From contig NZ_JAVAMS010000004.1 of assembly GCF_030730945.1 (NCBI RefSeq), forward strand, positions 186,001-250,000: 64,000 bases of DNA, read 5' to 3'. Made by a program: the position numbers and the translations under genes. The notes below the pieces were generated by a model. It saw nothing but the letters and a program-made list of their open reading frames with translations, was not told the origin of the DNA and did not search any database. Below, in pieces: positions 1-64,000 of this stretch; the first letter of the stretch is position 1, and every line of letters starts with the position of its first letter. This DNA comes from Aurantiacibacter poecillastricola (GTDB taxonomy: Bacteria; Pseudomonadota; Alphaproteobacteria; Sphingomonadales; Sphingomonadaceae).

Positions 1-69
1 GAGGCCGCACTGCGAACCGGTCGTACCGTTCACGGCGACCAGCCGATTTCCCAGCCCACGGAGGACTGA
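1..69 (+). CDS. C-terminal end of an unidentified protein (partial)
   Basis: Frame 1 is open from the window edge to a TGA at 67-69, giving 22 residues that end QPISQPTED. The stop lies inside the spacer that also carries the GGAGG ribosome site of the next gene, so the two genes are probably co-transcribed. The visible tail is too short to assign a family; the fragment AALRTGR is reminiscent of the end of several oxidoreductase families, but this is only an impression. Confidence 0.5.
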   Translation, partial: EAALRTGRTVHGDQPISQPTED

Positions 70-73
70 CCGC

Positions 74-2236
74 TTGTTTCGTAAATTCAAAATGATGCCG
101 CCGGCGCGAATGGTCGCAGCGCTGTTTGGCATACTGGCACTCGCCGCCTGCGCTACCGCCATGGTCGAAAGCGACGGCGACTGGCTTTCCGCGCACAGCG
201 ACGAAGCCGATGTTTGGCTGAGCGACGGGCGCACCTATGCAGCTCAGCGTTACAGTCCGCTGACGCAGATCGATGCTGGCAATGTCGATCAGCTCGGCAT
301 CGCCTGGTACGACGATTACGACACCTATCGCGGTATCGAGGCGACCCCGCTTTATGCCGACGGGGTGCTCTACAATATCCTCGCCTGGAACATCACCGTC
401 GCCTATGACGCGCGGACGGGCGAAAGGCTGTGGACCTTCGATCCGGAAGTTCCCCGCGAGATGGGCCGATATGCCTGCTGCGAGCCAGTCTCGCGCGGGC
501 TGGCGCTGTGGGAAGACAAGGTCATCATCGCCACGCTGGACGGGCGGGTAATGGCTCTGGACCGCGCCACCGGCGACACCGTCTGGTCGACGCAAACCTT
601 CGACCACGAGATGCCCTATACGATCACGGGCGCGCCGCGCGTGTTCGACGGGAAGGTGGTGGTCAGCCAGTCCGGCGGCGATCTCGGCGTGCGCGGGTTT
701 GCCATCGCGCTCGACGTGGATACGGGCGCAAAGCTGTGGAAGTTCTATCTTACGCCCAATCCGACGGGCGAACCGGATAGCGCCGCTTCCGACCCGATCA
801 TGCCGATGATACGCGAAACCTGGTCGGACGAGGGAATGTGGAAGGACCTTGGCGGCGGTGCCAATGCCTGGGATTCCATTGCCTACGATCCGGAGCTTGA
901 TCTCGTCTATGTCGGCACCGGCAACGGTTCGCCACTGGCCTGGCAGCATCGCAGCAATGGCGAGGGGGACAATCTCTTCGTCTGCTCGATCGTCGCGCTC
1001 AACGGATCGGACGGCAGCTATGCCTGGCACTACCAGATGGTGCCGGAGGAAGACTGGGACTACACCTGCACCAGCTCCATCGTAAGCGCCGATCTCGAGA
1101 TCGATGGCGAGATGCGCCAGGTCATCATGCAGGCGCCGAAAAACGGCTTCTTCTACGTGCTGGACCGCGCGACCGGCGAATTGATCAGCGCCGAAACCTA
1201 TGTGAAAGTGAACTGGGCCAGCGGGATTGATACCGAAACGGGCCGCCCCGTCATCAATCCTGAAGCACATTACGGCACCGATCCGGTGCTGGTCTATCCG
1301 GGGCCGGGCGGGGCGCATAACTGGTTTCCGATGGGCTACAGCCCGCGCACGAAGCTGGCCTATTTCCCCGCATACCAGTCGGGCATGGTCTACGCTCTCG
1401 ATCCCGATTTCGAGCCGACTCCCTTTCGCTCCAACGCCGGTTGGGGCGGCTATAGCGGCGACGCGCTGGAAGAGCGCCAGCGGCTGATGGAACAGGCCAA
1501 CGCCGACGAAAAGGCCTGGCTGGTTGCCTACGATCCTGTCCGGCAGCGTATCGCCTGGCGCCACGAACTGCCGCGCCACGGCAATGGCGGGGTGATGATC
1601 ACGGCCTCCGATCTCGTGTTCGAGGGGACAACCCACCAGACCTTCGCCGCCTTCGATGCGCGGACCGGGCAGGAGCTATGGTCCTTCCCCATCCAGAGCT
1701 CGCCCGTTGCGGGGCACATTACCTACGAGCTGGACGGCGTGCAGTATATCGCGGTGAACGCAGGCTGGGGCGGCGGAGCGGCGGGCGTCGAGCGTTCGAT
1801 GGGTATCGATAGGCCGCGTGCCCCGGCGCGCTTGGTCGTGTTCAGGCTGGGAGGCGATGTACAACTCCCACCCCTTGCCGCGCAGGAGCCGGTTCCCTCG
1901 CCGCCGCGCCTCACCGCGACCGAGGCGGAGGTCAGCCGCGGGGCGCAGCTTTATGCGCAGACCTGCGCCACCTGCCACGGCCGGAACGCGGTTGGCGGCG
2001 TGGCGGACCTGCGTCACATGGACGCCCAAACGCATGCTCGCTTCAAGGACATCGTGCTCGGCGGGATATACCTCGAAAAGGGCATGGCGAGCTTTGCCGA
2101 TATCCTCAGCGAGGAAGAGGCGGAGGACATCCACGCCTATCTCATTGCGAGGGCCAACGAGGACTGGGGCGAGGACGGCGTAGGCGGGGGTGGGGACAGG
2201 AATGCGTCCGATCCGCCCACTGGAGGACCGCACTAG
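74..2236 (+). CDS. PQQ-dependent dehydrogenase with C-terminal cytochrome c domain (quinohaemoprotein)
   Basis: Predicted periplasmic quinoprotein oxidising an alcohol, sugar or aldehyde and passing electrons to its own haem c. About 720 residues, the usual size for type II quinohaemoprotein alcohol dehydrogenases. An N-terminal hydrophobic stretch ends in LAAC, a lipobox-like signal. The body shows eight-bladed propeller repeats of the W-x-F/Y and LDxxTG type, a vicinal CC pair near residue 134 that in the family forms the disulfide ring over PQQ, and GGGANAWDS. A haem site CATCH lies near residue 632, with a likely axial Met in KGMASF. I chose the TTG at 74 because GGAGG sits at 60-64; ATG codons at 92 and 95 are alternatives. 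It heads the sulfated-glycan locus; substrate unknown. Confidence 0.85.
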   Translation: MFRKFKMMPPARMVAALFGILALAACATAMVESDGDWLSAHSDEADVWLSDGRTYAAQRYSPLTQIDAGNVDQLGIAWYDDYDTYRGIEATPLYADGVLYNILAWNITVAYDARTGERLWTFDPEVPREMGRYACCEPVSRGLALWEDKVIIATLDGRVMALDRATGDTVWSTQTFDHEMPYTITGAPRVFDGKVVVSQSGGDLGVRGFAIALDVDTGAKLWKFYLTPNPTGEPDSAASDPIMPMIRETWSDEGMWKDLGGGANAWDSIAYDPELDLVYVGTGNGSPLAWQHRSNGEGDNLFVCSIVALNGSDGSYAWHYQMVPEEDWDYTCTSSIVSADLEIDGEMRQVIMQAPKNGFFYVLDRATGELISAETYVKVNWASGIDTETGRPVINPEAHYGTDPVLVYPGPGGAHNWFPMGYSPRTKLAYFPAYQSGMVYALDPDFEPTPFRSNAGWGGYSGDALEERQRLMEQANADEKAWLVAYDPVRQRIAWRHELPRHGNGGVMITASDLVFEGTTHQTFAAFDARTGQELWSFPIQSSPVAGHITYELDGVQYIAVNAGWGGGAAGVERSMGIDRPRAPARLVVFRLGGDVQLPPLAAQEPVPSPPRLTATEAEVSRGAQLYAQTCATCHGRNAVGGVADLRHMDAQTHARFKDIVLGGIYLEKGMASFADILSEEEAEDIHAYLIARANEDWGEDGVGGGGDRNASDPPTGGPH

Positions 2237-2266
2237 CCCGCCCGTGCCGGGAACGAGGAGACGGAA

Positions 2267-2779
2267 ATGAAGGCGCTGAAATTTCGGATCACGATACTCG
2301 CCTGTCTCGCGGCGGCCATGCCGGTCGCTTCGTTCGCCCAGGCCGATGCGGTGTCGCAGGAAGTCAGGGAGCTACGCGACCGGGCCGAGATAGAAGAACT
2401 CCTGCGCGACTATGGCCGGACAATCGACGAACGCGACTTCGATGCATTCGGCCGACTGTTCACGCCGGATGGCGAATATGGAGCCGGACCGTCGATGACC
2501 GTGGGGCCCGAAGCGATTGCAGCGGGGATGCGCGCTATCTTCGAATCCAACGCCCTCGGTTTCGGGGAGCCCAATTTCCATGTCTTCTTCAACACCGTGA
2601 TCGATGTCGATGGAGATCGGGCGAGCGCCACCAGCATGTCGTTCTACATCGTGCCGGGCGAGGACGGCCTGCCCGAGATTGCGCTGATGGCACGCTATGA
2701 AGACGAGCTCGTTCGCACCGGGAACGGCTGGAAGTTCAGGAAGCGCAGCGTCGAGGGACTGATGCCTGCGCCGAATTGA
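2267..2779 (+). CDS. exported SnoaL/NTF2-like protein
   Basis: 170 residues. A clear Sec signal ends near SFAQA, followed by a SnoaL-like (NTF2-fold) domain with the characteristic start EIEELLRDYGRTIDERDFD and a LFTPDGEY segment. Members of this fold act as small isomerases/hydratases or as non-catalytic binding domains, and the sequence does not say which. It follows the PQQ dehydrogenase by 30 bp with a good GAGGAGA site, so it is probably the second gene of that transcript and periplasmic. A role as accessory to the dehydrogenase is inferred from position only. Confidence 0.75.
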   Translation: MKALKFRITILACLAAAMPVASFAQADAVSQEVRELRDRAEIEELLRDYGRTIDERDFDAFGRLFTPDGEYGAGPSMTVGPEAIAAGMRAIFESNALGFGEPNFHVFFNTVIDVDGDRASATSMSFYIVPGEDGLPEIALMARYEDELVRTGNGWKFRKRSVEGLMPAPN

Positions 2780-2857
2780 TCACTCAGCCGATCCTGCCTT
2801 CTTACCCCTGAACCACTAGCGGCCATTCCACTCTATCCCGCCTCCGAACGCTCTTGA

Positions 2858-2890
2858 GACAACGTTGTATTGACTGGAGGCAACGTTGTC
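2858..2890. promoter_or_regulatory. double LacI-type operator in the TonB receptor promoter
   Basis: Two palindromic sites with CAACGTTG cores lie at 2858-2869 (GACAACGTTGTA) and 2879-2890 (GGCAACGTTGTC), centres 21 bp apart, i.e. two helical turns. A TTGACT -35 candidate (2870-2875) lies between them; 17 bp further on is a weak TATCCG (2893-2898), placing the second operator in the promoter spacer. The same palindrome recurs at 11586-11597 and 18877-18888. The LacI-family regulator at 11684 is the obvious candidate binder. Confidence 0.75.
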
Positions 2891-2944
2891 TCTATCCGGG
2901 CTGCCAGCCGCGAAGCCTAACGCGGAACGCGCAGGGAGAGAGTT

Positions 2945-5236
2945 ATGAAAGCCGCAATGAGTTTGAAACTGACCGTGTCGCTTGCAGCGCTCGGCGCAGC
3001 AGTGCCCGCGACGGCGCAGGATAGCCAGCCCGTCGAGGAGGCCGCCGCCGAGCAGCGTCAGGCTGCGAGCAACCAGATCGTCGTTACCGCCACCCGCCGC
3101 GAACAGACGCTGCAGGAAGTGCCGGTTGCCGTGTCCGTCGTCTCGGGCGAACTGCTGGACGATTCCGGCGTGAGCGGGGTCGACCAGATTTCCCAAGCCG
3201 TCCCCAGCGTCACCTTTACGCAGGGCAACAACGAGAATAACAGCTCGCTGAACATCCGCGGCATCGGCACCAACGTCTTCTCGTCCGGCGTGGAGCCGTC
3301 CGTCTCGATCGTGTTCGACGACGTGGTGATGGCGCGTGCGGGGCAGGGCTTCCAGGATTTCATCGACGTTCAGCGCATCGAGGTGCTGCGCGGTCCGCAG
3401 TCCACCCTCTTCGGCAAGAACGCGTCGGCCGGTGTGGTTTCTGTAACCACCAAGGATGCGACCGATTACCTGTCCGGCGAATTCGATGCGATGTATGCCG
3501 AGGGTAACGAATACCAGGTGCGCGGCTCGCTTTCGGGTCCGCTGGCAGACGGCATCGCCGCACGGGTGAGCGCCTTCTACAAGCAGTATGACGGCATCAC
3601 GACGAACCTGTTCAACGGCGAGGAGTACAACGGCTACGAAGCCTGGGGCGTGCGCGGCAAGCTCCAGATGGATGCCACCGACAACCTCTCGCTCGAATTC
3701 ATCGGCGACTATCGCGACTCCACGTCCACGCCGACATTCGTGTTGGCGGATGCCCTGAACCCGTCCGTCGTCGCCGCTATCGCGCCGCTCGAGCTCGAAC
3801 TGTCCAATACCGACGTGAATGTGAACACGCCGCCGCGCAGCGATTCCGAGCAGTGGGGCGCGCAGATGAATGCCGAATATCTGTTCGGTAACGACTTCGT
3901 GCTGAACTCGACCACTGCGGTGCGCAGCTACGATTTCGCGAACAACATCGACGTCGACGCGACGCCCCTGCTGGCGCCGCCTGCCGATCGCAGCTTCTTC
4001 CTGTGGGATCTCAACAACGGCACGACCCAGCTGACGCAGTACAGCCAGGAAGTGCGTCTGGAATCGCCGGATCTCGGCGGGTTCGACTTCCTGGTCGGCG
4101 CCTTTGCCTATTACGTCGATCTCGACAGCACGTTCCAGCGCCGCTGGGTGTTCCGCAATGCTGCGGGTAACGAGGTTCCGCGCAGCGGCCAGTTCAACAG
4201 CACCAACCAGACCACCAACCTTGCAGCTTTCGTCAGCGGCAACGTCTATCTCGGCGACCTGAACCTGTTCGGCGGCCTGCGCGTCATTCACGAGAAGCTG
4301 GAATGGGAGGTTTTCCGCGACCCGGCCAATGTCGTGGTGCCCGGCGATATCGCCCTTCCGGGTGCGGCCGGACAGCCTGCCGATTTCACCGGTTCGACCG
4401 ATGATACGGCGTTCACCGGCAATATCGGCGCGCGCTACGACTTTGGCGCCGGCAATGTCTATGCCAGCTACTCGCGCGGCTACAAGGGGCAGGGCTTCAA
4501 CACCGCCTTCGCTTCGCTGGAAGGCAGCGAGCCCGTGGAAGCCGAGACCGTCGACGCCTTCGAGGTCGGCGCGAAGCTTTCGACCTGTGACGATGTCTTC
4601 TCGGTGAACCTCGCGCTGTTCTACACCCAGTACCAGAATTACCAGGCGCAGGCGCAGCGGCCCAACGACATCACCTTCGAACTGCGCAATGCAGGTGACA
4701 TCTCCACCAAGGGTATCGAGATCGAAACGGTCTTCCAGCCCAGCGACCTGACGACCTTCCGTCTCGGCGCGACCTACATGGATGCAAAGATCGACGAATT
4801 CCCCGGTGGCCCTTGCTATGCGGGCCAGACGGTGGCCGAAGGCTGCGTGAACGGCGTGCAGGATCTGAGCGGGGCCGATCTGCCCAACGCTCCCGACTGG
4901 CGCCTGACCGGGTTCGCTCGCCAGCTGGTTCCGTTCGGCGACGGTTCGCCCGTCGATGGTTTCGTGCAGGGCAATTTCAGCTACCAGTCGTCCGTCCAGT
5001 TCGCGCTCGACCAGAACCCGCTCGCACGCCTCGACGACTTCTGGCTGGTCAACGCGTCCGTCGGCGTCGAGTCGAAGGACGAGGACTATTCGGTCAGCCT
5101 GTTCGTGCGCAATTTGTTCGACCAGAACCTGCCGCAGGCCATTGGCTACTCCACGGCCACTGGCGGACGCGTCACCGCACAGGTGTGGCGCAACCAGGAA
5201 CGGTATTTCGGGGTCCAGGCCCGCTTCGGGTTCTGA
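2945..5236 (+). CDS. TonB-dependent outer-membrane receptor
   Basis: 763 residues. A signal peptide ending TAQ is followed by a plug domain with [21 protein letters not shown] (approx. residues 41-61) and the conserved [17 protein letters not shown] segment, then a beta-barrel ending in the aromatic C-terminus QARFGF required for outer-membrane insertion. It belongs to the large sphingomonad class of TonB receptors that import glycans, siderophores and aromatics. It is preceded by two LacI-type operators and followed by a strong intrinsic terminator, and sits with sulfatases and a GH3. I infer import of oligosaccharides from the sulfated glycan. No SusD-like partner is present. Confidence 0.92.
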   Translation: MKAAMSLKLTVSLAALGAAVPATAQDSQPVEEAAAEQRQAASNQIVVTATRREQTLQEVPVAVSVVSGELLDDSGVSGVDQISQAVPSVTFTQGNNENNSSLNIRGIGTNVFSSGVEPSVSIVFDDVVMARAGQGFQDFIDVQRIEVLRGPQSTLFGKNASAGVVSVTTKDATDYLSGEFDAMYAEGNEYQVRGSLSGPLADGIAARVSAFYKQYDGITTNLFNGEEYNGYEAWGVRGKLQMDATDNLSLEFIGDYRDSTSTPTFVLADALNPSVVAAIAPLELELSNTDVNVNTPPRSDSEQWGAQMNAEYLFGNDFVLNSTTAVRSYDFANNIDVDATPLLAPPADRSFFLWDLNNGTTQLTQYSQEVRLESPDLGGFDFLVGAFAYYVDLDSTFQRRWVFRNAAGNEVPRSGQFNSTNQTTNLAAFVSGNVYLGDLNLFGGLRVIHEKLEWEVFRDPANVVVPGDIALPGAAGQPADFTGSTDDTAFTGNIGARYDFGAGNVYASYSRGYKGQGFNTAFASLEGSEPVEAETVDAFEVGAKLSTCDDVFSVNLALFYTQYQNYQAQAQRPNDITFELRNAGDISTKGIEIETVFQPSDLTTFRLGATYMDAKIDEFPGGPCYAGQTVAEGCVNGVQDLSGADLPNAPDWRLTGFARQLVPFGDGSPVDGFVQGNFSYQSSVQFALDQNPLARLDDFWLVNASVGVESKDEDYSVSLFVRNLFDQNLPQAIGYSTATGGRVTAQVWRNQERYFGVQARFGF

Positions 5237-5285
5237 TCCGATTGGTTTCGGCGGTCGCTCCTCCTCAATGGACCGCCGTTTGTAT

Positions 5286-5326
5286 GGGCGGCGGCGACAG
5301 ACTAGTCGTCGCCGCCCTATTTTTTT
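5286..5326 (+). terminator. intrinsic terminator between TonB receptor and sulfatase
   Basis: GGGCGGCGGCGAC (5286-5298) pairs with GTCGTCGCCGCCC (5305-5317) over 13 bp with one G-U pair and a 6-nt loop, then a T-rich run (5318-5326). The T-run ends only 3 nt before the AGGAGAG ribosome site of the next gene (5329-5335), so it must strongly limit read-through into the sulfatase. Confidence 0.9.
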
Positions 5327-5339
5327 GCAGGAGAGTTGC

Positions 5340-7031
5340 ATGATCCTCAGGCATGTTGCGGTTTGCGCCCTGGCGCTGGTCACCCTGGCAGTCGCACCGG
5401 CACGCGCGCAGGACGATGAAGGCGCAAGACCGAATTTCCTGCTGATCGTCTTCGAGGACATGAGCCCGCATATCGGAGCCTATGGCGATCCGGTGGCGCA
5501 AACCCCGGTGCTCGATGCTTTCGCCCGGCAATCCGTGCTGTACGAGGCGGCGTTCACCACTGCCGGTGTGTGCGCGCCCAGCAGGGCAGCGCTCGCCATG
5601 GGCGTGCCCCAGCAGTCGATAGGCGCGCAGCATATGCGGGTATCTTCGGGCGTCACGCTCGAGGATGGATCGCGCCTGCCCTATACCGCCGTGCCGCCAC
5701 CCTATGTGAAGGCCTATCCCGAATTGCTGCGACGGGCAGGGTATTACACCAGCAACAACGGCAAGACGGATCTCCAGATCGGCCTCGACAGCTATCGCGG
5801 CGGTCCCTTCACGATCTGGGACGATAGCGATGCCGCGCATCCTTGGCGCGGCAGAAGGGAAGGACAGCCCTTCTTCGCCATGGTCAACGTCATGGAAACG
5901 CATGAGAGCTGGACCTTCCCGCTCGATCTTGCGCCCGACGCCCACCCGATGGCAGCCCGGCTCGGCGCGCAGCTGCGAGAGGCGCTGACTGGCAGGCAGC
6001 CGGTACATAGTCCTTCCGAGATCGTGGTGCCGCCCTTCCTGCCCGACACGCCCATGGTGCGGGCGGAACTGGCGCAGATGTACGACAACATTCATTATTA
6101 TGAGCAGACCGTCGCTCGCCTGCTGGGAGAGCTGGAGGAAGACGGGTTGCTGGACGAGACCGTGGTGATCGTGACCACCGATCATGGCGACGGGATTCCG
6201 CGCGCAAAGCGCTCGCTCTACGATAGCGGGCTGCATGTGCCCCTGATGGTGCGCTGGCCCGGCGGCCAGGGAGCCGGCACGCGGGACGGCCAGCTCGTAA
6301 GCTTCGTCGATATCGCGCCCACAATACTCCGACTGGCGGGCGAGGAGGTTCCCGGCTGGATGGCGGGACGCGTTTTCCTCGGATCCGGGACCGGGCCGGA
6401 ACGCGGATATGTCTATGCCGCTCTCGACCGGCACGACGAACAACCCGATTTCGCCCGCGCGGTGCGCGACGACCGGTGGAAGTACATCCGCAACTACCAG
6501 ACCGAACTGCCGTTTTTCCGCCACCTCGCTTTCCGGGACATGCAGCGCTCCATGCAGGAATTGTGGCGTTTGCACGAAACGGGCGAGCTTCCGCCGCGCC
6601 TCGAGCAGTACTTCACCGCTCCGCGCCCGGAGGAGGAACTCTACGACACCTGGGCCGATCCCTACGAGATGACCAACCTTGCCCAGGACGACCGGTATGG
6701 CCGCGTCCTGGCCCGGATGCGCGGGGCGCTGGAGCGTTATCAGGAGAGGTTCGAGGACCTGTCCATGACGGACGAACTGGCAATGGTGGAACGCATGTGG
6801 CCGGGGCTCGAGCAGCCGGTGACGTCCGCCCCCGTGATCGAGGAAACGCCGGCAGGGCTGGTACGGCTGGTCTCGCAAACGCCCGGCGCCTCGATCGGCT
6901 ATCGCATCGATGGGGGCCGGTGGCAGCTCTACGTCGAACCGCTGGGGATCGAACCGGGCCAGAGGCTCGAGGCGAAGGCCGTGCGTTACGGGTTCGCCGA
7001 AAGCGCGGTGAGCAGCATAGTCGGCGGCTAG
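5340..7031 (+). CDS. S1-type sulfatase, sulfamidase-like
   Basis: 563 residues. A signal peptide ends ARAQ; then comes the N-terminal metal site FEDMSP, the maturation motif C78-A-P-S-R (Cys converted to formylglycine) and the HGDGIPRAKRSLY segment of the S1 active site. The FEDMSPHIGAYGD opening resembles heparan N-sulfatase/sulfamidase-type members, but substrate assignment is uncertain. The last approx. 60 residues form an Ig-like chitobiase/HEX-C-type domain seen in some bacterial sulfatases. The start ATG at 5340 has AGGAGAG at 5329. It lies just behind the TonB receptor terminator, so its level depends on read-through or on a promoter I could not see. Confidence 0.9.
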   Translation: MILRHVAVCALALVTLAVAPARAQDDEGARPNFLLIVFEDMSPHIGAYGDPVAQTPVLDAFARQSVLYEAAFTTAGVCAPSRAALAMGVPQQSIGAQHMRVSSGVTLEDGSRLPYTAVPPPYVKAYPELLRRAGYYTSNNGKTDLQIGLDSYRGGPFTIWDDSDAAHPWRGRREGQPFFAMVNVMETHESWTFPLDLAPDAHPMAARLGAQLREALTGRQPVHSPSEIVVPPFLPDTPMVRAELAQMYDNIHYYEQTVARLLGELEEDGLLDETVVIVTTDHGDGIPRAKRSLYDSGLHVPLMVRWPGGQGAGTRDGQLVSFVDIAPTILRLAGEEVPGWMAGRVFLGSGTGPERGYVYAALDRHDEQPDFARAVRDDRWKYIRNYQTELPFFRHLAFRDMQRSMQELWRLHETGELPPRLEQYFTAPRPEEELYDTWADPYEMTNLAQDDRYGRVLARMRGALERYQERFEDLSMTDELAMVERMWPGLEQPVTSAPVIEETPAGLVRLVSQTPGASIGYRIDGGRWQLYVEPLGIEPGQRLEAKAVRYGFAESAVSSIVGG

Positions 7032-7079
7032 GCCGCCTCCACCTCTCCCGCACCTGTCGGATCGCCCGAGGCTTCCCGG

Positions 7080-9050
7080 TCAGAGGCCCGATCCGAAGGG
7101 GTAGAGCGGGTTCGTGCTGTCGTCGGGCGCGGCGGGATCCTGTTCCCGCACCGCTTCCATGGAGCGCGGCAATTCGAACGGCAGCCTTCCGTGAGCTTGC
7201 GCCCGGCCCAGCGCCACGTCCAGCACGGCGGCATCGCTCGCACCGAAGTTTGCAAGGATCACATCGGTCATCGGCAAGACCTCGCTGAGGACGGCGGGCC
7301 TGTCGAGGAAGATGGCCAGCATGGTGGGCACCTGCGCCTCGTTCGCCCGGGCGAGGGCATCATAGGCCGGGTCGCCGGGCTCGAAATTCAGGCGGCCCTC
7401 CTTGTAGCGGCTGCCGAAGAAGTGGTTGGGATGCAGCATCTGCGATGGTGTATCGGCGCGCACGATGGCGAAATCCGCTTCGGCAACATCGTCCACCACC
7501 TGCAGCCCCGCTGCACTGGCGGCGGCGGCGTCCATGCCGTGCAGCCACACCTTCTGGCCCTGCCCAAAGGGGAGGACGCCGTCCTCGTTGCGCAGCAGGA
7601 CCTGGGATTCCCGCTGGAGCCTGTCGGCCTTGGCGATATCGCTTTCGCGCCCGATTGCGGCAGTTGCCGCCGCCGGGTCGACATACGGGTTCTCGAACAG
7701 GCCGAGCTGGAATTTCGGCACCATGACTCGAATTACCGACTGGTCCAGGCGCGCCGTATCGACTTCGCCTGCCTCCAGCGCTTCGAGCAGCGGGCCGACA
7801 TCGTCGGTGCCGCCGAACTGGTCGATCCCGGCATTGAGGCCCTTCACATAGCGTTGCCGCACGGTGAGATCTTCCACGCCCCACGGGGTGGCGATATCGG
7901 GCGCGCGCTGCGGCTCGGCGTCGGTCGGGTTCATGCAGCGCTCGTTGCAATCGCGGGTAATGGCCCAGTCCGACAGGATGATCCCCTCGTAGCCGAGATC
8001 CCCGCGCAGCAGACCCTTCAGCAATTGCGCGCTGAAGCCGGGGCCGACGGGTTCCAGCGTTTCCCCGTTGAGCTGCGTTTCGCGCAGGATCGGGTAGGCA
8101 GGCATGATGCCCGCGCTCTTCGCCTGCAGCGCACCTTCGAAGGCGGCGATGTGCTGGTCGAGATAATCGCCGGGTTCAGCGAAGCGGCCATAGTAATTAT
8201 GCGCCTCGAAACCTTCGGGCTGCGCGCCGTAGCCAACCCAGTGTTTCACGACGGTCATCACGCCATCGGACTGCAAACCCTGGTCGCTGCCCTGGAACGC
8301 CTCGACATAGGCGCCGCCGAGCTCGCTGCCGAGTTCCGCGCTGCTGCCGAACGTTCCGCTGCCACGCGGCCAGCGTGGTTCGGTCAGCAGGTCGAGTTGG
8401 GGGGAGAGGGCCATGTGTATTCCCAAGGCCCGGTATTCCCGGCGGGCGATCTCGCCGAATTCGCGGACCAGTGCAGGGTCGCGCAAGGCGGCGAAGCCCA
8501 GCAATTCGGGCCACTGGGTCGTGCCCGTGCCCGCTTCTGCCGCTCCGAGAACATAGCTGAAGTGGTTGCGCGGATCGGTGCTGAGGGTGAGTGGAACCCC
8601 GAGCCTGCCAGCGGCGGCAACTTCCTGCGCCGCATTGTTCTGTTCCGCCAGCTGCGCCGGGGCGAGCGTCAGGCGGGTAATGAAGCTGGTCACGTGCTTG
8701 TCGTTCACAAGCGTGCCCAGTTCATCGAGATCGTAGCTGAGCGCACGCCCGAGCTGGCCGTCACGCCCGGGCATGGTGGAATGCATGAGCGTGCCGACCT
8801 TCTCGGCCTGCGTCATCCTGCCTGCGAGGTCCGCAGCGCGATCCGCCGGCGAGAGGCGCCAGTCCTCATAGGGCGACAGGCGCCCATCGCCATCGGCATC
8901 GCGGAAACGCAGGCCGTCCACCGGGACGGCTTCCCTCACGCGAAGCCCCAGTTCGGGCTGATCCGGCTGTTGGCCTGCATGCGCGCAGCCCGCGAGGCCG
9001 ATCGCAGAGGAGAGCAGCAGGGCACATTTCTTGAGCGATGCGGGCGTCAT
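7080..9050 (-). CDS. glycoside hydrolase family 3 (beta-glucosidase-like), exported
   Basis: 656 residues. The N-terminus has a lipoprotein-type signal (GLAGC near residue 20) and the DADGDGRLSPYEDWRLS linker typical of a proteobacterial GH3 group, then the (beta/alpha)8 domain. The retaining nucleophile is predicted as D361 in GIILSDW. A C-terminal GH3 domain contains LRNEDGVLPF. The function is exo-acting removal of beta-linked sugars in the periplasm. It is the last gene of the sulfatase-FGE-GH3 operon, 37 bp after the FGE stop. A longer reading frame extends upstream, but the ATG at 9050 fits the signal sequence and has AGGA in front. Confidence 0.88.
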   Translation of the reverse strand: MTPASLKKCALLLSSAIGLAGCAHAGQQPDQPELGLRVREAVPVDGLRFRDADGDGRLSPYEDWRLSPADRAADLAGRMTQAEKVGTLMHSTMPGRDGQLGRALSYDLDELGTLVNDKHVTSFITRLTLAPAQLAEQNNAAQEVAAAGRLGVPLTLSTDPRNHFSYVLGAAEAGTGTTQWPELLGFAALRDPALVREFGEIARREYRALGIHMALSPQLDLLTEPRWPRGSGTFGSSAELGSELGGAYVEAFQGSDQGLQSDGVMTVVKHWVGYGAQPEGFEAHNYYGRFAEPGDYLDQHIAAFEGALQAKSAGIMPAYPILRETQLNGETLEPVGPGFSAQLLKGLLRGDLGYEGIILSDWAITRDCNERCMNPTDAEPQRAPDIATPWGVEDLTVRQRYVKGLNAGIDQFGGTDDVGPLLEALEAGEVDTARLDQSVIRVMVPKFQLGLFENPYVDPAAATAAIGRESDIAKADRLQRESQVLLRNEDGVLPFGQGQKVWLHGMDAAAASAAGLQVVDDVAEADFAIVRADTPSQMLHPNHFFGSRYKEGRLNFEPGDPAYDALARANEAQVPTMLAIFLDRPAVLSEVLPMTDVILANFGASDAAVLDVALGRAQAHGRLPFELPRSMEAVREQDPAAPDDSTNPLYPFGSGL

Positions 9051-9087
9051 GGTAGGTTCCTGTCTTGAAAGGGATTGAATTGCTGCG

Positions 9088-10092
9088 TCAGGCAGGCGGC
9101 GCGTCATAGGCGAGGCGGAAGCCGACATTGCTGGCTCCGAGGCCGGGGTCGCGGCCCTGGCGTGAGGCGGGGCGGTAGCGCTGGCAGTAATTGGGCGCGC
9201 ACAGGTAACTCCCACCTTTCATGACGCGGCTGGGAAAGCCGGGATTGAGGGGATCATAGGCCCCGTTCTCGCTCGGGCCGCGGGGATTGTCGGTATCCGC
9301 GGGGTCGTGGCCCGGGCGGAACAGGTCGGCGGTGACTTCCCAGACATTTCCGACCATGTCGTAAAGGCCGTTGGGATTGGGTTCGTAGCATCCCACCGGA
9401 GCAATACCTTTGAAGCCGTCAGTTTCCTGGTTGATCGCCGGGAAGACGCCCTGCCAGCTATTGGCTTCCTCCGGTTGCTCAGTGCTTGCAGGCTGCCCGG
9501 CAGACGCAGCGTATTCCCACTCGGCCTCCGTCGGCAGGCGCCCGCCTTTCCATTCGGCATAGGCCTGCATGTCATCCCATGCCAGGTGGACCACGGGTTC
9601 GGAGCTTTGTGCTTCCGGGCCGTTCGGGCCGTAGGGCTTCTTCCAGCTCGCGCCGGGCACGTATTTCCACCAGTCGGCATAGCTGTTGGACGGCCTTTCC
9701 GGCGGGGTGAACACGGCAGAGCCCGGCAGCAGAAGCTCTGCGGGAATCTGCTCTTCCGGCACGCCGAAAGCGGCTGGGTCGACCGGTTTCTCGGCGACGG
9801 TGACATGACCTGTCGATTCCACGAACTCGGCAAATTGCCTGTTGGTGACCTCGTGCGGATCGATCCAGAAGCCGTCGACCGTGGTCTCTCGCACCGGGCC
9901 TTCCTCGGCGTAGATGTCGTCCTGACCCATTGCGAAAGTGCCGCCTTCGAGGCGGATCGGCTCATCACCGATCTGCGCGCAACTGCGCGCGATGGCCGCC
10001 GAACGGGCAGGCGCCTCGCTTTCACCCTCGCAGGCAGCCAGCGCAAGGGTGAGCGCGAGGAGGGAGAGACAAGTGGTATTGCGCGCGCGCAT
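9088..10092 (-). CDS. secreted formylglycine-generating enzyme (sulfatase-modifying factor, FGE/SUMF1)
   Basis: 334 residues. A lipoprotein signal (LALAAC) is followed by an FGE-sulfatase domain starting GGTFAMGQDD and containing W-x-x-DPHEVTN-x-x-FAEF and TEAEWEYAA. The C-terminal active-site block GGSYLC-APNY-C carries C298 and C303 at the same five-residue spacing as human FGE C336/C341, so both copper-binding catalytic cysteines are present; many bacterial FGE-like paralogues lack them. It oxidises the Cys of C-x-P-S-R in sulfatases to formylglycine. It sits 5 bp behind a sulfatase stop in one operon. Odd: the signal implies periplasmic action, whereas prokaryotic FGE usually acts in the cytoplasm. 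Confidence 0.88.
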   Translation of the reverse strand: MRARNTTCLSLLALTLALAACEGESEAPARSAAIARSCAQIGDEPIRLEGGTFAMGQDDIYAEEGPVRETTVDGFWIDPHEVTNRQFAEFVESTGHVTVAEKPVDPAAFGVPEEQIPAELLLPGSAVFTPPERPSNSYADWWKYVPGASWKKPYGPNGPEAQSSEPVVHLAWDDMQAYAEWKGGRLPTEAEWEYAASAGQPASTEQPEEANSWQGVFPAINQETDGFKGIAPVGCYEPNPNGLYDMVGNVWEVTADLFRPGHDPADTDNPRGPSENGAYDPLNPGFPSRVMKGGSYLCAPNYCQRYRPASRQGRDPGLGASNVGFRLAYDAPPA

Positions 10093-10097
10093 GTCTG

Positions 10098-11480
10098 TTA
10101 CCTGCTTTCCAGCACCGGGCCGAGCGGCGCTGTGGGATCGTCCGGATAGATTCCGCCGCGGTCGACCGCCATCGGCTCGATATGCTCGCTCATTTGCTCG
10201 GCGAGGGCGAGCAGGCGCGCATATTCCTGCGGATAGCGGTTGGCGACGTCGTAGCGCTCCTGCGGGTCGGCAAGCATGTCGAACAGCTTGGGCTCGGTAT
10301 AGCGGCGGTAGTCGATATGCGATGCGCGGTAATATTCGCTGAGCAGCAGCTTGAACCGCGGACTGCGCACGGCGGCAAGTCCGTTATTGTTGATGAAGTA
10401 CAGAACCTCGTGCGGCGTGGGTGCGCCTACCGTCCACATGGCGGTCACGTCCTCCCCATCGATGACGCGATCGCGCGGAGGCTGCACCCCGGCGAGCGCG
10501 GCGAAGCTTGGCAGCAGGTCGATGGCCATGCTCATGCTTTCGTTATGCGTCCCGGGGGCCACGCCGGCGGGCCAGCGCAGCAGGAACGGAACGCGATAGC
10601 CGCCTTCGTTGGTGTCGCCCTTGTGACCCTTGAAGGACCCGCTGCTGCCTTGGAACCAGGGGCCATTGTCACTGGTGAAGATGACGACGGTATTATCCCG
10701 CAAGCCATGATCGTCGAGCGCGGCGAGGATCCGACCTACCGAATCATCGATGGTTTCCACCGTGTCGCCATAGTCCCCGGCAGGTCCGCTCCGTCCGGTG
10801 TTCTCGGGCGGGAAAAAGAGCGGGCGATGGGGGAAATTGCTGGCGTAATAGAGGAAGAACGGCTCGTCCGCATGGGCCGCGATGAAGCGTTCCGCCTCGG
10901 TTGCGTAAGTGTCTTCGAGATGGGTCTGGTCGATCTCGGGAGAGACGATCTCGGTTCCCCGATAGAGGCTGAAGGGCTCCATGTCGTTCGAGTAGGGTAC
11001 GCCCAGGAAGCTCTCGAAGCCCTGTTCGGTCGGCCAATGCTCGATCCGGTGGCCCAGGTGCCACTTGCCCACCATGCCCGTCGCATAGCCTGCATCGCGC
11101 AGCATTTCGGCGATGGTGATTTCCTCTCCCGGCAGGCCCCAGTCCGAATGCGGCCGCGTGACGAACTGCATCCCCGAGCGCGGCGCGTAGCGTCCCGTCA
11201 GCAGGGCCGCGCGGCTGGGGGAGCAGACGTTGGAGCCGGCATAGAACTGGCTCATCAGCAGCCCGTCCCTGCCGATGGAATCGATATTCGGCGTGTCGAT
11301 GTATTCCGCCCCGAAGGAGGAGAGATCGCCCCAGCCAAGGTCGTCCACGAAGATGACGACGAAGTTGGGGCGAGGTGCCTCTTCGACATCCTGCGCACTG
11401 GCCGCATGGCCCGCCGGAACGCTCAGCAGGGCCGCGCCCAGCAATGCGCCTGCCATCCGCGCGAATGATCCGAATTTCAT
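10098..11480 (-). CDS. S1-type sulfatase (arylsulfatase A / GalNAc-6-sulfatase-like)
   Basis: 460 residues, first gene of the operon sulfatase-FGE-GH3. A signal peptide ends AASAQ; the FVDDLGWGDLSS metal site, TPNIDSIGRDG, C86-S-P-S-R and GKWHLGH are all intact, as is the FTSDNGPW segment. These are the hallmarks of arylsulfatase A/GALNS-like S1 sulfatases. The ATG at 11480 fits the signal peptide; a TTG further upstream (11534) would add 18 non-signal residues. The promoter contains the perfect palindrome at 11585-11598, so expression is probably repressed by the divergent LacI-type regulator. Confidence 0.9.
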   Translation of the reverse strand: MKFGSFARMAGALLGAALLSVPAGHAASAQDVEEAPRPNFVVIFVDDLGWGDLSSFGAEYIDTPNIDSIGRDGLLMSQFYAGSNVCSPSRAALLTGRYAPRSGMQFVTRPHSDWGLPGEEITIAEMLRDAGYATGMVGKWHLGHRIEHWPTEQGFESFLGVPYSNDMEPFSLYRGTEIVSPEIDQTHLEDTYATEAERFIAAHADEPFFLYYASNFPHRPLFFPPENTGRSGPAGDYGDTVETIDDSVGRILAALDDHGLRDNTVVIFTSDNGPWFQGSSGSFKGHKGDTNEGGYRVPFLLRWPAGVAPGTHNESMSMAIDLLPSFAALAGVQPPRDRVIDGEDVTAMWTVGAPTPHEVLYFINNNGLAAVRSPRFKLLLSEYYRASHIDYRRYTEPKLFDMLADPQERYDVANRYPQEYARLLALAEQMSEHIEPMAVDRGGIYPDDPTAPLGPVLESR

Positions 11481-11584
11481 TGCTCTCTCAGTCCCATCTG
11501 CGGCGCCGACCCAAGGCGGCAACGCCCATCCCAATTCGTTTGCCGATCACCAGCGATGTCGGCAACTTTCGTTTCATTCGCTAT

Positions 11585-11598
11585 AGACAACGTTGTCT
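11585..11598. promoter_or_regulatory. LacI-type operator between sulfatase operon and lacI-type gene
   Basis: AGACAACGTTGTCT is a perfect 14-bp palindrome. On the minus strand it lies directly after a TTGACT -35 candidate (11606-11601), with TATAGC or TAGCGA downstream as -10, i.e. the operator occupies the spacer. It is 105 bp from the sulfatase start and 86 bp from the regulator start, so it could serve repression of the operon and autoregulation. Confidence 0.8.
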
Positions 11599-11683
11599 GC
11601 AGTCAATACACGTGACCGTCATCAGGCGTTGCTGCAGGATCGCCTCAAGGTTCTCGGCAATGCGGGCAGGAAGGGGCGGAAGA

Positions 11684-12730
11684 ATGGCAAAGGTCACGAT
11701 AAAGGACATTGCAAAGCACGCCGGCGTATCCTTCAAGACGGTGTCGCGCGTGATCAACAGAAATCCCAGCGTCGCCGGAGATCTTCGCGCGAAGGTAGAG
11801 GCGTCGATGACGGCGCTCGATTACAAGCCCAATCGCGCTGCCAGCCTGTTGCGAGGCGGCAAGTCCTACACGATCGGCCTCATCCTCGGGCCGCTTACCG
11901 GTTTCATCGAGCCGGATTCGAACCGGTCTGTGCCCACCTATATCACCGATGTCATTACCGGGCTTCTCCAGGCCTGCAATCGCGCTGGCTACCACCTGCT
12001 GATCGAACCTGTGACCATCGACCAGCTCGAGGCGGGTGTCGAGGCGATCGATGCCCTGCTGGAAGACACGACGCTGGACGGTCTCGTACTGGTTCCGCCC
12101 CTGTGCGACCGGCTGTGGCTGGTTGATCACCTGGTGAACAAGAAAGTCCCCTGCGTCCGCATAAACCCCGGCAAGATGCACGAGCGTACGATCTCCATCG
12201 GTTTCGACAACGACGCTGCTGGCGTTGAGGTTGCCGACTACATCCTGCGGCACAATCACCGCCGGATCGGCTACATCTCCGGTCCGCCCAACCACGGATC
12301 GCACGACCTGCGCTGGCAGGGGTTTGCCCGCACGCTGGAAAAACACCCCGATGTGGAGCTTCGCGCGGTCGGCGGGGATTTTGCTTTCGACAGCGGCTGG
12401 TCCGCCGCGGCGTCGCTGCTGGGAGATGACGAGTGGCGCCCGACGGCGATTTTCGCTGCCAATGACGAGATGGCTGCAGGCGTGATCGCGTATGCACAAA
12501 GTACCGGCCTCGCCATTCCCGGCGACCTGAGCGTCATCGGCTTCGGCGACCTTGCCGTAGCCTCCCAGTGCTGGCCCCGGCTTACCACCGTGCGCCAACC
12601 TACCATCGACATCTGCCGGGATGCTGGCGGCGAACTGATAAATGCAGTGGCAAATCGCGACCTCGTCGAGGGGAAAGTGGTCAACCACCCCTACAGGTTT
12701 ATCCAGCGCGATTCCATCGCCGCGATCTAG
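11684..12730 (+). CDS. LacI-family transcriptional repressor of the sulfated-glycan locus
   Basis: 348 residues. The N-terminal helix-turn-helix (residues 3-25, TIKDIAKHAGVSFKTVSRVI) and hinge are followed by a periplasmic-binding-protein-like ligand domain (approx. 60-340) with GYISGP and a typical FAANDEMAAG segment. ATG at 11684 is preceded by GGGGCGGA; an upstream in-frame ATG would add 8 residues. It is divergent from the sulfatase-FGE-GH3 operon and shares its operator region. Four copies of the palindrome in this locus and none seen elsewhere in the window make it the likely local regulator, with a glycan breakdown product as inducer (inference). Confidence 0.9.
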   Translation: MAKVTIKDIAKHAGVSFKTVSRVINRNPSVAGDLRAKVEASMTALDYKPNRAASLLRGGKSYTIGLILGPLTGFIEPDSNRSVPTYITDVITGLLQACNRAGYHLLIEPVTIDQLEAGVEAIDALLEDTTLDGLVLVPPLCDRLWLVDHLVNKKVPCVRINPGKMHERTISIGFDNDAAGVEVADYILRHNHRRIGYISGPPNHGSHDLRWQGFARTLEKHPDVELRAVGGDFAFDSGWSAAASLLGDDEWRPTAIFAANDEMAAGVIAYAQSTGLAIPGDLSVIGFGDLAVASQCWPRLTTVRQPTIDICRDAGGELINAVANRDLVEGKVVNHPYRFIQRDSIAAI

Positions 12731-12769
12731 TTTCGGCGACACGATAACAAAGTTTTTCAAGAGGATGGC

Positions 12770-14476
12770 ATGAAGTTAGCTTCAACAGCGAAGGCCCTGT
12801 TCGCGGGCGCGGCGATATTGACGGGCGCATGCACCTATTCGGCAGGCGCGCAGGAACCATCGTCGGTGGGAACGGCGGCCGGGCCGACGCAGCCCAAGAA
12901 CATCGTTTTCATCCTCGTGGACGACCTGCGCTTCGATGGCATGGGATTCCTTCAGCCGGAACTGCAGACCCCGGCGCTGGACAGGCTGGCGCGTGGCGGC
13001 ACCTACATGCCCAACACGCTGGTGACATCGTCTCTCTGCAGCCCCAGCCGAGCGACGATCCTCACCGGCATGACGGCGCGCAACCACGGCATCGTGGACA
13101 ACAACGATTCCAGTGAAGAAGGACTGACCTTCTTCCCGGCCTATCTCCAGCAGGCGGGCTACAACACCGCCTTTATCGGCAAGTGGCACATGGGCGCAGC
13201 AACGGACGCACCGCGTGCCGGTTTCGACAAATGGGTGAGCTTCAAGGGGCAGGGCAGCTACTATCCCGATCCCGACGCAGCGCCCGGGCGTGAGACTACG
13301 TTCAACGTCGATGGCGAAGTGGTGCCGCAGCGTGGCTACATTACCGACGAGCTGACCGACTACGCGCTGAACTGGCTGGAGGACGAGCGCGACCCAGATC
13401 GCCCGTTCATGCTCTACCTCAGCCACAAGGCTGTCCACTCCGACCCCCTGCCGGCACCGCGCCACGCCGGTCAGTATGACGATGTGGTTTTCGACCTGCC
13501 CGACAGTGCGGCAAACACGCCCGAGAATTACGAGGGCAAGCCCCTGTGGGTCTACAACCAGCGCAACACCTGGCACGGCCTGGACTTCTTCTACAATTCC
13601 GACATGTCGATGCAGGAATACCTGCGGTACTACTACGCGACGCTTTCGTCGGTGGATGACAGTGTCGCGCGTATCCTTGCCTATCTCGAGGCGAACGACC
13701 TCGAGGACGATACCCTGATCGTCTTCACCTCGGACAATGGTTATCTGATCGGCGATCACGGCCTGATCGACAAGCGCAATGCCTATCAGCCATCCGTGCA
13801 GGTTCCCATGCTGGTCTATGCCCCCGGCACCGTGCCGGCAGGCGCTGTGAACACCGGACGGGTGCGCAATCTCGATTTCGCGCCGACCTTCCTCTCGCTG
13901 GCGGAGGTCGAGCTGCCCGAACAGTTCGAGGGGGAGAACGCCTGGCCGCTGATGAGCGGGGAAATCTCGCCCGAGCAGTGGCAGCCCGATGACTTCATCT
14001 ACGAGTATTACTGGGAATGGACCTTCCCGATGACGCCGGGCACCTTCGCCATCGTTCGCGACGACCTGAAATACATCCAGTATTACGGCGTCTACGATAT
14101 CGAGGAGCTCTACAACCTCGCCGAAGATCCCGAAGAGATGAACAACCTGATCGACGATCCGGCCTATCTCGACGCGAAGATCGAACTGCGCCAGGCTTTG
14201 TTCGAACAGCTCGCCGACGACGAGGGACGCCATGTCATCCCCTATACGCAGCGGTTCTCGCGCGGCAGTGTTCGCCGGATGGAAGGGGGAACACGGGCTG
14301 CCGACTTCCCGGATCGCTGGTATGTCGAGCCCAACCGTCTCGACCGACTGGACGACATCTTCCCCGACAGCCCTGCAAAGCAGGAAGCGAAGGACCGCGG
14401 CGAGCCCTATCGCTCGTTCCCGGTACTTGGTGAAGGCAGCAATTCCGTCGAAGGCGCCAGCGAGGGGCTGGAGTGA
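12770..14476 (+). CDS. S1-type sulfatase, GlcNAc-6-sulfatase-like
   Basis: 568 residues with a signal peptide ending SAGAQ. The core has ILVDDLRFDGMGF, TPALDRLARGG, C90-S-P-S-R, the NHGIVDNN segment and FIGKWHMG, then FTSDNGYLIGDHG. The NHGIVDNN and DDLR pattern resembles the GNS/heparan 6-O-sulfatase type of S1 sulfatases. The C-terminus continues approx. 80 residues beyond the usual end (after DDEGRHVIPY) with a charged tail of unknown role. It follows the regulator gene by 39 bp and overlaps the next sulfatase through a GTGA junction, so the three may be one transcript. Confidence 0.9.
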   Translation: MKLASTAKALFAGAAILTGACTYSAGAQEPSSVGTAAGPTQPKNIVFILVDDLRFDGMGFLQPELQTPALDRLARGGTYMPNTLVTSSLCSPSRATILTGMTARNHGIVDNNDSSEEGLTFFPAYLQQAGYNTAFIGKWHMGAATDAPRAGFDKWVSFKGQGSYYPDPDAAPGRETTFNVDGEVVPQRGYITDELTDYALNWLEDERDPDRPFMLYLSHKAVHSDPLPAPRHAGQYDDVVFDLPDSAANTPENYEGKPLWVYNQRNTWHGLDFFYNSDMSMQEYLRYYYATLSSVDDSVARILAYLEANDLEDDTLIVFTSDNGYLIGDHGLIDKRNAYQPSVQVPMLVYAPGTVPAGAVNTGRVRNLDFAPTFLSLAEVELPEQFEGENAWPLMSGEISPEQWQPDDFIYEYYWEWTFPMTPGTFAIVRDDLKYIQYYGVYDIEELYNLAEDPEEMNNLIDDPAYLDAKIELRQALFEQLADDEGRHVIPYTQRFSRGSVRRMEGGTRAADFPDRWYVEPNRLDRLDDIFPDSPAKQEAKDRGEPYRSFPVLGEGSNSVEGASEGLE

Positions 14477-15900
14477 CCGTGTCCGTACCCCCGCATCGGG
14501 CCGCCGCTCGCGCGGCGAGAGTTCTTGGCCTTATGGTGCTGTGCCTTTGTGTCTCGCTAATGCCAACCAGGCCTGTCGCGGCGCAGGCGCAGCCGAATGC
14601 GGAGACTGACCGACCCAACGTGATCGTGATCCTGGCCGACGATGTCGGGGTCGAGGCGTTCCGGTCCTATGGCGGCGAACACGACACGCCCAATATCGAT
14701 CGACTGGTGCGCGAGGGCGTCACCTTCGAACATGCATTCTCGACGCCGCTCTGCTCCCCCAGCAGGACGCGGCTGATGACGGGCATGGAGAATGCGAAGA
14801 ACTATGAAGCTTTCGGCTATCTTGGCCCTGACGAGCGAACCTTCGGCAACGTATTCTCCGATGCTGGCTACAGCACCGGCATCGTCGGCAAGTGGCAGTT
14901 GAGCGGCAATGGCTTCGACGGCCGCACCGGCATCACGCCTACGCAGGCGGGCTTTGGCCAGTCGCTGCTGTGGCAGCTCGAACCGGGTCCGCAGAAGGGC
15001 TCACGGTACTGGGGGCCGACGCTTTGGCGCGATGGAAGCTGGCTGATTCCCGAGGAAGGTTTCGGACCCGATTACCTGAGCGATTACGCCCTGTCCTTCC
15101 TTGATGAGCACGCGGGCAGCCCGTTTCTTCTCTATTATCCGATGGTCCTCGTACATAACCCCTTCGTGCCCACGCCGGCGGAGCGCGTGGGCGGCGACGA
15201 GCAATACAATTTCGGCGCGATGATGCGCTACATGGACCGCATGGTAGGGCGCCTGCTGGACCGGCTCGACGCTCTTGGCCTGGCCGAGAATACACTGGTG
15301 ATCTTCACCGCCGATAACGGCACCAACCGGCGCATTTATTCGCAGCGCAACGGCGAGACGATCCGGGGTGGCAAGGGACAGCCAACGCTTACAGGTACAC
15401 ATGTGCCGCTGATGATGCGCTGGCCCGGCCATATTCCCGCAGGCGAACGGCGAAGCGGCCTCTTCGACTTTGCCGATGTTCTGCCAACGATTGCCGCGGC
15501 CGCATCCCTCCCGGTATCGCCGGAGGTGGACGGGGTCAGCCAGCTGGCCGTAGCGCAGGGCCGAGCCGCCACTGCACGGGACACGATCTTCCAGCACTAT
15601 GCGCCGATGTGGCGATGGCCCTCCACCCGCTTTGTTTTCGACACCCAGCGCAAGCTCTACGATGATGGCCGTTATGTCGCTCTCGACCTGTCCATCGGCG
15701 AGGAGACTGCGCTCGACCGCCAGTCGCTTTCCGCCGATGACAGGGAACGGCTGGCCCGCTTCGAAGCGATACTCGCGGCCGATACCGCGCCGCTCGAGGA
15801 GATCCGCTATCCCTGGTGCGAGGGCGAAGAGCCCAGCGTGGCAGGTGCCGATCCGTTGAAGGTGGGTTGCGGCACCGCCCCGGGCAACCGGGCCGACTAA
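14473..15900 (+). CDS. S1-type sulfatase
   Basis: 475 residues. The GTG start overlaps the preceding sulfatase stop (GTGA), implying translational coupling. The N-terminus has a hydrophobic signal ending VAAQA, then ILADDVGVEAFRSYGG, TPNIDRLVREG, C94-S-P-S-R, GIVGKWQLSGNG and FTADNGTNRR. The standard GKWH is GKWQ here, so a residue that contacts sulfate in most family members is changed; activity may still be retained. Substrate unknown. It is convergent with the MFS gene, 7 bp away, with no clear terminator between them. Confidence 0.88.
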   Translation: MTVSVPPHRAAARAARVLGLMVLCLCVSLMPTRPVAAQAQPNAETDRPNVIVILADDVGVEAFRSYGGEHDTPNIDRLVREGVTFEHAFSTPLCSPSRTRLMTGMENAKNYEAFGYLGPDERTFGNVFSDAGYSTGIVGKWQLSGNGFDGRTGITPTQAGFGQSLLWQLEPGPQKGSRYWGPTLWRDGSWLIPEEGFGPDYLSDYALSFLDEHAGSPFLLYYPMVLVHNPFVPTPAERVGGDEQYNFGAMMRYMDRMVGRLLDRLDALGLAENTLVIFTADNGTNRRIYSQRNGETIRGGKGQPTLTGTHVPLMMRWPGHIPAGERRSGLFDFADVLPTIAAAASLPVSPEVDGVSQLAVAQGRAATARDTIFQHYAPMWRWPSTRFVFDTQRKLYDDGRYVALDLSIGEETALDRQSLSADDRERLARFEAILAADTAPLEEIRYPWCEGEEPSVAGADPLKVGCGTAPGNRAD

Positions 15901-15907
15901 AGCCGCA

Positions 15908-17212
15908 TCAAGTCCGTGGCGCTGCGTCGCTTTCCGTATCTGCACAGGAGAGCAGCGTTCTTGCGCCGGTAAGCAGGATGATCGCGGCGGCAATCGAGCC
16001 GAAGGCGTTCACGATTGCCAGCGATAGCGGCAGGTCCTGAGGATCGGCGAAGATCAGGTCCGTAATCACCGCGACGGCGATAGGGGCGAGCGCTCCACCG
16101 ATCAGGTTGAGCGAAATGCCGGTAATGGCCGTCAGCCGCCCGCGCTGCTCACTGGGCGCGAGGGAAAGCAGGATCGAATAGCCGAGCGCGATGATAATTC
16201 CGCCAAGGAATGATCGGCAGAAGAACAGCGCAAGGCACGCATAGGGCGAAGAGACGAGGGGAAGGGCGACTGCAAGAGGTGCCGAAATGGTAGCGGCCAG
16301 GATCAGGACCGGCGCCTGCGGCCTCGGCATTCCCGTTATCCGCTGCGCTGCCTGGACAAGGAACCCGCTGCCTAGCGTGCCAAGCAGTCCGGCGGATATG
16401 ACGATGGCGCCCGACCACAGGCCGATATCCTCGATGGCCCAGCCGTGTTTGCCCACGAATAGCGAGGGCAACCATGCCCCCACCGCCGTTGCCACCAGCA
16501 CCAGCATGGTAAGTGCCAGCAGCACGCGCAGGTAGTTGCGCGGGCGCTCGGTCAGAAACGCGAGAATCGGTCCGGATCGCTCCGCCGGGGATGCAGGGGC
16601 GGCGCTGCGCTGCGGATCGGGCCGGGTAACAAGAATGGCGGCAAGCAACAGGCCCGGCAACCCGGACAGGAGATAGATGACCTTCCACCCGGCAAGCGGA
16701 GGCAGGATGCCCGTATGAACCAGCGCAAAGGGATCGAACCACGCCGCAAGACCACCTCCCACCAGCAGGGAAAACCCGACGCCGAAGTAGATGCCGCTCG
16801 AATAGATACCCATCGGCTTGGCAAGGCGAGCTCCCGAATAGCGATCGGCAAGCAGCGAACCTGCCGCCGGCGTCACGCCCGACATGGCGCTTGCGGAACC
16901 GGCTCGAAGCAGCAGGAGCAGCGCAAAGCTCGAGGCGGCTGCAGCGAGGCTCGTCAGGATGCTCCATATCGTGACATAGATGCCCAGCAGGCGGAACCGG
17001 TGCCGGTGGTCGGAAAGGTGGCCGAGAGGGAAGGCGGCAATCACGAAACTTATCGAGAAGGCGGCGCCGATCAGCACTCCGATCATCGTGTCGGATACGC
17101 CGTATTCCAGGCGGATCGGCTCTGCGAGCAGGGTCGCAAGGGAGCGATGAAAGAAGGCGAGCGTCTGCGTCGCGGCAAGGATTGCCACCACTTTCCACCC
17201 TGTAGACCGCAT
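15908..17212 (-). CDS. MFS transporter, 12 transmembrane segments
   Basis: About 434 residues, almost entirely hydrophobic with twelve predicted membrane segments and the MFS loop 2-3 signature region GHLSDHRHRFRLLG. It resembles sphingomonad major-facilitator permeases for sugar acids and aromatic acids. ATG 17212 is chosen over GTG 17221 because GGGAG lies 8 nt upstream. It follows the sulfatase (17318-18817) on the same strand after a 105-bp gap and probably belongs to that operon, driven by the operator-controlled promoter at 18877. Likely role: inner-membrane uptake of a desulfated mono- or disaccharide (inference). Confidence 0.85.
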   Translation of the reverse strand: MRSTGWKVVAILAATQTLAFFHRSLATLLAEPIRLEYGVSDTMIGVLIGAAFSISFVIAAFPLGHLSDHRHRFRLLGIYVTIWSILTSLAAAASSFALLLLLRAGSASAMSGVTPAAGSLLADRYSGARLAKPMGIYSSGIYFGVGFSLLVGGGLAAWFDPFALVHTGILPPLAGWKVIYLLSGLPGLLLAAILVTRPDPQRSAAPASPAERSGPILAFLTERPRNYLRVLLALTMLVLVATAVGAWLPSLFVGKHGWAIEDIGLWSGAIVISAGLLGTLGSGFLVQAAQRITGMPRPQAPVLILAATISAPLAVALPLVSSPYACLALFFCRSFLGGIIIALGYSILLSLAPSEQRGRLTAITGISLNLIGGALAPIAVAVITDLIFADPQDLPLSLAIVNAFGSIAAAIILLTGARTLLSCADTESDAAPRT

Positions 17213-17317
17213 TGGCGGCACTCCCTCGTCCCAGCTTTTCGAAGGGCTGACTTCCCACGGAAATTGCCATTCGATGCCATGCTCCTAACGCCAGGGGCCG
17301 GGCATGTCTCGCAGCGC

Positions 17318-18817
17318 TTAAGGGTCGATATAGGCCGCGCAAGGCGTGCCAAGGGTGATGGACGCCCCTTCAGGCTGGTGCAGGCAATCGTTCACCGGGT
17401 CGTAGCGCAGGGGAGGACGCCGATCCTCCACCTGGTCGGGCAGAAGGGCAGCAAGCTGCGCAACGACGTCGGCATAGCGAGGATCGTCTGCAAGGTTGCG
17501 CGTCTCGTGCGGATCGACCGTGTGATCGAATAGCTGCCGCCCTTCGCGACCCGCCTCGAACTCCGCGTAATGCCACCGGGCCGTGCGCACACTTCGTCCT
17601 CCCGCCACCTGCGTAAAGACGGGCTTGTCCCAGCCATCGAGGATTGGCTGGCGAAGCAGTGGTATGAGACTGCGGCCCTCCAGCATCGGCGGGGAGGGGA
17701 GATTGGCGAGGTCGGCCAGCGTCGGGAACAGGTCGATCAGCTCCACCAGCCGCGGCGATGCCGCTCCGTTACCTTCCATCTGCGGTGCGTAGATGACCAG
17801 CGGAACGCGTGCGGACGGTTCCCACAGCACGGTTTTCATCCACTGGTCGTGCTCGCCAAGCAGGAAACCGTGATCGCTCACGAAAACCACGATAGTGTTC
17901 TCGGACAAGCCATTCTCTTCCAGCGCGGCCAGCAGCCGGCCGACCTGCGCATCAACGAAGCTGGTGGCGGCATAATAGGAGCGAATGAAGCGCCGCTGCT
18001 CCAGTTCGGTCATCCCGAAATCGTCGGGAAGCCAGGCGGCGCTGGCATCCGGAACCCGGCCCTGGTCGGCAATCGACCAGGCGGGGATGCGGTCGAGATC
18101 GTAGAGATCGAAATAGGATGCAGGCGCAACTTCGGGAACGTGCGGTCGGTAGAAACCGGCGGCGATGAAAAAGGGCTCGTCCCGGTGCTCCTTCATCAAC
18201 CGGATGGCCTCGCTCGCGACCATGCCATCGGTTTGCAGCAAATCGTCCGCCGCGTCCTCGTAGAATGCCAGAGCTGAGCCGATATGGGTTCCTGGAGTCA
18301 TGTTCTCGAGCCGGTCGAGGACTTCCAGGTCGTGCCCGGCAGGATCGATGGCGACATCCCAGCTTTGCGGATCGTCGCCGCCTGGCTTGCCCACGCCGCC
18401 GGGAACACCCTGGTGGAATATCTTGCCGACCCGGCCGGTGAAATAGCCATTCTGCCGGAACAGTTCCGGAAGCGTCACGAGGTCCGGGTGTTTCGCGCGC
18501 AGCGGTGTGGTCAGATCATGCACACCCACCGTGTCGGGACGCAGGCCCGTCATGAAGGACGCGCGGCTGGGTGCGCACCAGGGGAACTGCGAATAGGCTC
18601 GGTCAAACCGTACGCCAGCCTGCGCGAGCCGGTCGATATTCGGGGTCAGCACCTGCGCGCCATAAGTCCCCAGACGCGTGTTCAGATCGTCCGAAACGAT
18701 GAAAAGCACGTTGCGGGCGGGAGGGTCTTCCCTGCTCGCAGAGCTTTCCGGATTGGTCACGCAGCTTGAGAGCATGAGAGCACAAAAAAGCAGCAGCAGG
18801 GAAGGTACAGGTTTCAT
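17318..18817 (-). CDS. S1-type sulfatase, iduronate-2-sulfatase-like lipoprotein
   Basis: 499 residues. A lipoprotein signal ends LSSC (C19); the mature part shows IVSDDLNTRLGTYG, TPNIDRLAQAG, C81-A-P-S-R, GLRPDTVGVHDL, and FVSDHGFLLGEH. The RPDT and LNTRLGTYG signatures are those of iduronate-2-sulfatase-like S1 enzymes, a group also containing marine polysaccharide sulfatases. ATG 18817 fits the signal; in-frame ATG 18835 is an alternative. A GACAACGTTGTC operator lies 60 bp upstream. Predicted to be membrane-anchored in the periplasm or on the outer membrane. Confidence 0.9.
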   Translation of the reverse strand: MKPVPSLLLLFCALMLSSCVTNPESSASREDPPARNVLFIVSDDLNTRLGTYGAQVLTPNIDRLAQAGVRFDRAYSQFPWCAPSRASFMTGLRPDTVGVHDLTTPLRAKHPDLVTLPELFRQNGYFTGRVGKIFHQGVPGGVGKPGGDDPQSWDVAIDPAGHDLEVLDRLENMTPGTHIGSALAFYEDAADDLLQTDGMVASEAIRLMKEHRDEPFFIAAGFYRPHVPEVAPASYFDLYDLDRIPAWSIADQGRVPDASAAWLPDDFGMTELEQRRFIRSYYAATSFVDAQVGRLLAALEENGLSENTIVVFVSDHGFLLGEHDQWMKTVLWEPSARVPLVIYAPQMEGNGAASPRLVELIDLFPTLADLANLPSPPMLEGRSLIPLLRQPILDGWDKPVFTQVAGGRSVRTARWHYAEFEAGREGRQLFDHTVDPHETRNLADDPRYADVVAQLAALLPDQVEDRRPPLRYDPVNDCLHQPEGASITLGTPCAAYIDP

Positions 18818-18876
18818 GAATTTCTCAACTCGCATGCTCGTCGCTCGACAAAGGAGCACCCTGCGTAGCGTAGTGA

Positions 18877-18888
18877 GACAACGTTGTC
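18877..18888. promoter_or_regulatory. LacI-type operator upstream of sulfatase-MFS operon
   Basis: GACAACGTTGTC is a perfect 12-bp palindrome identical to the core of the site at 11586-11597. It lies 60 bp before the sulfatase start on the minus strand. The flanking -35 is poor compared with the other two promoters. Confidence 0.75.
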
Positions 18889-18970
18889 GACGCTAGTCGT
18901 AGGCGTTCCGAGAGGTTCCAGAGTAACCCATGGGAACATTACCAGTCGTACTGGCGCCAGAGCTGGGAAA

Positions 18971-19046
18971 TGGTGCCGGTTAGAGGATTCGAACCCCTGG
19001 CCTGATGATTACAAATCAACTGCTCTACCAACTGAGCTAAACCGGC
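18971..19046 (-). tRNA. tRNA-Thr (anticodon TGT), CCA encoded
   Basis: On the minus strand the 76-nt cloverleaf begins GCCGGTT at 19046 and ends AACCGGC-A-CCA at 18971. The D arm GCTC/GAGC, anticodon loop TTTGTAA and T arm AGGGG-TTCGAAT-CCTCT are complete, and CCA is encoded. The anticodon stem GTTGA/TCATC has one T-T mismatch at positions 28-42. Confidence 0.95.
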
Positions 19047-19177
19047 CTGCCGATCGGGCGGAGGCTCCTTTGGTCCAAAGCTGGCAGGAAGGCAAGGGCG
19101 CACAATCCGATGCCTGCCGTTCAAACGGCAGGAGCAATGTGCTTTAGTCCTCGCGGGACGATATTGGAGGACCCTTT

Positions 19178-19546
19178 ATGGATTCGCGGATCCAGGACCA
19201 GCTTGTTTTCGAGGCGCACCGCAAATCGACGGGAGCGACCTATCTCCTGTGGTTCTTCCTGGGCTTCCTGGGCGCACATCGTTTCTATCTTGGGCGAAAA
19301 AGGACGGGCATCGCGCAATTGCTGATGGCGATCACCCTTGTGGGGCTTGTTCCGCTGTTGGTCTGGTGGCTGGTCGACGCCTTTCTCATTCCCGGCATGG
19401 TGCGGGAGGAGAACATGGAGGTCATTCGCAAGCTTGGCGATCACGGCCCGTCCCCCGCCGATCACCGTATTGCGACGCCGCCTGTGGAACCGCCGCGCAA
19501 GCTCGATCCGCGTGTGGAAGAGATACGGGAATTGCGGCGGCGGTAG
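19178..19546 (+). CDS. TM2 domain membrane protein
   Basis: 122 residues. A TM2 domain (approx. residues 20-75) contains two membrane helices around FFLGFLGAHRFYLGRKRTGIAQLL and DAFLIPGMV, the typical DRFY/HRFY-like turn. The C-terminal third is charged and probably cytoplasmic. The start at 19178 has GGAGG 7 nt upstream. Function in bacteria is not established. It stands alone between the tRNA and the convergent RNase H-like gene. Confidence 0.85.
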   Translation: MDSRIQDQLVFEAHRKSTGATYLLWFFLGFLGAHRFYLGRKRTGIAQLLMAITLVGLVPLLVWWLVDAFLIPGMVREENMEVIRKLGDHGPSPADHRIATPPVEPPRKLDPRVEEIRELRRR

Positions 19547-19593
19547 AAATCCGGAGAGTCCTGCTCGGATAGCCGCCCATCAATCGAATTCGA

Positions 19594-20475
19594 TCAAGGA
19601 ACGCCGAACGTCCAGCCCTCGGTTCGGGCGATGGCCGGGGTCATTGCGTTCGGTGACCACAACTCCGACCGGTTGGCGATGGTGCGCAGCCAGGCGGCGG
19701 TCACCATTGCATCGCTTGTATGATCATCGATCGGGCCCTCACCTGCGACGGGCGGGCTGCCCAGGGTTTCCAAAGCTTCGTTCATGGCCTCAAAGCTGCG
19801 CATCTTGGCACGCGAGGCGGTTCGCCCGGCAGCGATGGCGGCGAGTGTGGTGTAGATTTCCACGAGGACCGGACCGCTCGCAGGCAACGGATCGACGGGC
19901 CAGACCGGGATCGTTCCTCGCAGTCGGTGCAACATGCGCATTCCCGTAAGGCTCGACTTGCCCACCTGCGCCGCGCCGACGAGGTTGAAGTTCGAATAGG
20001 GTTTGCAGCCCATCCTCGCCTGTTCCTCCTCGGTGATGCGAAACCGGCCCCTGCCGCCCGACAGGCCCGGCGGCGCGAAATTCTCTCCCTCGCGGCCACC
20101 GTGGCGGCGGAAATAATCGCTGGCGCGCGGGTGATCGACGAAGGACGTGGCGGCGAGATGTTCGTCCCCTTGGCTCAGGTGGTCGATCATGGCCCACAGC
20201 GATGGCGCGTCGGGCGGGCTTTCCTCCCAGCCGGGAAAGTAGGCGCCCTGATCGGCAAATGGCAGGGCAATGCCGAGGTCAAGGCCCACCAGCGTATCTC
20301 CGGAAAGCCCCGAAGTGAGGAAATCCAGCACATCATGGCGCGACCATCCCCGCCCCGGTGGTTCCGGCAGGGTCGGAGGTCCCTCACTGCTGCACGCAGC
20401 CACTACGATGCCCTTGTGCCGCTCTCCCACCGCGCCGGACCAGTCGATGGCAACGAACTGGCGAAACCGCTTCAC
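19594..20475 (-). CDS. RNase H-fold-like protein coupled to rarA, family unassigned
   Basis: 293 residues. It opens with FVAIDWSGA and later GLDLGIALPF, acidic beta-strand motifs of the kind seen in RNase H-like predicted nucleases (DUF429-like); the C-terminal part contains DDHTSDAMVTAAWLR, a DxxDAxxxA helix also common in that fold. I choose the GTG at 20475 because it overlaps the rarA stop (GTGA), implying coupled translation. No signal or membrane segment. A nuclease role in repair is an inference from fold-like motifs and coupling to rarA. Confidence 0.6.
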   Translation of the reverse strand: MKRFRQFVAIDWSGAVGERHKGIVVAACSSEGPPTLPEPPGRGWSRHDVLDFLTSGLSGDTLVGLDLGIALPFADQGAYFPGWEESPPDAPSLWAMIDHLSQGDEHLAATSFVDHPRASDYFRRHGGREGENFAPPGLSGGRGRFRITEEEQARMGCKPYSNFNLVGAAQVGKSSLTGMRMLHRLRGTIPVWPVDPLPASGPVLVEIYTTLAAIAAGRTASRAKMRSFEAMNEALETLGSPPVAGEGPIDDHTSDAMVTAAWLRTIANRSELWSPNAMTPAIARTEGWTFGVP

Positions 20476-21785
20476 CCGCGCTCGGCCCTCAGCTTGTTCC
20501 AGTACTCGATGCGCTTGGCGATCTCGCGCTCGAAGCCGCGCTCGACCGGCTCGTAATAGGTCTGCGGCTCCATTTCGTCGGGCCAGTAATCGTCGCCGGA
20601 GAAGCCCTCTTCCGCGTTGTGATCGTAGCTGTAGCCCTTGCCGTAGCCGATATCCTTCATCAGCTTCGTCGGCGCGTTCACGATATTCATGGGCGGCATC
20701 AGGCTGCCTGTCTCCTTCGCGCTGCGGAAGGCGGCTTTCTGAGCCTTGTAGGCTGCGTTCGACTTGGGCGCGGTGGCGAGGTAGAGGCACGCCTGCACCA
20801 GCGCCAGCTCACCTTCCGGACTGCCAAGGAACTGGTAGGCATCCTTCGCGGCGAGGCACTGGGGGAGCGCCTGCGGATCGGCCAGGCCGATATCCTCCAC
20901 CGCCATGCGCACCAGCCTCCGCGCGAGGTAGAGCGGCTCCTCGCCCGCCACCAGCATCCGCGCCATGTAATAGAGCGCAGCCTGCGGATCGGAGCCACGC
21001 ACCGCCTTGTGGAGCGCGGAGATGAGGTTGTAATGGCCTTCGCGGTCCTTGTCGTAGACGGCCACGCGGCGTTGCAGGAACTGGCCCAGCGCTGCTGGAT
21101 CGAGCGGCTCGTCGATCTTGGCCGCATACAGCGTTTCCGCCTGGTTCAGCAGGAAGCGCCCGTCGCCACCGGCCGACGCGATCAGCGCCTCGCGCGCCTT
21201 GGGAGTAAGGGGGAGGGGGCCTTCCAGCTCCTCCGCACGCGTCAGGAGCTTTCCGAGGGCCTCTGCATCCAGCCGGTGCAGGATCAGCACCTGCGCGCGG
21301 CTGAGCAGGGCGGCGTTCAATTCGAAGCTGGGGTTCTCGGTGGTCGCGCCCACCAGCGTCACCACGCCGCGCTCCACGAAAGGCAGGAAGCCGTCCTGCT
21401 GGGCGCGGTTGAAGCGGTGGATCTCGTCCACGAACAAGAGCGTGCGCTGCCCTGCGCGCTGCGCGGTCTCGGCGGCGGCGAAAGCCTTCTTTAGGTCCGC
21501 GACGCCGCTGAACACCGCGCTCACCGCCTCGTAACGCATTCCCACGCTGTCGGCGAGTAGACGGGCAATGCTGGTCTTGCCCGTGCCCGGCGGTCCCCAC
21601 AGAACCATGCTGGAAAGGCGACCTGCCGCAACCATTCGCCCGATTGCGCCTTCGGACCCGGTGAGGTGCTCCTGCCCGATCACTTCGCCAAGATCCTTCG
21701 GGCGCAGGCGGTCGGCCAGCGGGGCATCCTCGCTGACGGTTTCGGGCGGGGTTTGCGGAGCGTCGTCTCCGAACAGATCGGCCAT
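20472..21785 (-). CDS. rarA: replication-associated recombination protein RarA (MgsA), AAA ATPase
   Basis: 437 residues. Walker A GPPGTGKTSIARLL (near residue 62), Walker B LLFVDEIHRFN, sensor ATTENPSFELNAALLSR and the C-terminal MgsA tetramerisation domain ending in an EIAKRIEYWNKLR segment. It acts at stalled forks with SSB and RecA. Full length and well conserved; the stop overlaps the GTG of the RNase H-like gene downstream. Confidence 0.95.
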   Translation of the reverse strand: MADLFGDDAPQTPPETVSEDAPLADRLRPKDLGEVIGQEHLTGSEGAIGRMVAAGRLSSMVLWGPPGTGKTSIARLLADSVGMRYEAVSAVFSGVADLKKAFAAAETAQRAGQRTLLFVDEIHRFNRAQQDGFLPFVERGVVTLVGATTENPSFELNAALLSRAQVLILHRLDAEALGKLLTRAEELEGPLPLTPKAREALIASAGGDGRFLLNQAETLYAAKIDEPLDPAALGQFLQRRVAVYDKDREGHYNLISALHKAVRGSDPQAALYYMARMLVAGEEPLYLARRLVRMAVEDIGLADPQALPQCLAAKDAYQFLGSPEGELALVQACLYLATAPKSNAAYKAQKAAFRSAKETGSLMPPMNIVNAPTKLMKDIGYGKGYSYDHNAEEGFSGDDYWPDEMEPQTYYEPVERGFEREIAKRIEYWNKLRAERG

Positions 21786-21844
21786 GCGCGACTATGTAGG
21801 CAGAGCGCCGCGAATTGCATCCATGCTCTTGCAAGCGACTTGCC

Positions 21845-21856
21845 AAGATATATCTT
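21845..21856. promoter_or_regulatory. AAGATATATCTT palindrome, candidate PadR operator
   Basis: A perfect 12-bp palindrome 33 bp before the PadR-family gene. PadR regulators commonly bind AT-rich palindromes in their own promoter, so autoregulation is plausible. Binding is inferred only from position and symmetry. Confidence 0.45.
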
Positions 21857-21888
21857 TGACTATCGTGGGACCGATTTGGAGAATTGCG

Positions 21889-22665
21889 ATGAGCAAGAAG
21901 AACAAGCGTCGCGAAAGGCGCGACGAGGAACCCGAGGAAGGCTATATCGAGGACCACCCGGAAGGGGAGGACTTCGACGTCGACGTGGAGGTCGATGTAG
22001 ACTGCAACATGCGCCGCGACGCCGATGGCTTCTTCGGCAAGGACGGCCCCTTCGGCCCCAATGGACCTTTCGGACCCAGGGGGCCATTCGGTCCGGGCGG
22101 ACCCTTCGGCCCTGCCGGCTTGTTCGGTCCCCAGGGCATTTTCGGCAAGGGTGGTTCCGGGCGTGGGCACCGCGGCAGTGGCCAACAGCGCGGGCAACGT
22201 CGGCGGGGGCGGATGTTCCGACCCGGCGAACTGCGGCTGGTGCTTCTCTCCCTGATCAACGAGGAGCCGCGCCACGGCTATGACTGCATCAAGGCGCTGG
22301 AGGAGGCTACGGGGGGTGCCTATGCGCCCAGTCCCGGCGTGGTCTATCCCACCTTGCAGATGCTGCTCGACGAAGGCCTGATTGCCGAGCGCGCGAGTGA
22401 CGACAGCCGCAAGGTCTACGAGGCGACGCCAGCCGGGCTCGAGGAGCTTGAGGCGAATACCGACGAAATCGAGGAACTGCTCGAACGTCTCGGCCGCCGG
22501 GCCAAGCGCGCCAGTGCAGCGCAATCGTCCGATATGGTGCGGGCCCTGGGCAATCTCGCTTCGGTGCTCGCCAACCGGGGGGCGCGCGGCGAATTGCAGG
22601 GCGAAACCCGCGACAAGGCCGTGGACCTGATCGACGAGCTCGCCCGCAGGATCGAGCGGCTCTGA
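21889..22665 (+). CDS. PadR-family regulator with collagen-like GPFGP tract
   Basis: 258 residues. The N-terminal half is unusual: a charged segment (residues 1-40, rich in E/D), then a tract approx. 45-90 of GPFGPxGPFGP repeats, then an RG-rich linker. The C-terminal half is a PadR winged helix beginning LRLVLLSLINEEPRHGYD and containing PTLQMLLDEGLI, followed by a dimerisation helix. ATG 21889 has GGAGA upstream. GPFGP-rich PadR proteins occur in alphaproteobacteria; the role of the repeats is unknown (flexible spacer or interaction surface). Confidence 0.85.
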   Translation: MSKKNKRRERRDEEPEEGYIEDHPEGEDFDVDVEVDVDCNMRRDADGFFGKDGPFGPNGPFGPRGPFGPGGPFGPAGLFGPQGIFGKGGSGRGHRGSGQQRGQRRRGRMFRPGELRLVLLSLINEEPRHGYDCIKALEEATGGAYAPSPGVVYPTLQMLLDEGLIAERASDDSRKVYEATPAGLEELEANTDEIEELLERLGRRAKRASAAQSSDMVRALGNLASVLANRGARGELQGETRDKAVDLIDELARRIERL

Positions 22666-22728
22666 CAGGCCGGGCGTTTCCCCGTTGTGACGGATCGTGT
22701 AGGATGATCGCGCAACGGGGAGACGACG

Positions 22729-23166
22729 ATGGGGATCAGACAACGGCCGGCCACGCCCTGGCATTTCTGGGTGGTGGGTATCCTAGCCTTGTTGTTCTAC
22801 GGCGGCGGATCTTACTACTATTTGATGATGCAGTCGAATAACGAGGCTTATCTCGCCAGTTACACGGCCCGGCAGCTGGCTTATTTTGACAATGCGCCGA
22901 CCTGGTTCGATGCCGCCTGGGCCATCGGTGTCTGGGTGCCGCTGCTGGGTGCGCTGCTGTTCCTTATTCGCAATCGCTTCGCGTTCTACGCCCTGCTGCT
23001 CGGGCTGGTCGGCTTCGCGGTCGCCAGTTTCTACCAGTTTTCCGGAACGGCACCTTCCAGCATGACGACCGGCGCTGGTCTTGCGTCAACCGCTATAATC
23101 GGAGCGTTGCAGCTGATCTTCGTGCTTTATGCAGGCGCGATGTTGCGGCGCAGCGTACTACGCTGA
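22729..23166 (+). CDS. small four-helix membrane protein
   Basis: 145 residues with four predicted transmembrane helices (approx. 15-32, 63-80, 85-102 and 117-140). No family recognised with certainty; similar small proteins are annotated as sugar transporters or hypothetical in sphingomonads. The ribosome site GGGGAG at 22717-22722 is partly inside a potential hairpin (22680-22720). Its 3' end overlaps the convergent glycosyltransferase stop by 9 bp. Confidence 0.7.
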   Translation: MGIRQRPATPWHFWVVGILALLFYGGGSYYYLMMQSNNEAYLASYTARQLAYFDNAPTWFDAAWAIGVWVPLLGALLFLIRNRFAFYALLLGLVGFAVASFYQFSGTAPSSMTTGAGLASTAIIGALQLIFVLYAGAMLRRSVLR

Positions 23167-24312
23167 TTTCCTGCGGGCTTCGATGAGGCGCAGGTAGGTC
23201 TCCGCGACGGCGCTGTTGATCGCGTCCCAGTCATAGGCATCGGCGCGCCTTGCGCCCGCTTCGCCGTGGGCGCGGCGAAGCGCTTCGTCCCTCGCGTATC
23301 GCTCCAACCGATTGGCATAGGCGGCGATGTCGCGGGGCGGGACGAGGAAGCCCGTTTCCCCTTCCACCACGAGGCTGGAGGCGCCGGTCGCGTCGGCAGC
23401 CACCACCGGCACTCCGCAGGCCATCGCTTCCAGCGTGACATTGCCGAAGGTCTCGGTGACGGACGGGTTGAGCAGCACGTCCATGCTCGCCACCGCCCGG
23501 CCCAGATCCGCGCCCTGCTGGAAACCGACGAAGCAGGCTTCGGGCACTTTCTCGGAGAAGAAATCGTGCGCCGGGCCTTCGCCGATCACCAGCACCTGGT
23601 GGGGGACGCCGCGCTCGCGCAGTTCCACCATAGCCTCGGCGAAGATGTCGATGCCCTTTTCCAGCACCAGCCGCCCCAGGAAGCCGACAGCCATGTCGTT
23701 ATCCGCGATGCCGTGGGAGCGGCGCCACGCGAGGTCGCGCTTGCCCGGCGCGAAGATCGAGCGGTCGACGCCTCGCGACCAGGTGCCGATATCGTGATGC
23801 ATGCGCTGCTCGCGCAGCTCGGCGATCATCGAATCGGAGGGCGCGACGATGGCATCGCAGCGGCGGTAGAAGCGGCGCAGGCCGGCGACGAACAGCGGCT
23901 CGATGAAGCCGAAGCCGTAATAGCGCGGATAGGTCTCGAACCGGGTGTGGACGCTGGCGAGCACCGGTTTGCCATGTTGCCGCGCCCAGGTGAGCGCCCG
24001 GTGCCCGGCGACATCGGGGCTAGAAATATGCACGATATGCGGATCGAAACGGTCGAGATCGCTGCGGATTCGCGAGCCGAGACCTGTCGAGAACTGGTAT
24101 TCGCTGCGTCCGGGAATCGGGAAGGAGGGCAGGCTGACGAGCTCGCCCGCAGGCTCGAAGGCGGGGGTGTCGGTGGTGGGCGAATAGACGCGCACCTCGG
24201 CGCCTTGCCGAAGCAGGTAATCCACCAGGCGATTGAGAGCCTGGTTCGCACCGTCGCGGACGTAATTGTAGTTTCCGCTGAACAGCGCGACGCGAAGATC
24301 GCTCATGTGCAT
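23158..24312 (-). CDS. GT4 family glycosyltransferase (GDP-mannose-type)
   Basis: 384 residues with two Rossmann domains (GT-B fold). N-terminal VALFSGNYNYVRDGANQAL, then HIVHISSPDVAGHRAL, and in the C-terminal half FLGRLVLEKGIDIF and the EX7E region PSVTETFGNVTLEAMACGVPVV. This pattern matches GT4 enzymes that glucosylate or mannosylate diacylglycerol or phosphatidyl-lipids; acceptor not determinable. Two possible ATGs (24312, 24306); AAAGG upstream favours the first. Cytoplasmic or membrane-peripheral. Confidence 0.85.
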   Translation of the reverse strand: MHMSDLRVALFSGNYNYVRDGANQALNRLVDYLLRQGAEVRVYSPTTDTPAFEPAGELVSLPSFPIPGRSEYQFSTGLGSRIRSDLDRFDPHIVHISSPDVAGHRALTWARQHGKPVLASVHTRFETYPRYYGFGFIEPLFVAGLRRFYRRCDAIVAPSDSMIAELREQRMHHDIGTWSRGVDRSIFAPGKRDLAWRRSHGIADNDMAVGFLGRLVLEKGIDIFAEAMVELRERGVPHQVLVIGEGPAHDFFSEKVPEACFVGFQQGADLGRAVASMDVLLNPSVTETFGNVTLEAMACGVPVVAADATGASSLVVEGETGFLVPPRDIAAYANRLERYARDEALRRAHGEAGARRADAYDWDAINSAVAETYLRLIEARRKSA

Positions 24313-24617
24313 GGCGCTGGCCTTTAGGCGAGGCGCTCTCGCTTGGCGAGGGGGTGCGCGATGCCTGCATGTCGATAGGCGATTCGTTCAGCAAGACCCC
24401 AGCGAGGATGAACGCACAAGGGGTTTAGTTGAAAAGATACATCCGTGGCGGGTGTGCGCCGTGTCTTAATAGAAGGACGGGAGAAGGCGGACGGTCGAAA
24501 GAGCATGCCTTGCGGATGAAGAAAGGCGAAGCGAAGCTATGCACGCCGCAGGCCTGTAGGAAAGCCCTTCTCCACGACCCAGCGGAACGCGGCGCGCTCC
24601 GCCTGCGTTAGGCTCGC
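24313..24617. other. 305-bp gap without a convincing gene
   Basis: The gap separates divergent genes and should hold both promoters; no strong -35/-10 pair was evident. At 24537-24626 a minus-strand frame reads a plausible-looking tail (AERAAFRWVVEKGF) but has no acceptable start or ribosome site, so it may be the remnant of a lost gene. Confidence 0.4.
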
Positions 24618-25373
24618 ATGGTTCAAGGGGAACTTGCGATCACCGCCGCGATGGTGGCCGGCTTCGTCGCCATTCACTTGCTGGTGCGCTATTTGCGCTT
24701 CCTCGACGTGACGCCGCGCAGCCGCTGGCTCAGCTTTGCGGGCGGCGTGGCGGTGGCCTACATCTTCCTCCACGTCCTGCCCGATATCGGCATGCACCAG
24801 CGCGAATTTGCAGCCGAGATGGGCGTGGAGCCAACCGCGGCGGAGAGCGCGATCTATTCGCTGGCGCTGGCGGGGCTCGCGATCTTCTACGGGCTGGAGC
24901 GCGCGGTAAAAACCAGCCGGGGCGAGAGCAGGGCCAAGGGCGAGGGGGACCGGGTCGAGAGCGATGTGCTCTACCTCCACCTTGTCACCTACGGCACGTT
25001 CAACGCGCTGGTCGGCTACCTGCTGCTCCACCGGGAGGAGAGCGGTGCCTGGGCGCTGGCGCTGTATTTCGGGGCGATGGGACTGCACTTCCTCACCGCC
25101 GATTTCGGCATGCGGCAGGATCACCGCGAAGCCTACGACAAGATGGGCCGCTGGGTGATCAGCGCGGCAGTGATCGCCGGATGGATCATCGGCGCGACGG
25201 TGGAGCTTTCGCCCGTCGCCATCGGTTGCCTTTTCGCCTTCCTTGCAGGCGGCATTATCCTCAACGTCCTGAAGGAGGAGCTGCCGGAGGAACGCCAGAG
25301 TTACTTCCTGCCGTTCCTGTTCGGTGTGCTGCTGTATGCCGGGCTGATCATGGCGGAGCGGCACTGGGCGTGA
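24618..25373 (+). CDS. polytopic membrane protein, possibly ZIP-like
   Basis: 251 residues with about seven to eight transmembrane helices. Features LHVLPDIGMH in the second helix and AFLAGGIILNVLKEELPEE near the end, reminiscent of the metal-binding helices of ZIP transporters, although the canonical H-N-x-P-D/H-E-x-P motifs are not intact. Metal transport is therefore only a suggestion. The stop overlaps a GTG (GTGA) that could start the next gene. Confidence 0.65.
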   Translation: MVQGELAITAAMVAGFVAIHLLVRYLRFLDVTPRSRWLSFAGGVAVAYIFLHVLPDIGMHQREFAAEMGVEPTAAESAIYSLALAGLAIFYGLERAVKTSRGESRAKGEGDRVESDVLYLHLVTYGTFNALVGYLLLHREESGAWALALYFGAMGLHFLTADFGMRQDHREAYDKMGRWVISAAVIAGWIIGATVELSPVAIGCLFAFLAGGIILNVLKEELPEERQSYFLPFLFGVLLYAGLIMAERHWA

Positions 25374-25384
25374 TCGGTTCGAGC

Positions 25385-25759
25385 ATGAGGCTGACCGCGC
25401 TGGCACTGCCGCTGTCGCTTGCGGCCTGCGCTCCGCAAGGCGATGCAGGCGAAACCCAGCCCGCAACCACCGAGGTGCAAAGCCACGTCATCCCGCTTGA
25501 ATATCGAGGGCGCTGGGCGGAAAGCGTCGCGGCCTGCCTGTCGCACAACACGCGTCGCTATGAAATCAGCGCAGGCACCGTCGACCGCGAAGGCTTCCAC
25601 GGCGAGGTCGAGGAGGTGGAGATCACCGGGAATAGCGCCACGATCAGCCTCACCGCGGACGGTGCACCGGTCGACTTCGCGCTCTCGCATATCGACGACA
25701 ACACCATCCGCGCAAGATACCCGGGCCGCGCGCCGTTCACCTTGGCGAGGTGTCGCTAG
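25385..25759 (+). CDS. small lipoprotein, unknown function
   Basis: 124 residues from ATG 25385, or 129 from GTG 25370, which overlaps the upstream stop as GTGA. Lipobox LAAC at the end of a short signal (LPLSLAAC). The mature part has two further cysteines (VAACLSHN and the C-terminal LARCR), likely a disulfide, and a small beta-rich domain. No family recognised. Probably co-translated with the ZIP-like membrane protein. Confidence 0.65.
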   Translation: MRLTALALPLSLAACAPQGDAGETQPATTEVQSHVIPLEYRGRWAESVAACLSHNTRRYEISAGTVDREGFHGEVEEVEITGNSATISLTADGAPVDFALSHIDDNTIRARYPGRAPFTLARCR

Positions 25760-25823
25760 GTGCGGTTTCCAGTCAGATTGAGTCTTGTGTCCGATTACGG
25801 GTGACTCAACGAAATGCCGCAAT

Positions 25824-25843
25824 GACCGAGATGGGTGGAGAGC
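25824..25843 (+). repeat. short dispersed repeat, copy of 26909-26928
   Basis: GACCGAGATGGGTGGAGAGC matches GACCGGGATGGGTGGGAAGC at 26909-26928 with three differences. It is followed by GGACATTC, the complement of the GAATGTCC found in the other repeat type nearby (26353, 26808). I read these as fragments of one dispersed intergenic element. Confidence 0.5.
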
Positions 25844-25853
25844 GGACATTCGC

Positions 25854-26276
25854 TCATCGACCGAACAGCATTGTGCCGACGATCCTTGGTAAGAGATAGA
25901 TGGTGCCGAATGAGAACGCTGAAGTCCCAAGCCAAGTGACAAAGAGGGCAATCGTGCCAAACACAAACGCGTCCGTTTCGGGTTTCATGCCGGTTGCGAC
26001 CCATCCCACAAACGCTATCGCGACCGGCAGACTCAGCCACGCTCCTGAAATCATCGCACTGCGACCTGAGAAGGTCTCATTCTGAACCTGATAAAGCACA
26101 GCACCGAACAACAGGACCAGGAAGGCGAAGCCGACCGTGATTGTCGCAGACTTGCCGATTGCATCCACTGATGGCCCAGCGCCATCGAACGGCCAGAGGA
26201 CCGAAAATCCCATAGCGAGACCAGCTATCAGCGCCGGCAAGCCCGCGTAACGAATAATCTCAATAAGCGGCGCCAC
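25854..26276 (-). CDS. four-helix membrane protein, unknown
   Basis: 140 residues with four predicted transmembrane segments: approx. 10-27, 45-62, 77-95, 108-130. No recognised family. By eye its base composition is lower in G+C than the neighbours. It lies in a short region of orphan genes flanked by repeat fragments, which suggests acquisition or a hot spot for small insertions. Confidence 0.55.
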   Translation of the reverse strand: MAPLIEIIRYAGLPALIAGLAMGFSVLWPFDGAGPSVDAIGKSATITVGFAFLVLLFGAVLYQVQNETFSGRSAMISGAWLSLPVAIAFVGWVATGMKPETDAFVFGTIALFVTWLGTSAFSFGTIYLLPRIVGTMLFGR

Positions 26277-26330
26277 CCCGGTCTCCGATCTGAAAAAGCG
26301 TTCGGTTTAGCGTAGGCGGTTCTAGACCGA

Positions 26331-26363
26331 GTCCGCAATCGGGTCGTTAGCAGAATGTCCGGT
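26331..26363 (+). repeat. short dispersed repeat, copy A
   Basis: Begins GTCCGCAATCGGGTCGTTAG and aligns with 26812-26847 (GTCCGCAATCGGATCGTTTG) with a few substitutions and a small indel. The two copies flank the orphan gene at 26453-26785. Confidence 0.6.
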
Positions 26364-26452
26364 TTCGACTCAAATCGCGGCAAAGGTGCCAGTCCGCTCC
26401 TAGGCAGATCGTCCCTATCACCGAACGTCTGGTATGAGGTGGAAAGCGGCCC

Positions 26453-26785
26453 CTAGGCGCTCCCCATCAAAAGTTCGTCAATGACGCTCTCTAAGGCTGC
26501 CGATTGCGGTTCGCTCGGCCAATGATTGATACGCAACTCTTGATCTCGTGACAGGTATGTTTCGAAGCGGTCGGAATAAATCTCGACCTCAAGGCTATCC
26601 CATTCACCGCTGACAAGCCAGTCAATGCAAATCGCCTTCGTGTAGGGATTGAGCGAGATGTCTTCGCTTTCGATTGTTCCGAGGGCAGTGCCTTCGAGTG
26701 TCGAAAGCAACGCAATAGCGTTGCCACGCTGCGCAGCATCTCCAGCTAATTCCTCAACCCGACGTTCGAGCAATTCTTTCGGCAT
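26453..26785 (-). CDS. hypothetical soluble protein between two repeat copies
   Basis: 110 residues, acidic, no signal or membrane segment. Predicted mixed alpha/beta: the sequence has an N-terminal helix (LLERRVEELAGDAAQRG) and beta strands around ICIDWLVSGEWDSLEVEIY. Not recognised. Copies of the same short repeat lie 90 bp to one side (26331) and 26 bp to the other (26812). Confidence 0.5.
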   Translation of the reverse strand: MPKELLERRVEELAGDAAQRGNAIALLSTLEGTALGTIESEDISLNPYTKAICIDWLVSGEWDSLEVEIYSDRFETYLSRDQELRINHWPSEPQSAALESVIDELLMGSA

Positions 26786-26811
26786 CTCTGCAAGGTAGCA
26801 CCACTTCGAAT

Positions 26812-26847
26812 GTCCGCAATCGGATCGTTTGCTGACATTCCGCTTTT
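26812..26847 (+). repeat. short dispersed repeat, copy B
   Basis: Partner of 26331-26363. It also carries GCTGACATTCCGCTTTTGG downstream, the counterpart of GCAGAATGTCCGGTTTCG in copy A. A short open frame starts here but is made of repeat sequence and is not called as a gene. Confidence 0.6.
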
Positions 26848-27029
26848 GGACAAAAATCCCCCACAGCTGCCATGTCCGCCTTCAGGGCATGCGCCGGGAA
26901 GCGCTAACGACCGGGATGGGTGGGAAGCGAGCGGCTTCGCGCAATCATGCCGAGTAGAAGAGCCGCTTATAGAATGTGAAGGAACCTCTTCCGAATTTTC
27001 TTAGACTTTAAATCGAGAAGTAGCTGCGC

Positions 27030-27263
27030 ATGTCCTTGATCCATGGTCACATTTACTCGCTCATCGCGATACATGATCGACAGGGCCACGCACGAAAGAT
27101 TGGGTTTACCGCGTCGGAGCCGTTTGCAGCCATGCAATTGGCTCAACGCGAGCTTCCCGGTCGGGACGTCGAGCTTCTGGAAGATGGCCGCACGCTGGGC
27201 CGCATGACATTCACCAGGAGCGGGTTCTGGGTTATTCATCCTTCTCTGACTCGTGCCGAGTGA
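27030..27263 (+). CDS. hypothetical small protein
   Basis: 77 residues, no signal peptide. The sequence is regular (beta-turn-beta: HIYSLIAIHD, ARKIGFTAS, then a helix FAAMQLAQRELPG) and ends GFWVIHP, consistent with a small folded domain. Not recognised. No strong ribosome site, so the call is tentative. Confidence 0.45.
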   Translation: MSLIHGHIYSLIAIHDRQGHARKIGFTASEPFAAMQLAQRELPGRDVELLEDGRTLGRMTFTRSGFWVIHPSLTRAE

Positions 27264-27284
27264 AGTGAGCCGATCGTCGGTCAA

Positions 27285-27572
27285 TTAGCGTCTGCGCCGC
27301 CACGGAAAAGAGAGCGGTGTGACCAGTCGTTCGAGCACCGGCACGCCGACGGCCTCTCGGTAAGTGACCTCGTAGAGAACGTTGCCGCTCCCGTCCGTCA
27401 CGCACATCGTTCCGCTGAGATCGAGCTGACCATCCATCACCGAAGCACAGATGAGCGACCGCGCACCTCGCAATGCCATTTGCCGAGCAGCCTGGAAATC
27501 AGGCAGTTCGCACCCCTCTTCGTCGTTTAGTTGACCTGTATCGTCGGCTCTTGAATGGTGTAGCATGAACAC
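27285..27572 (-). CDS. DUF6894-like small protein
   Basis: Up to 95 residues. The segment NDEEGCELPDFQAARQMALRGAR followed by DLSGTMCVTDGSGNVLYEV matches the DUF6894 pattern widespread in alphaproteobacteria (D-x-E-G-x-E-L-x-D-x-x-A-A). The usual PRYFFHV start is absent, so the N-terminus is degenerate. Start is GTG 27572 or ATG 27566. Divergent from the Crp/Fnr gene with only 27 bp between, including GTTGCAAC at 27573-27580. Function unknown. Confidence 0.65.
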   Translation of the reverse strand: MFMLHHSRADDTGQLNDEEGCELPDFQAARQMALRGARSLICASVMDGQLDLSGTMCVTDGSGNVLYEVTYREAVGVPVLERLVTPLSFPWRRRR

Positions 27573-27599
27573 GTTGCAACAAGAATGGGAGAAGGCGTG

Positions 27600-28334
27600 A
27601 TGGAACCGAACCTCCTCGTGCGTAAGCTGGAAGGCTATGCTCCTCTCTCCGACGATGAGAAGTCTTTGATCGAGAAGATGACCTCGGAGAACATCAAGAC
27701 CTACCCGGCAAAGTCAGACATCATTGCAGATGGCGACCGACCTGACTTCGTTCACCTCGTTCTGGATGGGTGGGCGGCCCGCTACAAGATCCTGCATGAC
27801 GGCTCCCGTCGAATCATGGCATTCCTGATTCCAGGAGATTTTTGCGATCTGCACATCACCGTGCTGAGGCAAATGGACCATGGGATCATGGCTCTCAGTC
27901 CGTGCAAGGTTGCCCGCCTGGACAGCGCAAGGCTGAGCGAACTGGCAACCGAACGAACGAATTTGACCAAGGCGCTGTGGTGGGCGACGCTGGTCGATGA
28001 AGCGGTCCTTCGGCAATGGGTGATCAACGCGGGACGCCCTGCGCTAGCGGCAGTCGCGCACCTTCTGTGCGAGCTACACCAGCGAATGAAGTCGATCGGA
28101 CTTGTGACCGACAGGCAGCTCGAACTCCCCGTAACGCAGGCGGAACTGGCCGAGGCGACAGGCATGACCCCGGTTCACATCAGTCGTACGTTGCAGAACC
28201 TAAGGCAGGCCGGCCTGATCGAACTCCGCGCGCATTCGTTGTTCATTCCGGATATCGAAGCGCTGGCGGAAACCGGCGGGTTCGACGACAGCTACCTACA
28301 CCTCCGAGAAGGAGAGAAGCGCAGACAGGAGTAG
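27600..28334 (+). CDS. Crp/Fnr-family transcriptional regulator
   Basis: 244 residues. N-terminal cyclic-nucleotide-binding-like domain (approx. 15-125), with DFVHLVLDGWAARYKILHDG, and a C-terminal winged helix with the recognition region LPVTQAELAEATGMTPVHISRTLQNLR. No N-terminal cysteine cluster, so not an oxygen-sensing Fnr. Many alphaproteobacterial homologues of this layout respond to stress or light. ATG 27600 has GGAGAAGG upstream and is preferred to ATG 27585. Targets not visible. Confidence 0.88.
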   Translation: MEPNLLVRKLEGYAPLSDDEKSLIEKMTSENIKTYPAKSDIIADGDRPDFVHLVLDGWAARYKILHDGSRRIMAFLIPGDFCDLHITVLRQMDHGIMALSPCKVARLDSARLSELATERTNLTKALWWATLVDEAVLRQWVINAGRPALAAVAHLLCELHQRMKSIGLVTDRQLELPVTQAELAEATGMTPVHISRTLQNLRQAGLIELRAHSLFIPDIEALAETGGFDDSYLHLREGEKRRQE

Positions 28335-28394
28335 CGCCTTCCTTCAAGTCCCCAGTCGGGCGTCAGCTAGCAGGCAGCTTAGGCGAGTGCGCCC

Positions 28395-30239
<1,845 letters not shown>

Positions 30240-30345
30240 ATCGGTGTTTCCTGGATTGGGGCAGGGCTTCGTTGCTGCACCTGCGAATTGGCGCGCCGAT
30301 AGCGGAAGACGGGCGATCCCGCAAGTCGCGTGGGGACGGATCGAT

Positions 30346-30359
30346 TGACGTATACGTCA
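30346..30359. promoter_or_regulatory. 14-bp palindrome TGACGTATACGTCA in the typA/TonB-receptor gap
   Basis: Perfect palindrome preceded by T (TTGACG overlaps as a possible -35). It is 107 bp from the typA start and 190 bp from the receptor start in an otherwise gene-free 309-bp region (30240-30548). It has the size and symmetry of a TetR- or MerR-type operator. No cognate regulator is adjacent. Confidence 0.5.
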
Positions 30360-30548
30360 GACACCTCCATGTTGCGCCAATGTAACACACCCGGTTTCAT
30401 TCGTAATCGGGCGGTTATGTGCCGATTGTATGATGCCCGCCCGGCGACTATCGAGGCGGGACCTGTATAAAAGGTCGCTTGAGATACGCCCGAAACGCCA
30501 AGAACAGCAAAGGCGGGGCGGATACTCGAGGGAGAGATGGAGAATTCA

Positions 30549-33281
30549 ATGACCAGCAAGACTGCCGGCACTGCCGGTTTTGCGCGCAAGTGCCTGTGCG
30601 GCGCTGCCGCTATCGCGTTGATCGCCCCCGTCGCCGCCATGGCGCAGGACGAGGCGGAGACCGGCCAGGACATCTACCCCGAGGAAGCGGGTGAAGAGAG
30701 CAACCAGGGCAACGCCATCATCGTCACCGCCACCAAGCGCGAGCAGACGTTGCAGGAAGTGCCTGTCGCCGTGTCCGTCACCAGTGGCGAGACCCTGGAG
30801 CGCGACCAGATCCGCGACATCCGCGATCTCGAAACCGTGCAGCCTTCGCTCACCGTCGGCCAGCGCCAGTCCTCGGCCAATACCGGCTTCTTCATCCGCG
30901 GCTTCGGCAATGGCGCGAACAATGCGGGTATCGAGCCTTCGGTCGGCGTGTTCATCGACGGCGTCTATCGCAGCCGCACCGCCTCCTCGATCTCGGACCT
31001 GCCCAACGTGCAGCGTATCGAAGTGCTGCGCGGCCCGCAGTCCACGCTGTTCGGCAAGAACGCCTCTGCCGGCGTGATCTCGGTCACCACGGAAGAGCCG
31101 CAATTCGATCTCGGCGGCAGTGCCGAGCTGACCTACGGCAATTACGACGCCATCGTGGCGCGCGCCTATGTCACCGGCCCGCTGTCCGAGAATGTCGCCG
31201 CCAGCATCGCAGGCGGCCTCAACAAGCGGGACGGCTTCTTCGACGATCTTGGCACCGGCAACGAATCCAACAATCGCGACCGCTGGTACACCCGCGGGCA
31301 GGTGCTGATCGACAATGGCGTCGACCTTTCCCTGCGCATCATCGCCGATTACGACAGCATCGACGAGGTCTGCTGCGGCGTGGTGAACGTGCAGAACGGC
31401 CCGGCCACCGCCGCCGTGCTGGGCGTGGGCGGACGGGTGACCGATCCCAACGATCCCTTCGCCGACGTGATCTACAGCAATTTCGATTCGACCAACGATA
31501 TCGAGAACCGCGGCATTTCCGGCCAGCTCGACTACGAGTTCGGTGATTTCACCTTCACCTCGATCACCGCGAGCCGGACGACCGAATCGGTAACCTTCCA
31601 GGATTCCGACTTCACCAGCGCGGACCTCATCTATCCCAACTCGCAGGATCTGGAGATCGACACCTTCACCCAGGAATTCCGCCTCTCGGGCACCGTTGCC
31701 GACCGCGTGGATTTCCTGCTGGGTGCCTTCTACATCAACGAGGACGTGCAGCAGTACAACCAGCTGCTCTATGGCGAGGATTTCCGCAACTACGCCAACC
31801 TGCTGGTGACCAACCTGTCGGGCGGCGCCTTCTCGCTGTTCCCCACGCCTGTCGCTCCCGGCGCTACGCCGCTGGAGCAGGTCTTCAGCGCCAGCTTCGG
31901 CCAGAACTTCGTCGGCACCTTCTTCAATGACGGGCAGGGCTTCACCGAGGAATACACCCTCGATTCCGAGGCATATTCGCTGTTTGGCCAGCTCGACTTC
32001 GAAGTCGTCGACGGCCTCGTGCTGACGCTGGGCGGCAACTACACCGACGACAGCAAGACCTTCACGCAGGAAGCCACCTCGACCGACGTGTTCTCGTCGA
32101 TCGACTTCAATGCGCCGCAGCTGGCACCGTTCCGCCAGCAGGTGCTGTTCCAGGGCGCGCTGGCGCAGGGTGTGGGCAATGCGCTGATGCTCGGCCGTTC
32201 GGCTACCGCCGCCGAGATCGGCGCCTTCGCCGCGCAGAACATGGCCGCCTTCGGGCAGATCCAGGCCGGCGCGCAGCAATTCGCCGCGGCGAATGTCAAC
32301 AACCCGCTGGCGAACCCGCTGAACCCGCTGCGCTCGCTGCAATTCCTGCCGCCGTTCCTTGGCGTTCCCAACGCGGTGGAAGACGGCGAGATCAATGACG
32401 ACAATTTCAGCTACACGGTGCGCCTCGCCTATGACGTGACGCCGGACGTGAACATCTACGCGTCCTACGCCACCGGCTTCAAGGCGAGCTCGGTCAACCT
32501 GTCGCGCGATGCGCGTCCTGCCCCGTCCGACCGCGAGGCGATCCTTGCCGCCGGCCTGGGCCTGCCGAACCTCAGCTTCGGCTCGCGCTTTGCGGGACCT
32601 GAGGAATCGCGGGTGATGGAAGCCGGGATCAAGGCCAATCTCGACTACTTCTCCGCCAACCTCACCGTGTTCGACCAGGAGATCGAGGGCTTCCAGTCCA
32701 ACATCTTCACCGGCTCCGGCTTCGTGCTGGCCAATGCGGGCAGCCAGTCAACCTGGGGCGTGGAGTTCGAGAGCACGATCTTCCCGACCCCCGACCTCAC
32801 GCTGAACGCGGCGGTGACCTATCTCGACCCGACCTTCGACAGCTTCGAGCAGTCGGCGCAGGGCGACATTTCGGGCACCCGTCCGTCCTTCATCCCCGAA
32901 TGGACGGTGATCGTGGGCGCGCAGTACGAGGCCGATGTCGGCAGCGGCCTGCTGATCCCGCGCGTGAACTACTACTGGTCGTCCGAAACGCAGCTGGTCG
33001 AGGGCCTGCCCGCCTTCGCCGTTCGCGGCCCCGATGGCACCATCGTCGACGGCCAGCCGGCCATCGATGCCGGCCTGCCGTTTACCTCGCAGATCGACAA
33101 CCTCACCGCCTCGCTTACCTATGAGTGCGATTGCGGCTTTGCGCTGTCGGTCTGGGGCCGCAACCTGACGGACGACCGCTACCTCGGTACGGTGTTCGAC
33201 ACGCCTGCCCAGCCGCGGAGCGTCTCGGGCTACCCCAACGATCCGCGCACCTACGGCGTGACCGGCCGCTTCCGCTGGTAG
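30549..33281 (+). CDS. TonB-dependent outer-membrane receptor
   Basis: About 910 residues. Signal ending AAMAQ; plug with [21 protein letters not shown] and [17 protein letters not shown]; beta barrel ending TGRFRW. Close in layout to the receptor at 2945 but longer by insertions in the barrel, one an A/Q/N-rich loop near residues 520-610. The ATG at 30549 (GGAG at 30539) is favoured over ATG 30537, which has no spacing from its purine-rich site. No LacI-type operator; instead a different palindrome (30346). Followed by an intrinsic terminator. Substrate unknown. Confidence 0.92.
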
Positions 33282-33303
33282 GCGAGCCGAAAGGGAGAAA
33301 CGG

Positions 33304-33329
33304 AAAGGGGGCTTCGCGGCCCCCTTTTT
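33304..33329 (+). terminator. intrinsic terminator of the TonB receptor
   Basis: GGGGGC (33307-33312) and GCCCCC (33319-33324) with loop TTCGCG, flanked by AAA and TTTTT that extend the stem. Confidence 0.9.
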
Positions 33330-33392
33330 GTTGCGGAGCGGGGTGAAATGTGGTGCCCTGCCATTATCGGCGGAAGCAACAGGGGGATTTCA

Positions 33393-33863
33393 ATGCATTA
33401 CGCAGGTTTCTGGATACGCGTCGCGGCTTATCTGATCGACGCGATTCTTCTCGGCGTGACATCGGTGGTCCTCCTCAGCATCTTCGGATTCGGGTTCACC
33501 GGCTCCACCGTTTCGAGCGGCGGGGCATTCAGCGCGACCGGCTACCTCGACCCGGCGGGCAATTTGTTCACCCTGGTGCTGGGCATCGCCTATTTCGCCG
33601 GACTGGAAAGTTCTGCTTGGCAGGCGACAGTCGGGAAGAAGCTGCTTGGCCTGATGGTCACCGATCTCAGTGGCAATCGCATCAGCTTCCTGCGCGCGCT
33701 TGGCCGATATTTCGGCAAGATCCTCTCCAGCCTCATTCTCATGATCGGCTACATCATGGTCGCCTTTACCGGGAAGAAGCAGGGGCTTCACGATATGCTG
33801 GCAAGTACGCTGGTATTGCACGGCAAGCCGGGCGAGTTCGGGACGAAGGGCGTTTTCGACTAA
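33393..33863 (+). CDS. RDD family membrane protein
   Basis: 156 residues. The RDD signature is recognisable as F-W-I-R-V-A-A-Y-L-I-D in the first helix; three to four membrane helices follow, and QATVGKKLLGLMVTDLSG and GKKQGLHDMLAST are the conserved RDD loops. Function not established (proposed transport or Na+/H+ antiport in some members). ATG 33393 with AGGGGG upstream. Confidence 0.88.
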   Translation: MHYAGFWIRVAAYLIDAILLGVTSVVLLSIFGFGFTGSTVSSGGAFSATGYLDPAGNLFTLVLGIAYFAGLESSAWQATVGKKLLGLMVTDLSGNRISFLRALGRYFGKILSSLILMIGYIMVAFTGKKQGLHDMLASTLVLHGKPGEFGTKGVFD

Positions 33864-33902
33864 GCTTTGCCGGCATTTTGAAATTCGAGGGGGCGATCAC
33901 GG

Positions 33903-34406
33903 GTGAGTAAGTCACCGATCCACTGGATGGTGGAACCACTGCGGCGTTATGCGGATTTTCGGGGGCGCTCCCGGCGAGCCGAATTCTGGTGGTGGATGCT
34001 GGGATATTTCCTTGTCACGGCAGTGCTGTGGGCGATCATATTCTCGGGATTTCCCTGGGATGTGGTCAATGCCGAACCGGGATCGGCCGAGATGCCCGAT
34101 CCGGAGGGCGGGCCGTTCGCCCTGTTCGGGATCGGCACGTGGATTGGCGGTATCGCCTATTTCATCTTCTGGGCCGCAACGGTCATACCCAACCTGGCGG
34201 TAACCGTGCGGCGTCTGCACGACCGCGGAATGTCGGGCTGGTGGTATGGCGGCCTGCTGATCGCCAACTTCATTCCCCTGCTGAATATCTTCACGATCTT
34301 CGGCTTCCTGGCACTGTTCGTGATCTGCGCCTTGCCCGGCGAGGCGGCAGAGAACCGCTGGGGACTCGACCCCAAAGGTGCGGGGCAGGCTGCGGTATTC
34401 GAATAG
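33903..34406 (+). CDS. DUF805 membrane protein
   Basis: 167 residues from GTG 33903. RYADFRGRSRRAEFWWW at the start and AVTVRRLHDRGMSGWW in the middle are the DUF805 hallmarks; four membrane helices. 39 bp after the RDD gene, likely co-transcribed. Function unknown; the family is often found beside envelope genes. Confidence 0.88.
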   Translation: MSKSPIHWMVEPLRRYADFRGRSRRAEFWWWMLGYFLVTAVLWAIIFSGFPWDVVNAEPGSAEMPDPEGGPFALFGIGTWIGGIAYFIFWAATVIPNLAVTVRRLHDRGMSGWWYGGLLIANFIPLLNIFTIFGFLALFVICALPGEAAENRWGLDPKGAGQAAVFE

Positions 34407-34421
34407 GCTTGGGGCGGCGCC

Positions 34422-36929
34422 CTATAGAGACCGCAGCGTCCGTGCCGGCCGGGCCCTGAGCAGTGGCAGCGAAGCGCCCAGCGCGAAGGCCAGCACCAGC
34501 ACCAGGCCACCGCCCAGCACGGCGAGGATCTGCGACCAGTCGGGCAGCCAGTCGAATTCGAACATCTGCACGATGACGAGCCAGGCAACAGCACTTCCCA
34601 GCACCAGCGCGACCACGGCCAGCACGGCGGCGAGAAGGCCGAACTCGGCAAATTGCAGCGCCAGCAACTGCTTGCGGCTCGCGCCCAGCACACGCAGGAT
34701 CACCGTGTCGTAGATCCGCGCCGCACGCGCGGCGGCAATCGCGCCCAGCAACACGGCTATGCCCGCCAGCACCGCGACCGAGGCGGCGGCGAGGATGGCA
34801 AGGCTCACCTGGTCGAGGATGGTGCGCGCTTCGGTGAGGATCGGTCCGACCTCGATCACGCTGGAGCTTGGGAAAGTGGAGACCAGCGTGCGCAGCAGGC
34901 CTTGCGCCTGCGTGCCCTCGGGCAGCTCGATGGTGGCGGCGAGGTTATGTGGCGCGTTCTCGAAGGTGTTGGCCGAGAACACCCAGACATTGTTGAAGCC
35001 AAGGCTCTCCCAGTCGATGCGGCGAGTGTTGGCGACGCGGGCACTGAAATCCACGCCCAGCACGTTGACGGTGATCATGTCGCCGATGGCGATGCCGGCA
35101 GCCTCCGCCAGTTCCTCGTCCACCGAGACGAGCGGTTCGCCTGAATAGCCTTCGTCCCACCACTCGCCGCTCGTGACGATATTGCCGGCCGGCACCGTGT
35201 CGGAATAGGTGAGGCCGCGCTCGCCGCGCAGGCCCCACGTGCCTTCCCGGTCCTCCATCTCGGAGACGCGCACCATGTCGTCCTCCGGCCCGAAGGCGGT
35301 GATCGCGCCGCGCAGGGTGGGGACGGTCTCGATGGCGGCCTCGTCCGAGATGTCGGTGACGATGGCGCGGAACTCGTCCGCCCGGTCGCGCGGCACGTCG
35401 AGCACGAAATAGTCGGGCGCGCGCTCAGGTACGGAACGCTGGATGTTGCCGTCGAGACTGGTCTGCACGCCTGCCAGCAGCACGAAGGCGGCAAGGCCGA
35501 AGCCGAGCGCCGTCACCAGCGCGCCGGTGGCAGCGCCCGGGCGGTGCAGGTTGGCAAGCGCCGCGCGCACGATGGGATCGGACGGGCGCGGCAGGCGGGT
35601 TGCCGTCCACTGGATGCCGCGTCCCAGCAATGCGAGGAAGGCCAGCACCGCGGCCGCTCCTGCCAGGAAACCCGCGGTCAGCAGCGGATCGTTGGAGCCG
35701 ATCACCGCCAGCGCCACGATCCCTGCGATCCCCAAGCCCACGGGCAGGGCCGCGGCGCGCCATTGCCCCGCGAGCGGAGAAACACGCGCGCGCATCAGCG
35801 CCATCGCCGGAAAACTGCGCGCGCGCACCAGCGGCGGCGCGGCGAACACCAGCGCCACGAGCAGTCCGAACAGGGCCGCGCGCAGCAGCGCCAGCGGGTC
35901 GAACACGAAGGCGGTGGTGACAGGCAGCAGCGATCCCAGCGCGCTCGCCAATAGCGGCGTAACCAGCACACCTGCGGCAAGGCCAGCCAGCGCTCCGACC
36001 GTGGCCGCGATGCCGATCTCCAGCGCGTATATCCGGGCAATGTCGGAGGAGGTCGCCCCGAGGATTTTCAGCGTGGCGATGGAATTGCGCCGCGCCTCGA
36101 GATAGGAATTCACTCCGCCGCCGATGCCGATCCCGGCGATCACCAGCGCGGCAAGGCCGACCAGCGTCAGGAACTCGCCCATGCGGCTCACGAAGCGGTC
36201 CGCGCCGGGCGAGGCACGGTCGCGAGTGCGGATGTCGAAGGGGCTTTCGGGAAACGCCTCCTGCAGGGCCTCGGCCACGTCCTCGGGGCTTTGGTTGCCA
36301 TCGAAAGCGACGCGCGTCTTGGTCTGGAACATGGAGCCGGGCGCGACGAGCCCCGCCGCCTCGGGGAGGTCGAGCGGGACGATAATCGTCTGCCCCAGCG
36401 CGAAGCCTTCGGAAAGGCGATCGGGCTCCTCCTCGATGATGCCCGCAACCGTCACCGCCTCGGTGCCCAAAGTGATGGTGTCGCCGGCGCCGACGCCCAG
36501 CCGCTCCGCCGCGCCGGGGGCGAGGAAGGCCTGCCCGGCCGGCGGCGCGCCGAAGGTTGAGCCGCCTTCGAGTAGCAGCTCGCCATACATGGGGTAGTTG
36601 GGCGCGACGGCTTTCAGCTCCACCGGCACGGCCGCCTCGGGCGTGGTCGCCATCGCCTGCAGGCGGTAGCCGGGGGAGATGGTGCCGAACTGCTCCAGGT
36701 AAGCAAGCTCCTCGTCCGAGGGCATCCGCTGCCACAGCTCGATCTCCAAGTCGCCGCCGAGGATGGCGCGGCCCTCCGATTCCAGCTCACCCTCGATGGC
36801 GGAGGTAAGGCTGCCGATAGCTGCCAGCGCGCCGACTCCGAGGAACAGGCAGATAAGCAGCAGGCGAAGGCCGCGAAAGCCGCTGGCAAGGTCGCGCTTG
36901 GCAATGGTCCAGGCGGTGCTCCAGCCCAT
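34422..36929 (-). CDS. ybbP: ABC transporter permease, YbbP/FtsX-like
   Basis: 835 residues. An N-terminal helix is followed by a large periplasmic domain, a bundle of three FtsX-type helices (approx. 265-390), further helices, a second periplasmic region and a last three-helix FtsX domain, the arrangement of YbbP. It starts 5 nt after the stop of the ATP-binding subunit. The pair is thought to extract lipophilic molecules or lipoprotein-type substrates; the substrate is unknown. Confidence 0.9.
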   Translation of the reverse strand: MGWSTAWTIAKRDLASGFRGLRLLLICLFLGVGALAAIGSLTSAIEGELESEGRAILGGDLEIELWQRMPSDEELAYLEQFGTISPGYRLQAMATTPEAAVPVELKAVAPNYPMYGELLLEGGSTFGAPPAGQAFLAPGAAERLGVGAGDTITLGTEAVTVAGIIEEEPDRLSEGFALGQTIIVPLDLPEAAGLVAPGSMFQTKTRVAFDGNQSPEDVAEALQEAFPESPFDIRTRDRASPGADRFVSRMGEFLTLVGLAALVIAGIGIGGGVNSYLEARRNSIATLKILGATSSDIARIYALEIGIAATVGALAGLAAGVLVTPLLASALGSLLPVTTAFVFDPLALLRAALFGLLVALVFAAPPLVRARSFPAMALMRARVSPLAGQWRAAALPVGLGIAGIVALAVIGSNDPLLTAGFLAGAAAVLAFLALLGRGIQWTATRLPRPSDPIVRAALANLHRPGAATGALVTALGFGLAAFVLLAGVQTSLDGNIQRSVPERAPDYFVLDVPRDRADEFRAIVTDISDEAAIETVPTLRGAITAFGPEDDMVRVSEMEDREGTWGLRGERGLTYSDTVPAGNIVTSGEWWDEGYSGEPLVSVDEELAEAAGIAIGDMITVNVLGVDFSARVANTRRIDWESLGFNNVWVFSANTFENAPHNLAATIELPEGTQAQGLLRTLVSTFPSSSVIEVGPILTEARTILDQVSLAILAAASVAVLAGIAVLLGAIAAARAARIYDTVILRVLGASRKQLLALQFAEFGLLAAVLAVVALVLGSAVAWLVIVQMFEFDWLPDWSQILAVLGGGLVLVLAFALGASLPLLRARPARTLRSL

Positions 36930-36934
36930 GCGGA

Positions 36935-37648
36935 TCAGGCCGCGCCGCGCGCCCGCGCGGTGTCGGAAGCAATCTGCCCGTCGGCCAGCGTCACCACCCG
37001 GTCGCACTTTTCGGCAAGATGCCGGTCATGCGTGATGATGACGAGCGTGGCGCCGGTTTCCGCGCGGCGGCGGAAAAGCACATCCACCACGCTGTCCCCC
37101 GTGCTGGCATCGAGATTGCCGGTCGGCTCGTCGGCGAAGATCAGCGGCGGGCGCGGGGCGATGGCGCGGGCGATGGCGACGCGCTGCTGCTCCCCGCCCG
37201 AAAGCTGCGCCGGGTAATGCGTGAGGCGATGGCCGAGGCCGACCGCTTCGAGTTCCTGTGCCGCGCGGTCCCAGGCGTTCTTGTCACCGGCGAGCTCCAT
37301 CGGGGTCGCCACGTTCTCCACCGCGGTCATGGTGGGGAGGAGGTGGAAGGCCTGCAGCACGATACCGATGCGGCCCCGCCGGGCGCGGGCCAGATCATCC
37401 TCGCTCAGCGCGGTGAAATCCTCTCCCGCAACCGTCAGCGAGCCCGAGCTAGCCTGCTCCAGCCCGGATAGCACCGACATCAGCGAGCTCTTGCCGCTGC
37501 CCGACGGGCCGAGCAGGGCCAGTGTCTCGCCGGGCGCCACGTCGAGATCGATCCCGCGCAGGATTTCGACCGCCGCCGGCCCTTCGCCGAGGGTAAGGCG
37601 CAGATTGCTGGCGGCGATGACGGGCTGGCTCATTTCTGGACTTGTCAC
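36935..37648 (-). CDS. ybbA: ABC transporter ATP-binding protein, YbbA-like
   Basis: 237 residues of the MacB/LolD class. Walker A GPSGSGKSS, Q-loop VLQAFHLLPTMTA, signature LSGGEQQR, Walker B LIFADEPTGNLD, switch His in ITHD. Start either GTG 37648 or ATG 37633. Partner of the permease behind it; divergent from the SGNH esterase at 37676 as in Escherichia coli tesA/ybbA-ybbP. Confidence 0.92.
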   Translation of the reverse strand: MTSPEMSQPVIAASNLRLTLGEGPAAVEILRGIDLDVAPGETLALLGPSGSGKSSLMSVLSGLEQASSGSLTVAGEDFTALSEDDLARARRGRIGIVLQAFHLLPTMTAVENVATPMELAGDKNAWDRAAQELEAVGLGHRLTHYPAQLSGGEQQRVAIARAIAPRPPLIFADEPTGNLDASTGDSVVDVLFRRRAETGATLVIITHDRHLAEKCDRVVTLADGQIASDTARARGAA

Positions 37649-37675
37649 GCCTGTGCGATGGCATAGCTATGGGGC

Positions 37676-38410
37676 ATGAGCAAGTTAGTCCTAAGGCGGT
37701 GGCATAGCCGTATGCGCGCTTCGTCGATCATCGTCCCGCTGGCCCTCGCGCTGGCGGCTTGCGGAGCCGAAGCGCCCGCACCGACCACCGAGAGCCCGGC
37801 GCCCGATGAAGCCTTTGCACAGGACACGCTGCCGATGATGGGGCCGGAGCGGGTGATCCTGGGTTTCGGCAACAGCCTGATGGCAGGCTACAATGTCGAG
37901 GAGGACGAGGGCTATCCCGAGGTACTGGAACGCGCCCTGCGCGGCCGCGGCGTGAATGCGCGGGTGATCGATGCGGGCGTCTCGGGCGATACGACCGCGG
38001 CGGGCCGGCAGCGCATCGCCTTCGTGCTCGATAATGCGCAGGCCGATATCGACCTGGCAGTAATCGAGCTTGGCGGGAACGACCTGCTGCGCGGCATCGA
38101 TGTCGAGGAAACGAGGGCGAACCTTGCCGCCATCATCGAGGAAGTGCAGTCGCGAGGAATCCCGGTGCTGCTGGTCGGCATGCGCGCGCCGCCGAACCTG
38201 GGTGCCGAGTATGTCGCGGCATTCGACGGGCTCTATCCCGAACTGGCAGAGCAATACGACACCGCGCTGGTCCCCTTCTTCATGGAGCCCGTTTACGACC
38301 GGCCCGAGCTGATGCAGGCAGACCGTATCCACCCCACCGCGGAGGGGATCGAGGACATGGTCGCGGCGAGTGTCGATGCGGTGGAAGCGGCGTTGCCGGA
38401 AGCGGAATGA
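37676..38410 (+). CDS. tesA: SGNH-type esterase/lysophospholipase, TesA-like lipoprotein
   Basis: 244 residues. Signal with lipobox LAAC, then SGNH blocks: the nucleophile block is GFGNSLMAGYNV (a Ser in G-N-S rather than the common G-D-S), oxyanion Gly in VSGDTT, GGND in block III and D-x-x-H in DRIHPTAEG. An arylesterase/acyl-CoA thioesterase-like enzyme in the periplasm. ATG 37712 is an alternative start giving a more ordinary signal. Gene order with ybbA-ybbP is conserved across proteobacteria. Confidence 0.88.
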   Translation: MSKLVLRRWHSRMRASSIIVPLALALAACGAEAPAPTTESPAPDEAFAQDTLPMMGPERVILGFGNSLMAGYNVEEDEGYPEVLERALRGRGVNARVIDAGVSGDTTAAGRQRIAFVLDNAQADIDLAVIELGGNDLLRGIDVEETRANLAAIIEEVQSRGIPVLLVGMRAPPNLGAEYVAAFDGLYPELAEQYDTALVPFFMEPVYDRPELMQADRIHPTAEGIEDMVAASVDAVEAALPEAE

Positions 38411-38412
38411 TT

Positions 38413-38548
38413 ATCCTCCCTGTCGCGAAGCGATGGGGAGGTGGCGCGTCGCCGCAGGCGGCGTGACAGAGGGGCTGGAGCGCCGACGACCCTCCACCAC
38501 TCGCTAAGCGAGCGGTCCCCCTCCCCATGACTTCGTCACAGGGAGGAT
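38413..38548. repeat. intergenic inverted-repeat element (29-bp arms)
   Basis: Arms at 38413-38441 and 38520-38548 are imperfect inverted complements; both start/end with ATCCTCCC and GGGGAGG. The 78-bp centre contains a second short hairpin (CTCGCTAAGCGAG). It sits between convergent tesA and recF and could fold into a long stem serving as a bidirectional terminator. Similar TCCTCCC...GGGGAGG elements are common in sphingomonad genomes. Confidence 0.75.
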
Positions 38549-38549
38549 G

Positions 38550-39635
38550 TTACAGCCGCTCCACCCTGCCATCGACTACGCGCCACACGGCAGCTTCCTC
38601 CAGGATCGCCTCGAACGGAGCGGGCTCCGTCCCCGTTAGCCATACTTGCGTCCCGCTGGCGCGCAGGCGGTCGAACAATGCCTCCCGCCGAACCGGATCG
38701 AGATGGGCGGCAACTTCGTCCAGCAGCAGCACGCCCGGTCGCCCACGCGCGGCGAGTTCGGCATGGGCGAGGGTGATTGCCACCAGCATCGCCTTCTGTT
38801 CGCCCGTCGAGCATTCGGCGGCGGGCATGTTCTTGCCTGCCATCGTAACGCCAAGTTCATCGCGGTGCGGACCCGACAGGGTGCGCTGGGCGGCGCGGTC
38901 GCGGCGTCGTCCCTCCTGCCACTGGCTGGCAAGCTCCGCTTCCGTCAGCGCGCCGCCCGGTTGATAGGTTAGCACGGGCCGCGCGAATGGCGTCTCGGGC
39001 AATTCCGCCAGCCGCGCGGTGAGGGCGCCGAGCAGTCTTGCGCGCCCTTGAGCCAGCGCAGCACCCGCTGCCGCCATCTGCGCCTCGATGGAATCGAGCC
39101 AGGCCGGGTCCGGCTCGTACTCGTCGGAAAGCAGCTTGTTACGCTCGCGCAGCGCCGCCTCGTATCGGCTGGCCGCGCGGGCGTGTCCGGGTTCGAGCGC
39201 CACGGTGAGCCGGTCCATGTAGCGCCGCCTAGCGCCGGCACTGTCAGCGAACAGGCGGTCCATCGCCGGAGTGAGCCAGCCCATCGCCAGCCATTCGCCG
39301 AGGCCGATGGCGGTCGCCTCCGCGCTGTTAACTTGCACGATCCGCCTGCCGGGCCGCTCTGCCGCCATGCCCGTGCCCAGCTTCACCGGGGCGCCGCCGT
39401 CGCCCGTATCGAGGGTGACACTGGCCGCGAAGCCGCCCGCGCCATCCTGCGAGGCCATGTCCGCAAGGGCTGCACGGCGCATGCCCCGGCCCGGCGCGAA
39501 GAGCGAGAGCGCTTCAAGGATATTGGTCTTGCCCGCGCCATTCTCGCCCACCAGCAGGTTGAGCGAACGCGTGCCGTCGAGCTGCGTTTCGGCATGGTTG
39601 CGAAAGGTGGAAAGGGTGATCCGGTCGAGCGCCAT
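38550..39635 (-). CDS. recF: DNA replication and repair protein RecF
   Basis: 361 residues. Walker A GENGAGKTN (near residue 30), signature region STGEQKAMLVAI and Walker B GVLLLDEVAAHLD, an SMC-like RecF ATPase for gap repair with RecOR. Full length, standard ATG. Its 5' side shares the gap with the sigma-54 promoter reading the other way. Confidence 0.96.
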   Translation of the reverse strand: MALDRITLSTFRNHAETQLDGTRSLNLLVGENGAGKTNILEALSLFAPGRGMRRAALADMASQDGAGGFAASVTLDTGDGGAPVKLGTGMAAERPGRRIVQVNSAEATAIGLGEWLAMGWLTPAMDRLFADSAGARRRYMDRLTVALEPGHARAASRYEAALRERNKLLSDEYEPDPAWLDSIEAQMAAAGAALAQGRARLLGALTARLAELPETPFARPVLTYQPGGALTEAELASQWQEGRRRDRAAQRTLSGPHRDELGVTMAGKNMPAAECSTGEQKAMLVAITLAHAELAARGRPGVLLLDEVAAHLDPVRREALFDRLRASGTQVWLTGTEPAPFEAILEEAAVWRVVDGRVERL

Positions 39636-39698
39636 GTGCTGCGCCGATCCCTAGGCCAAGCGGCAGGGGCGCGCCACACGAAATAGACAAACCACATA

Positions 39699-39715
39699 TT
39701 GGGGAAATTTCCCAA
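39699..39715. promoter_or_regulatory. candidate PspF upstream activating sequence
   Basis: TTGGGGAAATTTCCCAA contains the perfect palindrome GGGAAATTTCCC (39702-39713) and presents TTGGG(G)AAAT on both strands. It lies 89-105 bp before the -12 element, the same distance as the CTTGGGAAT repeats before the psp operon promoter. Binding by PspF is inferred. Confidence 0.5.
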
Positions 39716-39789
39716 CTAGCGGGATGGTTGTGCGAGCAACCTTTCTGCTTGGTGAACGAGAATCGCAGAATTCTGCCATTTTTCAAAAC

Positions 39790-39805
39790 TGGCACACCCC
39801 CTGCA
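39790..39805 (+). promoter_or_regulatory. sigma-54 promoter of the small-peptide/pspC operon
   Basis: TGGCACACCCCCTGCA fits the sigma-54 consensus TGGCAC(G)N4TTGC(A): the invariant GG and GC are 10 bp apart. The first gene starts 56 bp downstream. It requires an enhancer-binding activator; PspF is the only one in this window. Confidence 0.75.
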
Positions 39806-39860
39806 AAGCTTGGGGCGTGAGACACAACGGATCACATCGAACACGAAAAGGAGACACACA

Positions 39861-39989
39861 ATGACTTTCGCCAACGACATCACCGCCCGCATCACCGCCG
39901 GTTTCGCGGCTTTCGCCGTCACCGTGACGCTTCTGGTCAGCAGCTTCTCGACCCCCGAAGCCAGCCTGATCTCCAGCATCATCGCCTGA
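39861..39989 (+). CDS. small membrane peptide 1 (42 aa), paralogue of the next gene
   Basis: 42 residues: a polar N-terminus (MTFANDITARIT), one hydrophobic helix AGFAAFAVTVTLLVSSFS and a short tail. AGGAGA lies 7-12 nt before the ATG. The adjacent gene encodes the same pattern (AGLAAVTVTFTLLVSSFA), so this is a tandem duplicate. It is first in the sigma-54 transcript followed by a PspC-domain gene, which points to an envelope-stress role. No family recognised. Confidence 0.75.
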   Translation: MTFANDITARITAGFAAFAVTVTLLVSSFSTPEASLISSIIA

Positions 39990-40026
39990 CCTGTTCACCA
40001 CTACTAACCCAATCAAGGAGACTGAC

Positions 40027-40149
40027 ATGACCCACGAATTCCACAACAAGCTGATGGCCGGCCTCGCCGCTGTTACCGTCACCTTCACGCTGCTCGTCAG
40101 CAGCTTTGCCAACCCCAATGCGACGAGTGTCATGGGCCTGCTGGCATGA
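40027..40149 (+). CDS. small membrane peptide 2 (40 aa), paralogue of the previous gene
   Basis: 40 residues with a polar start (MTHEFHNKLM), a membrane helix AGLAAVTVTFTLLVSSFANP and a short tail ending GLLA. It is about half identical over the helix to the upstream peptide. AAGGAGA precedes the ATG. Its stop overlaps the next ATG as ATGA, a coupling that ties it to the PspC-domain gene. Confidence 0.75.
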   Translation: MTHEFHNKLMAGLAAVTVTFTLLVSSFANPNATSVMGLLA

Positions 40150-40367
40150 GCAATATCGATCGCAGCAATCACGGCGTGAACCCCGCAGGCTCGGCGAAAT
40201 TCCGGCTCGACAAGCGAGACGGCAAGATCGCCGGGGTCTGCGCAGGGATCGCCAACTATTTCGGGATCAACCCGCTGATCTTTCGGCTGGTATTCCTGGT
40301 GGGTGCGATTGCCGGTTTCGGCAGCTTCATCCTTATCTATCTCGCGATCTGGCTGCTGGCGGGCTGA
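40146..40367 (+). CDS. PspC-domain membrane protein (stand-alone)
   Basis: 73 residues. A PspC domain starts FRLDKRDGKIAGVCAGIANYFG and contains one or two membrane helices (LIFRLVFLVGAIAGFGSFILIYLAIWLLAG). Unlike the PspC at 53315 it has no C-terminal coiled coil. Start overlaps the stop of small peptide 2. In Psp systems PspC is an inner-membrane sensor that binds PspA/PspB; here a second copy sits in its own sigma-54 operon. Confidence 0.88.
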   Translation: MSNIDRSNHGVNPAGSAKFRLDKRDGKIAGVCAGIANYFGINPLIFRLVFLVGAIAGFGSFILIYLAIWLLAG

Positions 40368-40407
40368 CGCCGGCGGCCATTTCGCCCATGTTCAACCCTG
40401 CCCGACC

Positions 40408-41109
40408 CTAGCGACCCTCGCGTGTCGCAAAGGGCGAAAAATCGGTGTCGGTATCGAAGATCTCGACCCCCTCGCGGGCTTTCAGCAAGCCCACCACGCG
40501 ATAGGTGACCGGCGTCAGCACCGCTTCCCAGCCGACTTTCAACGCCCAGTTCGTCACCATCACCAGTAAGACATCGCTTGTTGCCCACACGCCAAGAAAG
40601 GCGATGGGATAGAACAGCAGGCTGTCCACCCCTTGGCCAACCACGGTGGAGCCGATCGTGCGCGTCCACAGCGCCTTGCCCCGGGTCCAGACCTTCATCC
40701 GCGCCATGACGTAGGAATTGACGAACTCGCCCGCCCAGAAGGCGGTGACCGAGGCGAGCACGATGCGCGGCACCTGTCCGAACACCTGCTCGTAGGCCTC
40801 CTGCCCCGACCAGCTGGCCGCAGGCGGCAGAGCGACGACCACGAAGCTCATCACCGCCATGAAGACCAGCGCCGCGAACCCCGCCCAGACCACGCGGCGC
40901 GCGCGGGCATAGCCATAGACCTCGGTCAGCACGTCGCCGATGACGTAGGAGAGCGGGAAGAACAGGATGCCCGCGCCGAAAGTGAAGCCCGAGACGGTCG
41001 AAAGTTTCGCCGCGCCTATGACGTTGGACAGCACAAGCACCACGACGAAGGCGGCCATCACTAGGTCGAAATAGCGAAAGCGGTGCTGTTCGATGGGCGC
41101 CTTGTGCAT
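40408..41109 (-). CDS. yhhQ: queuosine precursor transporter YhhQ/QPTR
   Basis: 233 residues, six membrane helices, VUT family. Contains SNVIGAAKLSTV, the YVIGDVLTEVYGYARARR signature, AFWAGEFVNSYVMARMKVW and GQGVDSLLFYPIAF. Imports preQ0/preQ1 for tRNA queuosine modification. Full length. Confidence 0.93.
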   Translation of the reverse strand: MHKAPIEQHRFRYFDLVMAAFVVVLVLSNVIGAAKLSTVSGFTFGAGILFFPLSYVIGDVLTEVYGYARARRVVWAGFAALVFMAVMSFVVVALPPAASWSGQEAYEQVFGQVPRIVLASVTAFWAGEFVNSYVMARMKVWTRGKALWTRTIGSTVVGQGVDSLLFYPIAFLGVWATSDVLLVMVTNWALKVGWEAVLTPVTYRVVGLLKAREGVEIFDTDTDFSPFATREGR

Positions 41110-41166
41110 TGCGAAGTGCTAGCGCCGTTTGCGCTGGAGGCAAAGATCGCTAAAGGCCGAACCCAC

Positions 41167-41243
41167 GCGCCCATAGCTCAGCTGGATAGAGCACGGGACT
41201 TCTAATCCTGAGGCCGCAGGTTCGACTCCTGCTGGGCGCGCCA
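41167..41243 (+). tRNA. tRNA-Arg (anticodon TCT), CCA encoded
   Basis: 77-nt cloverleaf with acceptor GCGCCCA/TGGGCGC, anticodon loop CTTCTAA, T arm GCAGG-TTCGACT-CCTGC and discriminator G followed by encoded CCA. The 240 bp downstream (to 41483) is GC-rich with small hairpins such as GAAAGCGCC/GCGCTTTC and contains no gene. Confidence 0.95.
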
Positions 41244-41483
41244 TCTTGTTTTTCGAAAGCGCCTCCGCGCTTTCGTCCTCGCTGGACGCGCAGCAAGCTG
41301 CGCCCGCTGCGGGCGGGCGTCCGCCCTTGCGGCGCGCTGGGCGCGCGCCGTTTCTCGCGCTGATCTTTGTGGCTGGCGGTGTTTCGGGAGCGAAGCGACC
41401 GCAAGGCCGAACGTCCGCCCGAGCTTATGCGAGGAGCCAAGGACGCCGGATGGCGTCCGCCCGGCGCTTAAGGGCCAAACAAA

Positions 41484-42863
41484 TCACCCAGCACCCACGA
41501 ATATGCTCTTCGCGTTCGTGAACTCGCGCATGCCGAATCCGCCGTGTTCGCGGCCATAGCCGGAGTTCTTCACGCCGCCGAAGGGCATCGAAGGGTCCGC
41601 CACGCCGAAAGTGTTGATGAACACCATGCCGGTATCGAAATGCTTCGCCGCCATCTCGATTGCGCGGTCCTCGTCCTTCGAGATGATGCCGCCGCCGAGG
41701 CCGTAGCGACTGTCATTGGCGAGGCGCATCGCATCCTCGTCGTCCTTCGCCTTGATCACCGAAGCGACAGGACCGAAGATCTCGTCGTCATAGGCGGGCT
41801 GGCCAGGCTTCACGTTCGTGAGGACGGTGGCGGGGTAGAACGCGCCGTCGCCATCGGGGATTTCGCCGCCACATGCGATCGTAGCGCCGTTCTGGACACT
41901 TTTCGTCACCTGCTCGTGCACGGTTTCGCGCAAATCGGCGCGGGCCATCGGGCCGAGATCGGTGTCGTCCGAGGTCGGATCGCCGGTCTTGACGGCTTCG
42001 AAGCGGGCGACGAATTTCTCGAGGAAGGCATCGTAGACCTTCTCCGTGACGATGAAGCGCTTGCCGTTGATGCAGGTTTCGCCATTATTGTAGAGCCGCG
42101 CCTGCGCGCAGACTTCCACTGCCGTATCGAGGTCGGCATCCTCCAGCACCAGATAGGCATCGTTCGAGCCGAGTTCGAGCACGGTGGGCTTGAGCACCTT
42201 GCCCGCAGCCTCCGCGATGTGTTGACCGGCCGTGTCGGAGCCGGTGAGCGTTACCCCGCGCACCTTGTCGTGAGCGATGATTTCGTCGGAAACGTCATGG
42301 CTGATCACCAGTACGGTGAAGAGGTTTTCCGGCAGGCCGCCCTCGCGGAAGATCCTCTCGATCATCAGGCCGCTGCCGGTGCAGTTGGAGGCGTGCTTGA
42401 GCAGTACGCCATTGCCCGCCATGAGATTGGCGATGGCGTAGCGGATTACCTGGTAGGCCGGGAAATTCCACGGCTGGATGCCGTAGATCACGCCGATGGG
42501 TTCATAGGTGACGATGCCGCGCCCGGCATTGGACGGATTGCGCGGTTCGGCGGCGAGTTCCGCGGGGCCGCAGCCGGCGGTGTAATCGCAGATGCTGGCG
42601 CACAGCTCCACTTCGTCGCGGCTGTCCCCGATCAGCTTGCCGACCTCCCTTGTCATCAACTGGGCGAGCTCTTCCTTGTTGTCGCGCAAGGCTTGGCCCA
42701 GTCCCTTGATGACCTTGGCGCGATCTTCTGCGGGCTTGAGCTTCCACGCGCTGAAGGCCTCGTGGCAGTCCTCCACCTTGGCAAAGGCGGCGTCGCGGGA
42801 GAGTTCTTCGTAGCTGTCGAGATTCTTTCCGGTGGCCGGATTGACGGTGGTAATCGTGCTCAT
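41484..42863 (-). CDS. NAD(P)-dependent aldehyde dehydrogenase, succinate-semialdehyde-type
   Basis: 459 residues. Cofactor motif PWNFPAYQVIRYA, catalytic Cys in NNGETCINGKRF and general-base Glu in LELGSNDAYLVLEDAD. The ELGSND and VLEDADLDTAV segments resemble Sad-type succinate-semialdehyde dehydrogenases of the ALDH superfamily. The substrate cannot be fixed from sequence alone. Confidence 0.9.
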   Translation of the reverse strand: MSTITTVNPATGKNLDSYEELSRDAAFAKVEDCHEAFSAWKLKPAEDRAKVIKGLGQALRDNKEELAQLMTREVGKLIGDSRDEVELCASICDYTAGCGPAELAAEPRNPSNAGRGIVTYEPIGVIYGIQPWNFPAYQVIRYAIANLMAGNGVLLKHASNCTGSGLMIERIFREGGLPENLFTVLVISHDVSDEIIAHDKVRGVTLTGSDTAGQHIAEAAGKVLKPTVLELGSNDAYLVLEDADLDTAVEVCAQARLYNNGETCINGKRFIVTEKVYDAFLEKFVARFEAVKTGDPTSDDTDLGPMARADLRETVHEQVTKSVQNGATIACGGEIPDGDGAFYPATVLTNVKPGQPAYDDEIFGPVASVIKAKDDEDAMRLANDSRYGLGGGIISKDEDRAIEMAAKHFDTGMVFINTFGVADPSMPFGGVKNSGYGREHGGFGMREFTNAKSIFVGAG

Positions 42864-43196
42864 GTCGTGGAAATCCTTCGAGAATTGGTCTTTTGCCTAG
42901 AAGACGCGTGACCGGGCCGAAAGGTCCGCCACTGCGGGCGGGGCGAGGGCGCCATACGATGAAGGGATATCCGACAATTCGCTGTCGGGAATCTTGACAG
43001 TGCGTTTTTGCGTTAGGATTTCGGTAACTATCGTCTCGCGCACAAATTGGTGAGTGAGCGAAACTGGCACGGGGCATGCAATAATAGTCGCGTACCCTAA
43101 GTGGTCTTCGATCGAGGCGGGGCCGAACCCATGGTCCCCAACCAAGTCTCCCGGCTCCGCCTCCCCGAAGACGCACTTCAGAACATCAGCGGAAGA
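42864..43196. other. 333-bp gap, no convincing gene
   Basis: Contains a short stem CCGACA/TGTCGG (42971-42988) and a TTGACA (42994-42999) without a well-spaced -10. A minus-strand 82-codon frame (42897-43145) has no ribosome site and no regular protein features, so it is not called. Confidence 0.5.
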
Positions 43197-43814
43197 CTAG
43201 CGCCAGCCCGCCCAGGGCTCGTCCGTGCGCTCGACCTGCATGTCGCCAGCGTAGGGTCGGCAGAGTGCAAAAGCCTCTTCGGGCGCTCCGCCCAGCCATG
43301 CGCTCCACGCCGCAGGCGGGAGGATAACGGGCATCCGGTCATGCACGCCTTCCACATGGATGCAGGCCTCGGTCATCACCATCGTGTAGGCCTCGCCGAA
43401 TTCCGCGCTGTCTCGCCAGAAGCCCGCGACCGCCATCAGATCGCTTTCGGGCAGCGAAAACCAGGTGCGCGTCTTGCCGCCCTTCGGCCCCTCCGCCTCG
43501 GCGAAGGCGGAGACGGGGATGAGGCAGCGCCGCGCGCGGAAGCTTGCGGACCAAAAGGGGCTGGAGAGCTTGTCCGTCCGGGCATTGTTGATGGGCTTGG
43601 GCTTCAGCGGCTGGCCTTTAGCGCCCGTGCGCGCGAGCGGGAAACCCCATGTCATCGAAGCCAGCCAGTCCGCTGTCACGACAAGGCCGGGATAGCCGGG
43701 ATAGACCATCTCGGGCGCATTGCTGCCGGGTGAGACGGACAGGTCCTGCGCGATGGCATCGAAGAAATGCGCGACCTCGTCCTGCGCTTTCGACATGCGG
43801 TAGAGGTTGCACAT
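43197..43814 (-). CDS. yedK: SRAP domain protein, YedK/HMCES-like abasic-site protector
   Basis: 205 residues. Catalytic Cys2 directly after Met (MCNLY), Asn in INNARTDK, and HDRMPVILP near the C-terminus with the conserved His. Forms a covalent thiazolidine link with abasic sites in single-stranded DNA. Length matches the family. Confidence 0.93.
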   Translation of the reverse strand: MCNLYRMSKAQDEVAHFFDAIAQDLSVSPGSNAPEMVYPGYPGLVVTADWLASMTWGFPLARTGAKGQPLKPKPINNARTDKLSSPFWSASFRARRCLIPVSAFAEAEGPKGGKTRTWFSLPESDLMAVAGFWRDSAEFGEAYTMVMTEACIHVEGVHDRMPVILPPAAWSAWLGGAPEEAFALCRPYAGDMQVERTDEPWAGWR

Positions 43815-43826
43815 CGACGCTCGCCC

Positions 43827-44705
43827 TCAATAACCCGCTTCGGCGGCGGGGACGGGCGGGGCGATCATGCCGCCTGCCATCGGCCACACGATGTCGCCTG
43901 TCACCACGCCCATGCTCATCGGCAGCTGCGCGGAGAGGAAGGCGTGCAGGGCATTGGGGTGGTCGCCGCCGTCATACTCGGTGATGTAGACGCTCATGGC
44001 GAGGTCGGGATCGTCCGCGTCCCAAGTGACGACCTCGCAGGTATCGGTCACGATCTCGGGATCGCCCACCTGGCCGAATTCGTCGAAACGAACGCGGTAA
44101 TGCTTGCCGAGTGGCAGCGATCCTTCGGCGATCGGGCCATTGAGGACATAGGCCTCCATCGCGCCGCTTTCGTCGGGAGGCAGGACGAGGGGAATGTAGC
44201 TGACCGAATGGGTGGAGCCCTCGGGAGCGGCCTCGCCATCGAGGCAATAGCCCGCATCGGGCGCCGCGATCACCGCGCGCGGAGCGACGTATTTGGCGCG
44301 CGCCATCTGCAATGCGGTACCCGAAAGGGGCGGGGTATCGGCGCTGTCATGCAGGGTTTCGGAGAGAATCTCGGTGCCGGAGATCTCGTATTCGGCCAGC
44401 GCCACGAGCGGCGCCTCGATACCTTCGCCGCGGGCCGCAACCAGCACGACCTGCCACACGCCCAGCGCCTCTGCCGGGAAGGCGACCGCGCCGCGATAGC
44501 CATCGCCCAGCGCCCCTTGCGTCATCCCGGCATATTGCGCCTGCGCGATGGCGCTCGCCTGCTGCACGCTGGAGAGTTGCCGCGCGGTTTCCTCTGCCGC
44601 GCGTGCCCCCGCGATACGCTCGGCAAGGTCTTCGGGCATGGCGTCCTGCGCGAACGAGGGGCTCGCAGTGGCCAGGCTGGCTATGGCGAAAAGGGTACGG
44701 ATCAT
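43827..44705 (-). CDS. exported protein of unknown function
   Basis: 292 residues. Signal ending SFAQD, a helical stretch (approx. 25-60), then a beta-rich globular domain with two cysteines (YCLDGEA and DTCEVV). No family recognised. It is 12 bp upstream of yedK on the same strand, so possibly co-transcribed. ATG 44705 is chosen because it starts the signal peptide. Confidence 0.75.
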   Translation of the reverse strand: MIRTLFAIASLATASPSFAQDAMPEDLAERIAGARAAEETARQLSSVQQASAIAQAQYAGMTQGALGDGYRGAVAFPAEALGVWQVVLVAARGEGIEAPLVALAEYEISGTEILSETLHDSADTPPLSGTALQMARAKYVAPRAVIAAPDAGYCLDGEAAPEGSTHSVSYIPLVLPPDESGAMEAYVLNGPIAEGSLPLGKHYRVRFDEFGQVGDPEIVTDTCEVVTWDADDPDLAMSVYITEYDGGDHPNALHAFLSAQLPMSMGVVTGDIVWPMAGGMIAPPVPAAEAGY

Positions 44706-44757
44706 GAGGTCTCCAGGCATCGAAACCGTGCCATGACAGTGCCTAGCTGAACGCAAA

Positions 44758-44778
44758 CGGACCGCCAATGGCGGTCCG
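44758..44778 (-). terminator. intrinsic terminator of the grxD-bolA-DUF1476 group
   Basis: Perfect 9-bp stem CGGACCGCC/GGCGGTCCG with a 3-nt loop. On the minus strand it is followed by TTTGCGTT, so termination is probably moderate. It lies 33 bp after the grxD stop. Confidence 0.7.
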
Positions 44779-44810
44779 CACGGCCTCTTGGCTGGTTCAG
44801 GTTGAGAAGA

Positions 44811-45152
44811 TCACTCCGCCTTGGCGACCTGCTTCTCGTCCATGAGCTGCTGGAGTTCGCCGGCTTCGAACATCTCCATCATGATGTCGCTGCCGCCCAC
44901 GAATTCGCCCTTCACGTAAAGCTGCGGGATGGTGGGCCATTCGGAATAGGCCTTGATGCCCTGGCGGATTTCCATGTCCTGCAACACGTCGACGCTTTCG
45001 AAGGCGACCTTGCAATGATCGAGTATGGCCACCGCGCGGTTGGAAAAACCGCATTGCGGGAAGAGCGGCGTGCCCTTCATGAACAGGACGACATCGGCGT
45101 CGCCCACGATCTTGGAAATGCGGTTCTTGGTATCGGCGTCCATCTCGCTCAT
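44811..45152 (-). CDS. grxD: monothiol glutaredoxin Grx4 (GrxD)
   Basis: 113 residues. FMKGTP, the single-cysteine active site CGFSN and WPTIPQLYVKGEFVGG identify a monothiol CGFS glutaredoxin, which transfers [2Fe-2S] clusters with BolA. A BolA-family gene is directly upstream. ATG 45152 has GGTGGGAA in front; ATG 45164 is an alternative. Confidence 0.94.
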   Translation of the reverse strand: MSEMDADTKNRISKIVGDADVVLFMKGTPLFPQCGFSNRAVAILDHCKVAFESVDVLQDMEIRQGIKAYSEWPTIPQLYVKGEFVGGSDIMMEMFEAGELQQLMDEKQVAKAE

Positions 45153-45187
45153 CGTTCCCACCATTCAACTTCAATAACTGATGCAGA

Positions 45188-45421
45188 TCAGTTGGGAACG
45201 CTGGTGTGCAGTTGCAAGGCATGAAGCTCCGCGCCCAGCCTGCCGCCAAGCGCGGCATGGACCATCTTGTGCTGCTGTACGCGGCTTTTCCCGGCGAACT
45301 CGGCGGAGCTCACGCGGGCTAGCCAGTGGTCGTTATCGTCCTGCAGGGCCTCCATCTCGACTTCGGCGTCCGGAATCGCGGCCTTGATGAGGGCTTCGAT
45401 CTGGGCAGCGGGCATGGGCAT
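45188..45421 (-). CDS. BolA family protein
   Basis: 77 residues. Contains the BolA core KSRVQQHKMVHAALG with the His that ligates the shared [2Fe-2S] cluster. Partner of the adjacent CGFS glutaredoxin. Confidence 0.92.
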   Translation of the reverse strand: MPMPAAQIEALIKAAIPDAEVEMEALQDDNDHWLARVSSAEFAGKSRVQQHKMVHAALGGRLGAELHALQLHTSVPN

Positions 45422-45445
45422 CAGGAATTTCCTTGGGGCATAAGA

Positions 45446-45769
45446 TCAGGACTCGCTCATGTACTGGCGGCGGGCCTCGATAGCCTTTTCCTCCAGCTTG
45501 GCGCGCACCTCGGCCTCGTCCACGTCGCAGCCGGCCTGGGTGAGATCGCCCAGCACCTTGCGGATCACGTCCTCGTCGCCCGCTTCCTCGAAATCGGCCT
45601 GGACGACGGCCTTCTTGTAGGCGTCGGTCTCTTCCTCGGTCAGGTTCATGAGGCCAGCTGCCCATTCACCCACGAGGCGGTTGCGCCGGGCCGCGATCTT
45701 GAAGGCGGTTTCCTCGTCCATCGCGAACTTGGCTTCTTCGCCGCGCTCGCGGTCCTTGAAATTGGTCAT
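45446..45769 (-). CDS. F1-ATPase inhibitor zeta subunit (DUF1476)
   Basis: 107 residues, all helical. FKDRERGEEAKFAMDEE at the N-terminus and ARRNRLVGEWAAGLMNL match the alphaproteobacterial zeta inhibitor of the F1Fo-ATP synthase. The N-terminal inhibitory helix is intact. It is a lineage marker for Alphaproteobacteria. Confidence 0.93.
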   Translation of the reverse strand: MTNFKDRERGEEAKFAMDEETAFKIAARRNRLVGEWAAGLMNLTEEETDAYKKAVVQADFEEAGDEDVIRKVLGDLTQAGCDVDEAEVRAKLEEKAIEARRQYMSES

Positions 45770-45826
45770 GGGCTGCTTGTCCTTGTTATCTGAATTGTCC
45801 GCCTTCCCGGGATAAGGCCTGCCGCC

Positions 45827-46435
45827 TCAGCCCGCAACTCCCGTTCCGCGGGCGAGCCACGGTTTGTCGGCGGCGAGGCGGTTTTCGTAGGTCGCGATGG
45901 TCGCATCCTGGCTCAGGGTCAGGCCGACCTCGTCGAGACCTTCGAGCAGGCAGTGCTTGCGGAAAGGGTCGATCTCGAACGTGAAGCGGTCCTGGAATGG
46001 GGTGGTCACCGTCTGTGCCTCGAGGTCGATGCTGATCGGGTCGGTCTGCGCGACTTCCAGCAAGCGGTCCACCTGCTCCTGCGGCAGCACAACGGTGAGA
46101 ATGCCGTTCTTGAAGGCGTTGCCGGCGAAGATGTCCGAGAAACTGGGCGCGATCACGGCGCGCACACCCATATCGAGCAAGGCCCAGGCGGCATGCTCGC
46201 GGCTGGAGCCACAGCCGAAATTGTCGCCCGCCACAAGGATGGGGGCGCCGGCATACTCTTCCTGGTCGAACACGTTGTCGGGATCCTTCGCACGCACCGC
46301 CTCGAACGCGCCTTCGCCCAGCCCCTCGCGGCTGATGGTCTTGAGCCAGCGGGCAGGGATGATGAGGTCGGTATCGATATTCTTGCGACCGAAGGGGATC
46401 GCCCGGCCCTCTACTTCGCGAAAGGGCTCCATCAA
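45827..46435 (-). CDS. leuD: 3-isopropylmalate dehydratase small subunit
   Basis: 202 residues. [15 protein letters not shown], the [13 protein letters not shown] swivelling-domain motif and [12 protein letters not shown] are intact. Works with LeuC (47105-48547) in leucine synthesis. The start overlaps the stop of a 50-residue membrane protein (ATGA). Confidence 0.96.
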
Positions 46436-46584
46436 TCGGTTTCCGGCGCCTCGCCACTGGGGATCGGGCCGGGCTGGGTCGGCTCGTTCTTGCGGCGGCG
46501 ATTGACGTAGAGGAGCGCGGCGGCGACGGCGGCCGAGCCGATGGCACCGGCGATGGCGGCCTTCTTGGGGATGTTGTCGGTCAT
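46432..46584 (-). CDS. small single-pass membrane protein between leuC and leuD
   Basis: 50 residues: N-terminus NIPKKAAI, a membrane helix [17 protein letters not shown], then a basic RRRK stop-transfer and a polar tail rich in P, E and Q. Its stop overlaps the leuD start by ATGA. No known function; I see it as a genuine translated gene because of the coupling. Confidence 0.6.
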
Positions 46585-46623
46585 GGAGAATCCAATGCTC
46601 CCGGCCCGCCGGAGTTGCAAGAT

Positions 46624-47112
46624 TTACGCGAGAAATTCGCGCAGGCCATCCCAGCTTTCGGCCTTCTCGACGAAGCTTTTGGCGGCATGGGCGGGGCTGG
46701 AGGAGGGAAGGGCGATCAGCGCGAGAGCGGTCTGTTCCAGTTGCGGCCTCGCCAGTTTCTCCGAAGCGCGCCCGTTGAAGGCGACCGCGCGCAGATCGGG
46801 CAGGGTGGCCACCAGCGAGGGCAAATCGGTGGCTTGCGCCTCTCGGAGTGCGGCGTCGAGACTGCCCTCACGCTGCGCAGATTCAACCGCGTCCCACAGG
46901 CCGACATGGTGCGCCAGCAGCGTGTCGAGCCGCTGGGGATAGTCAAGCGCGACGAGCGGCGCGTCGATCACCCGCTCCATCAGGTGCCAGAAACGGTTGC
47001 GCGGATGGGCGTAATATTGCGCGGCCTCCAGCGAAGCCTCGCCCGGCAGGCTGCCGAGCACCAGCAGACGCGTATCGGCGCGGACGACGGGCGCGAAGGA
47101 TCGCTTACGCAA
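46624..47112 (-). CDS. DNA-deoxyinosine/hypoxanthine glycosylase-like (UDG superfamily family 6)
   Basis: 162 residues. [23 protein letters not shown] is the hallmark of the HDG branch of the uracil-DNA-glycosylase superfamily, with LPSSSPAH near the C-terminus as the second active-site motif. It overlaps the leuC stop by 8 bp. Repairs deaminated adenine in DNA (family knowledge). Confidence 0.88.
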
Positions 47113-48547
47113 GCTCGCTCACGAGATCGCGGACATCGGTGAGCCTGCCCGTCACCGCCGCCGCCGCCGCCATGGCAGGCGAGACGAGATGCGTGCGCGC
47201 ACCCGGCCCCTGCCGCCCGACGAAGTTGCGGTTGCTGGTGGAGGCGCAACGTTCTCCAGCAGGAACCTTGTCGGGGTTCATGCCGAGGCAGGCCGAACAG
47301 CCCGGCTCGCGCCATTCGAGCCCTGCTTCGGTGATGATCCTGTCTAGCCCCTCGGCCTCGGCCTGCATCTTCACGAGGCCCGATCCCGGCACGACGATGG
47401 CCCAGCGGATGTTCGGATGCACCTTGCGCCCGCGCAGCACTTCGCAGGCGGCGCGCAGGTCCTCGATGCGGCTGTTGGTGCAGCTGCCGATGAAGACGTT
47501 CTGCACCTCGACCTCTTCCATCGGCGTGCCCGGTTCGAGGCCCATGTAGTCGAGACTGGCGCGTGCCGCTTCCTGCTTGGCGGGATCGGCAAAGCTATCG
47601 GGCGAGGGGACCGTGCCGCCGATGGGAACGACATCCTCCGGACTGGTGCCCCAGGTCACGGTCGGCTCGACATCGCGCGCGTCGATCGTCACGCTCTTGT
47701 CGAAGGTGGCATCGGGATCGGTGCGCAGCGTGCGCCAGTAGGCAACGGCGGCGTCCCATTCGCCGCCCTGTGGCGCGAAGGGGCGTCCCTTCAGGTAGTC
47801 GAAGGTAACATCGTCGGGCGCGATGAGGCCGGCGCGTGCGCCGCCTTCGATGCTCATGTTGGAGACGGTGAGGCGACCTTCCACGCTCATCTGCTCGAAC
47901 ACCTTGCCGCGATATTCGATCACATGGCCGGTGCCGCCCGCCGTGCCGATCACGCCGATGATATGGAGGATGAGATCCTTCGCCGTGACGCCCGGGCCAA
48001 GCTCGCCCTCGACGCGGACTTCCATGGTTTTCGAGGGCTTCAGCAGCAGCGTCTGCGTGGCGAGAACATGCTCCACCTCGCTGGTGCCGATGCCGAAGGC
48101 CAGCGCGCCGATGCCGCCGTGGCAGGCGGTGTGCGAATCGCCGCAGACGATGGTGGTACCTGGCAGCGAGAAACCCTGCTCGGGCCCCACAACGTGCACG
48201 ATCCCCTGCTCGCGCGCGGTCGCGCCGAAATAGCGGATGCCGAAATCCGCCACATTCTTCTCCAGCGCGGCGAGTTGCTGTGCGCTCTGCGGATCCTCGA
48301 TGGGAAGGCGCGCGCCGCTTTCGTCGACCCGCGCGGTGGTTGGCACGTTGTGATCGGGCACCGCCAGCGTCAGTTCGGGGCGGCGCACCTTGCGGCCTGC
48401 AAGGCGCAGCGCCTCGAAAGCCTGCGGGCTGGTGACTTCGTGGACGAGGTGGCGATCGATGAAGACGAGGCAGGTGCCATCGTCCCTGCGTTCGACGACG
48501 TGGGCGTCCCAGATCTTCTCGTAAAGCGTGCGCGGTTTGCTGGCCAT
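47105..48547 (-). CDS. leuC: 3-isopropylmalate dehydratase large subunit
   Basis: 480 residues. The [4Fe-4S] cysteines occur in [14 protein letters not shown] and [25 protein letters not shown] and [19 protein letters not shown] are conserved aconitase-superfamily motifs. ATG 48547 gives the standard start ([16 protein letters not shown]). Confidence 0.96.
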
Positions 48548-48647
48548 GCGGGCCCCGATAGCGCCTGCGGACATTCTCGCCAAGAAATACGCGACGTTTC
48601 CTCTATCGTGTCTTGGAATATTAACCTGCCTCGCCTAATTTACAGTC

Positions 48648-49070
48648 ATGTCAGTCAAACCCTTCACGATTCCCATCAGCATAAAGCCCGATGACATCGA
48701 TTTCATGGGGCACGTGAACAATGCCCGCTACCTCAGCTGGGTGCAGGACGTGGTGCTGCAGCACTGGCAGAAACTCGCGCCTGCAGAAGAGGTGGCGAGC
48801 AAGGCGTGGGTCGCGCTTAAGCACGAGATCACCTATCGACGCCCGGCCTTCCTCGATGACGAGGTGATTGCCGAGACCGTGCTGGAAAAGATCGCCGGTG
48901 CGCGCAGCTTCTACAACACGGTGATCCGCCGCGGCGAGGAAGTGCTGGCAGAGGTGAAATCCATGTGGTGCTGCATCGACAGCGAGACCCTGCGCCCGGC
49001 GCGCATCGACCGCGACGTGGCGGAGCAGTATTTCGGCCTGCCGCGCAAGCAGACGCCGCACACCTCCTGA
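48648..49070 (+). CDS. 4HBT-fold acyl-CoA/acyl-ACP thioesterase
   Basis: 140 residues, hot-dog fold. DIDFMGHVNNARYLSWVQD carries the D-x-x-G-H-x-N-N active-site pattern of the YbgC/FatA-type thioesterases. Single gene with its own promoter region, divergent from leuC. Confidence 0.88.
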   Translation: MSVKPFTIPISIKPDDIDFMGHVNNARYLSWVQDVVLQHWQKLAPAEEVASKAWVALKHEITYRRPAFLDDEVIAETVLEKIAGARSFYNTVIRRGEEVLAEVKSMWCCIDSETLRPARIDRDVAEQYFGLPRKQTPHTS

Positions 49071-49149
49071 GCCCGCATCCGATCCGCCGCCGGAGCACGG
49101 ACTTCAAGCCCGGTTTCGCTTTGCCGATCAACTCCCTATTGCCCGGGTA

Positions 49150-49902
49150 ATGAACACCGCACGCCCCGCCGCAGGGCGCGGGTTCCAGGCCCTGCTGGGA
49201 CTGGGCCTTGCCACCTGCATCTTCGCTGCCTGGCTGGCGCTGCATATCTATGCGATGTTCGTTTTCGAACTCGGCTGGGCGAACGTGCCGCTCGCGCTGG
49301 CCATCGCGGCGCTGCAATGCTGGCTTTCGGTGGGCCTGTTCATCATCAGCCACGATGCGATGCATGGCTCGCTCGCCCCCGGATGGCCGCGGCTCAACAG
49401 CGCTATCGGTGGCGGACTGCTGTTCCTTTATGCAGGCTTCGGCTGGCGCAAGATGCGCGATGCGCATTTCGCCCATCATCGCCACACGGGCTCACCTGAT
49501 GACCCCGACTTCGATGCCGACAATCCGGAGCATTTCTGGCGCTGGTACGGCACCTTCCTGAAGCGCTATTTCGGCTGGCAGTCGGGTCTCTACGTCTCCA
49601 CCATCGTCACGGTCTACTGGCTGGTGGTGGGCGTGCCGATGGCGCAGATCGTGCTGGTGTTCGGCCTGCCCGCCATCGCGTCGAGCATGCAGCTGTTCTA
49701 CTTCGGCACCTACCGCCCGCACCGCCATCCCGCAGCCTTCGTGGACCGGCACAAGGCGCGCTCGGATGCATTCTCGCCGCTTGTAAGCCTCGCAACCTGT
49801 TTCCATTTCGGGTATCATCTGGAACATCACAGGTATCCGCAAACCCCCTGGTGGGCCCTGCCGCGCCGTCGGCGCGAGGTGAGCGGAGCCGAGCGGAGCT
49901 GA
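49150..49902 (+). CDS. crtW: beta-carotene 4-ketolase CrtW
   Basis: 250 residues, membrane-bound di-iron oxygenase. Histidine boxes HDAMHG, HFAHHRH and HFGYHLEHHRYP are complete, with four membrane helices. Converts beta-carotene or zeaxanthin to keto derivatives. Directly followed (3 bp) by crtZ, so the pair predicts astaxanthin-type pigments. Confidence 0.94.
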   Translation: MNTARPAAGRGFQALLGLGLATCIFAAWLALHIYAMFVFELGWANVPLALAIAALQCWLSVGLFIISHDAMHGSLAPGWPRLNSAIGGGLLFLYAGFGWRKMRDAHFAHHRHTGSPDDPDFDADNPEHFWRWYGTFLKRYFGWQSGLYVSTIVTVYWLVVGVPMAQIVLVFGLPAIASSMQLFYFGTYRPHRHPAAFVDRHKARSDAFSPLVSLATCFHFGYHLEHHRYPQTPWWALPRRRREVSGAERS

Positions 49903-49905
49903 AGA

Positions 49906-50406
49906 ATGTCGTTGCTCGAAATCGTCCTCACCGTGCTCGGCGCGGTCGTGTTCATGGAGATGTTCGCCTGGTGGGCGCACAAATACGTGATGCATGGCTG
50001 GGGCTGGGCATGGCACCGCGACCATCACGAGCCGCATGACAAGGTGCTGGAGAAGAACGACCTCTTCGCAGTCGTGTTCGCCAGCATCGTGATCGTGATG
50101 TTTGTTGTCGGCTATTTCGTGTCCGACGCGCTGTGGTGGTTTGCGCTGGGCATCACGATCTATGGCGGCATCTACACGCTGGTGCATGACGGGCTTGTCC
50201 ACCAGCGCTATTTCCGCTGGGTGCCCAAGCGCGGCTATGCCAAGCGGCTGGTGCAGGCGCACAAGCTGCACCACGCCACCATCGGCAAGGAGGGCGGCGT
50301 TAGCTTCGGCTTCGTCTTTGCCGGAGACCCGGCCAGGCTGAAGGCAGAGCTCAGGCGCCAGCGAGAGGCGGGCGAGGCCGTTGTGCGGGACAGCGCAGGC
50401 GCCTGA
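49906..50406 (+). CDS. crtZ: beta-carotene 3-hydroxylase CrtZ
   Basis: 166 residues. Histidine clusters HKYVMHG, HRDHHEPH, HDGLVHQR and HKLHHA are all present; four membrane helices. Adds the 3- and 3'-hydroxyls to beta-ionone rings. Co-transcribed with crtW. Confidence 0.94.
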   Translation: MSLLEIVLTVLGAVVFMEMFAWWAHKYVMHGWGWAWHRDHHEPHDKVLEKNDLFAVVFASIVIVMFVVGYFVSDALWWFALGITIYGGIYTLVHDGLVHQRYFRWVPKRGYAKRLVQAHKLHHATIGKEGGVSFGFVFAGDPARLKAELRRQREAGEAVVRDSAGA

Positions 50407-50472
50407 ACCCCCAGACGAAGAAGGCGCCGACATCCTGCTGGACATCGACGCCTCCGGGTCGTTTTCTGCGTC

Positions 50473-50631
50473 TTATCGCGCGTAATTCACATACAGCCCG
50501 TGGATCAGCCCGGGGATGAACCCCAGCAGGGTAAGGACGAGGTTGAGCAACGTCGTCCCGCCAAGGCCGTGCTTGGCTGCAACGCCAAGGGGCGGAATGA
50601 GAATGGTGGCGATCAGGATCAGAATAGCCAT
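50473..50631 (-). CDS. YqaE/Pmp3 family two-helix membrane protein
   Basis: 52 residues with two membrane helices. ILIATILIPPLGVAAKHG and GFIPGLIHGLYVNY are characteristic of the Pmp3/YqaE family linked to membrane potential and salt stress. It is transcribed in the same direction as the downstream end of the psp cluster. AAAGGAGA precedes the ATG. Confidence 0.9.
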   Translation of the reverse strand: MAILILIATILIPPLGVAAKHGLGGTTLLNLVLTLLGFIPGLIHGLYVNYAR

Positions 50632-50713
50632 TGGGGTCTCCTTTTAGAGTCGTCCCCGTCCATTTGTCCTATCAACGGCTTGCAACGGGCGGCGTTCCAA
50701 GAGGGTCGCGCAC

Positions 50714-51064
50714 TTACTCGGGCCGCGTCCAGATCCAGCCAGCGACCAGCGTCATCACGGCAATCGGTACGATGGCAAGCGGGAAGCCGACCATGATCCC
50801 GGCCAGCACGCCTGCCAGCACCATGAAGGCGAGCGCCATCAGCTTGCTGCGCCGCGCGATGCGGCGATGCTCGCGCCAGTCGCGCAGGGGCGGGCCGTAG
50901 GTCGGATGGTCCAGCAGCCGCGCTTCCCATGCCGGATTGCCGCGCGCGAAGCAGAACAAGGCGCCCAGCAGGAAGACGAAGCCCGGCATCATCGGCAGGA
51001 TCATGCCGATCCAGCCCAGCACGAAGCACACCACGCCCGCCGCCATCCAGAGCGGGCGCGCCAT
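50714..51064 (-). CDS. YbaN (DUF454) family membrane protein
   Basis: 116 residues. GWIGMILPMMPGFVFLLGALFCFARGNPAWEARLLDHPTYGP is the DUF454 signature; three to four helices. Sits 1 bp after the SufE-like stop. Function unknown. Confidence 0.9.
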   Translation of the reverse strand: MARPLWMAAGVVCFVLGWIGMILPMMPGFVFLLGALFCFARGNPAWEARLLDHPTYGPPLRDWREHRRIARRSKLMALAFMVLAGVLAGIMVGFPLAIVPIAVMTLVAGWIWTRPE

Positions 51065-51065
51065 G

Positions 51066-51482
51066 TCAGGCAGCCGCGATGCGCGCGGCGTGTTCCTGCA
51101 CCAGCGCGATCATATTGGGCACGCCCTGCGTGCGGTTGGAAGAGAGCTGGTTCCTGAGGTCGAAGGGAGCGAGTGCTTCGGCAACATCCATCCGGGCCAC
51201 TTGATCCGCAGGCCTGTCCTGCACGGCGGAGATCACCAGCGCGACGATGCCCTTGGTGATGGCGGCATTGCTGTCGGCGAGGAAGTGCAGCTTGTCGCCC
51301 TCGGTGGTGGGATAGACCCACACCTGCGCCGAGCAGCCGCGCACCAGCGTGGCGTCGGTCTTGAGGGCGGCGGGCATTTCGTCCAGCTCGCGGCCCAGTT
51401 CGATCAGCAGGCGATAGCGTTCATCGCCTTCGAGAAATTCGTATTCTTCGCGGATGTCGTCGAGAGTGCGCATCATGCGCAT
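51066..51482 (-). CDS. sufE: SufE-family cysteine desulfurase activator
   Basis: 138 residues. Active-site Cys in VRGCSAQVW and N-terminal YRLLIELGRELDEMP are conserved. Accepts persulfide sulfur from SufS for Fe-S assembly. Start may be ATG 51473, 51476 or 51482. Transcribed with the last psp-cluster gene 14 bp upstream. Confidence 0.92.
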   Translation of the reverse strand: MRMMRTLDDIREEYEFLEGDERYRLLIELGRELDEMPAALKTDATLVRGCSAQVWVYPTTEGDKLHFLADSNAAITKGIVALVISAVQDRPADQVARMDVAEALAPFDLRNQLSSNRTQGVPNMIALVQEHAARIAAA

Positions 51483-51496
51483 CTAGTGTCTCGGCG

Positions 51497-51736
51497 TCAG
51501 AGGTCCACCCCGTTGGCGATGGCTTCCAGCTTGCGGATGCGTTCCTTGAGGTCGGCGATCTCGATGCGGGCCATGCCCTCGCGCGATCCGTTCTCCAGTT
51601 CGGGCGGGGTACGGCGCATCTCCAGCTCGCGGGTCTTGAGCGCGATCCAGGCGTTCCAGCCCCGCAGCGCCGCGGCGCTCAGCATGGCGATGGCAAGCAG
51701 GCAGCTGGTGGCGATCAACAGGTCGATTTGTGTCAT
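51497..51736 (-). CDS. PspB-like small coiled-coil membrane protein, copy 6 (truncated motif)
   Basis: 79 residues: one membrane helix (DLLIATSCLLAIAMLSAAAL), a charged linker, and a coiled coil ending IADLKERIRKLEAIANGVDL. It keeps the ERI-x-x-LE-x-I part of the repeat motif but lacks the final EIExLR segment, so it looks like a degenerate member of the array. ATG 51736 with GGGAG upstream is chosen over ATG 51754. Confidence 0.7.
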   Translation of the reverse strand: MTQIDLLIATSCLLAIAMLSAAALRGWNAWIALKTRELEMRRTPPELENGSREGMARIEIADLKERIRKLEAIANGVDL

Positions 51737-51767
51737 TGTGTCTACTCCCTGCAATTGGCTGCGACGC

Positions 51768-52019
51768 CTAGTCGTCGCGCAAGTTCTCGATTTCCTCGGC
51801 GGTGCGGCGCGAGGGGTCAGTAGCTATGCGTTCAAGCACTTTCACCCGTTCGCGCAATTCCTCGACTTCGCGCTCCAGCTCGGCCTCGCGCGGGGTGTGA
51901 CCGACCGGATTGCCCCTCTCGTCGCGCACGATGCCCTGCTTTGCATCCTGCGAGCGCTTCCAGGCGGCGAACGCCATGCTTGCAAGCACGATGAGAAGAA
52001 CGAAGCCCCAGAAACTCAT
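51768..52019 (-). CDS. PspB-like small coiled-coil membrane protein, copy 5
   Basis: 83 residues. N-terminal membrane helix FWGFVLLIVLASMAFAAW, linker, then coiled coil with RERVKVLERIATD and ending EEIENLRDD. The motif D/E-R-V-x-x-L-E-R-I-x-T-D...E-I-E-x-L-R is common to copies 1-5. Start overlaps the stop of copy 4 by ATGA. No known function beyond the Psp context. Confidence 0.85.
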   Translation of the reverse strand: MSFWGFVLLIVLASMAFAAWKRSQDAKQGIVRDERGNPVGHTPREAELEREVEELRERVKVLERIATDPSRRTAEEIENLRDD

Positions 52020-52297
52020 GCCGCGCTCTCCCGGCGCAGGTCCTCGATCTCGGCGGCAAGGTCGGGCGAGCGGTCGGTGGCGATGCGTTCGAGCACGCGC
52101 ACCCGGTCTTCCAACAGGGTGTCGGCCTTGCGCTCGTCGCGAAGCTGCTGTGCTTTCGCTTCCTCGATCCGGGCCTCCAGCTCAAGCTTGCGCTCTTCGT
52201 GCTCCTGCACCCGCTTGTTCACCATGTAGGCGCAGGGGAAGACGATCATCATCGCTGCAAGGATGAACCAGAAGATCATGGCGAGGTTACCGTCCAT
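52016..52297 (-). CDS. PspB-like small coiled-coil membrane protein, copy 4
   Basis: 93 residues. Membrane helix IFWFILAAMMIVFPCAYMV, long coiled coil (approx. 30-75) rich in E/K/R, then LEDRVRVLERIATDRSPDLA and EIEDLRRE. Start and previous stop overlap by 1 nt (TGATG). The cytoplasmic coiled coil is the expected PspA-binding face by analogy with PspB. Confidence 0.85.
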   Translation of the reverse strand: MDGNLAMIFWFILAAMMIVFPCAYMVNKRVQEHEERKLELEARIEEAKAQQLRDERKADTLLEDRVRVLERIATDRSPDLAAEIEDLRRESAA

Positions 52298-52608
52298 CAG
52301 TTGGCGTCCTTCCTGCCTTCGCGCAGGCTCTCGATCTCGGTGGTGAGATGGTAGCCGCTATCAGTGACGATCCGCTCCACATTGGCGAGGCGGTCCTTCA
52401 TGGAGCCAAGTTCGGCACGCAGTTCGGCGTTTTCCTGGGTGAGGAGCTTCACCCGCTCGATCGCCTGGTCGTTCTTGGGATAGACGGCCTTGCCCCAGCT
52501 GTTTTCCAGCGGATAGCCGTGCTTCATGCGCATCCAGGTGTTTGCAATCCAGCCGACCGTCATGATGGCGACGCCAACGATCACGGTGGTTTCGGTAATC
52601 AGTTCCAT
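52297..52608 (-). CDS. PspB-like small coiled-coil membrane protein, copy 3
   Basis: 103 residues. Membrane helix TTVIVGVAIMTVGWIANTW, then RMKHGYPLENSWGK, a segment shared with copy 2, then coiled coil ending MKDRLANVERIVTDSGYH and EIESLREG. Start overlaps copy 2 stop by 1 nt (TGATG). Confidence 0.85.
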   Translation of the reverse strand: MELITETTVIVGVAIMTVGWIANTWMRMKHGYPLENSWGKAVYPKNDQAIERVKLLTQENAELRAELGSMKDRLANVERIVTDSGYHLTTEIESLREGRKDAN

Positions 52609-52964
52609 CAGATACGCTCCTTCTTTGTCATGTCGAGCGGCACGCCGCTGTCACGGTCCTGCCGGGAAGGCTTGTCGCGCAGCGCCTCGATCTCCTCGGC
52701 CACGGTGTAGCCCTTGTCAGTAACGATACGTTCGAGCACGACCATGCGGTCTTCCATGCGCTCCATCACGTCGCGCAGCTGCTGGTTCTGTTCGCGCAGC
52801 TTCTCGGTCTCGCGCGGATCGGAGCTGTCGATCTTCTCAATCTTGCCGCCCCATTCGTCCTCGAGCGGGTAGCCGTGCTTGGCGCGGATCCAGTTGTCGA
52901 CCAGCCAGCCGATATTGCAGGCTACGATGATGCCGATAATGAAGAGAGCGGTTTCCCAATTCAT
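52608..52964 (-). CDS. PspB-like small coiled-coil membrane protein, copy 2
   Basis: 118 residues. Membrane helix ALFIIGIIVACNIGWLVDNW, then RAKHGYPLEDEWGGK (shared with copy 3), coiled coil with RMEDRMVVLERIVTDKGYTV and EEIEALRDK, and a tail SGVPLDMTKKERI that echoes the tail of copy 1. Start overlaps the stop of copy 1 by 4 nt (ATGA). Confidence 0.85.
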   Translation of the reverse strand: MNWETALFIIGIIVACNIGWLVDNWIRAKHGYPLEDEWGGKIEKIDSSDPRETEKLREQNQQLRDVMERMEDRMVVLERIVTDKGYTVAEEIEALRDKPSRQDRDSGVPLDMTKKERI

Positions 52965-53269
52965 CGGGCGGTCTCCCTTTTCGAGACGTTCAGCGGCACG
53001 CCATTGCCTTCATCGACGGCGCGCTGGTCGCGCAGGGCCTCGATCTGTGTGGCGATGTCGTAGCCCTTGTCGGTGACGATGCGCTCGAGCACTTTCACCC
53101 TGTCTTCCAGTTCCTGCACCCGGCTGGCATATTGCGCCGCCTTCTCGGCGCTCTGGCCGGCGGTCGCCTCGAGCTGCTTTTCGGTGATCTTGCGCTGGTT
53201 CTGCATCCATACGATCAGTACGACCATGATGAACGGTGCCAATGGTATGAGATAGACCCAGTCAAACAT
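52961..53269 (-). CDS. PspB-like small coiled-coil membrane protein, copy 1
   Basis: 102 residues. Membrane helix VYLIPLAPFIMVVLIVWM, coiled coil (approx. 25-60) with LEDRVKVLERIVTDKGYDIA and QIEALRDQ, and tail GNGVPLNVSKRETAR similar to copy 2. 45 bp after pspC with GGGGA before the ATG. It is closest in motif to copies 2 and 3. Confidence 0.85.
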   Translation of the reverse strand: MFDWVYLIPLAPFIMVVLIVWMQNQRKITEKQLEATAGQSAEKAAQYASRVQELEDRVKVLERIVTDKGYDIATQIEALRDQRAVDEGNGVPLNVSKRETAR

Positions 53270-53314
53270 TCGTGTCCCCTTTCCTTGTTCCCTGTCTAGT
53301 CCGTGGGACGCCCC

Positions 53315-53689
53315 TCAGCGCAGCTGTTCGATTTCCTGCGAGAGCCGCGGATTGGCGGAGACGTAGTAGGTCTCCACGTCGGCCAGGCGGCGGTCGATAT
53401 CCTTCATGCGGGCGCGGATTTCTCGCGCAGTGCGCTTCGGGCTCTGCCGGACGCGCTGCCAGTACTGCGTCTCGTCGGGCGCGGTGTAGAGGTGCGGCGG
53501 CTTCTTGTTCAGCAGGATGCCGGCGATGAAGTAGGCGAGGAGCGGCCAGCCCTGTGCGAGCACGAGCACGATCATGGCGAGGCGAACCCACAGCGCGTTG
53601 ACGCCGGTGTAATCGGCGATGCCGGCACAAACACCCATCACCTTGCCATTCACCTTGTCGCGGTAAAGCGTTGTGCGGGGGGTATTCAT
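53315..53689 (-). CDS. pspC: phage-shock protein PspC
   Basis: 124 residues. N-terminal PspC domain starting LYRDKVNGKVMGVCAGIADYTG with membrane helices, then a cytoplasmic helical tail. The tail ends DRRLADVETYYVSANPRLSQEIEQLR, which follows the same E-R-x-x-x-x-x-E...EIExLR pattern as the small paralogues behind it. Start overlaps the pspB stop by ATGA. Inner-membrane sensor of the Psp response. Confidence 0.93.
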   Translation of the reverse strand: MNTPRTTLYRDKVNGKVMGVCAGIADYTGVNALWVRLAMIVLVLAQGWPLLAYFIAGILLNKKPPHLYTAPDETQYWQRVRQSPKRTAREIRARMKDIDRRLADVETYYVSANPRLSQEIEQLR

Positions 53690-53982
53690 GCGTGGTCTCC
53701 CTTCTTCTCGGCGAGCAGCTCCTCCAGCTCGCGCAGCGGTACGTTGTCGACGGCCTTGTCGTGGCGGATGCGGGCAGGCTCGAAGTCCGGATTGTCGGAA
53801 GCGACGAGGCGCTCGACCGTGTCCATCCGCTCGTCGAGGCGCTTTGCCAGCTGGTAGAGCTCTTCCAGCAGGGCCTCATCATCGGTGGTGATGGTAGCGG
53901 CGGTCTTCCACTTCGTGATGTAGTGAAGGACGATCCACGGCAGGCCGATGAAAATGGCCGGTATGACGATCAGTTCTTCCAC
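53686..53982 (-). CDS. pspB: phage-shock protein PspB
   Basis: 98 residues from a GTG start (ribosome site GGGGA). Membrane helix IVIPAIFIGLPWIVLHYI and a cytoplasmic helix with LAKRLDERMDTVERLVASDNPDFE, matching E. coli PspB ...RIQALESILDAEHPNW. Ends with an extension (PLRELEELLAEKK) longer than E. coli PspB. Acts with PspC to relieve PspA inhibition of PspF. Confidence 0.92.
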   Translation of the reverse strand: MEELIVIPAIFIGLPWIVLHYITKWKTAATITTDDEALLEELYQLAKRLDERMDTVERLVASDNPDFEPARIRHDKAVDNVPLRELEELLAEKKGDHA

Positions 53983-53984
53983 GT

Positions 53985-54677
53985 CTATTCCCCTTCGTCC
54001 TTCTGGGCGCCGCTGCCCTTGCCGAGCGCGCGCTTCATTTCCTCCAGTTCGTCGTCGACCTTGTCGCCGCCTTCCAGGGCAGCGAATTCGTCGGCGAGCG
54101 ACTTCTTGTCCTGGCCGATGCCCAGCGCATCGGCGCGGCCCTCCGCGTAGTCGACACGGCGTTCGAGCTGGTCGAAGCGGGCATGGGCCTCGTCCACCCG
54201 GTCGCTGGTCATCAGGCTGCGCAGCTTCACGCGGTTCTCCGCGCTTTCGAGACGGGCCGTGATCTGGCTCTGCCGGCTGCGCGCTTCGCGCAGGCGGTTC
54301 TGCAGCTTCGCGATATCCTGCTCGTAGGCTCGCAGCGCGTCATCGAGCACGGCGATCTCCTGCTTCAGCTGGTCGCACATGTCGGACGCCTTGCGCTTTT
54401 CCATCAGGGCGGCGCGGGCGAGATCCTCGCGGTCCTTGGAAAGGGCGAGCTGCGCCTTCTCCGACCAGTCGGTCTGCAACCGCTCCAGCTTCACCGTATG
54501 GCGATGCATTTCCTTCTGGTCCGCGATGGTGCGGGCAGCGCTCGCACGCACTTCCACCAGCGTTTCCTCCATTTCGAGGATGATCATGCGGATCATCTTG
54601 GATGGATCGTCGGCCTGGTCGAGAAGCTCGTTGAAATTGGCGGCGATGATATCACGGGTGCGAGAGAAAATGCCCAT
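53985..54677 (-). CDS. pspA: phage-shock protein PspA
   Basis: 230 residues starting MGIFSRTRDIIAANFNELLDQADDP, the conserved amphipathic start of PspA; long coiled coils follow (ESCRT-III/IM30 fold). ATG 54677 has GGAGG 7 nt upstream. The frame stays open upstream to a GTG at 54818 which overlaps the stop of the small gene before it (GTGA) and would add 47 residues. Binds stressed membrane and inhibits PspF. Confidence 0.95.
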   Translation of the reverse strand: MGIFSRTRDIIAANFNELLDQADDPSKMIRMIILEMEETLVEVRASAARTIADQKEMHRHTVKLERLQTDWSEKAQLALSKDREDLARAALMEKRKASDMCDQLKQEIAVLDDALRAYEQDIAKLQNRLREARSRQSQITARLESAENRVKLRSLMTSDRVDEAHARFDQLERRVDYAEGRADALGIGQDKKSLADEFAALEGGDKVDDELEEMKRALGKGSGAQKDEGE

Positions 54678-54814
54678 CAAGGGTCCTCCGATATTGAGCG
54701 AGTTGCCGGTGGGCGTGGGACTTGTGCGGAGCCGCTCGATTTCCTTGTCGAGCCGCGATCCCGCATTGGCCTTGCCACGACCCAGCGGCATCAGGTTCTT
54801 GGGTTCGTCGTTGT

Positions 54815-54967
54815 TCACGCCAGTTCCACCAGCGGCATTCCCACCACCATCGCAGGGGCATTCGCCACTGGCTCCATTCCGGCGAAGATCGTGAACGCAA
54901 GCATCGCGGCGATGCTGACCAGGGCGGCCTGGCCAAGCTGGCTGCTGAAGAAGTTGCGATCAAACAT
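54815..54967 (-). CDS. 50-residue membrane peptide, first gene of the psp operon
   Basis: 50 residues: MFDRNFFSSQLGQ, one hydrophobic helix AALVSIAAMLAFTIFAGM and a short tail ending VELA. GGAGG lies 8-12 nt before the ATG and the start is about 27 nt downstream of the predicted sigma-54 start site. Its stop overlaps a GTG of the pspA frame. Overall layout resembles the peptides at 39861 and 40027, though sequence identity is low. No family recognised. Confidence 0.75.
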   Translation of the reverse strand: MFDRNFFSSQLGQAALVSIAAMLAFTIFAGMEPVANAPAMVVGMPLVELA

Positions 54968-55003
54968 TGTCTAGTCCTCCAAAACCCTTTCTGCCCCATG
55001 AAT

Positions 55004-55019
55004 TGCAACGGCCGTGCCA
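55004..55019 (-). promoter_or_regulatory. canonical sigma-54 promoter of the psp operon
   Basis: On the minus strand the sequence reads TGGCACGGCCGTTGCA, an exact match to TGGCACG-N4-TTGCA. The psp operon's first start codon is 37 bp downstream of it. The divergent activator pspF lies just upstream, as in enterobacteria. Confidence 0.93.
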
Positions 55020-55092
55020 ATTCGCGGGATCGGCGGATTTCTGCGGTTTTCGAGACCCTGCTATCTTTCCTTATCGGTGTCTATTGCCAACA

Positions 55093-55121
55093 CTTGGGAA
55101 TTCGCACTATATCTTGGGAAT
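55093..55121. promoter_or_regulatory. CTTGGGAAT direct repeats, candidate PspF upstream activating sequences
   Basis: CTTGGGAAT occurs at 55093-55101 and 55113-55121, 20 bp apart, 87-115 bp upstream of the -12 element. The second copy runs into the pspF ATG (55120), so binding would also block pspF translation start region or its promoter, giving autoregulation. Similar TTGGGAAAT lies before the second sigma-54 promoter (39699-39715). Confidence 0.55.
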
Positions 55122-56148
55122 GGAGCGGGAAAACCAGTTCATCGGCCAGTCCGGCGCCTTCCTCGACGCGGTGGAGCGAGCCAGCCGCGCGGCGCCAATG
55201 GCGCGTCCCGTCCTTGTAATCGGCGAGAGGGGAACCGGCAAGGAACTGATAGCCGAACGCCTGCATCGCCTGTCGGACCGCTGGGAAGAGCCGCTCGTCA
55301 CCATGAACTGCGCGGCGCTGCCCGAAACGCTGATCGAAGCCGAGCTGTTCGGCCACGAGCAGGGTGCCTTCACCGGCGCTACCAGAGCGCGCGAGGGAAG
55401 GTTCGAGGAAGCCGACCGGGGTACGTTGTTTCTCGACGAACTGGGCACCTTGTCGATGGGCGCGCAGGAACGGCTGCTGCGCGCGGTGGAATATGGCGAG
55501 GTGACCCGCATCGGTGCCAGCCGTCCTACGCGGGTGGATGTGCGCATCGTCGCCGCGACCAACGAGGATCTGCCTCGCCGCGCGGAGGAAGGGACGTTTC
55601 GCCCCGACCTGCTCGATCGACTCAGCTTCGAGGTCATCACACTGCCGCCCCTACGCGTACGCGAGGGGGACGTCGAAGTGCTCGCCGACTATTTCGGCAG
55701 GCGCATGGCCGCCGAACTGGGCTGGGAGCAATGGCCCGGTTTTGCCGATCACGTGGCGGAGGCGATGGAGAACTACGCCTGGCCGGGCAATGTCCGCGAA
55801 TTGCGCAACGTGGTGGAGCGCGCGGTCTATCGCTGGGACAGGTGGGAGCAGCCCATCGGCGAAGTTGTGTTCGACCCGTTCGATTCGCCCTGGACCCCGC
55901 TCACGACTTCAAAAGCGAGCGCGAAGGATGAAGGCGCGCCGTCGCAGGAGGCGCCCGCGAAACACCGCGTGTCCTACGACAAGATCGACGACCTGCGCGC
56001 CGAGATCGATGCGCACGAGAAGGCCATTGTCGAACATGCGCTGGGCGCCAATCGCTGGAACCAGCGGCAGACGGCAAAGGCACTCAAGCTCACCTACGAT
56101 CAGTTGCGCCACTGCATGAAGAAGCATGGCATCGGGCAATCCGGTTGA
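55120..56148 (+). CDS. pspF: sigma-54 activator PspF
   Basis: 342 residues with no N-terminal receiver, as in E. coli PspF. AAA+ domain: Walker A GERGTGKE, GAFTGA loop (GAFTGATR), Walker B GTLFLDELG, sensor ATNEDLPRRAEEGTFRPDLLDRL; C-terminal Fis-type HTH with NRWNQRQTAKALKLTYDQL. The start has only TTGGGA, a poor ribosome site that doubles as the repeated CTTGGGAAT, so expression is probably low and controlled by PspA. Confidence 0.95.
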   Translation: MERENQFIGQSGAFLDAVERASRAAPMARPVLVIGERGTGKELIAERLHRLSDRWEEPLVTMNCAALPETLIEAELFGHEQGAFTGATRAREGRFEEADRGTLFLDELGTLSMGAQERLLRAVEYGEVTRIGASRPTRVDVRIVAATNEDLPRRAEEGTFRPDLLDRLSFEVITLPPLRVREGDVEVLADYFGRRMAAELGWEQWPGFADHVAEAMENYAWPGNVRELRNVVERAVYRWDRWEQPIGEVVFDPFDSPWTPLTTSKASAKDEGAPSQEAPAKHRVSYDKIDDLRAEIDAHEKAIVEHALGANRWNQRQTAKALKLTYDQLRHCMKKHGIGQSG

Positions 56149-56348
56149 GATTGCGCTGCTGCGCTTTTCTTGCGCGGTTCGTTCGAAAACCGCAGATTAA
56201 TTGCCGTTTAGGATATTGGCCGTAGGATCGCGCCATAGACACCGTTCGGGATGTCGATGGGCTGGCGCGGAACAGGGATGGGGGTCCTTCGCGCTTGCAT
56301 GCACGAAATCGAAAACCCTTGGCAAAGGACGCAAAGAAACCGCTAGCC

Positions 56349-56753
56349 ATGTCTACACGCGAATCCACCGTATCGATCTACCGCGCCACCTATCGCAAGC
56401 GCAGGCGGGAGGAACGGGTAAACTTCGTGGTGAGCGTGACGGCCTTCTTCGGTGCGATCTGCGTCATCGGCTGGTTCGGGCTCTCGGCCATTGGCGGGAG
56501 CGACGAGGATGCGGAGGGTGCACGCATAGTAATAGCCGGCGGTGCGCCGCAGGTCGTCTCCGCTGCCGATGCAGGCCGGCTCACGTCCCACGTCCCCGCG
56601 GCCCGGGTGGCCGAAGAAAACTATGTCGTCGGCGACTTCGGCGACCCTGCCAGCGATTTCTACAGGGATGACGACAATGCCGGCTGGGGCCAGTCCTCCT
56701 TGCAGGCAAGCCGCTCCCAGGCCGGATCGAGCGGGACGTCCGCGCGGAATTAA
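56349..56753 (+). CDS. hypothetical single-pass membrane protein
   Basis: 134 residues. Basic N-terminus (YRKRRREERVN) before one membrane helix VVSVTAFFGAICVIGWFGL, then a polar, D/G/S-rich periplasmic tail that looks disordered. 200 bp after pspF. No recognised family; upstream in-frame ATG 56295 is an alternative. Confidence 0.6.
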   Translation: MSTRESTVSIYRATYRKRRREERVNFVVSVTAFFGAICVIGWFGLSAIGGSDEDAEGARIVIAGGAPQVVSAADAGRLTSHVPAARVAEENYVVGDFGDPASDFYRDDDNAGWGQSSLQASRSQAGSSGTSARN

Positions 56754-56907
56754 TGCACGCGCCTCGCCAATAGTGTTGCCATCGGCGCTGTGTGCGACTA
56801 CATGGCTTTCGCATCCCGACATTGTCGCGACTCTGGAGGGGCTGGCGCCGCAAGGGGCCGGCGCCCGGATCCATGTCCGCAATACGGTAGCACAGAAGGA
56901 GACCCGC

Positions 56908-57465
56908 TTGGCCGATATCGCGCGCCTGACAGAAGTGATCGAACCCGAAGCAAAGGCTCTCGGCTTCGAACTCGTGCGTGTGAAGATGACCGGTTCGGGC
57001 GACGAGCGCACCCTGCAGATCATGGCCGAGGATCCGGAAACGGGCCAGCTTGTGGTCGAGCAGTGCATGGAATTCTCGCGCCGCATCTCCGACCGCATCG
57101 ATGCGGTTGAAGAAGGCGGCGAGGAGCTGGTGAAGGGTGCCTACCACCTCGAAGTGAGCAGCCCCGGCATCGACCGTCCGCTCACCCGCGCGAAGGATTA
57201 TGTAGACTGGGCCGGGCATGAGGCGAAGATCGCTCTGTCTGAAAAGGTTGACGGACACCGCAATCTCACCGGCGAACTGGTCGGGATCGAGGGGGATACC
57301 GTCACCGTGGACGACAGGCAGGCGGGCCGGGTTTCGGTGCCGCTGGGCACAATTCACTCGGCGCAGCTGATCCTGACGGACAAGCTGATCGCCGCCACTC
57401 GCCCGCTCGACATGAGCGGCGTCGAAGATATCGAAGAACTAGAGGAAGAAGAGGCTAACGACTGA
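56908..57465 (+). CDS. rimP: ribosome maturation factor RimP
   Basis: 185 residues. LTEVIEPEAKALGFELVRVKM and the YHLEVSSPGIDRPLTRAKDY signature identify RimP, which binds the 30S subunit with ribosomal protein S12. The TTG at 56908 (AAGGAG upstream) gives the expected N-terminus; no ATG fits. Its stop overlaps the nusA ATG by 1 nt (TGATG). First gene of the nusA-infB operon. Confidence 0.93.
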   Translation: MADIARLTEVIEPEAKALGFELVRVKMTGSGDERTLQIMAEDPETGQLVVEQCMEFSRRISDRIDAVEEGGEELVKGAYHLEVSSPGIDRPLTRAKDYVDWAGHEAKIALSEKVDGHRNLTGELVGIEGDTVTVDDRQAGRVSVPLGTIHSAQLILTDKLIAATRPLDMSGVEDIEELEEEEAND

Positions 57466-59141
57466 TGGCCAGTCCCATTTCCGCAAACAAGGCCGAGCTG
57501 CTCGCGATCGCCAACTCCGTCGCATCGGAGAAGATGATCGACAAGACCATCGTTATCGAAGCGATGGAAGAGGCCATCCAGAAGGCCGCCCGCGCGCGCT
57601 TCGGCCAGGAAAACGACATCCGCGCCAAGCTGGACCCGCAGACCGGCGACCTGCGCCTGTGGCGCGTCGTCGAGGTGGTCGAGGAGGTCGAGGACTACTT
57701 CAAGCAGGTCGATGTCGAGCAGGCCCAGAAGCTTGAACCCGGCAGCAAGGTGGGCGACTTCATCGTCGATCCGCTGCCCGCGATGGACGACCTTGGTCGC
57801 ATCGACGCGCAAAGCGCCAAGCAGGTGATCTTCCAGAAGGTCCGCGATGCCGAGCGTGAGCGCCAGTACGAGGAATTCAAGGACCGCGCCGGCGAAGTGA
57901 TCACCGGTGTCATCAAGTCGGTCGAGTTCGGCCACGTGATCGTCAATCTCGGCCGCGCGGAGGGCGTGATCCGCCGCGACCAGCAGATCCCCCGCGAAGC
58001 TGCCCGCGTCGGCGAGCGCGTGCGTGCTCTCATCAGCAAGGTGGAGCGCAACAATCGCGGCCCGCAGATCTATCTCAGCCGCGCGCATCCCGATTTCATG
58101 CGCAAGCTGTTCGCGCAGGAAGTGCCCGAGATCTACGATGGCATCATCGAGATCAAGGCCGCCGCCCGCGATCCGGGCAGCCGCGCCAAGATCGGCGTGA
58201 TCAGCCATGATTCCTCCATCGACCCCGTTGGCGCCTGCGTCGGCATGAAGGGCAGCCGCGTGCAGGCCGTGGTACAGGAACTGCAGGGCGAGAAGATCGA
58301 CATCATTCCCTGGTCCGAGGACGCTGCCACCTTCGTGGTGAACGCCCTCCAGCCCGCCACCGTCAGCCGCGTGGTGCTGGACGAGGACGAGGGCCGGATC
58401 GAGGTTGTCGTGCCAGATGACCAGCTTTCGCTCGCCATCGGTCGCCGCGGGCAAAACGTGCGTCTCGCCTCTCAGCTGACCGACAGTCAGATCGACATCA
58501 TGACCGAGGAAGAAGCCTCGGAAAAGCGCAGCAAGGAATTTGCCGCGCGCTCCAAGATGTTCGAGGACGAGCTGGACGTTGACGAGACCCTCTCGCAGCT
58601 GCTGGTGGCCGAAGGCTTCGCCGAGCTCGAGGAAGTGGCCTATGTCCAGCTTGAGGAACTCGCCACGATCGAGGGCTTCGACGAGGAGCTGGCCGAGGAA
58701 CTGCAGTCCCGCGCGCAGGAAGCGCTGGAGCGGCAGGAAGCCGCGCATCGCGAGGCGCGCCGCGAACTGGGCGTGGAAGACGATCTTGCCGAATTGCCGC
58801 ACCTTACCGAGGAAATGCTGGTGGTGCTGGGCAAGGCCGGCATCAAGACCCTCGACGACCTCGCCGATCTCGCCACCGACGAACTGATCGCCAGGAAGCG
58901 TGAAGCTCCGCGTCGCCGCGGCAATGCCGACGGTCCGCCGACGCGTCGCCCGCAGCGCGAGCAGGACAGGGGCGGCGTATTGGGTGCCTACGGCCTGACC
59001 GAAGAGCAGGGCAACGAGATCATCATGGCCGCCCGCGCGCACTGGTTCGAGGACGAGGAGGACGCGACGCCCGCAGCCGAGGCCGAAGCCGCCGAGACAC
59101 CTCAAGCAGAGGAGGCCGCCGATGCGGAATCCTCGCAATGA
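57465..59141 (+). CDS. nusA: transcription termination/antitermination factor NusA
   Basis: 558 residues. N-terminal RNAP-binding domain, S1 domain ([26 protein letters not shown]), KH1 and KH2 ([25 protein letters not shown] and [17 protein letters not shown]), two C-terminal helix-hairpin repeats, then an acidic tail. Same operon and order as in most proteobacteria. Confidence 0.96.
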
Positions 59142-59826
59142 CACATTAGGTTCGCCTAAAACCGGATCGGGCGTCATCCCCGCTTCGGGGAGCGAACGCC
59201 GCTGCGTACTGACCGGTGAGACGTCGGCGCGCGATGATCTCGTGCGCCTGGCCGTCTCTCCCGACGGTCCGGACGGCACGGCGTATGTGCTGCCCGATGC
59301 GCTGGCCAAGGCTCCGGGACGCGGGGCCTGGATCGGCGTGTCGAAGGCCGAACTTGCCGATGCGATGGCCAGCGGAAGGTTGAAGGCCGCGCTCGCCCGC
59401 GCCTTCAAGACCGGCGGGCTCTCCATCCCCGAAGACCTGCCCGCACGCACCGAGACGGCATTGAAAAAGGCCGTGCTCGACAGGCTGGGTCTCGAAATGC
59501 GCAGCGGACGCCTTATCTTGGGGTCCGATCGCATCGCCAATGAAGCGCGGATGGGGGCAGTAGCCGCCCTCTACCACGCCGCAGATGCGAAAGAGGACGG
59601 TTGCCGCAAGCTGGACCAGGCATGGCGCGTCGGCCTCGATGAAGAAGGGTCCGGACTGGCGGGCGTACGCCTGCCACTGGACCGCGAGGCCCTGTCTGTG
59701 GCATTGGGCCGCGAAAATGTCGTCCACCTGGCGCTTGCCGATGCGAAATCGGCGCAGCGGGTCGCCATCCCGCTGGGGCGCTTGCAGACCTTTCTTGGGG
59801 CCACTGAGACCGTGGCCGAAACGTAA
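59122..59826 (+). CDS. YlxR (DUF448) / L7Ae-like RNA-binding protein
   Basis: 234 residues. N-terminal YlxR domain (RRCVLTGETSARDDLVRLAV) with GRGAWIG, then a linker and an L7Ae-like domain (KAVLDRLGLEMRSGRLILGSDRI). Overlaps the nusA 3' end by 20 bp. The fused arrangement between nusA and infB is typical of alphaproteobacteria. Confidence 0.9.
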   Translation: MRNPRNDTLGSPKTGSGVIPASGSERRCVLTGETSARDDLVRLAVSPDGPDGTAYVLPDALAKAPGRGAWIGVSKAELADAMASGRLKAALARAFKTGGLSIPEDLPARTETALKKAVLDRLGLEMRSGRLILGSDRIANEARMGAVAALYHAADAKEDGCRKLDQAWRVGLDEEGSGLAGVRLPLDREALSVALGRENVVHLALADAKSAQRVAIPLGRLQTFLGATETVAET

Positions 59827-59900
59827 CCTCGCCGGGTGGCGGACCAAGCTTCCCGGAAGGGCGGCGTGACTGTTTGATTTTGAAGGACTAAAGCGAGCAC

Positions 59901-62474
59901 ATGAGCGAAGAGAACGAAACCCCGAAACGCACCCGCAAACCGCTTGGACTGAAGCGGGCTGTGGAGTCCGGGGAAGTCAAGCAGACCTTCAGCCACGGCC
60001 GCACCAACAAGGTGGCGGTCGAGGTGAAGCGTCGTCGCAAGCTCGTGAAGCCGGGCGAGGAAGCGGCGCCTGCCCCAACCCCCGCACCCGCGCCGGAGCC
60101 TGCTCCCGCGCCGGCCCCCGCTCCGGCGGCGAAGAAGCCTGTGCCCAGCCGGCCCGCCCCTCCCAAAGCGCCTCCCGGAGAGACGCCGCAGGAGCGCGTT
60201 GCGCGCCTCCAGCGCGAGGCCGAGGAAGATCGCCTGCGCCAGGCCGAGGAAGCTCGCAAGCGCGAGGAAGAGCAGGCCAAGCAGGCCGCCGAGGACGAGA
60301 AGAAGCGCGCCGATCAGAAGAAGAAGGCCGAGGAAGAGGCACAGAAGCAGCGCAAGGCTGAAGAGGAAGCTGCGGCAGCCTCCGCCAGTGAAGCGCCTGC
60401 CGAGCCTGCTCCTGCCGAATCTGCGCCCGCTGCCGAGGCGGAACCGGAGCCCGCGAAGGCGCCTGCCGCGCGCAAGTTCACGCCCGTCCAGCGTCCCGAG
60501 CCCAAGCGGCCGGAGAAGAAAAAGGAAGAGAAAAAGCCCGCCGGCCGCACCGAACGCGGTGGTGGCGGGGCCGGCGCTGCGGACAAGCGCCGTTCGGGCA
60601 AGCTCACCGTCAACAAGGCGCTGAACGAGGACGAGGGACGCCGCGCCCGCAGCCTCGCCGCGCTCAAGCGTGCACGCGAGAAGGAACGTCGTGCCCAGGG
60701 CGGCGGCTCCAGCCAACCGCGCGAAAAGCAGGTGCGCGACGTGATCGTCCCCGAAGCCATCACGGTTGGCGAACTCGCCAAGCGCATGGGCGAGAAGGGC
60801 GCCGACCTCGTGAAGGAGCTGTTCAACCTCGACATGATGGTGACCGTCAACCAGACGATCGACCAGGATACAGCGGAGCTGCTGGTCGAACAGTTCGGCC
60901 ACAACATCCAGAAGGTTTCCGAAAGCGATGTCGACATCTCCACCGACGAGGACGTCGATCCCGAGGAGACGCTGAAGCCGCGTCCGCCGGTGATCGCGGT
61001 GATGGGCCATGTCGACCACGGCAAGACGAGCCTGCTCGACGCGTTGCGCAAGACCAACGTCACGCGCGGCGAAGCGGGCGGCATCACCCAGCATATCGGT
61101 GCCTACCAGGTGACGACGAAGGACAAGTCCAAGCTCACCTTCCTCGATACGCCGGGCCACGCTGCCTTCACGCAGATGCGCGCACGCGGCGCCAACGTCA
61201 CCGATATCGTGGTGCTGGTGGTGGCTGCCGATGACGGCATCATGCCGCAGACGATCGAGGCCATCAATCACGCCAAGGCGGCGAACGTGCCGCTGATCGT
61301 GGCGATCAACAAGTGCGACAAGCCCGAAGCCAACCCGCAGAAGGTTCGCGAGCGCCTGCTGGAGCACGAGGTGATCGTCGAGAGCATGAGCGGCGATGTC
61401 CAGGACGTGGAAATCTCCGCCAAGGAAGGCACCGGCCTCGACGACCTGATCGACAAAATCAACCTGCAGGCCGAGCTGATGGAACTGAAGGCTCGCCCCG
61501 ATCGCGATGCCGAGGCAACCGTGGTGGAAGCGCAGCTCGACAAGGGCCGCGGCCCTGTCGCCACCGTGCTGATCAATCGCGGCACGCTGAAGCGCGGCGA
61601 CACCTTTGTCGTCGGCACGCAGAGCGGCAAGGTCCGCGCGCTGGTTAACGACCAGGGCAAGCAGGTGAAGGAAGCCGGACCCTCGACCCCGGTCGAGGTC
61701 CTGGGCCTGGGCGGCGTTCCCGCTGCCGGGGACATGCTGACCGTCGTCGAGAACGAGCAGCGGGCCCGCGAAGTGGCGGAATATCGCCAGGAGAAGGCCA
61801 CGGAGAAGCGCACGGCCCTCGCGCCCACCAGCTTCGATACGATGTTCAACAAGTCGAACGTCATCGAATGGCCGGTGGTGGTGAAGGCCGATGTGCAGGG
61901 TTCTGTCGAAGCCATCGTCACCGCGCTGCACAACATCTCGAACGACGAGATCAAGGTGCGCGTGCTCAATGCCGGCGTCGGTGCCATTACCGAATCCGAC
62001 GTTCAGCTGGCGGCAGGCTCGAAGGCGCCGATCATCGGCTTCAACGTGCGACCCAACGCCAAGGCCCGTGACCTGGTGAAGCGCGACGGCGTGCGGATGA
62101 TGTATCACGACGTGATCTATCACCTGACCGACGAGATCGCGAAGGAGCTCGCCGGCGAGCTCGGTCCCGAGCGGATCGAGCACGTGGTCGGCCGCGCCGA
62201 GGTCAAGCAGGTGTTCCCTGCCGGCAAGCGCGACAAGGCCGCCGGTCTGCTGGTGGAGGAAGGCGTCATCCGCAAGGGTCTGCACGCCCGTCTCACCCGC
62301 GAGGACGTCATCGTCTCGGCCACCGTCATCCAGTCGCTGCGGCGCTTCAAGGACGATGTGGACGAAGTCCGCGCCGGTCTCGAATGCGGCGTGGTGCTGG
62401 AAGACACGAACGACATCCGGGCGGGTGACCAGCTGGAAGTGTTCGAGGTCGAAGAACGCGAGCGCGTGCTTTAA
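59901..62474 (+). CDS. infB: translation initiation factor IF-2
   Basis: 857 residues. A long N-terminal region rich in A, P, E and K (repeats of PAPAPEPAP and a charged coiled coil to residue approx. 260), IF2_N, then the G domain with [22 protein letters not shown] and NKCDKPEA, followed by domains II-IV. Full length for the group. Confidence 0.97.
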
Positions 62475-62495
62475 CCGCGTTGGAGTAGGCGCGTC

Positions 62496-62924
62496 ATGTC
62501 GACCAGTGATCTTCCGGCCGCACCGAACTGGCCTTCCGCCAGGACGATGGGTGCCGAGTTCGTCGGCTACGACGCCGAGAGCCACACCGCCGAAATGGCG
62601 TTCGACCTGCCCGAGAGCTTCGCCAACATGCGCGGCACGGTGCAGGGCGGACTGCTGGCCGGTCCGCTGGACGAGGCGATGGGCGCGGCGGTTTTCCTCT
62701 CCAGCGGCGGCAAGCTGCAACTCTCGCTCGACATCAACCTCTCGCTGCTGCGGCCCGTGCCGCTGGGGCGGGTGACGGTGACGGCGCGGGCGGTGAAGGG
62801 CGGCAGGCGCGTCACCTTTGTGGAAAGCGAGCTGTTCGACAAGGACGGCAAGCTGTGCGCACGTGCGACGGCGACTACCATGACGACGGAGTGGCCGAGC
62901 GAGAAGCCCGAAGGCGACGGCTGA
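62496..62924 (+). CDS. PaaI-type hot-dog thioesterase
   Basis: 142 residues. GTVQGGLLAGPLDEAMGAAVF carries the PaaI-family active-site pattern; KLQLSLDINLSLLRPVPLG is the central strand. Placed between infB and DUF1697, with TGATG overlap to the next gene. Substrate unknown. Confidence 0.87.
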   Translation: MSTSDLPAAPNWPSARTMGAEFVGYDAESHTAEMAFDLPESFANMRGTVQGGLLAGPLDEAMGAAVFLSSGGKLQLSLDINLSLLRPVPLGRVTVTARAVKGGRRVTFVESELFDKDGKLCARATATTMTTEWPSEKPEGDG

Positions 62925-63457
62925 TGGCCCGGTGCGTTGCCTTGCTCGGCTCGATCAATGTCGGCGGCAACCGGGTCAAGATGGCCGACCTGCGCAAGGC
63001 TTTCGAGCGGGCAGGTTTCACCAATGTCGCGACGGTCACCGCCAGCGGGAATGTGCTGTTCGATGATAATAGTTCTGCCAATGCGGGTGCAAGGATTGCC
63101 GGCTTGCTGCAGGAGGAATTCGGGATCGACAGCTTCGCAGCCCTGCGCTCCGCCGAAGAGCTGACCGCGGCGCTTGCCGAAAACCCCTTTGCCGGAACGG
63201 GCGAGGACAAGCTTGTCCACACCATGTTTCTCGAGACGCAACCCGGCGGCGAAGCTTTCTCTCGGCTGGAGGTCGATCACGCTGGACGCGGTCCGGAGAA
63301 AGTCGCACCGGGAACCTGCGCCCTCCACATCGACTATGTCGAAGGGGCGGGCAATTCGAAGCTCACCAAGCCCTTCATAGAGCGCCGCCTCGGTTGCCGG
63401 GGTACGGCGCGAAACGTCACCTCGATCCGCCGGATCATCGCAGCTATGGAACAGTAA
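62924..63457 (+). CDS. DUF1697 protein
   Basis: 177 residues. [28 protein letters not shown] and [10 protein letters not shown] are the DUF1697 signatures. Start overlaps the thioesterase stop (TGATG) and stop overlaps the rbfA start (TAATG). Function unknown. Confidence 0.9.
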
Positions 63458-63867
63458 TGGCACGCCATTCCAACCCGCAAGACCAGTCCGTCCGCCTGTT
63501 GAAAGTGGGCGAGCGGGTGCGGCATATCCTCTCCGAATTGCTGGCGCGGGGCGAGGCGCATGACGATACACTGCGCGCGTCCAACATCTCGGTGACAGAG
63601 GTTCGCATGTCGCCCGACCTTCGCAACGCCAAGGTCTACGTGAAGCCGCTGCTGGGCGAGGACGAGGACGTCATCGTCAAGGCGCTGCGGACCAACACCG
63701 CCTTTTTCCAGCGCGAGGTCGCCCAGCGCCTCGGCCTGAAATTCGCGCCCAAGCTGCAATTCCGCGCCGACGAGAGTTTCGAGGAAGCGAGCCGGATCGA
63801 GCAATTGCTGGACGATCCCAAGGTGCGCCGCGATCTCGACGACGATGAGGCGGACGAGGAAAGCTAG
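63457..63867 (+). CDS. rbfA: ribosome-binding factor A
   Basis: 136 residues. KH-like RbfA domain with [37 protein letters not shown] and [19 protein letters not shown]; acidic tail. Last gene of the nusA operon shown here. Confidence 0.95.
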
Positions 63868-64000
63868 AACACCCCGATTTCCAGCCCCGCGGCAAGCGTC
63901 GCGCCCAGTTCGCGGGCCTGCTCAAGCTCCGCTTCGCCGATGGTCTTGTCGGCGAGGATTTCGTCTTTCGTCTGCGCGCCGACATTGACGATGGGCGTAT
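63864..64000 (-). CDS. unidentified protein, C-terminal part (partial)
   Basis: Minus-strand frame open from the window edge to a TAG at 63864-63866, ending [15 protein letters not shown]. The stop overlaps the rbfA stop. Regular amino acid use ([18 protein letters not shown]) suggests a real protein with a helix near its end; I cannot assign it. Confidence 0.55.

Follow-up and report, generated by a model that had tools for sequence, protein, structure and literature searches.

What could a row of six small membrane-protein genes standing directly behind pspA, pspB and pspC contribute to the Psp response? This question is raised by one locus in the window, that is, the whole stretch of 64,000 nucleotides from Aurantiacibacter poecillastricola that was analysed. 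Even in enterobacteria, work continues on how the PspB/PspC signal is relayed to PspA and on how the polymer of PspA comes to be positioned. An initial annotation had read the six genes as a tandem array of PspB-like proteins, which might serve as a graded or multi-partner set of anchors for PspA. In this study, we compared the row, here called c1 to c6, with the known Psp proteins and with loci in related genomes.

Results

ORF calls recovered all six genes of the proposed tandem row on the minus strand at 51497-53269, directly after pspABC. All six products are predicted to be single-pass proteins. The first gene, c1 (52961-53269), encodes 102 residues and is closest to PspB. It is followed by c2 (52608-52964; 118 residues), with the juxtamembrane sequence RAKHGYPLE, by c3 (52297-52608; 103 residues), with RMKHGYPLE and closest to the PspC tail, by c4 (52016-52297; 93 residues) and by c5 (51768-52019; 83 residues), which is again closest to PspB. 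The last gene, c6 (51497-51736; 79 residues from its ATG), stands apart in type and has the conserved ending RIEIADLKERIRKLEAIANGVDL; translation of c6 might instead begin at a TTG further upstream, at 51754. The overlaps of 1-4 nt claimed for copies 1-5 were measured as 4 nt between c1 and c2, 1 nt between c2 and c3, 1 nt between c3 and c4, and 4 nt between c4 and c5. The other two junctions are gaps, of 45 nt between pspC and c1 and of 31 nt between c5 and c6.

The genes ahead of the row are also on the minus strand. The true PspB is encoded by a separate gene, pspB (53686-53982; PF06667 70.6 bits, TIGR02976 92.6 bits), which lies between pspA (53985-54677; PF04012 124.1 bits, TIGR02977 279.6 bits) and pspC (53315-53689; TIGR02978 128.3 bits), and all three products score above the curated Pfam and NCBIfam (TIGR) cut-offs. 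The start of pspA was placed at the ATG at 54677, behind GGAGG; the longest ORF reaches 54818. Upstream of the psp operon, a sigma-54 (-24/-12) site, TGGCACGGCCGTTGCA (55004-55019, minus strand, start 55019), scores 15/15 against the consensus. The first gene after this promoter is orf50 (54815-54967, minus strand), which encodes a 50-residue single-pass protein with one hydrophobic segment and without a Pfam match. It is present in 10 of 12 near loci, and contig ends cut the other two (L009 and L011). A PspF-type sigma-54 activator (PF00158, 204.8 bits) is next door on the plus strand, pointing away, and sufE (51066-51482, minus strand; PF02657 116.7 bits) closes the row after c6.

A generic sigma-54 pattern was uninformative over the whole window (52 matches versus 44 expected), so sites in the operon were ranked by a weighted score. 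By this score the TGGCACGGCCGTTGCA site is the best on the minus strand within 51301-55200. The corresponding site scores 14-15/15 in all 11 relatives measured from orf50 and 14/15 in 5 of 7 other relatives measured from pspA, the misses being L019 and L032. In L020 a sigma-54 site is located about 310 nt upstream. A second, weaker sigma-54-like site (12.5/15) is found at 54777, before pspA, and within the array no minus-strand site exceeds 11. Scanning 50300-55300 for sigma-70 promoters gave no site, which is hardly informative because just 0.9 were expected. Judged by the site and the gene order, c1-c6 are predicted members of the psp operon behind the PspF/sigma-54 promoter.

Hydropathy gave a single hydrophobic stretch near the N-terminus of each of the six copies, as the initial annotation had it, with little or no periplasmic part ahead of the membrane helix. 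For c1-c5 and the extra gene c4b described below, we used 69 sequences from 13 genomes (65 of c1-c5 and four of c4b). K/R residues are more frequent after the hydrophobic stretch than before it in 69/69, which predicts an N-out/C-in orientation. For c6 the balance favours this orientation in 8 of 13 genomes, so it is ambiguous. An AlphaFold2 model of c1 is one helix over residues 7-86, of low to middling confidence (mean pLDDT 67.8).

The shared ending that had been noted in copies 1-5 proved to be a gapless C-terminal cassette of 38 residues, roughly LEDRVxVLERIVTDxGYxxAxEIExLR, located at 53030-53143 (c1), 52677-52790 (c2), 52321-52434 (c3), 52034-52147 (c4) and 51777-51890 (c5). Its length is 38 in 68 of the 69 sequences, the exception being one c5 (L014) that is 7 residues longer. 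The similarity is beyond chance: among the ORFs of the loci, c2 is recovered at 5e-14 with c1 as the query and at 4.3e-22 with c3. Copy 6 is without the EIExLR end and has just an LKERIRKLEAIA-like part in common with the cassette; phmmer gave weak matches between c5 and the c6 of L010, L012 and L014. Of 18 aligned c6 sequences, 16 terminate in GV[DE][LM] and the other two in GIDI. Only by position and layout is c6 counted in the array.

A c2 scan of genome contigs gave 12 near loci, in Aurantiacibacter, Qipengyuania, Erythrobacter and other Sphingomonadaceae or Alphaproteobacteria. The order c1-c2-c3-c4-c5-c6-sufE is kept in all of them, and four (L004, L006, L007 and L011) have c4b as a seventh gene. 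Finding the genes absent beside psp in relatives would have spoken against the array, but pspB-pspC or more stand ahead of it in 11 of the 12 (L009 is at a contig end), and 22 of 23 stretches from the family are psp loci (L025 is not). All 52 cassette-gene junctions in the 12 loci overlap by 1 or 4 nt; the starts are ATG at 41 and GTG or TTG at 11, and allowing the latter makes a 4-nt overlap likelier by chance. In a tree of the 69 sequences, c1, c2, c3, c5 and c4b each form one clade (support 0.83-0.995), and c4 does not. One-clade slots are thus older than the sampled genera. Between sampled orthologues the cassette is 78% identical versus 52% for the part before it.

The claim that the copies are PspB-like was only partly borne out. 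Their layout is that of PspB, and c1 and c5 match the PspB profile better than that of PspC, but they are not all simply PspB copies. None of the six passes the Pfam or NCBIfam cut-offs for PspB. The best, c1, reaches 23.8 bits in Pfam (cut-off 25.6) and 27.5 bits with TIGR02976 (cut-off 51.7); c2-c6 score lower or not at all, and plain PspB identity for c2-c6 is ruled out by these cut-offs. With the NCBIfam models, E-values for PspB (TIGR02976) and PspC (TIGR02978), respectively, are 2.8e-6 and 1.1e-3 for c1, 4.6e-3 and 6.5e-3 for c2, and 1.6e-3 and 4.4e-3 for c4, favouring PspB in these three. Only PspC is matched by c3 (22.3 bits, 9.1e-5), and only PspB by c5 (0.097). The PspC domain PF04024 has no match in c1-c6.

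Profile comparison extended this picture to the cassette. The C-terminal 36-38 residues of PspC match the pooled cassette profile, A3 (hhalign 94.7%, E 6.3e-8, 36 gapless columns). The score of 39.5 compares with a maximum of 15.1 in column shuffles (0/100 reached it), and a reversed-profile control gave 15.8%. Other scores against A3 are 27.2 (55.8%) for a PspA coiled-coil control, 25.8 for c6 and 25.4 for PspB. The first half of the cassette is common to PspB and PspC, and the EIExLR end is common to PspC only.

When the slots were compared separately, the scores for PspB, PspC and the PspA control were 27.4, 25.8 and 20.9 for c1, 31.2, 36.5 and 19.6 for c2, 29.5, 46.1 and 18.4 for c3, 28.4, 36.7 and 18.7 for c4, 21.0, 28.9 and 25.4 for c4b, 31.3, 26.7 and 17.9 for c5, and 14.3, 11.4 and 12.6 for c6. 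Both families score above the control in c1-c5, and PspB is below it for c4b and for A3. The PspC tail leads PspB in c2 (82.8 versus 65.7%), c3 (94.1 versus 57.0%) and c4 (84.8 versus 51.1%); its match is weak in c1 (25.1%) and c5 (33.5%) and middling in c4b (51.7%). PspB leads in c5 (71.7 versus 33.5%) and, in a wide alignment, in c1 (74.0%, score 32.5, versus 40.1%, score 28.2). No PspB or PspC profile match was found for c6 (0.7 and 0.2%). A direct comparison of the PspB profile with the PspC profile gives an alignment of the membrane part only (13.6%). The slot-wise scores indicate that two copies, c1 and c5, resemble PspB more, along the length of that protein, and that c2-c4 resemble the tail of PspC more; c6 resembles neither family. 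The idea that the cassette is simply PspC-like is weakened by c1 and c5. Going by the profiles, c1-c5 are thus probably related to PspB as well as to PspC, and they score under the cut-offs of the two families.

Database searches gave 6546 protein matches to c1; among the named ones listed most are called 'hypothetical protein', and 8 of the 120 c1 relatives listed carry PF06667, and a few relatives are named phage shock protein B. A phage origin was rejected, as none of the six has a PHROGs match, and solved structures gave matches to the cassette at chance level only.

The family sample comprised 199 genomes with a completeness filter of 95%, and the cassette profile's count leaves c6 aside. 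The cassette is found in 189 of them, at least three times in 153: once in 18 genomes, twice in 18, three times in 54, four in 55, five in 25, six in 11, seven in 5, eight in 2 and nine in 1. In one of the eight-cassette genomes, G630 (contamination 5%), the locus occurs at two positions. PspA (PF04012) is found in 191 genomes, including all 189 with the cassette. Two have PspA without the cassette (G561 and G582), and none of the eight without PspA, which belong to five genera, has the cassette (hypergeometric 8.5e-13, kinship ignored). The array is family-wide and, in the family sample, found only where PspA occurs, so that its tie to PspA held.

A profile search across the order matched 92 of 118 genomes, namely 35 of the family with two to six cassettes each and 57 others with one or two. 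Among 144 genomes sampled from the class, the A2 profile had three matches, all in members of the family. In a phylum sample the wider profile A3 matched 41 of 299 (16 of the family, 2 of the order, 4 of the class and 19 further), with one to three cassettes in each of the 25 non-family matches. Sampled genomes outside the family thus have 0-3 cassettes; the candidates come from a first look, which may miss weak relatives.

The count of six copies is true of this genome, but loci of relatives range from 0 to 9. Array sizes in the 22 family loci are seven in 2, six in 8, five in 8, four in 3 and two in 1, and sufE is at the far end in 19 of them. Among loci chosen as extremes of array size (L066-L073 and L075-L079), L066-L071 have eight or nine array genes, L073 has c6 alone, L075 and L076 c5 alone, and L077-L079 c5 and c6; L072 has psp without an array, and its PspC reading retains the tail. 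Sister families contributed 17 stretches. A single cassette gene sits in the psp operon in three of them (L046, L047 and L055). No psp gene was seen in the other 14, some of which are cut by contig ends. L042, from a sister family, has two adjacent cassette genes.

Discussion

It is plausible that c1-c6 are co-translated membrane subunits of an enlarged hetero-oligomeric Psp complex that docks PspA. This is our leading reading, drawn from sequence, and our confidence in it falls just short of even. The PspF/sigma-54 promoter would drive c1-c6 behind pspABC, presumably on a common transcript. The overlapping genes c1-c5 would be translated as a coupled block, and coupled translation would yield the array proteins together in similar amounts. 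Each of c1-c5 is predicted to consist of a membrane helix and a cytoplasmic helix ending in the cassette related to the PspB coil and the PspC tail. The coiled coils may pair the array proteins with each other, with PspB and with PspC into one inner-membrane complex, which would offer several docking tails to PspA. PspA bound and recruited in this way would be pulled off PspF, and its polymer would be seated at the damaged membrane. A PspA-docking tail is least secure for c1 and c5, because PspB is the closer relative there, and c6 would be a distinct, conserved partner.

In enterobacteria, the cytoplasmic C-terminal domain of PspC can bind PspA in the on state, which frees PspF, according to the available part of one report (PMC5596341). 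The part available of another places a leucine zipper at residues 77-98 of E. coli PspC and describes it as required for the interaction with PspA (PMC3068692). The E. coli-type PspC model TIGR02978 (119 positions) aligns at 51-116 with c1 12-76. This would put the start of the cassette (c1 43-80) on the zipper end, provided that model and protein numbering agree.

A more specific form of the proposal is possible but doubtful. The array may form a collar of fixed composition, in which PspC-type and PspB-type tails nucleate and position an ESCRT-III-like PspA polymer. If so, Sphingomonadaceae would have turned a switch of one PspB and one PspC into a multivalent PspA platform with slot-specific subunits.

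Sensor diversification is as doubtful as the collar. Here there would be no single complex; each helix would sense its own stress or partner, and the common cassette would report to PspA or PspC. Between sampled paralogues within one genome, the sequence ahead of the cassette is less conserved than the cassette itself (25% versus 44% identity), slot-specific juxtamembrane signatures are kept, such as HGYPLE in c2 and c3, and the number and mix of slots differ between loci, as this idea would have it. However, linkers without constraint would diverge as well, there is little or no periplasmic part before the membrane helix, and strict overlaps at 52 of 52 junctions point to matched amounts instead.

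It is unlikely that the copies act as a brake or decoy, occupying PspC, as PspB does in the off state in Yersinia, or PspA, and so dampening or buffering the response. The closeness of c1 and c5 to PspB is in its favour, and PspC could face competition for PspA from additional tails that carry no PspC domain. The position behind a PspF-activated promoter argues otherwise, since the genes should then rise under stress. Neutral birth and death by local duplication, leaving redundant anchors of little consequence, is less probable again. It would account for the 0 to 9 array genes per locus, for the five c1-like copies in each of L067 and L071 and for the extra c4b in four near relatives, but not for old slots in a fixed order in 12/12 near loci, for a cassette that is under constraint and goes missing together with PspA, or for the 153 of 199 family genomes that have three cassettes or more. 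That the proteins are generic coiled-coil scaffolds, division- or SufE-related, adjoining psp by chance is very improbable: c3 and c4 have weak ZapB and FtsL model matches below cut-off, sufE comes after the array, sister families have cassette genes away from psp and the PspA control reaches 27.2 against A3, but no family genome has the cassette without PspA (0/199), PspB and PspC both outscore that control in c1-c5, and the A2 matches in the class sample all lie within the family.

With the enlarged PspA-docking complex as the preferred reading, the array would give a testable role to a large protein family, that of the 6546 c1 matches. Tails copied onto separate anchors and kept as orthologous slots would be variants with which sensing can be separated from docking.

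Comparison with known systems

The array had been thought undescribed. 'PspB duplicates' in psp operons are, however, reported in the available text of Ravi et al. 2024, together with a divergent PspB fused to the PspC C-terminus (PMC11237479); an example named there is AOL22920.1. Like the array, these systems have extra PspB-like genes in the psp operon and a PspB-like end of PspC, so it was already known that extra copies exist and that PspC can have a PspB-like tail. They differ in that the available text does not mention a cassette or a mechanism and gives neither the size of an array nor its spread through a family. Our literature search, which covered few subscription papers and preprints, found no earlier account of this array as a coupled unit, of its slots or of the way it co-occurs with PspA throughout the family. 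The accession series of AOL22920.1 may belong to Erythrobacter litoralis. The search gave no paper on sphingomonad psp transcriptomics that is tied to the array; in Zymomonas mobilis, psp expression goes up with ethanol and xylose, and the available parts of these reports name no array gene (PMC3495753, PMC8645129).

Standalone cassette proteins of sister families and other Pseudomonadota share with the array one hydrophobic segment and the gapless cassette. They differ in number and setting, with one to three matches per sampled genome, mostly in stretches without psp, and no more than two side by side in the stretches examined (L042, L081 and L080).

PspB (PF06667, TIGR02976) resembles the array proteins in its small size, one N-terminal membrane helix, cytoplasmic coil and place in the psp operon, and its profile comes nearest to c1 and c5, over 59-63 columns. 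In contrast, the PspB matches end before EIExLR. PspC (TIGR02978) is encoded in the same operon, resembles the cassette over 36 gapless columns through that end and is the closest profile for c2, c3, c4 and c4b. It differs from the array proteins, which are single-pass and without PF04024, and its tail has VETYYVS where the most conserved residues of the array are LERIxTD.

The cassette, the 38-residue C-terminal block of copies 1-5, looks portable: it also ends a 129-aa protein at 3728-4117 of L025, a stretch from the same family, Sphingomonadaceae, that holds no psp genes. The N-terminus of this protein gave a weak match to DUF6487, at 22.5 bits against a cut-off of 24. In one sister family, a single cassette gene follows rpoD in L044 (3896-4168), L045, L048 and L049, where the neighbours were identified by Pfam in L044 (rpoD and dnaG, the latter also lying ahead of the lone gene) and L045 (rpoD), and were assigned from gene lengths only in L048 and L049.

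Copy 6 (window 51497-51736, minus strand) carries the nearly invariant RIEIADLKERIRKLEAIA and a conserved C-terminal ending, which is GV[DE][LM] in 16 of the 18 aligned sequences and GIDI in the other two. It is retained in the family psp locus L073, in which no cassette gene remains. The region beyond sufE (window 49150-50406 and 50473-51064) holds minus-strand genes for DUF454 and Pmp3 proteins, followed by plus-strand genes of the fatty acid desaturase and hydroxylase families, which by eye look like a carotenoid ketolase and hydroxylase.

Some psp operons hold a second, short PspC-domain protein of 75-94 aa (PF04024; L046 3540-3776, L055 3637-3864 and L018 5336-5620). Between the predicted sigma-54 promoter and pspA lies orf50 (window 54815-54967, minus strand), which encodes a 50-aa single-pass protein without a Pfam match. 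It was found in 10 of the 12 near loci; the remaining two, L009 and L011, end at a contig edge. In Zymomonas, the gene numbered directly ahead of pspA is named pspD in one paper (PMC8645129) and is labelled hypothetical in another (PMC3495753).
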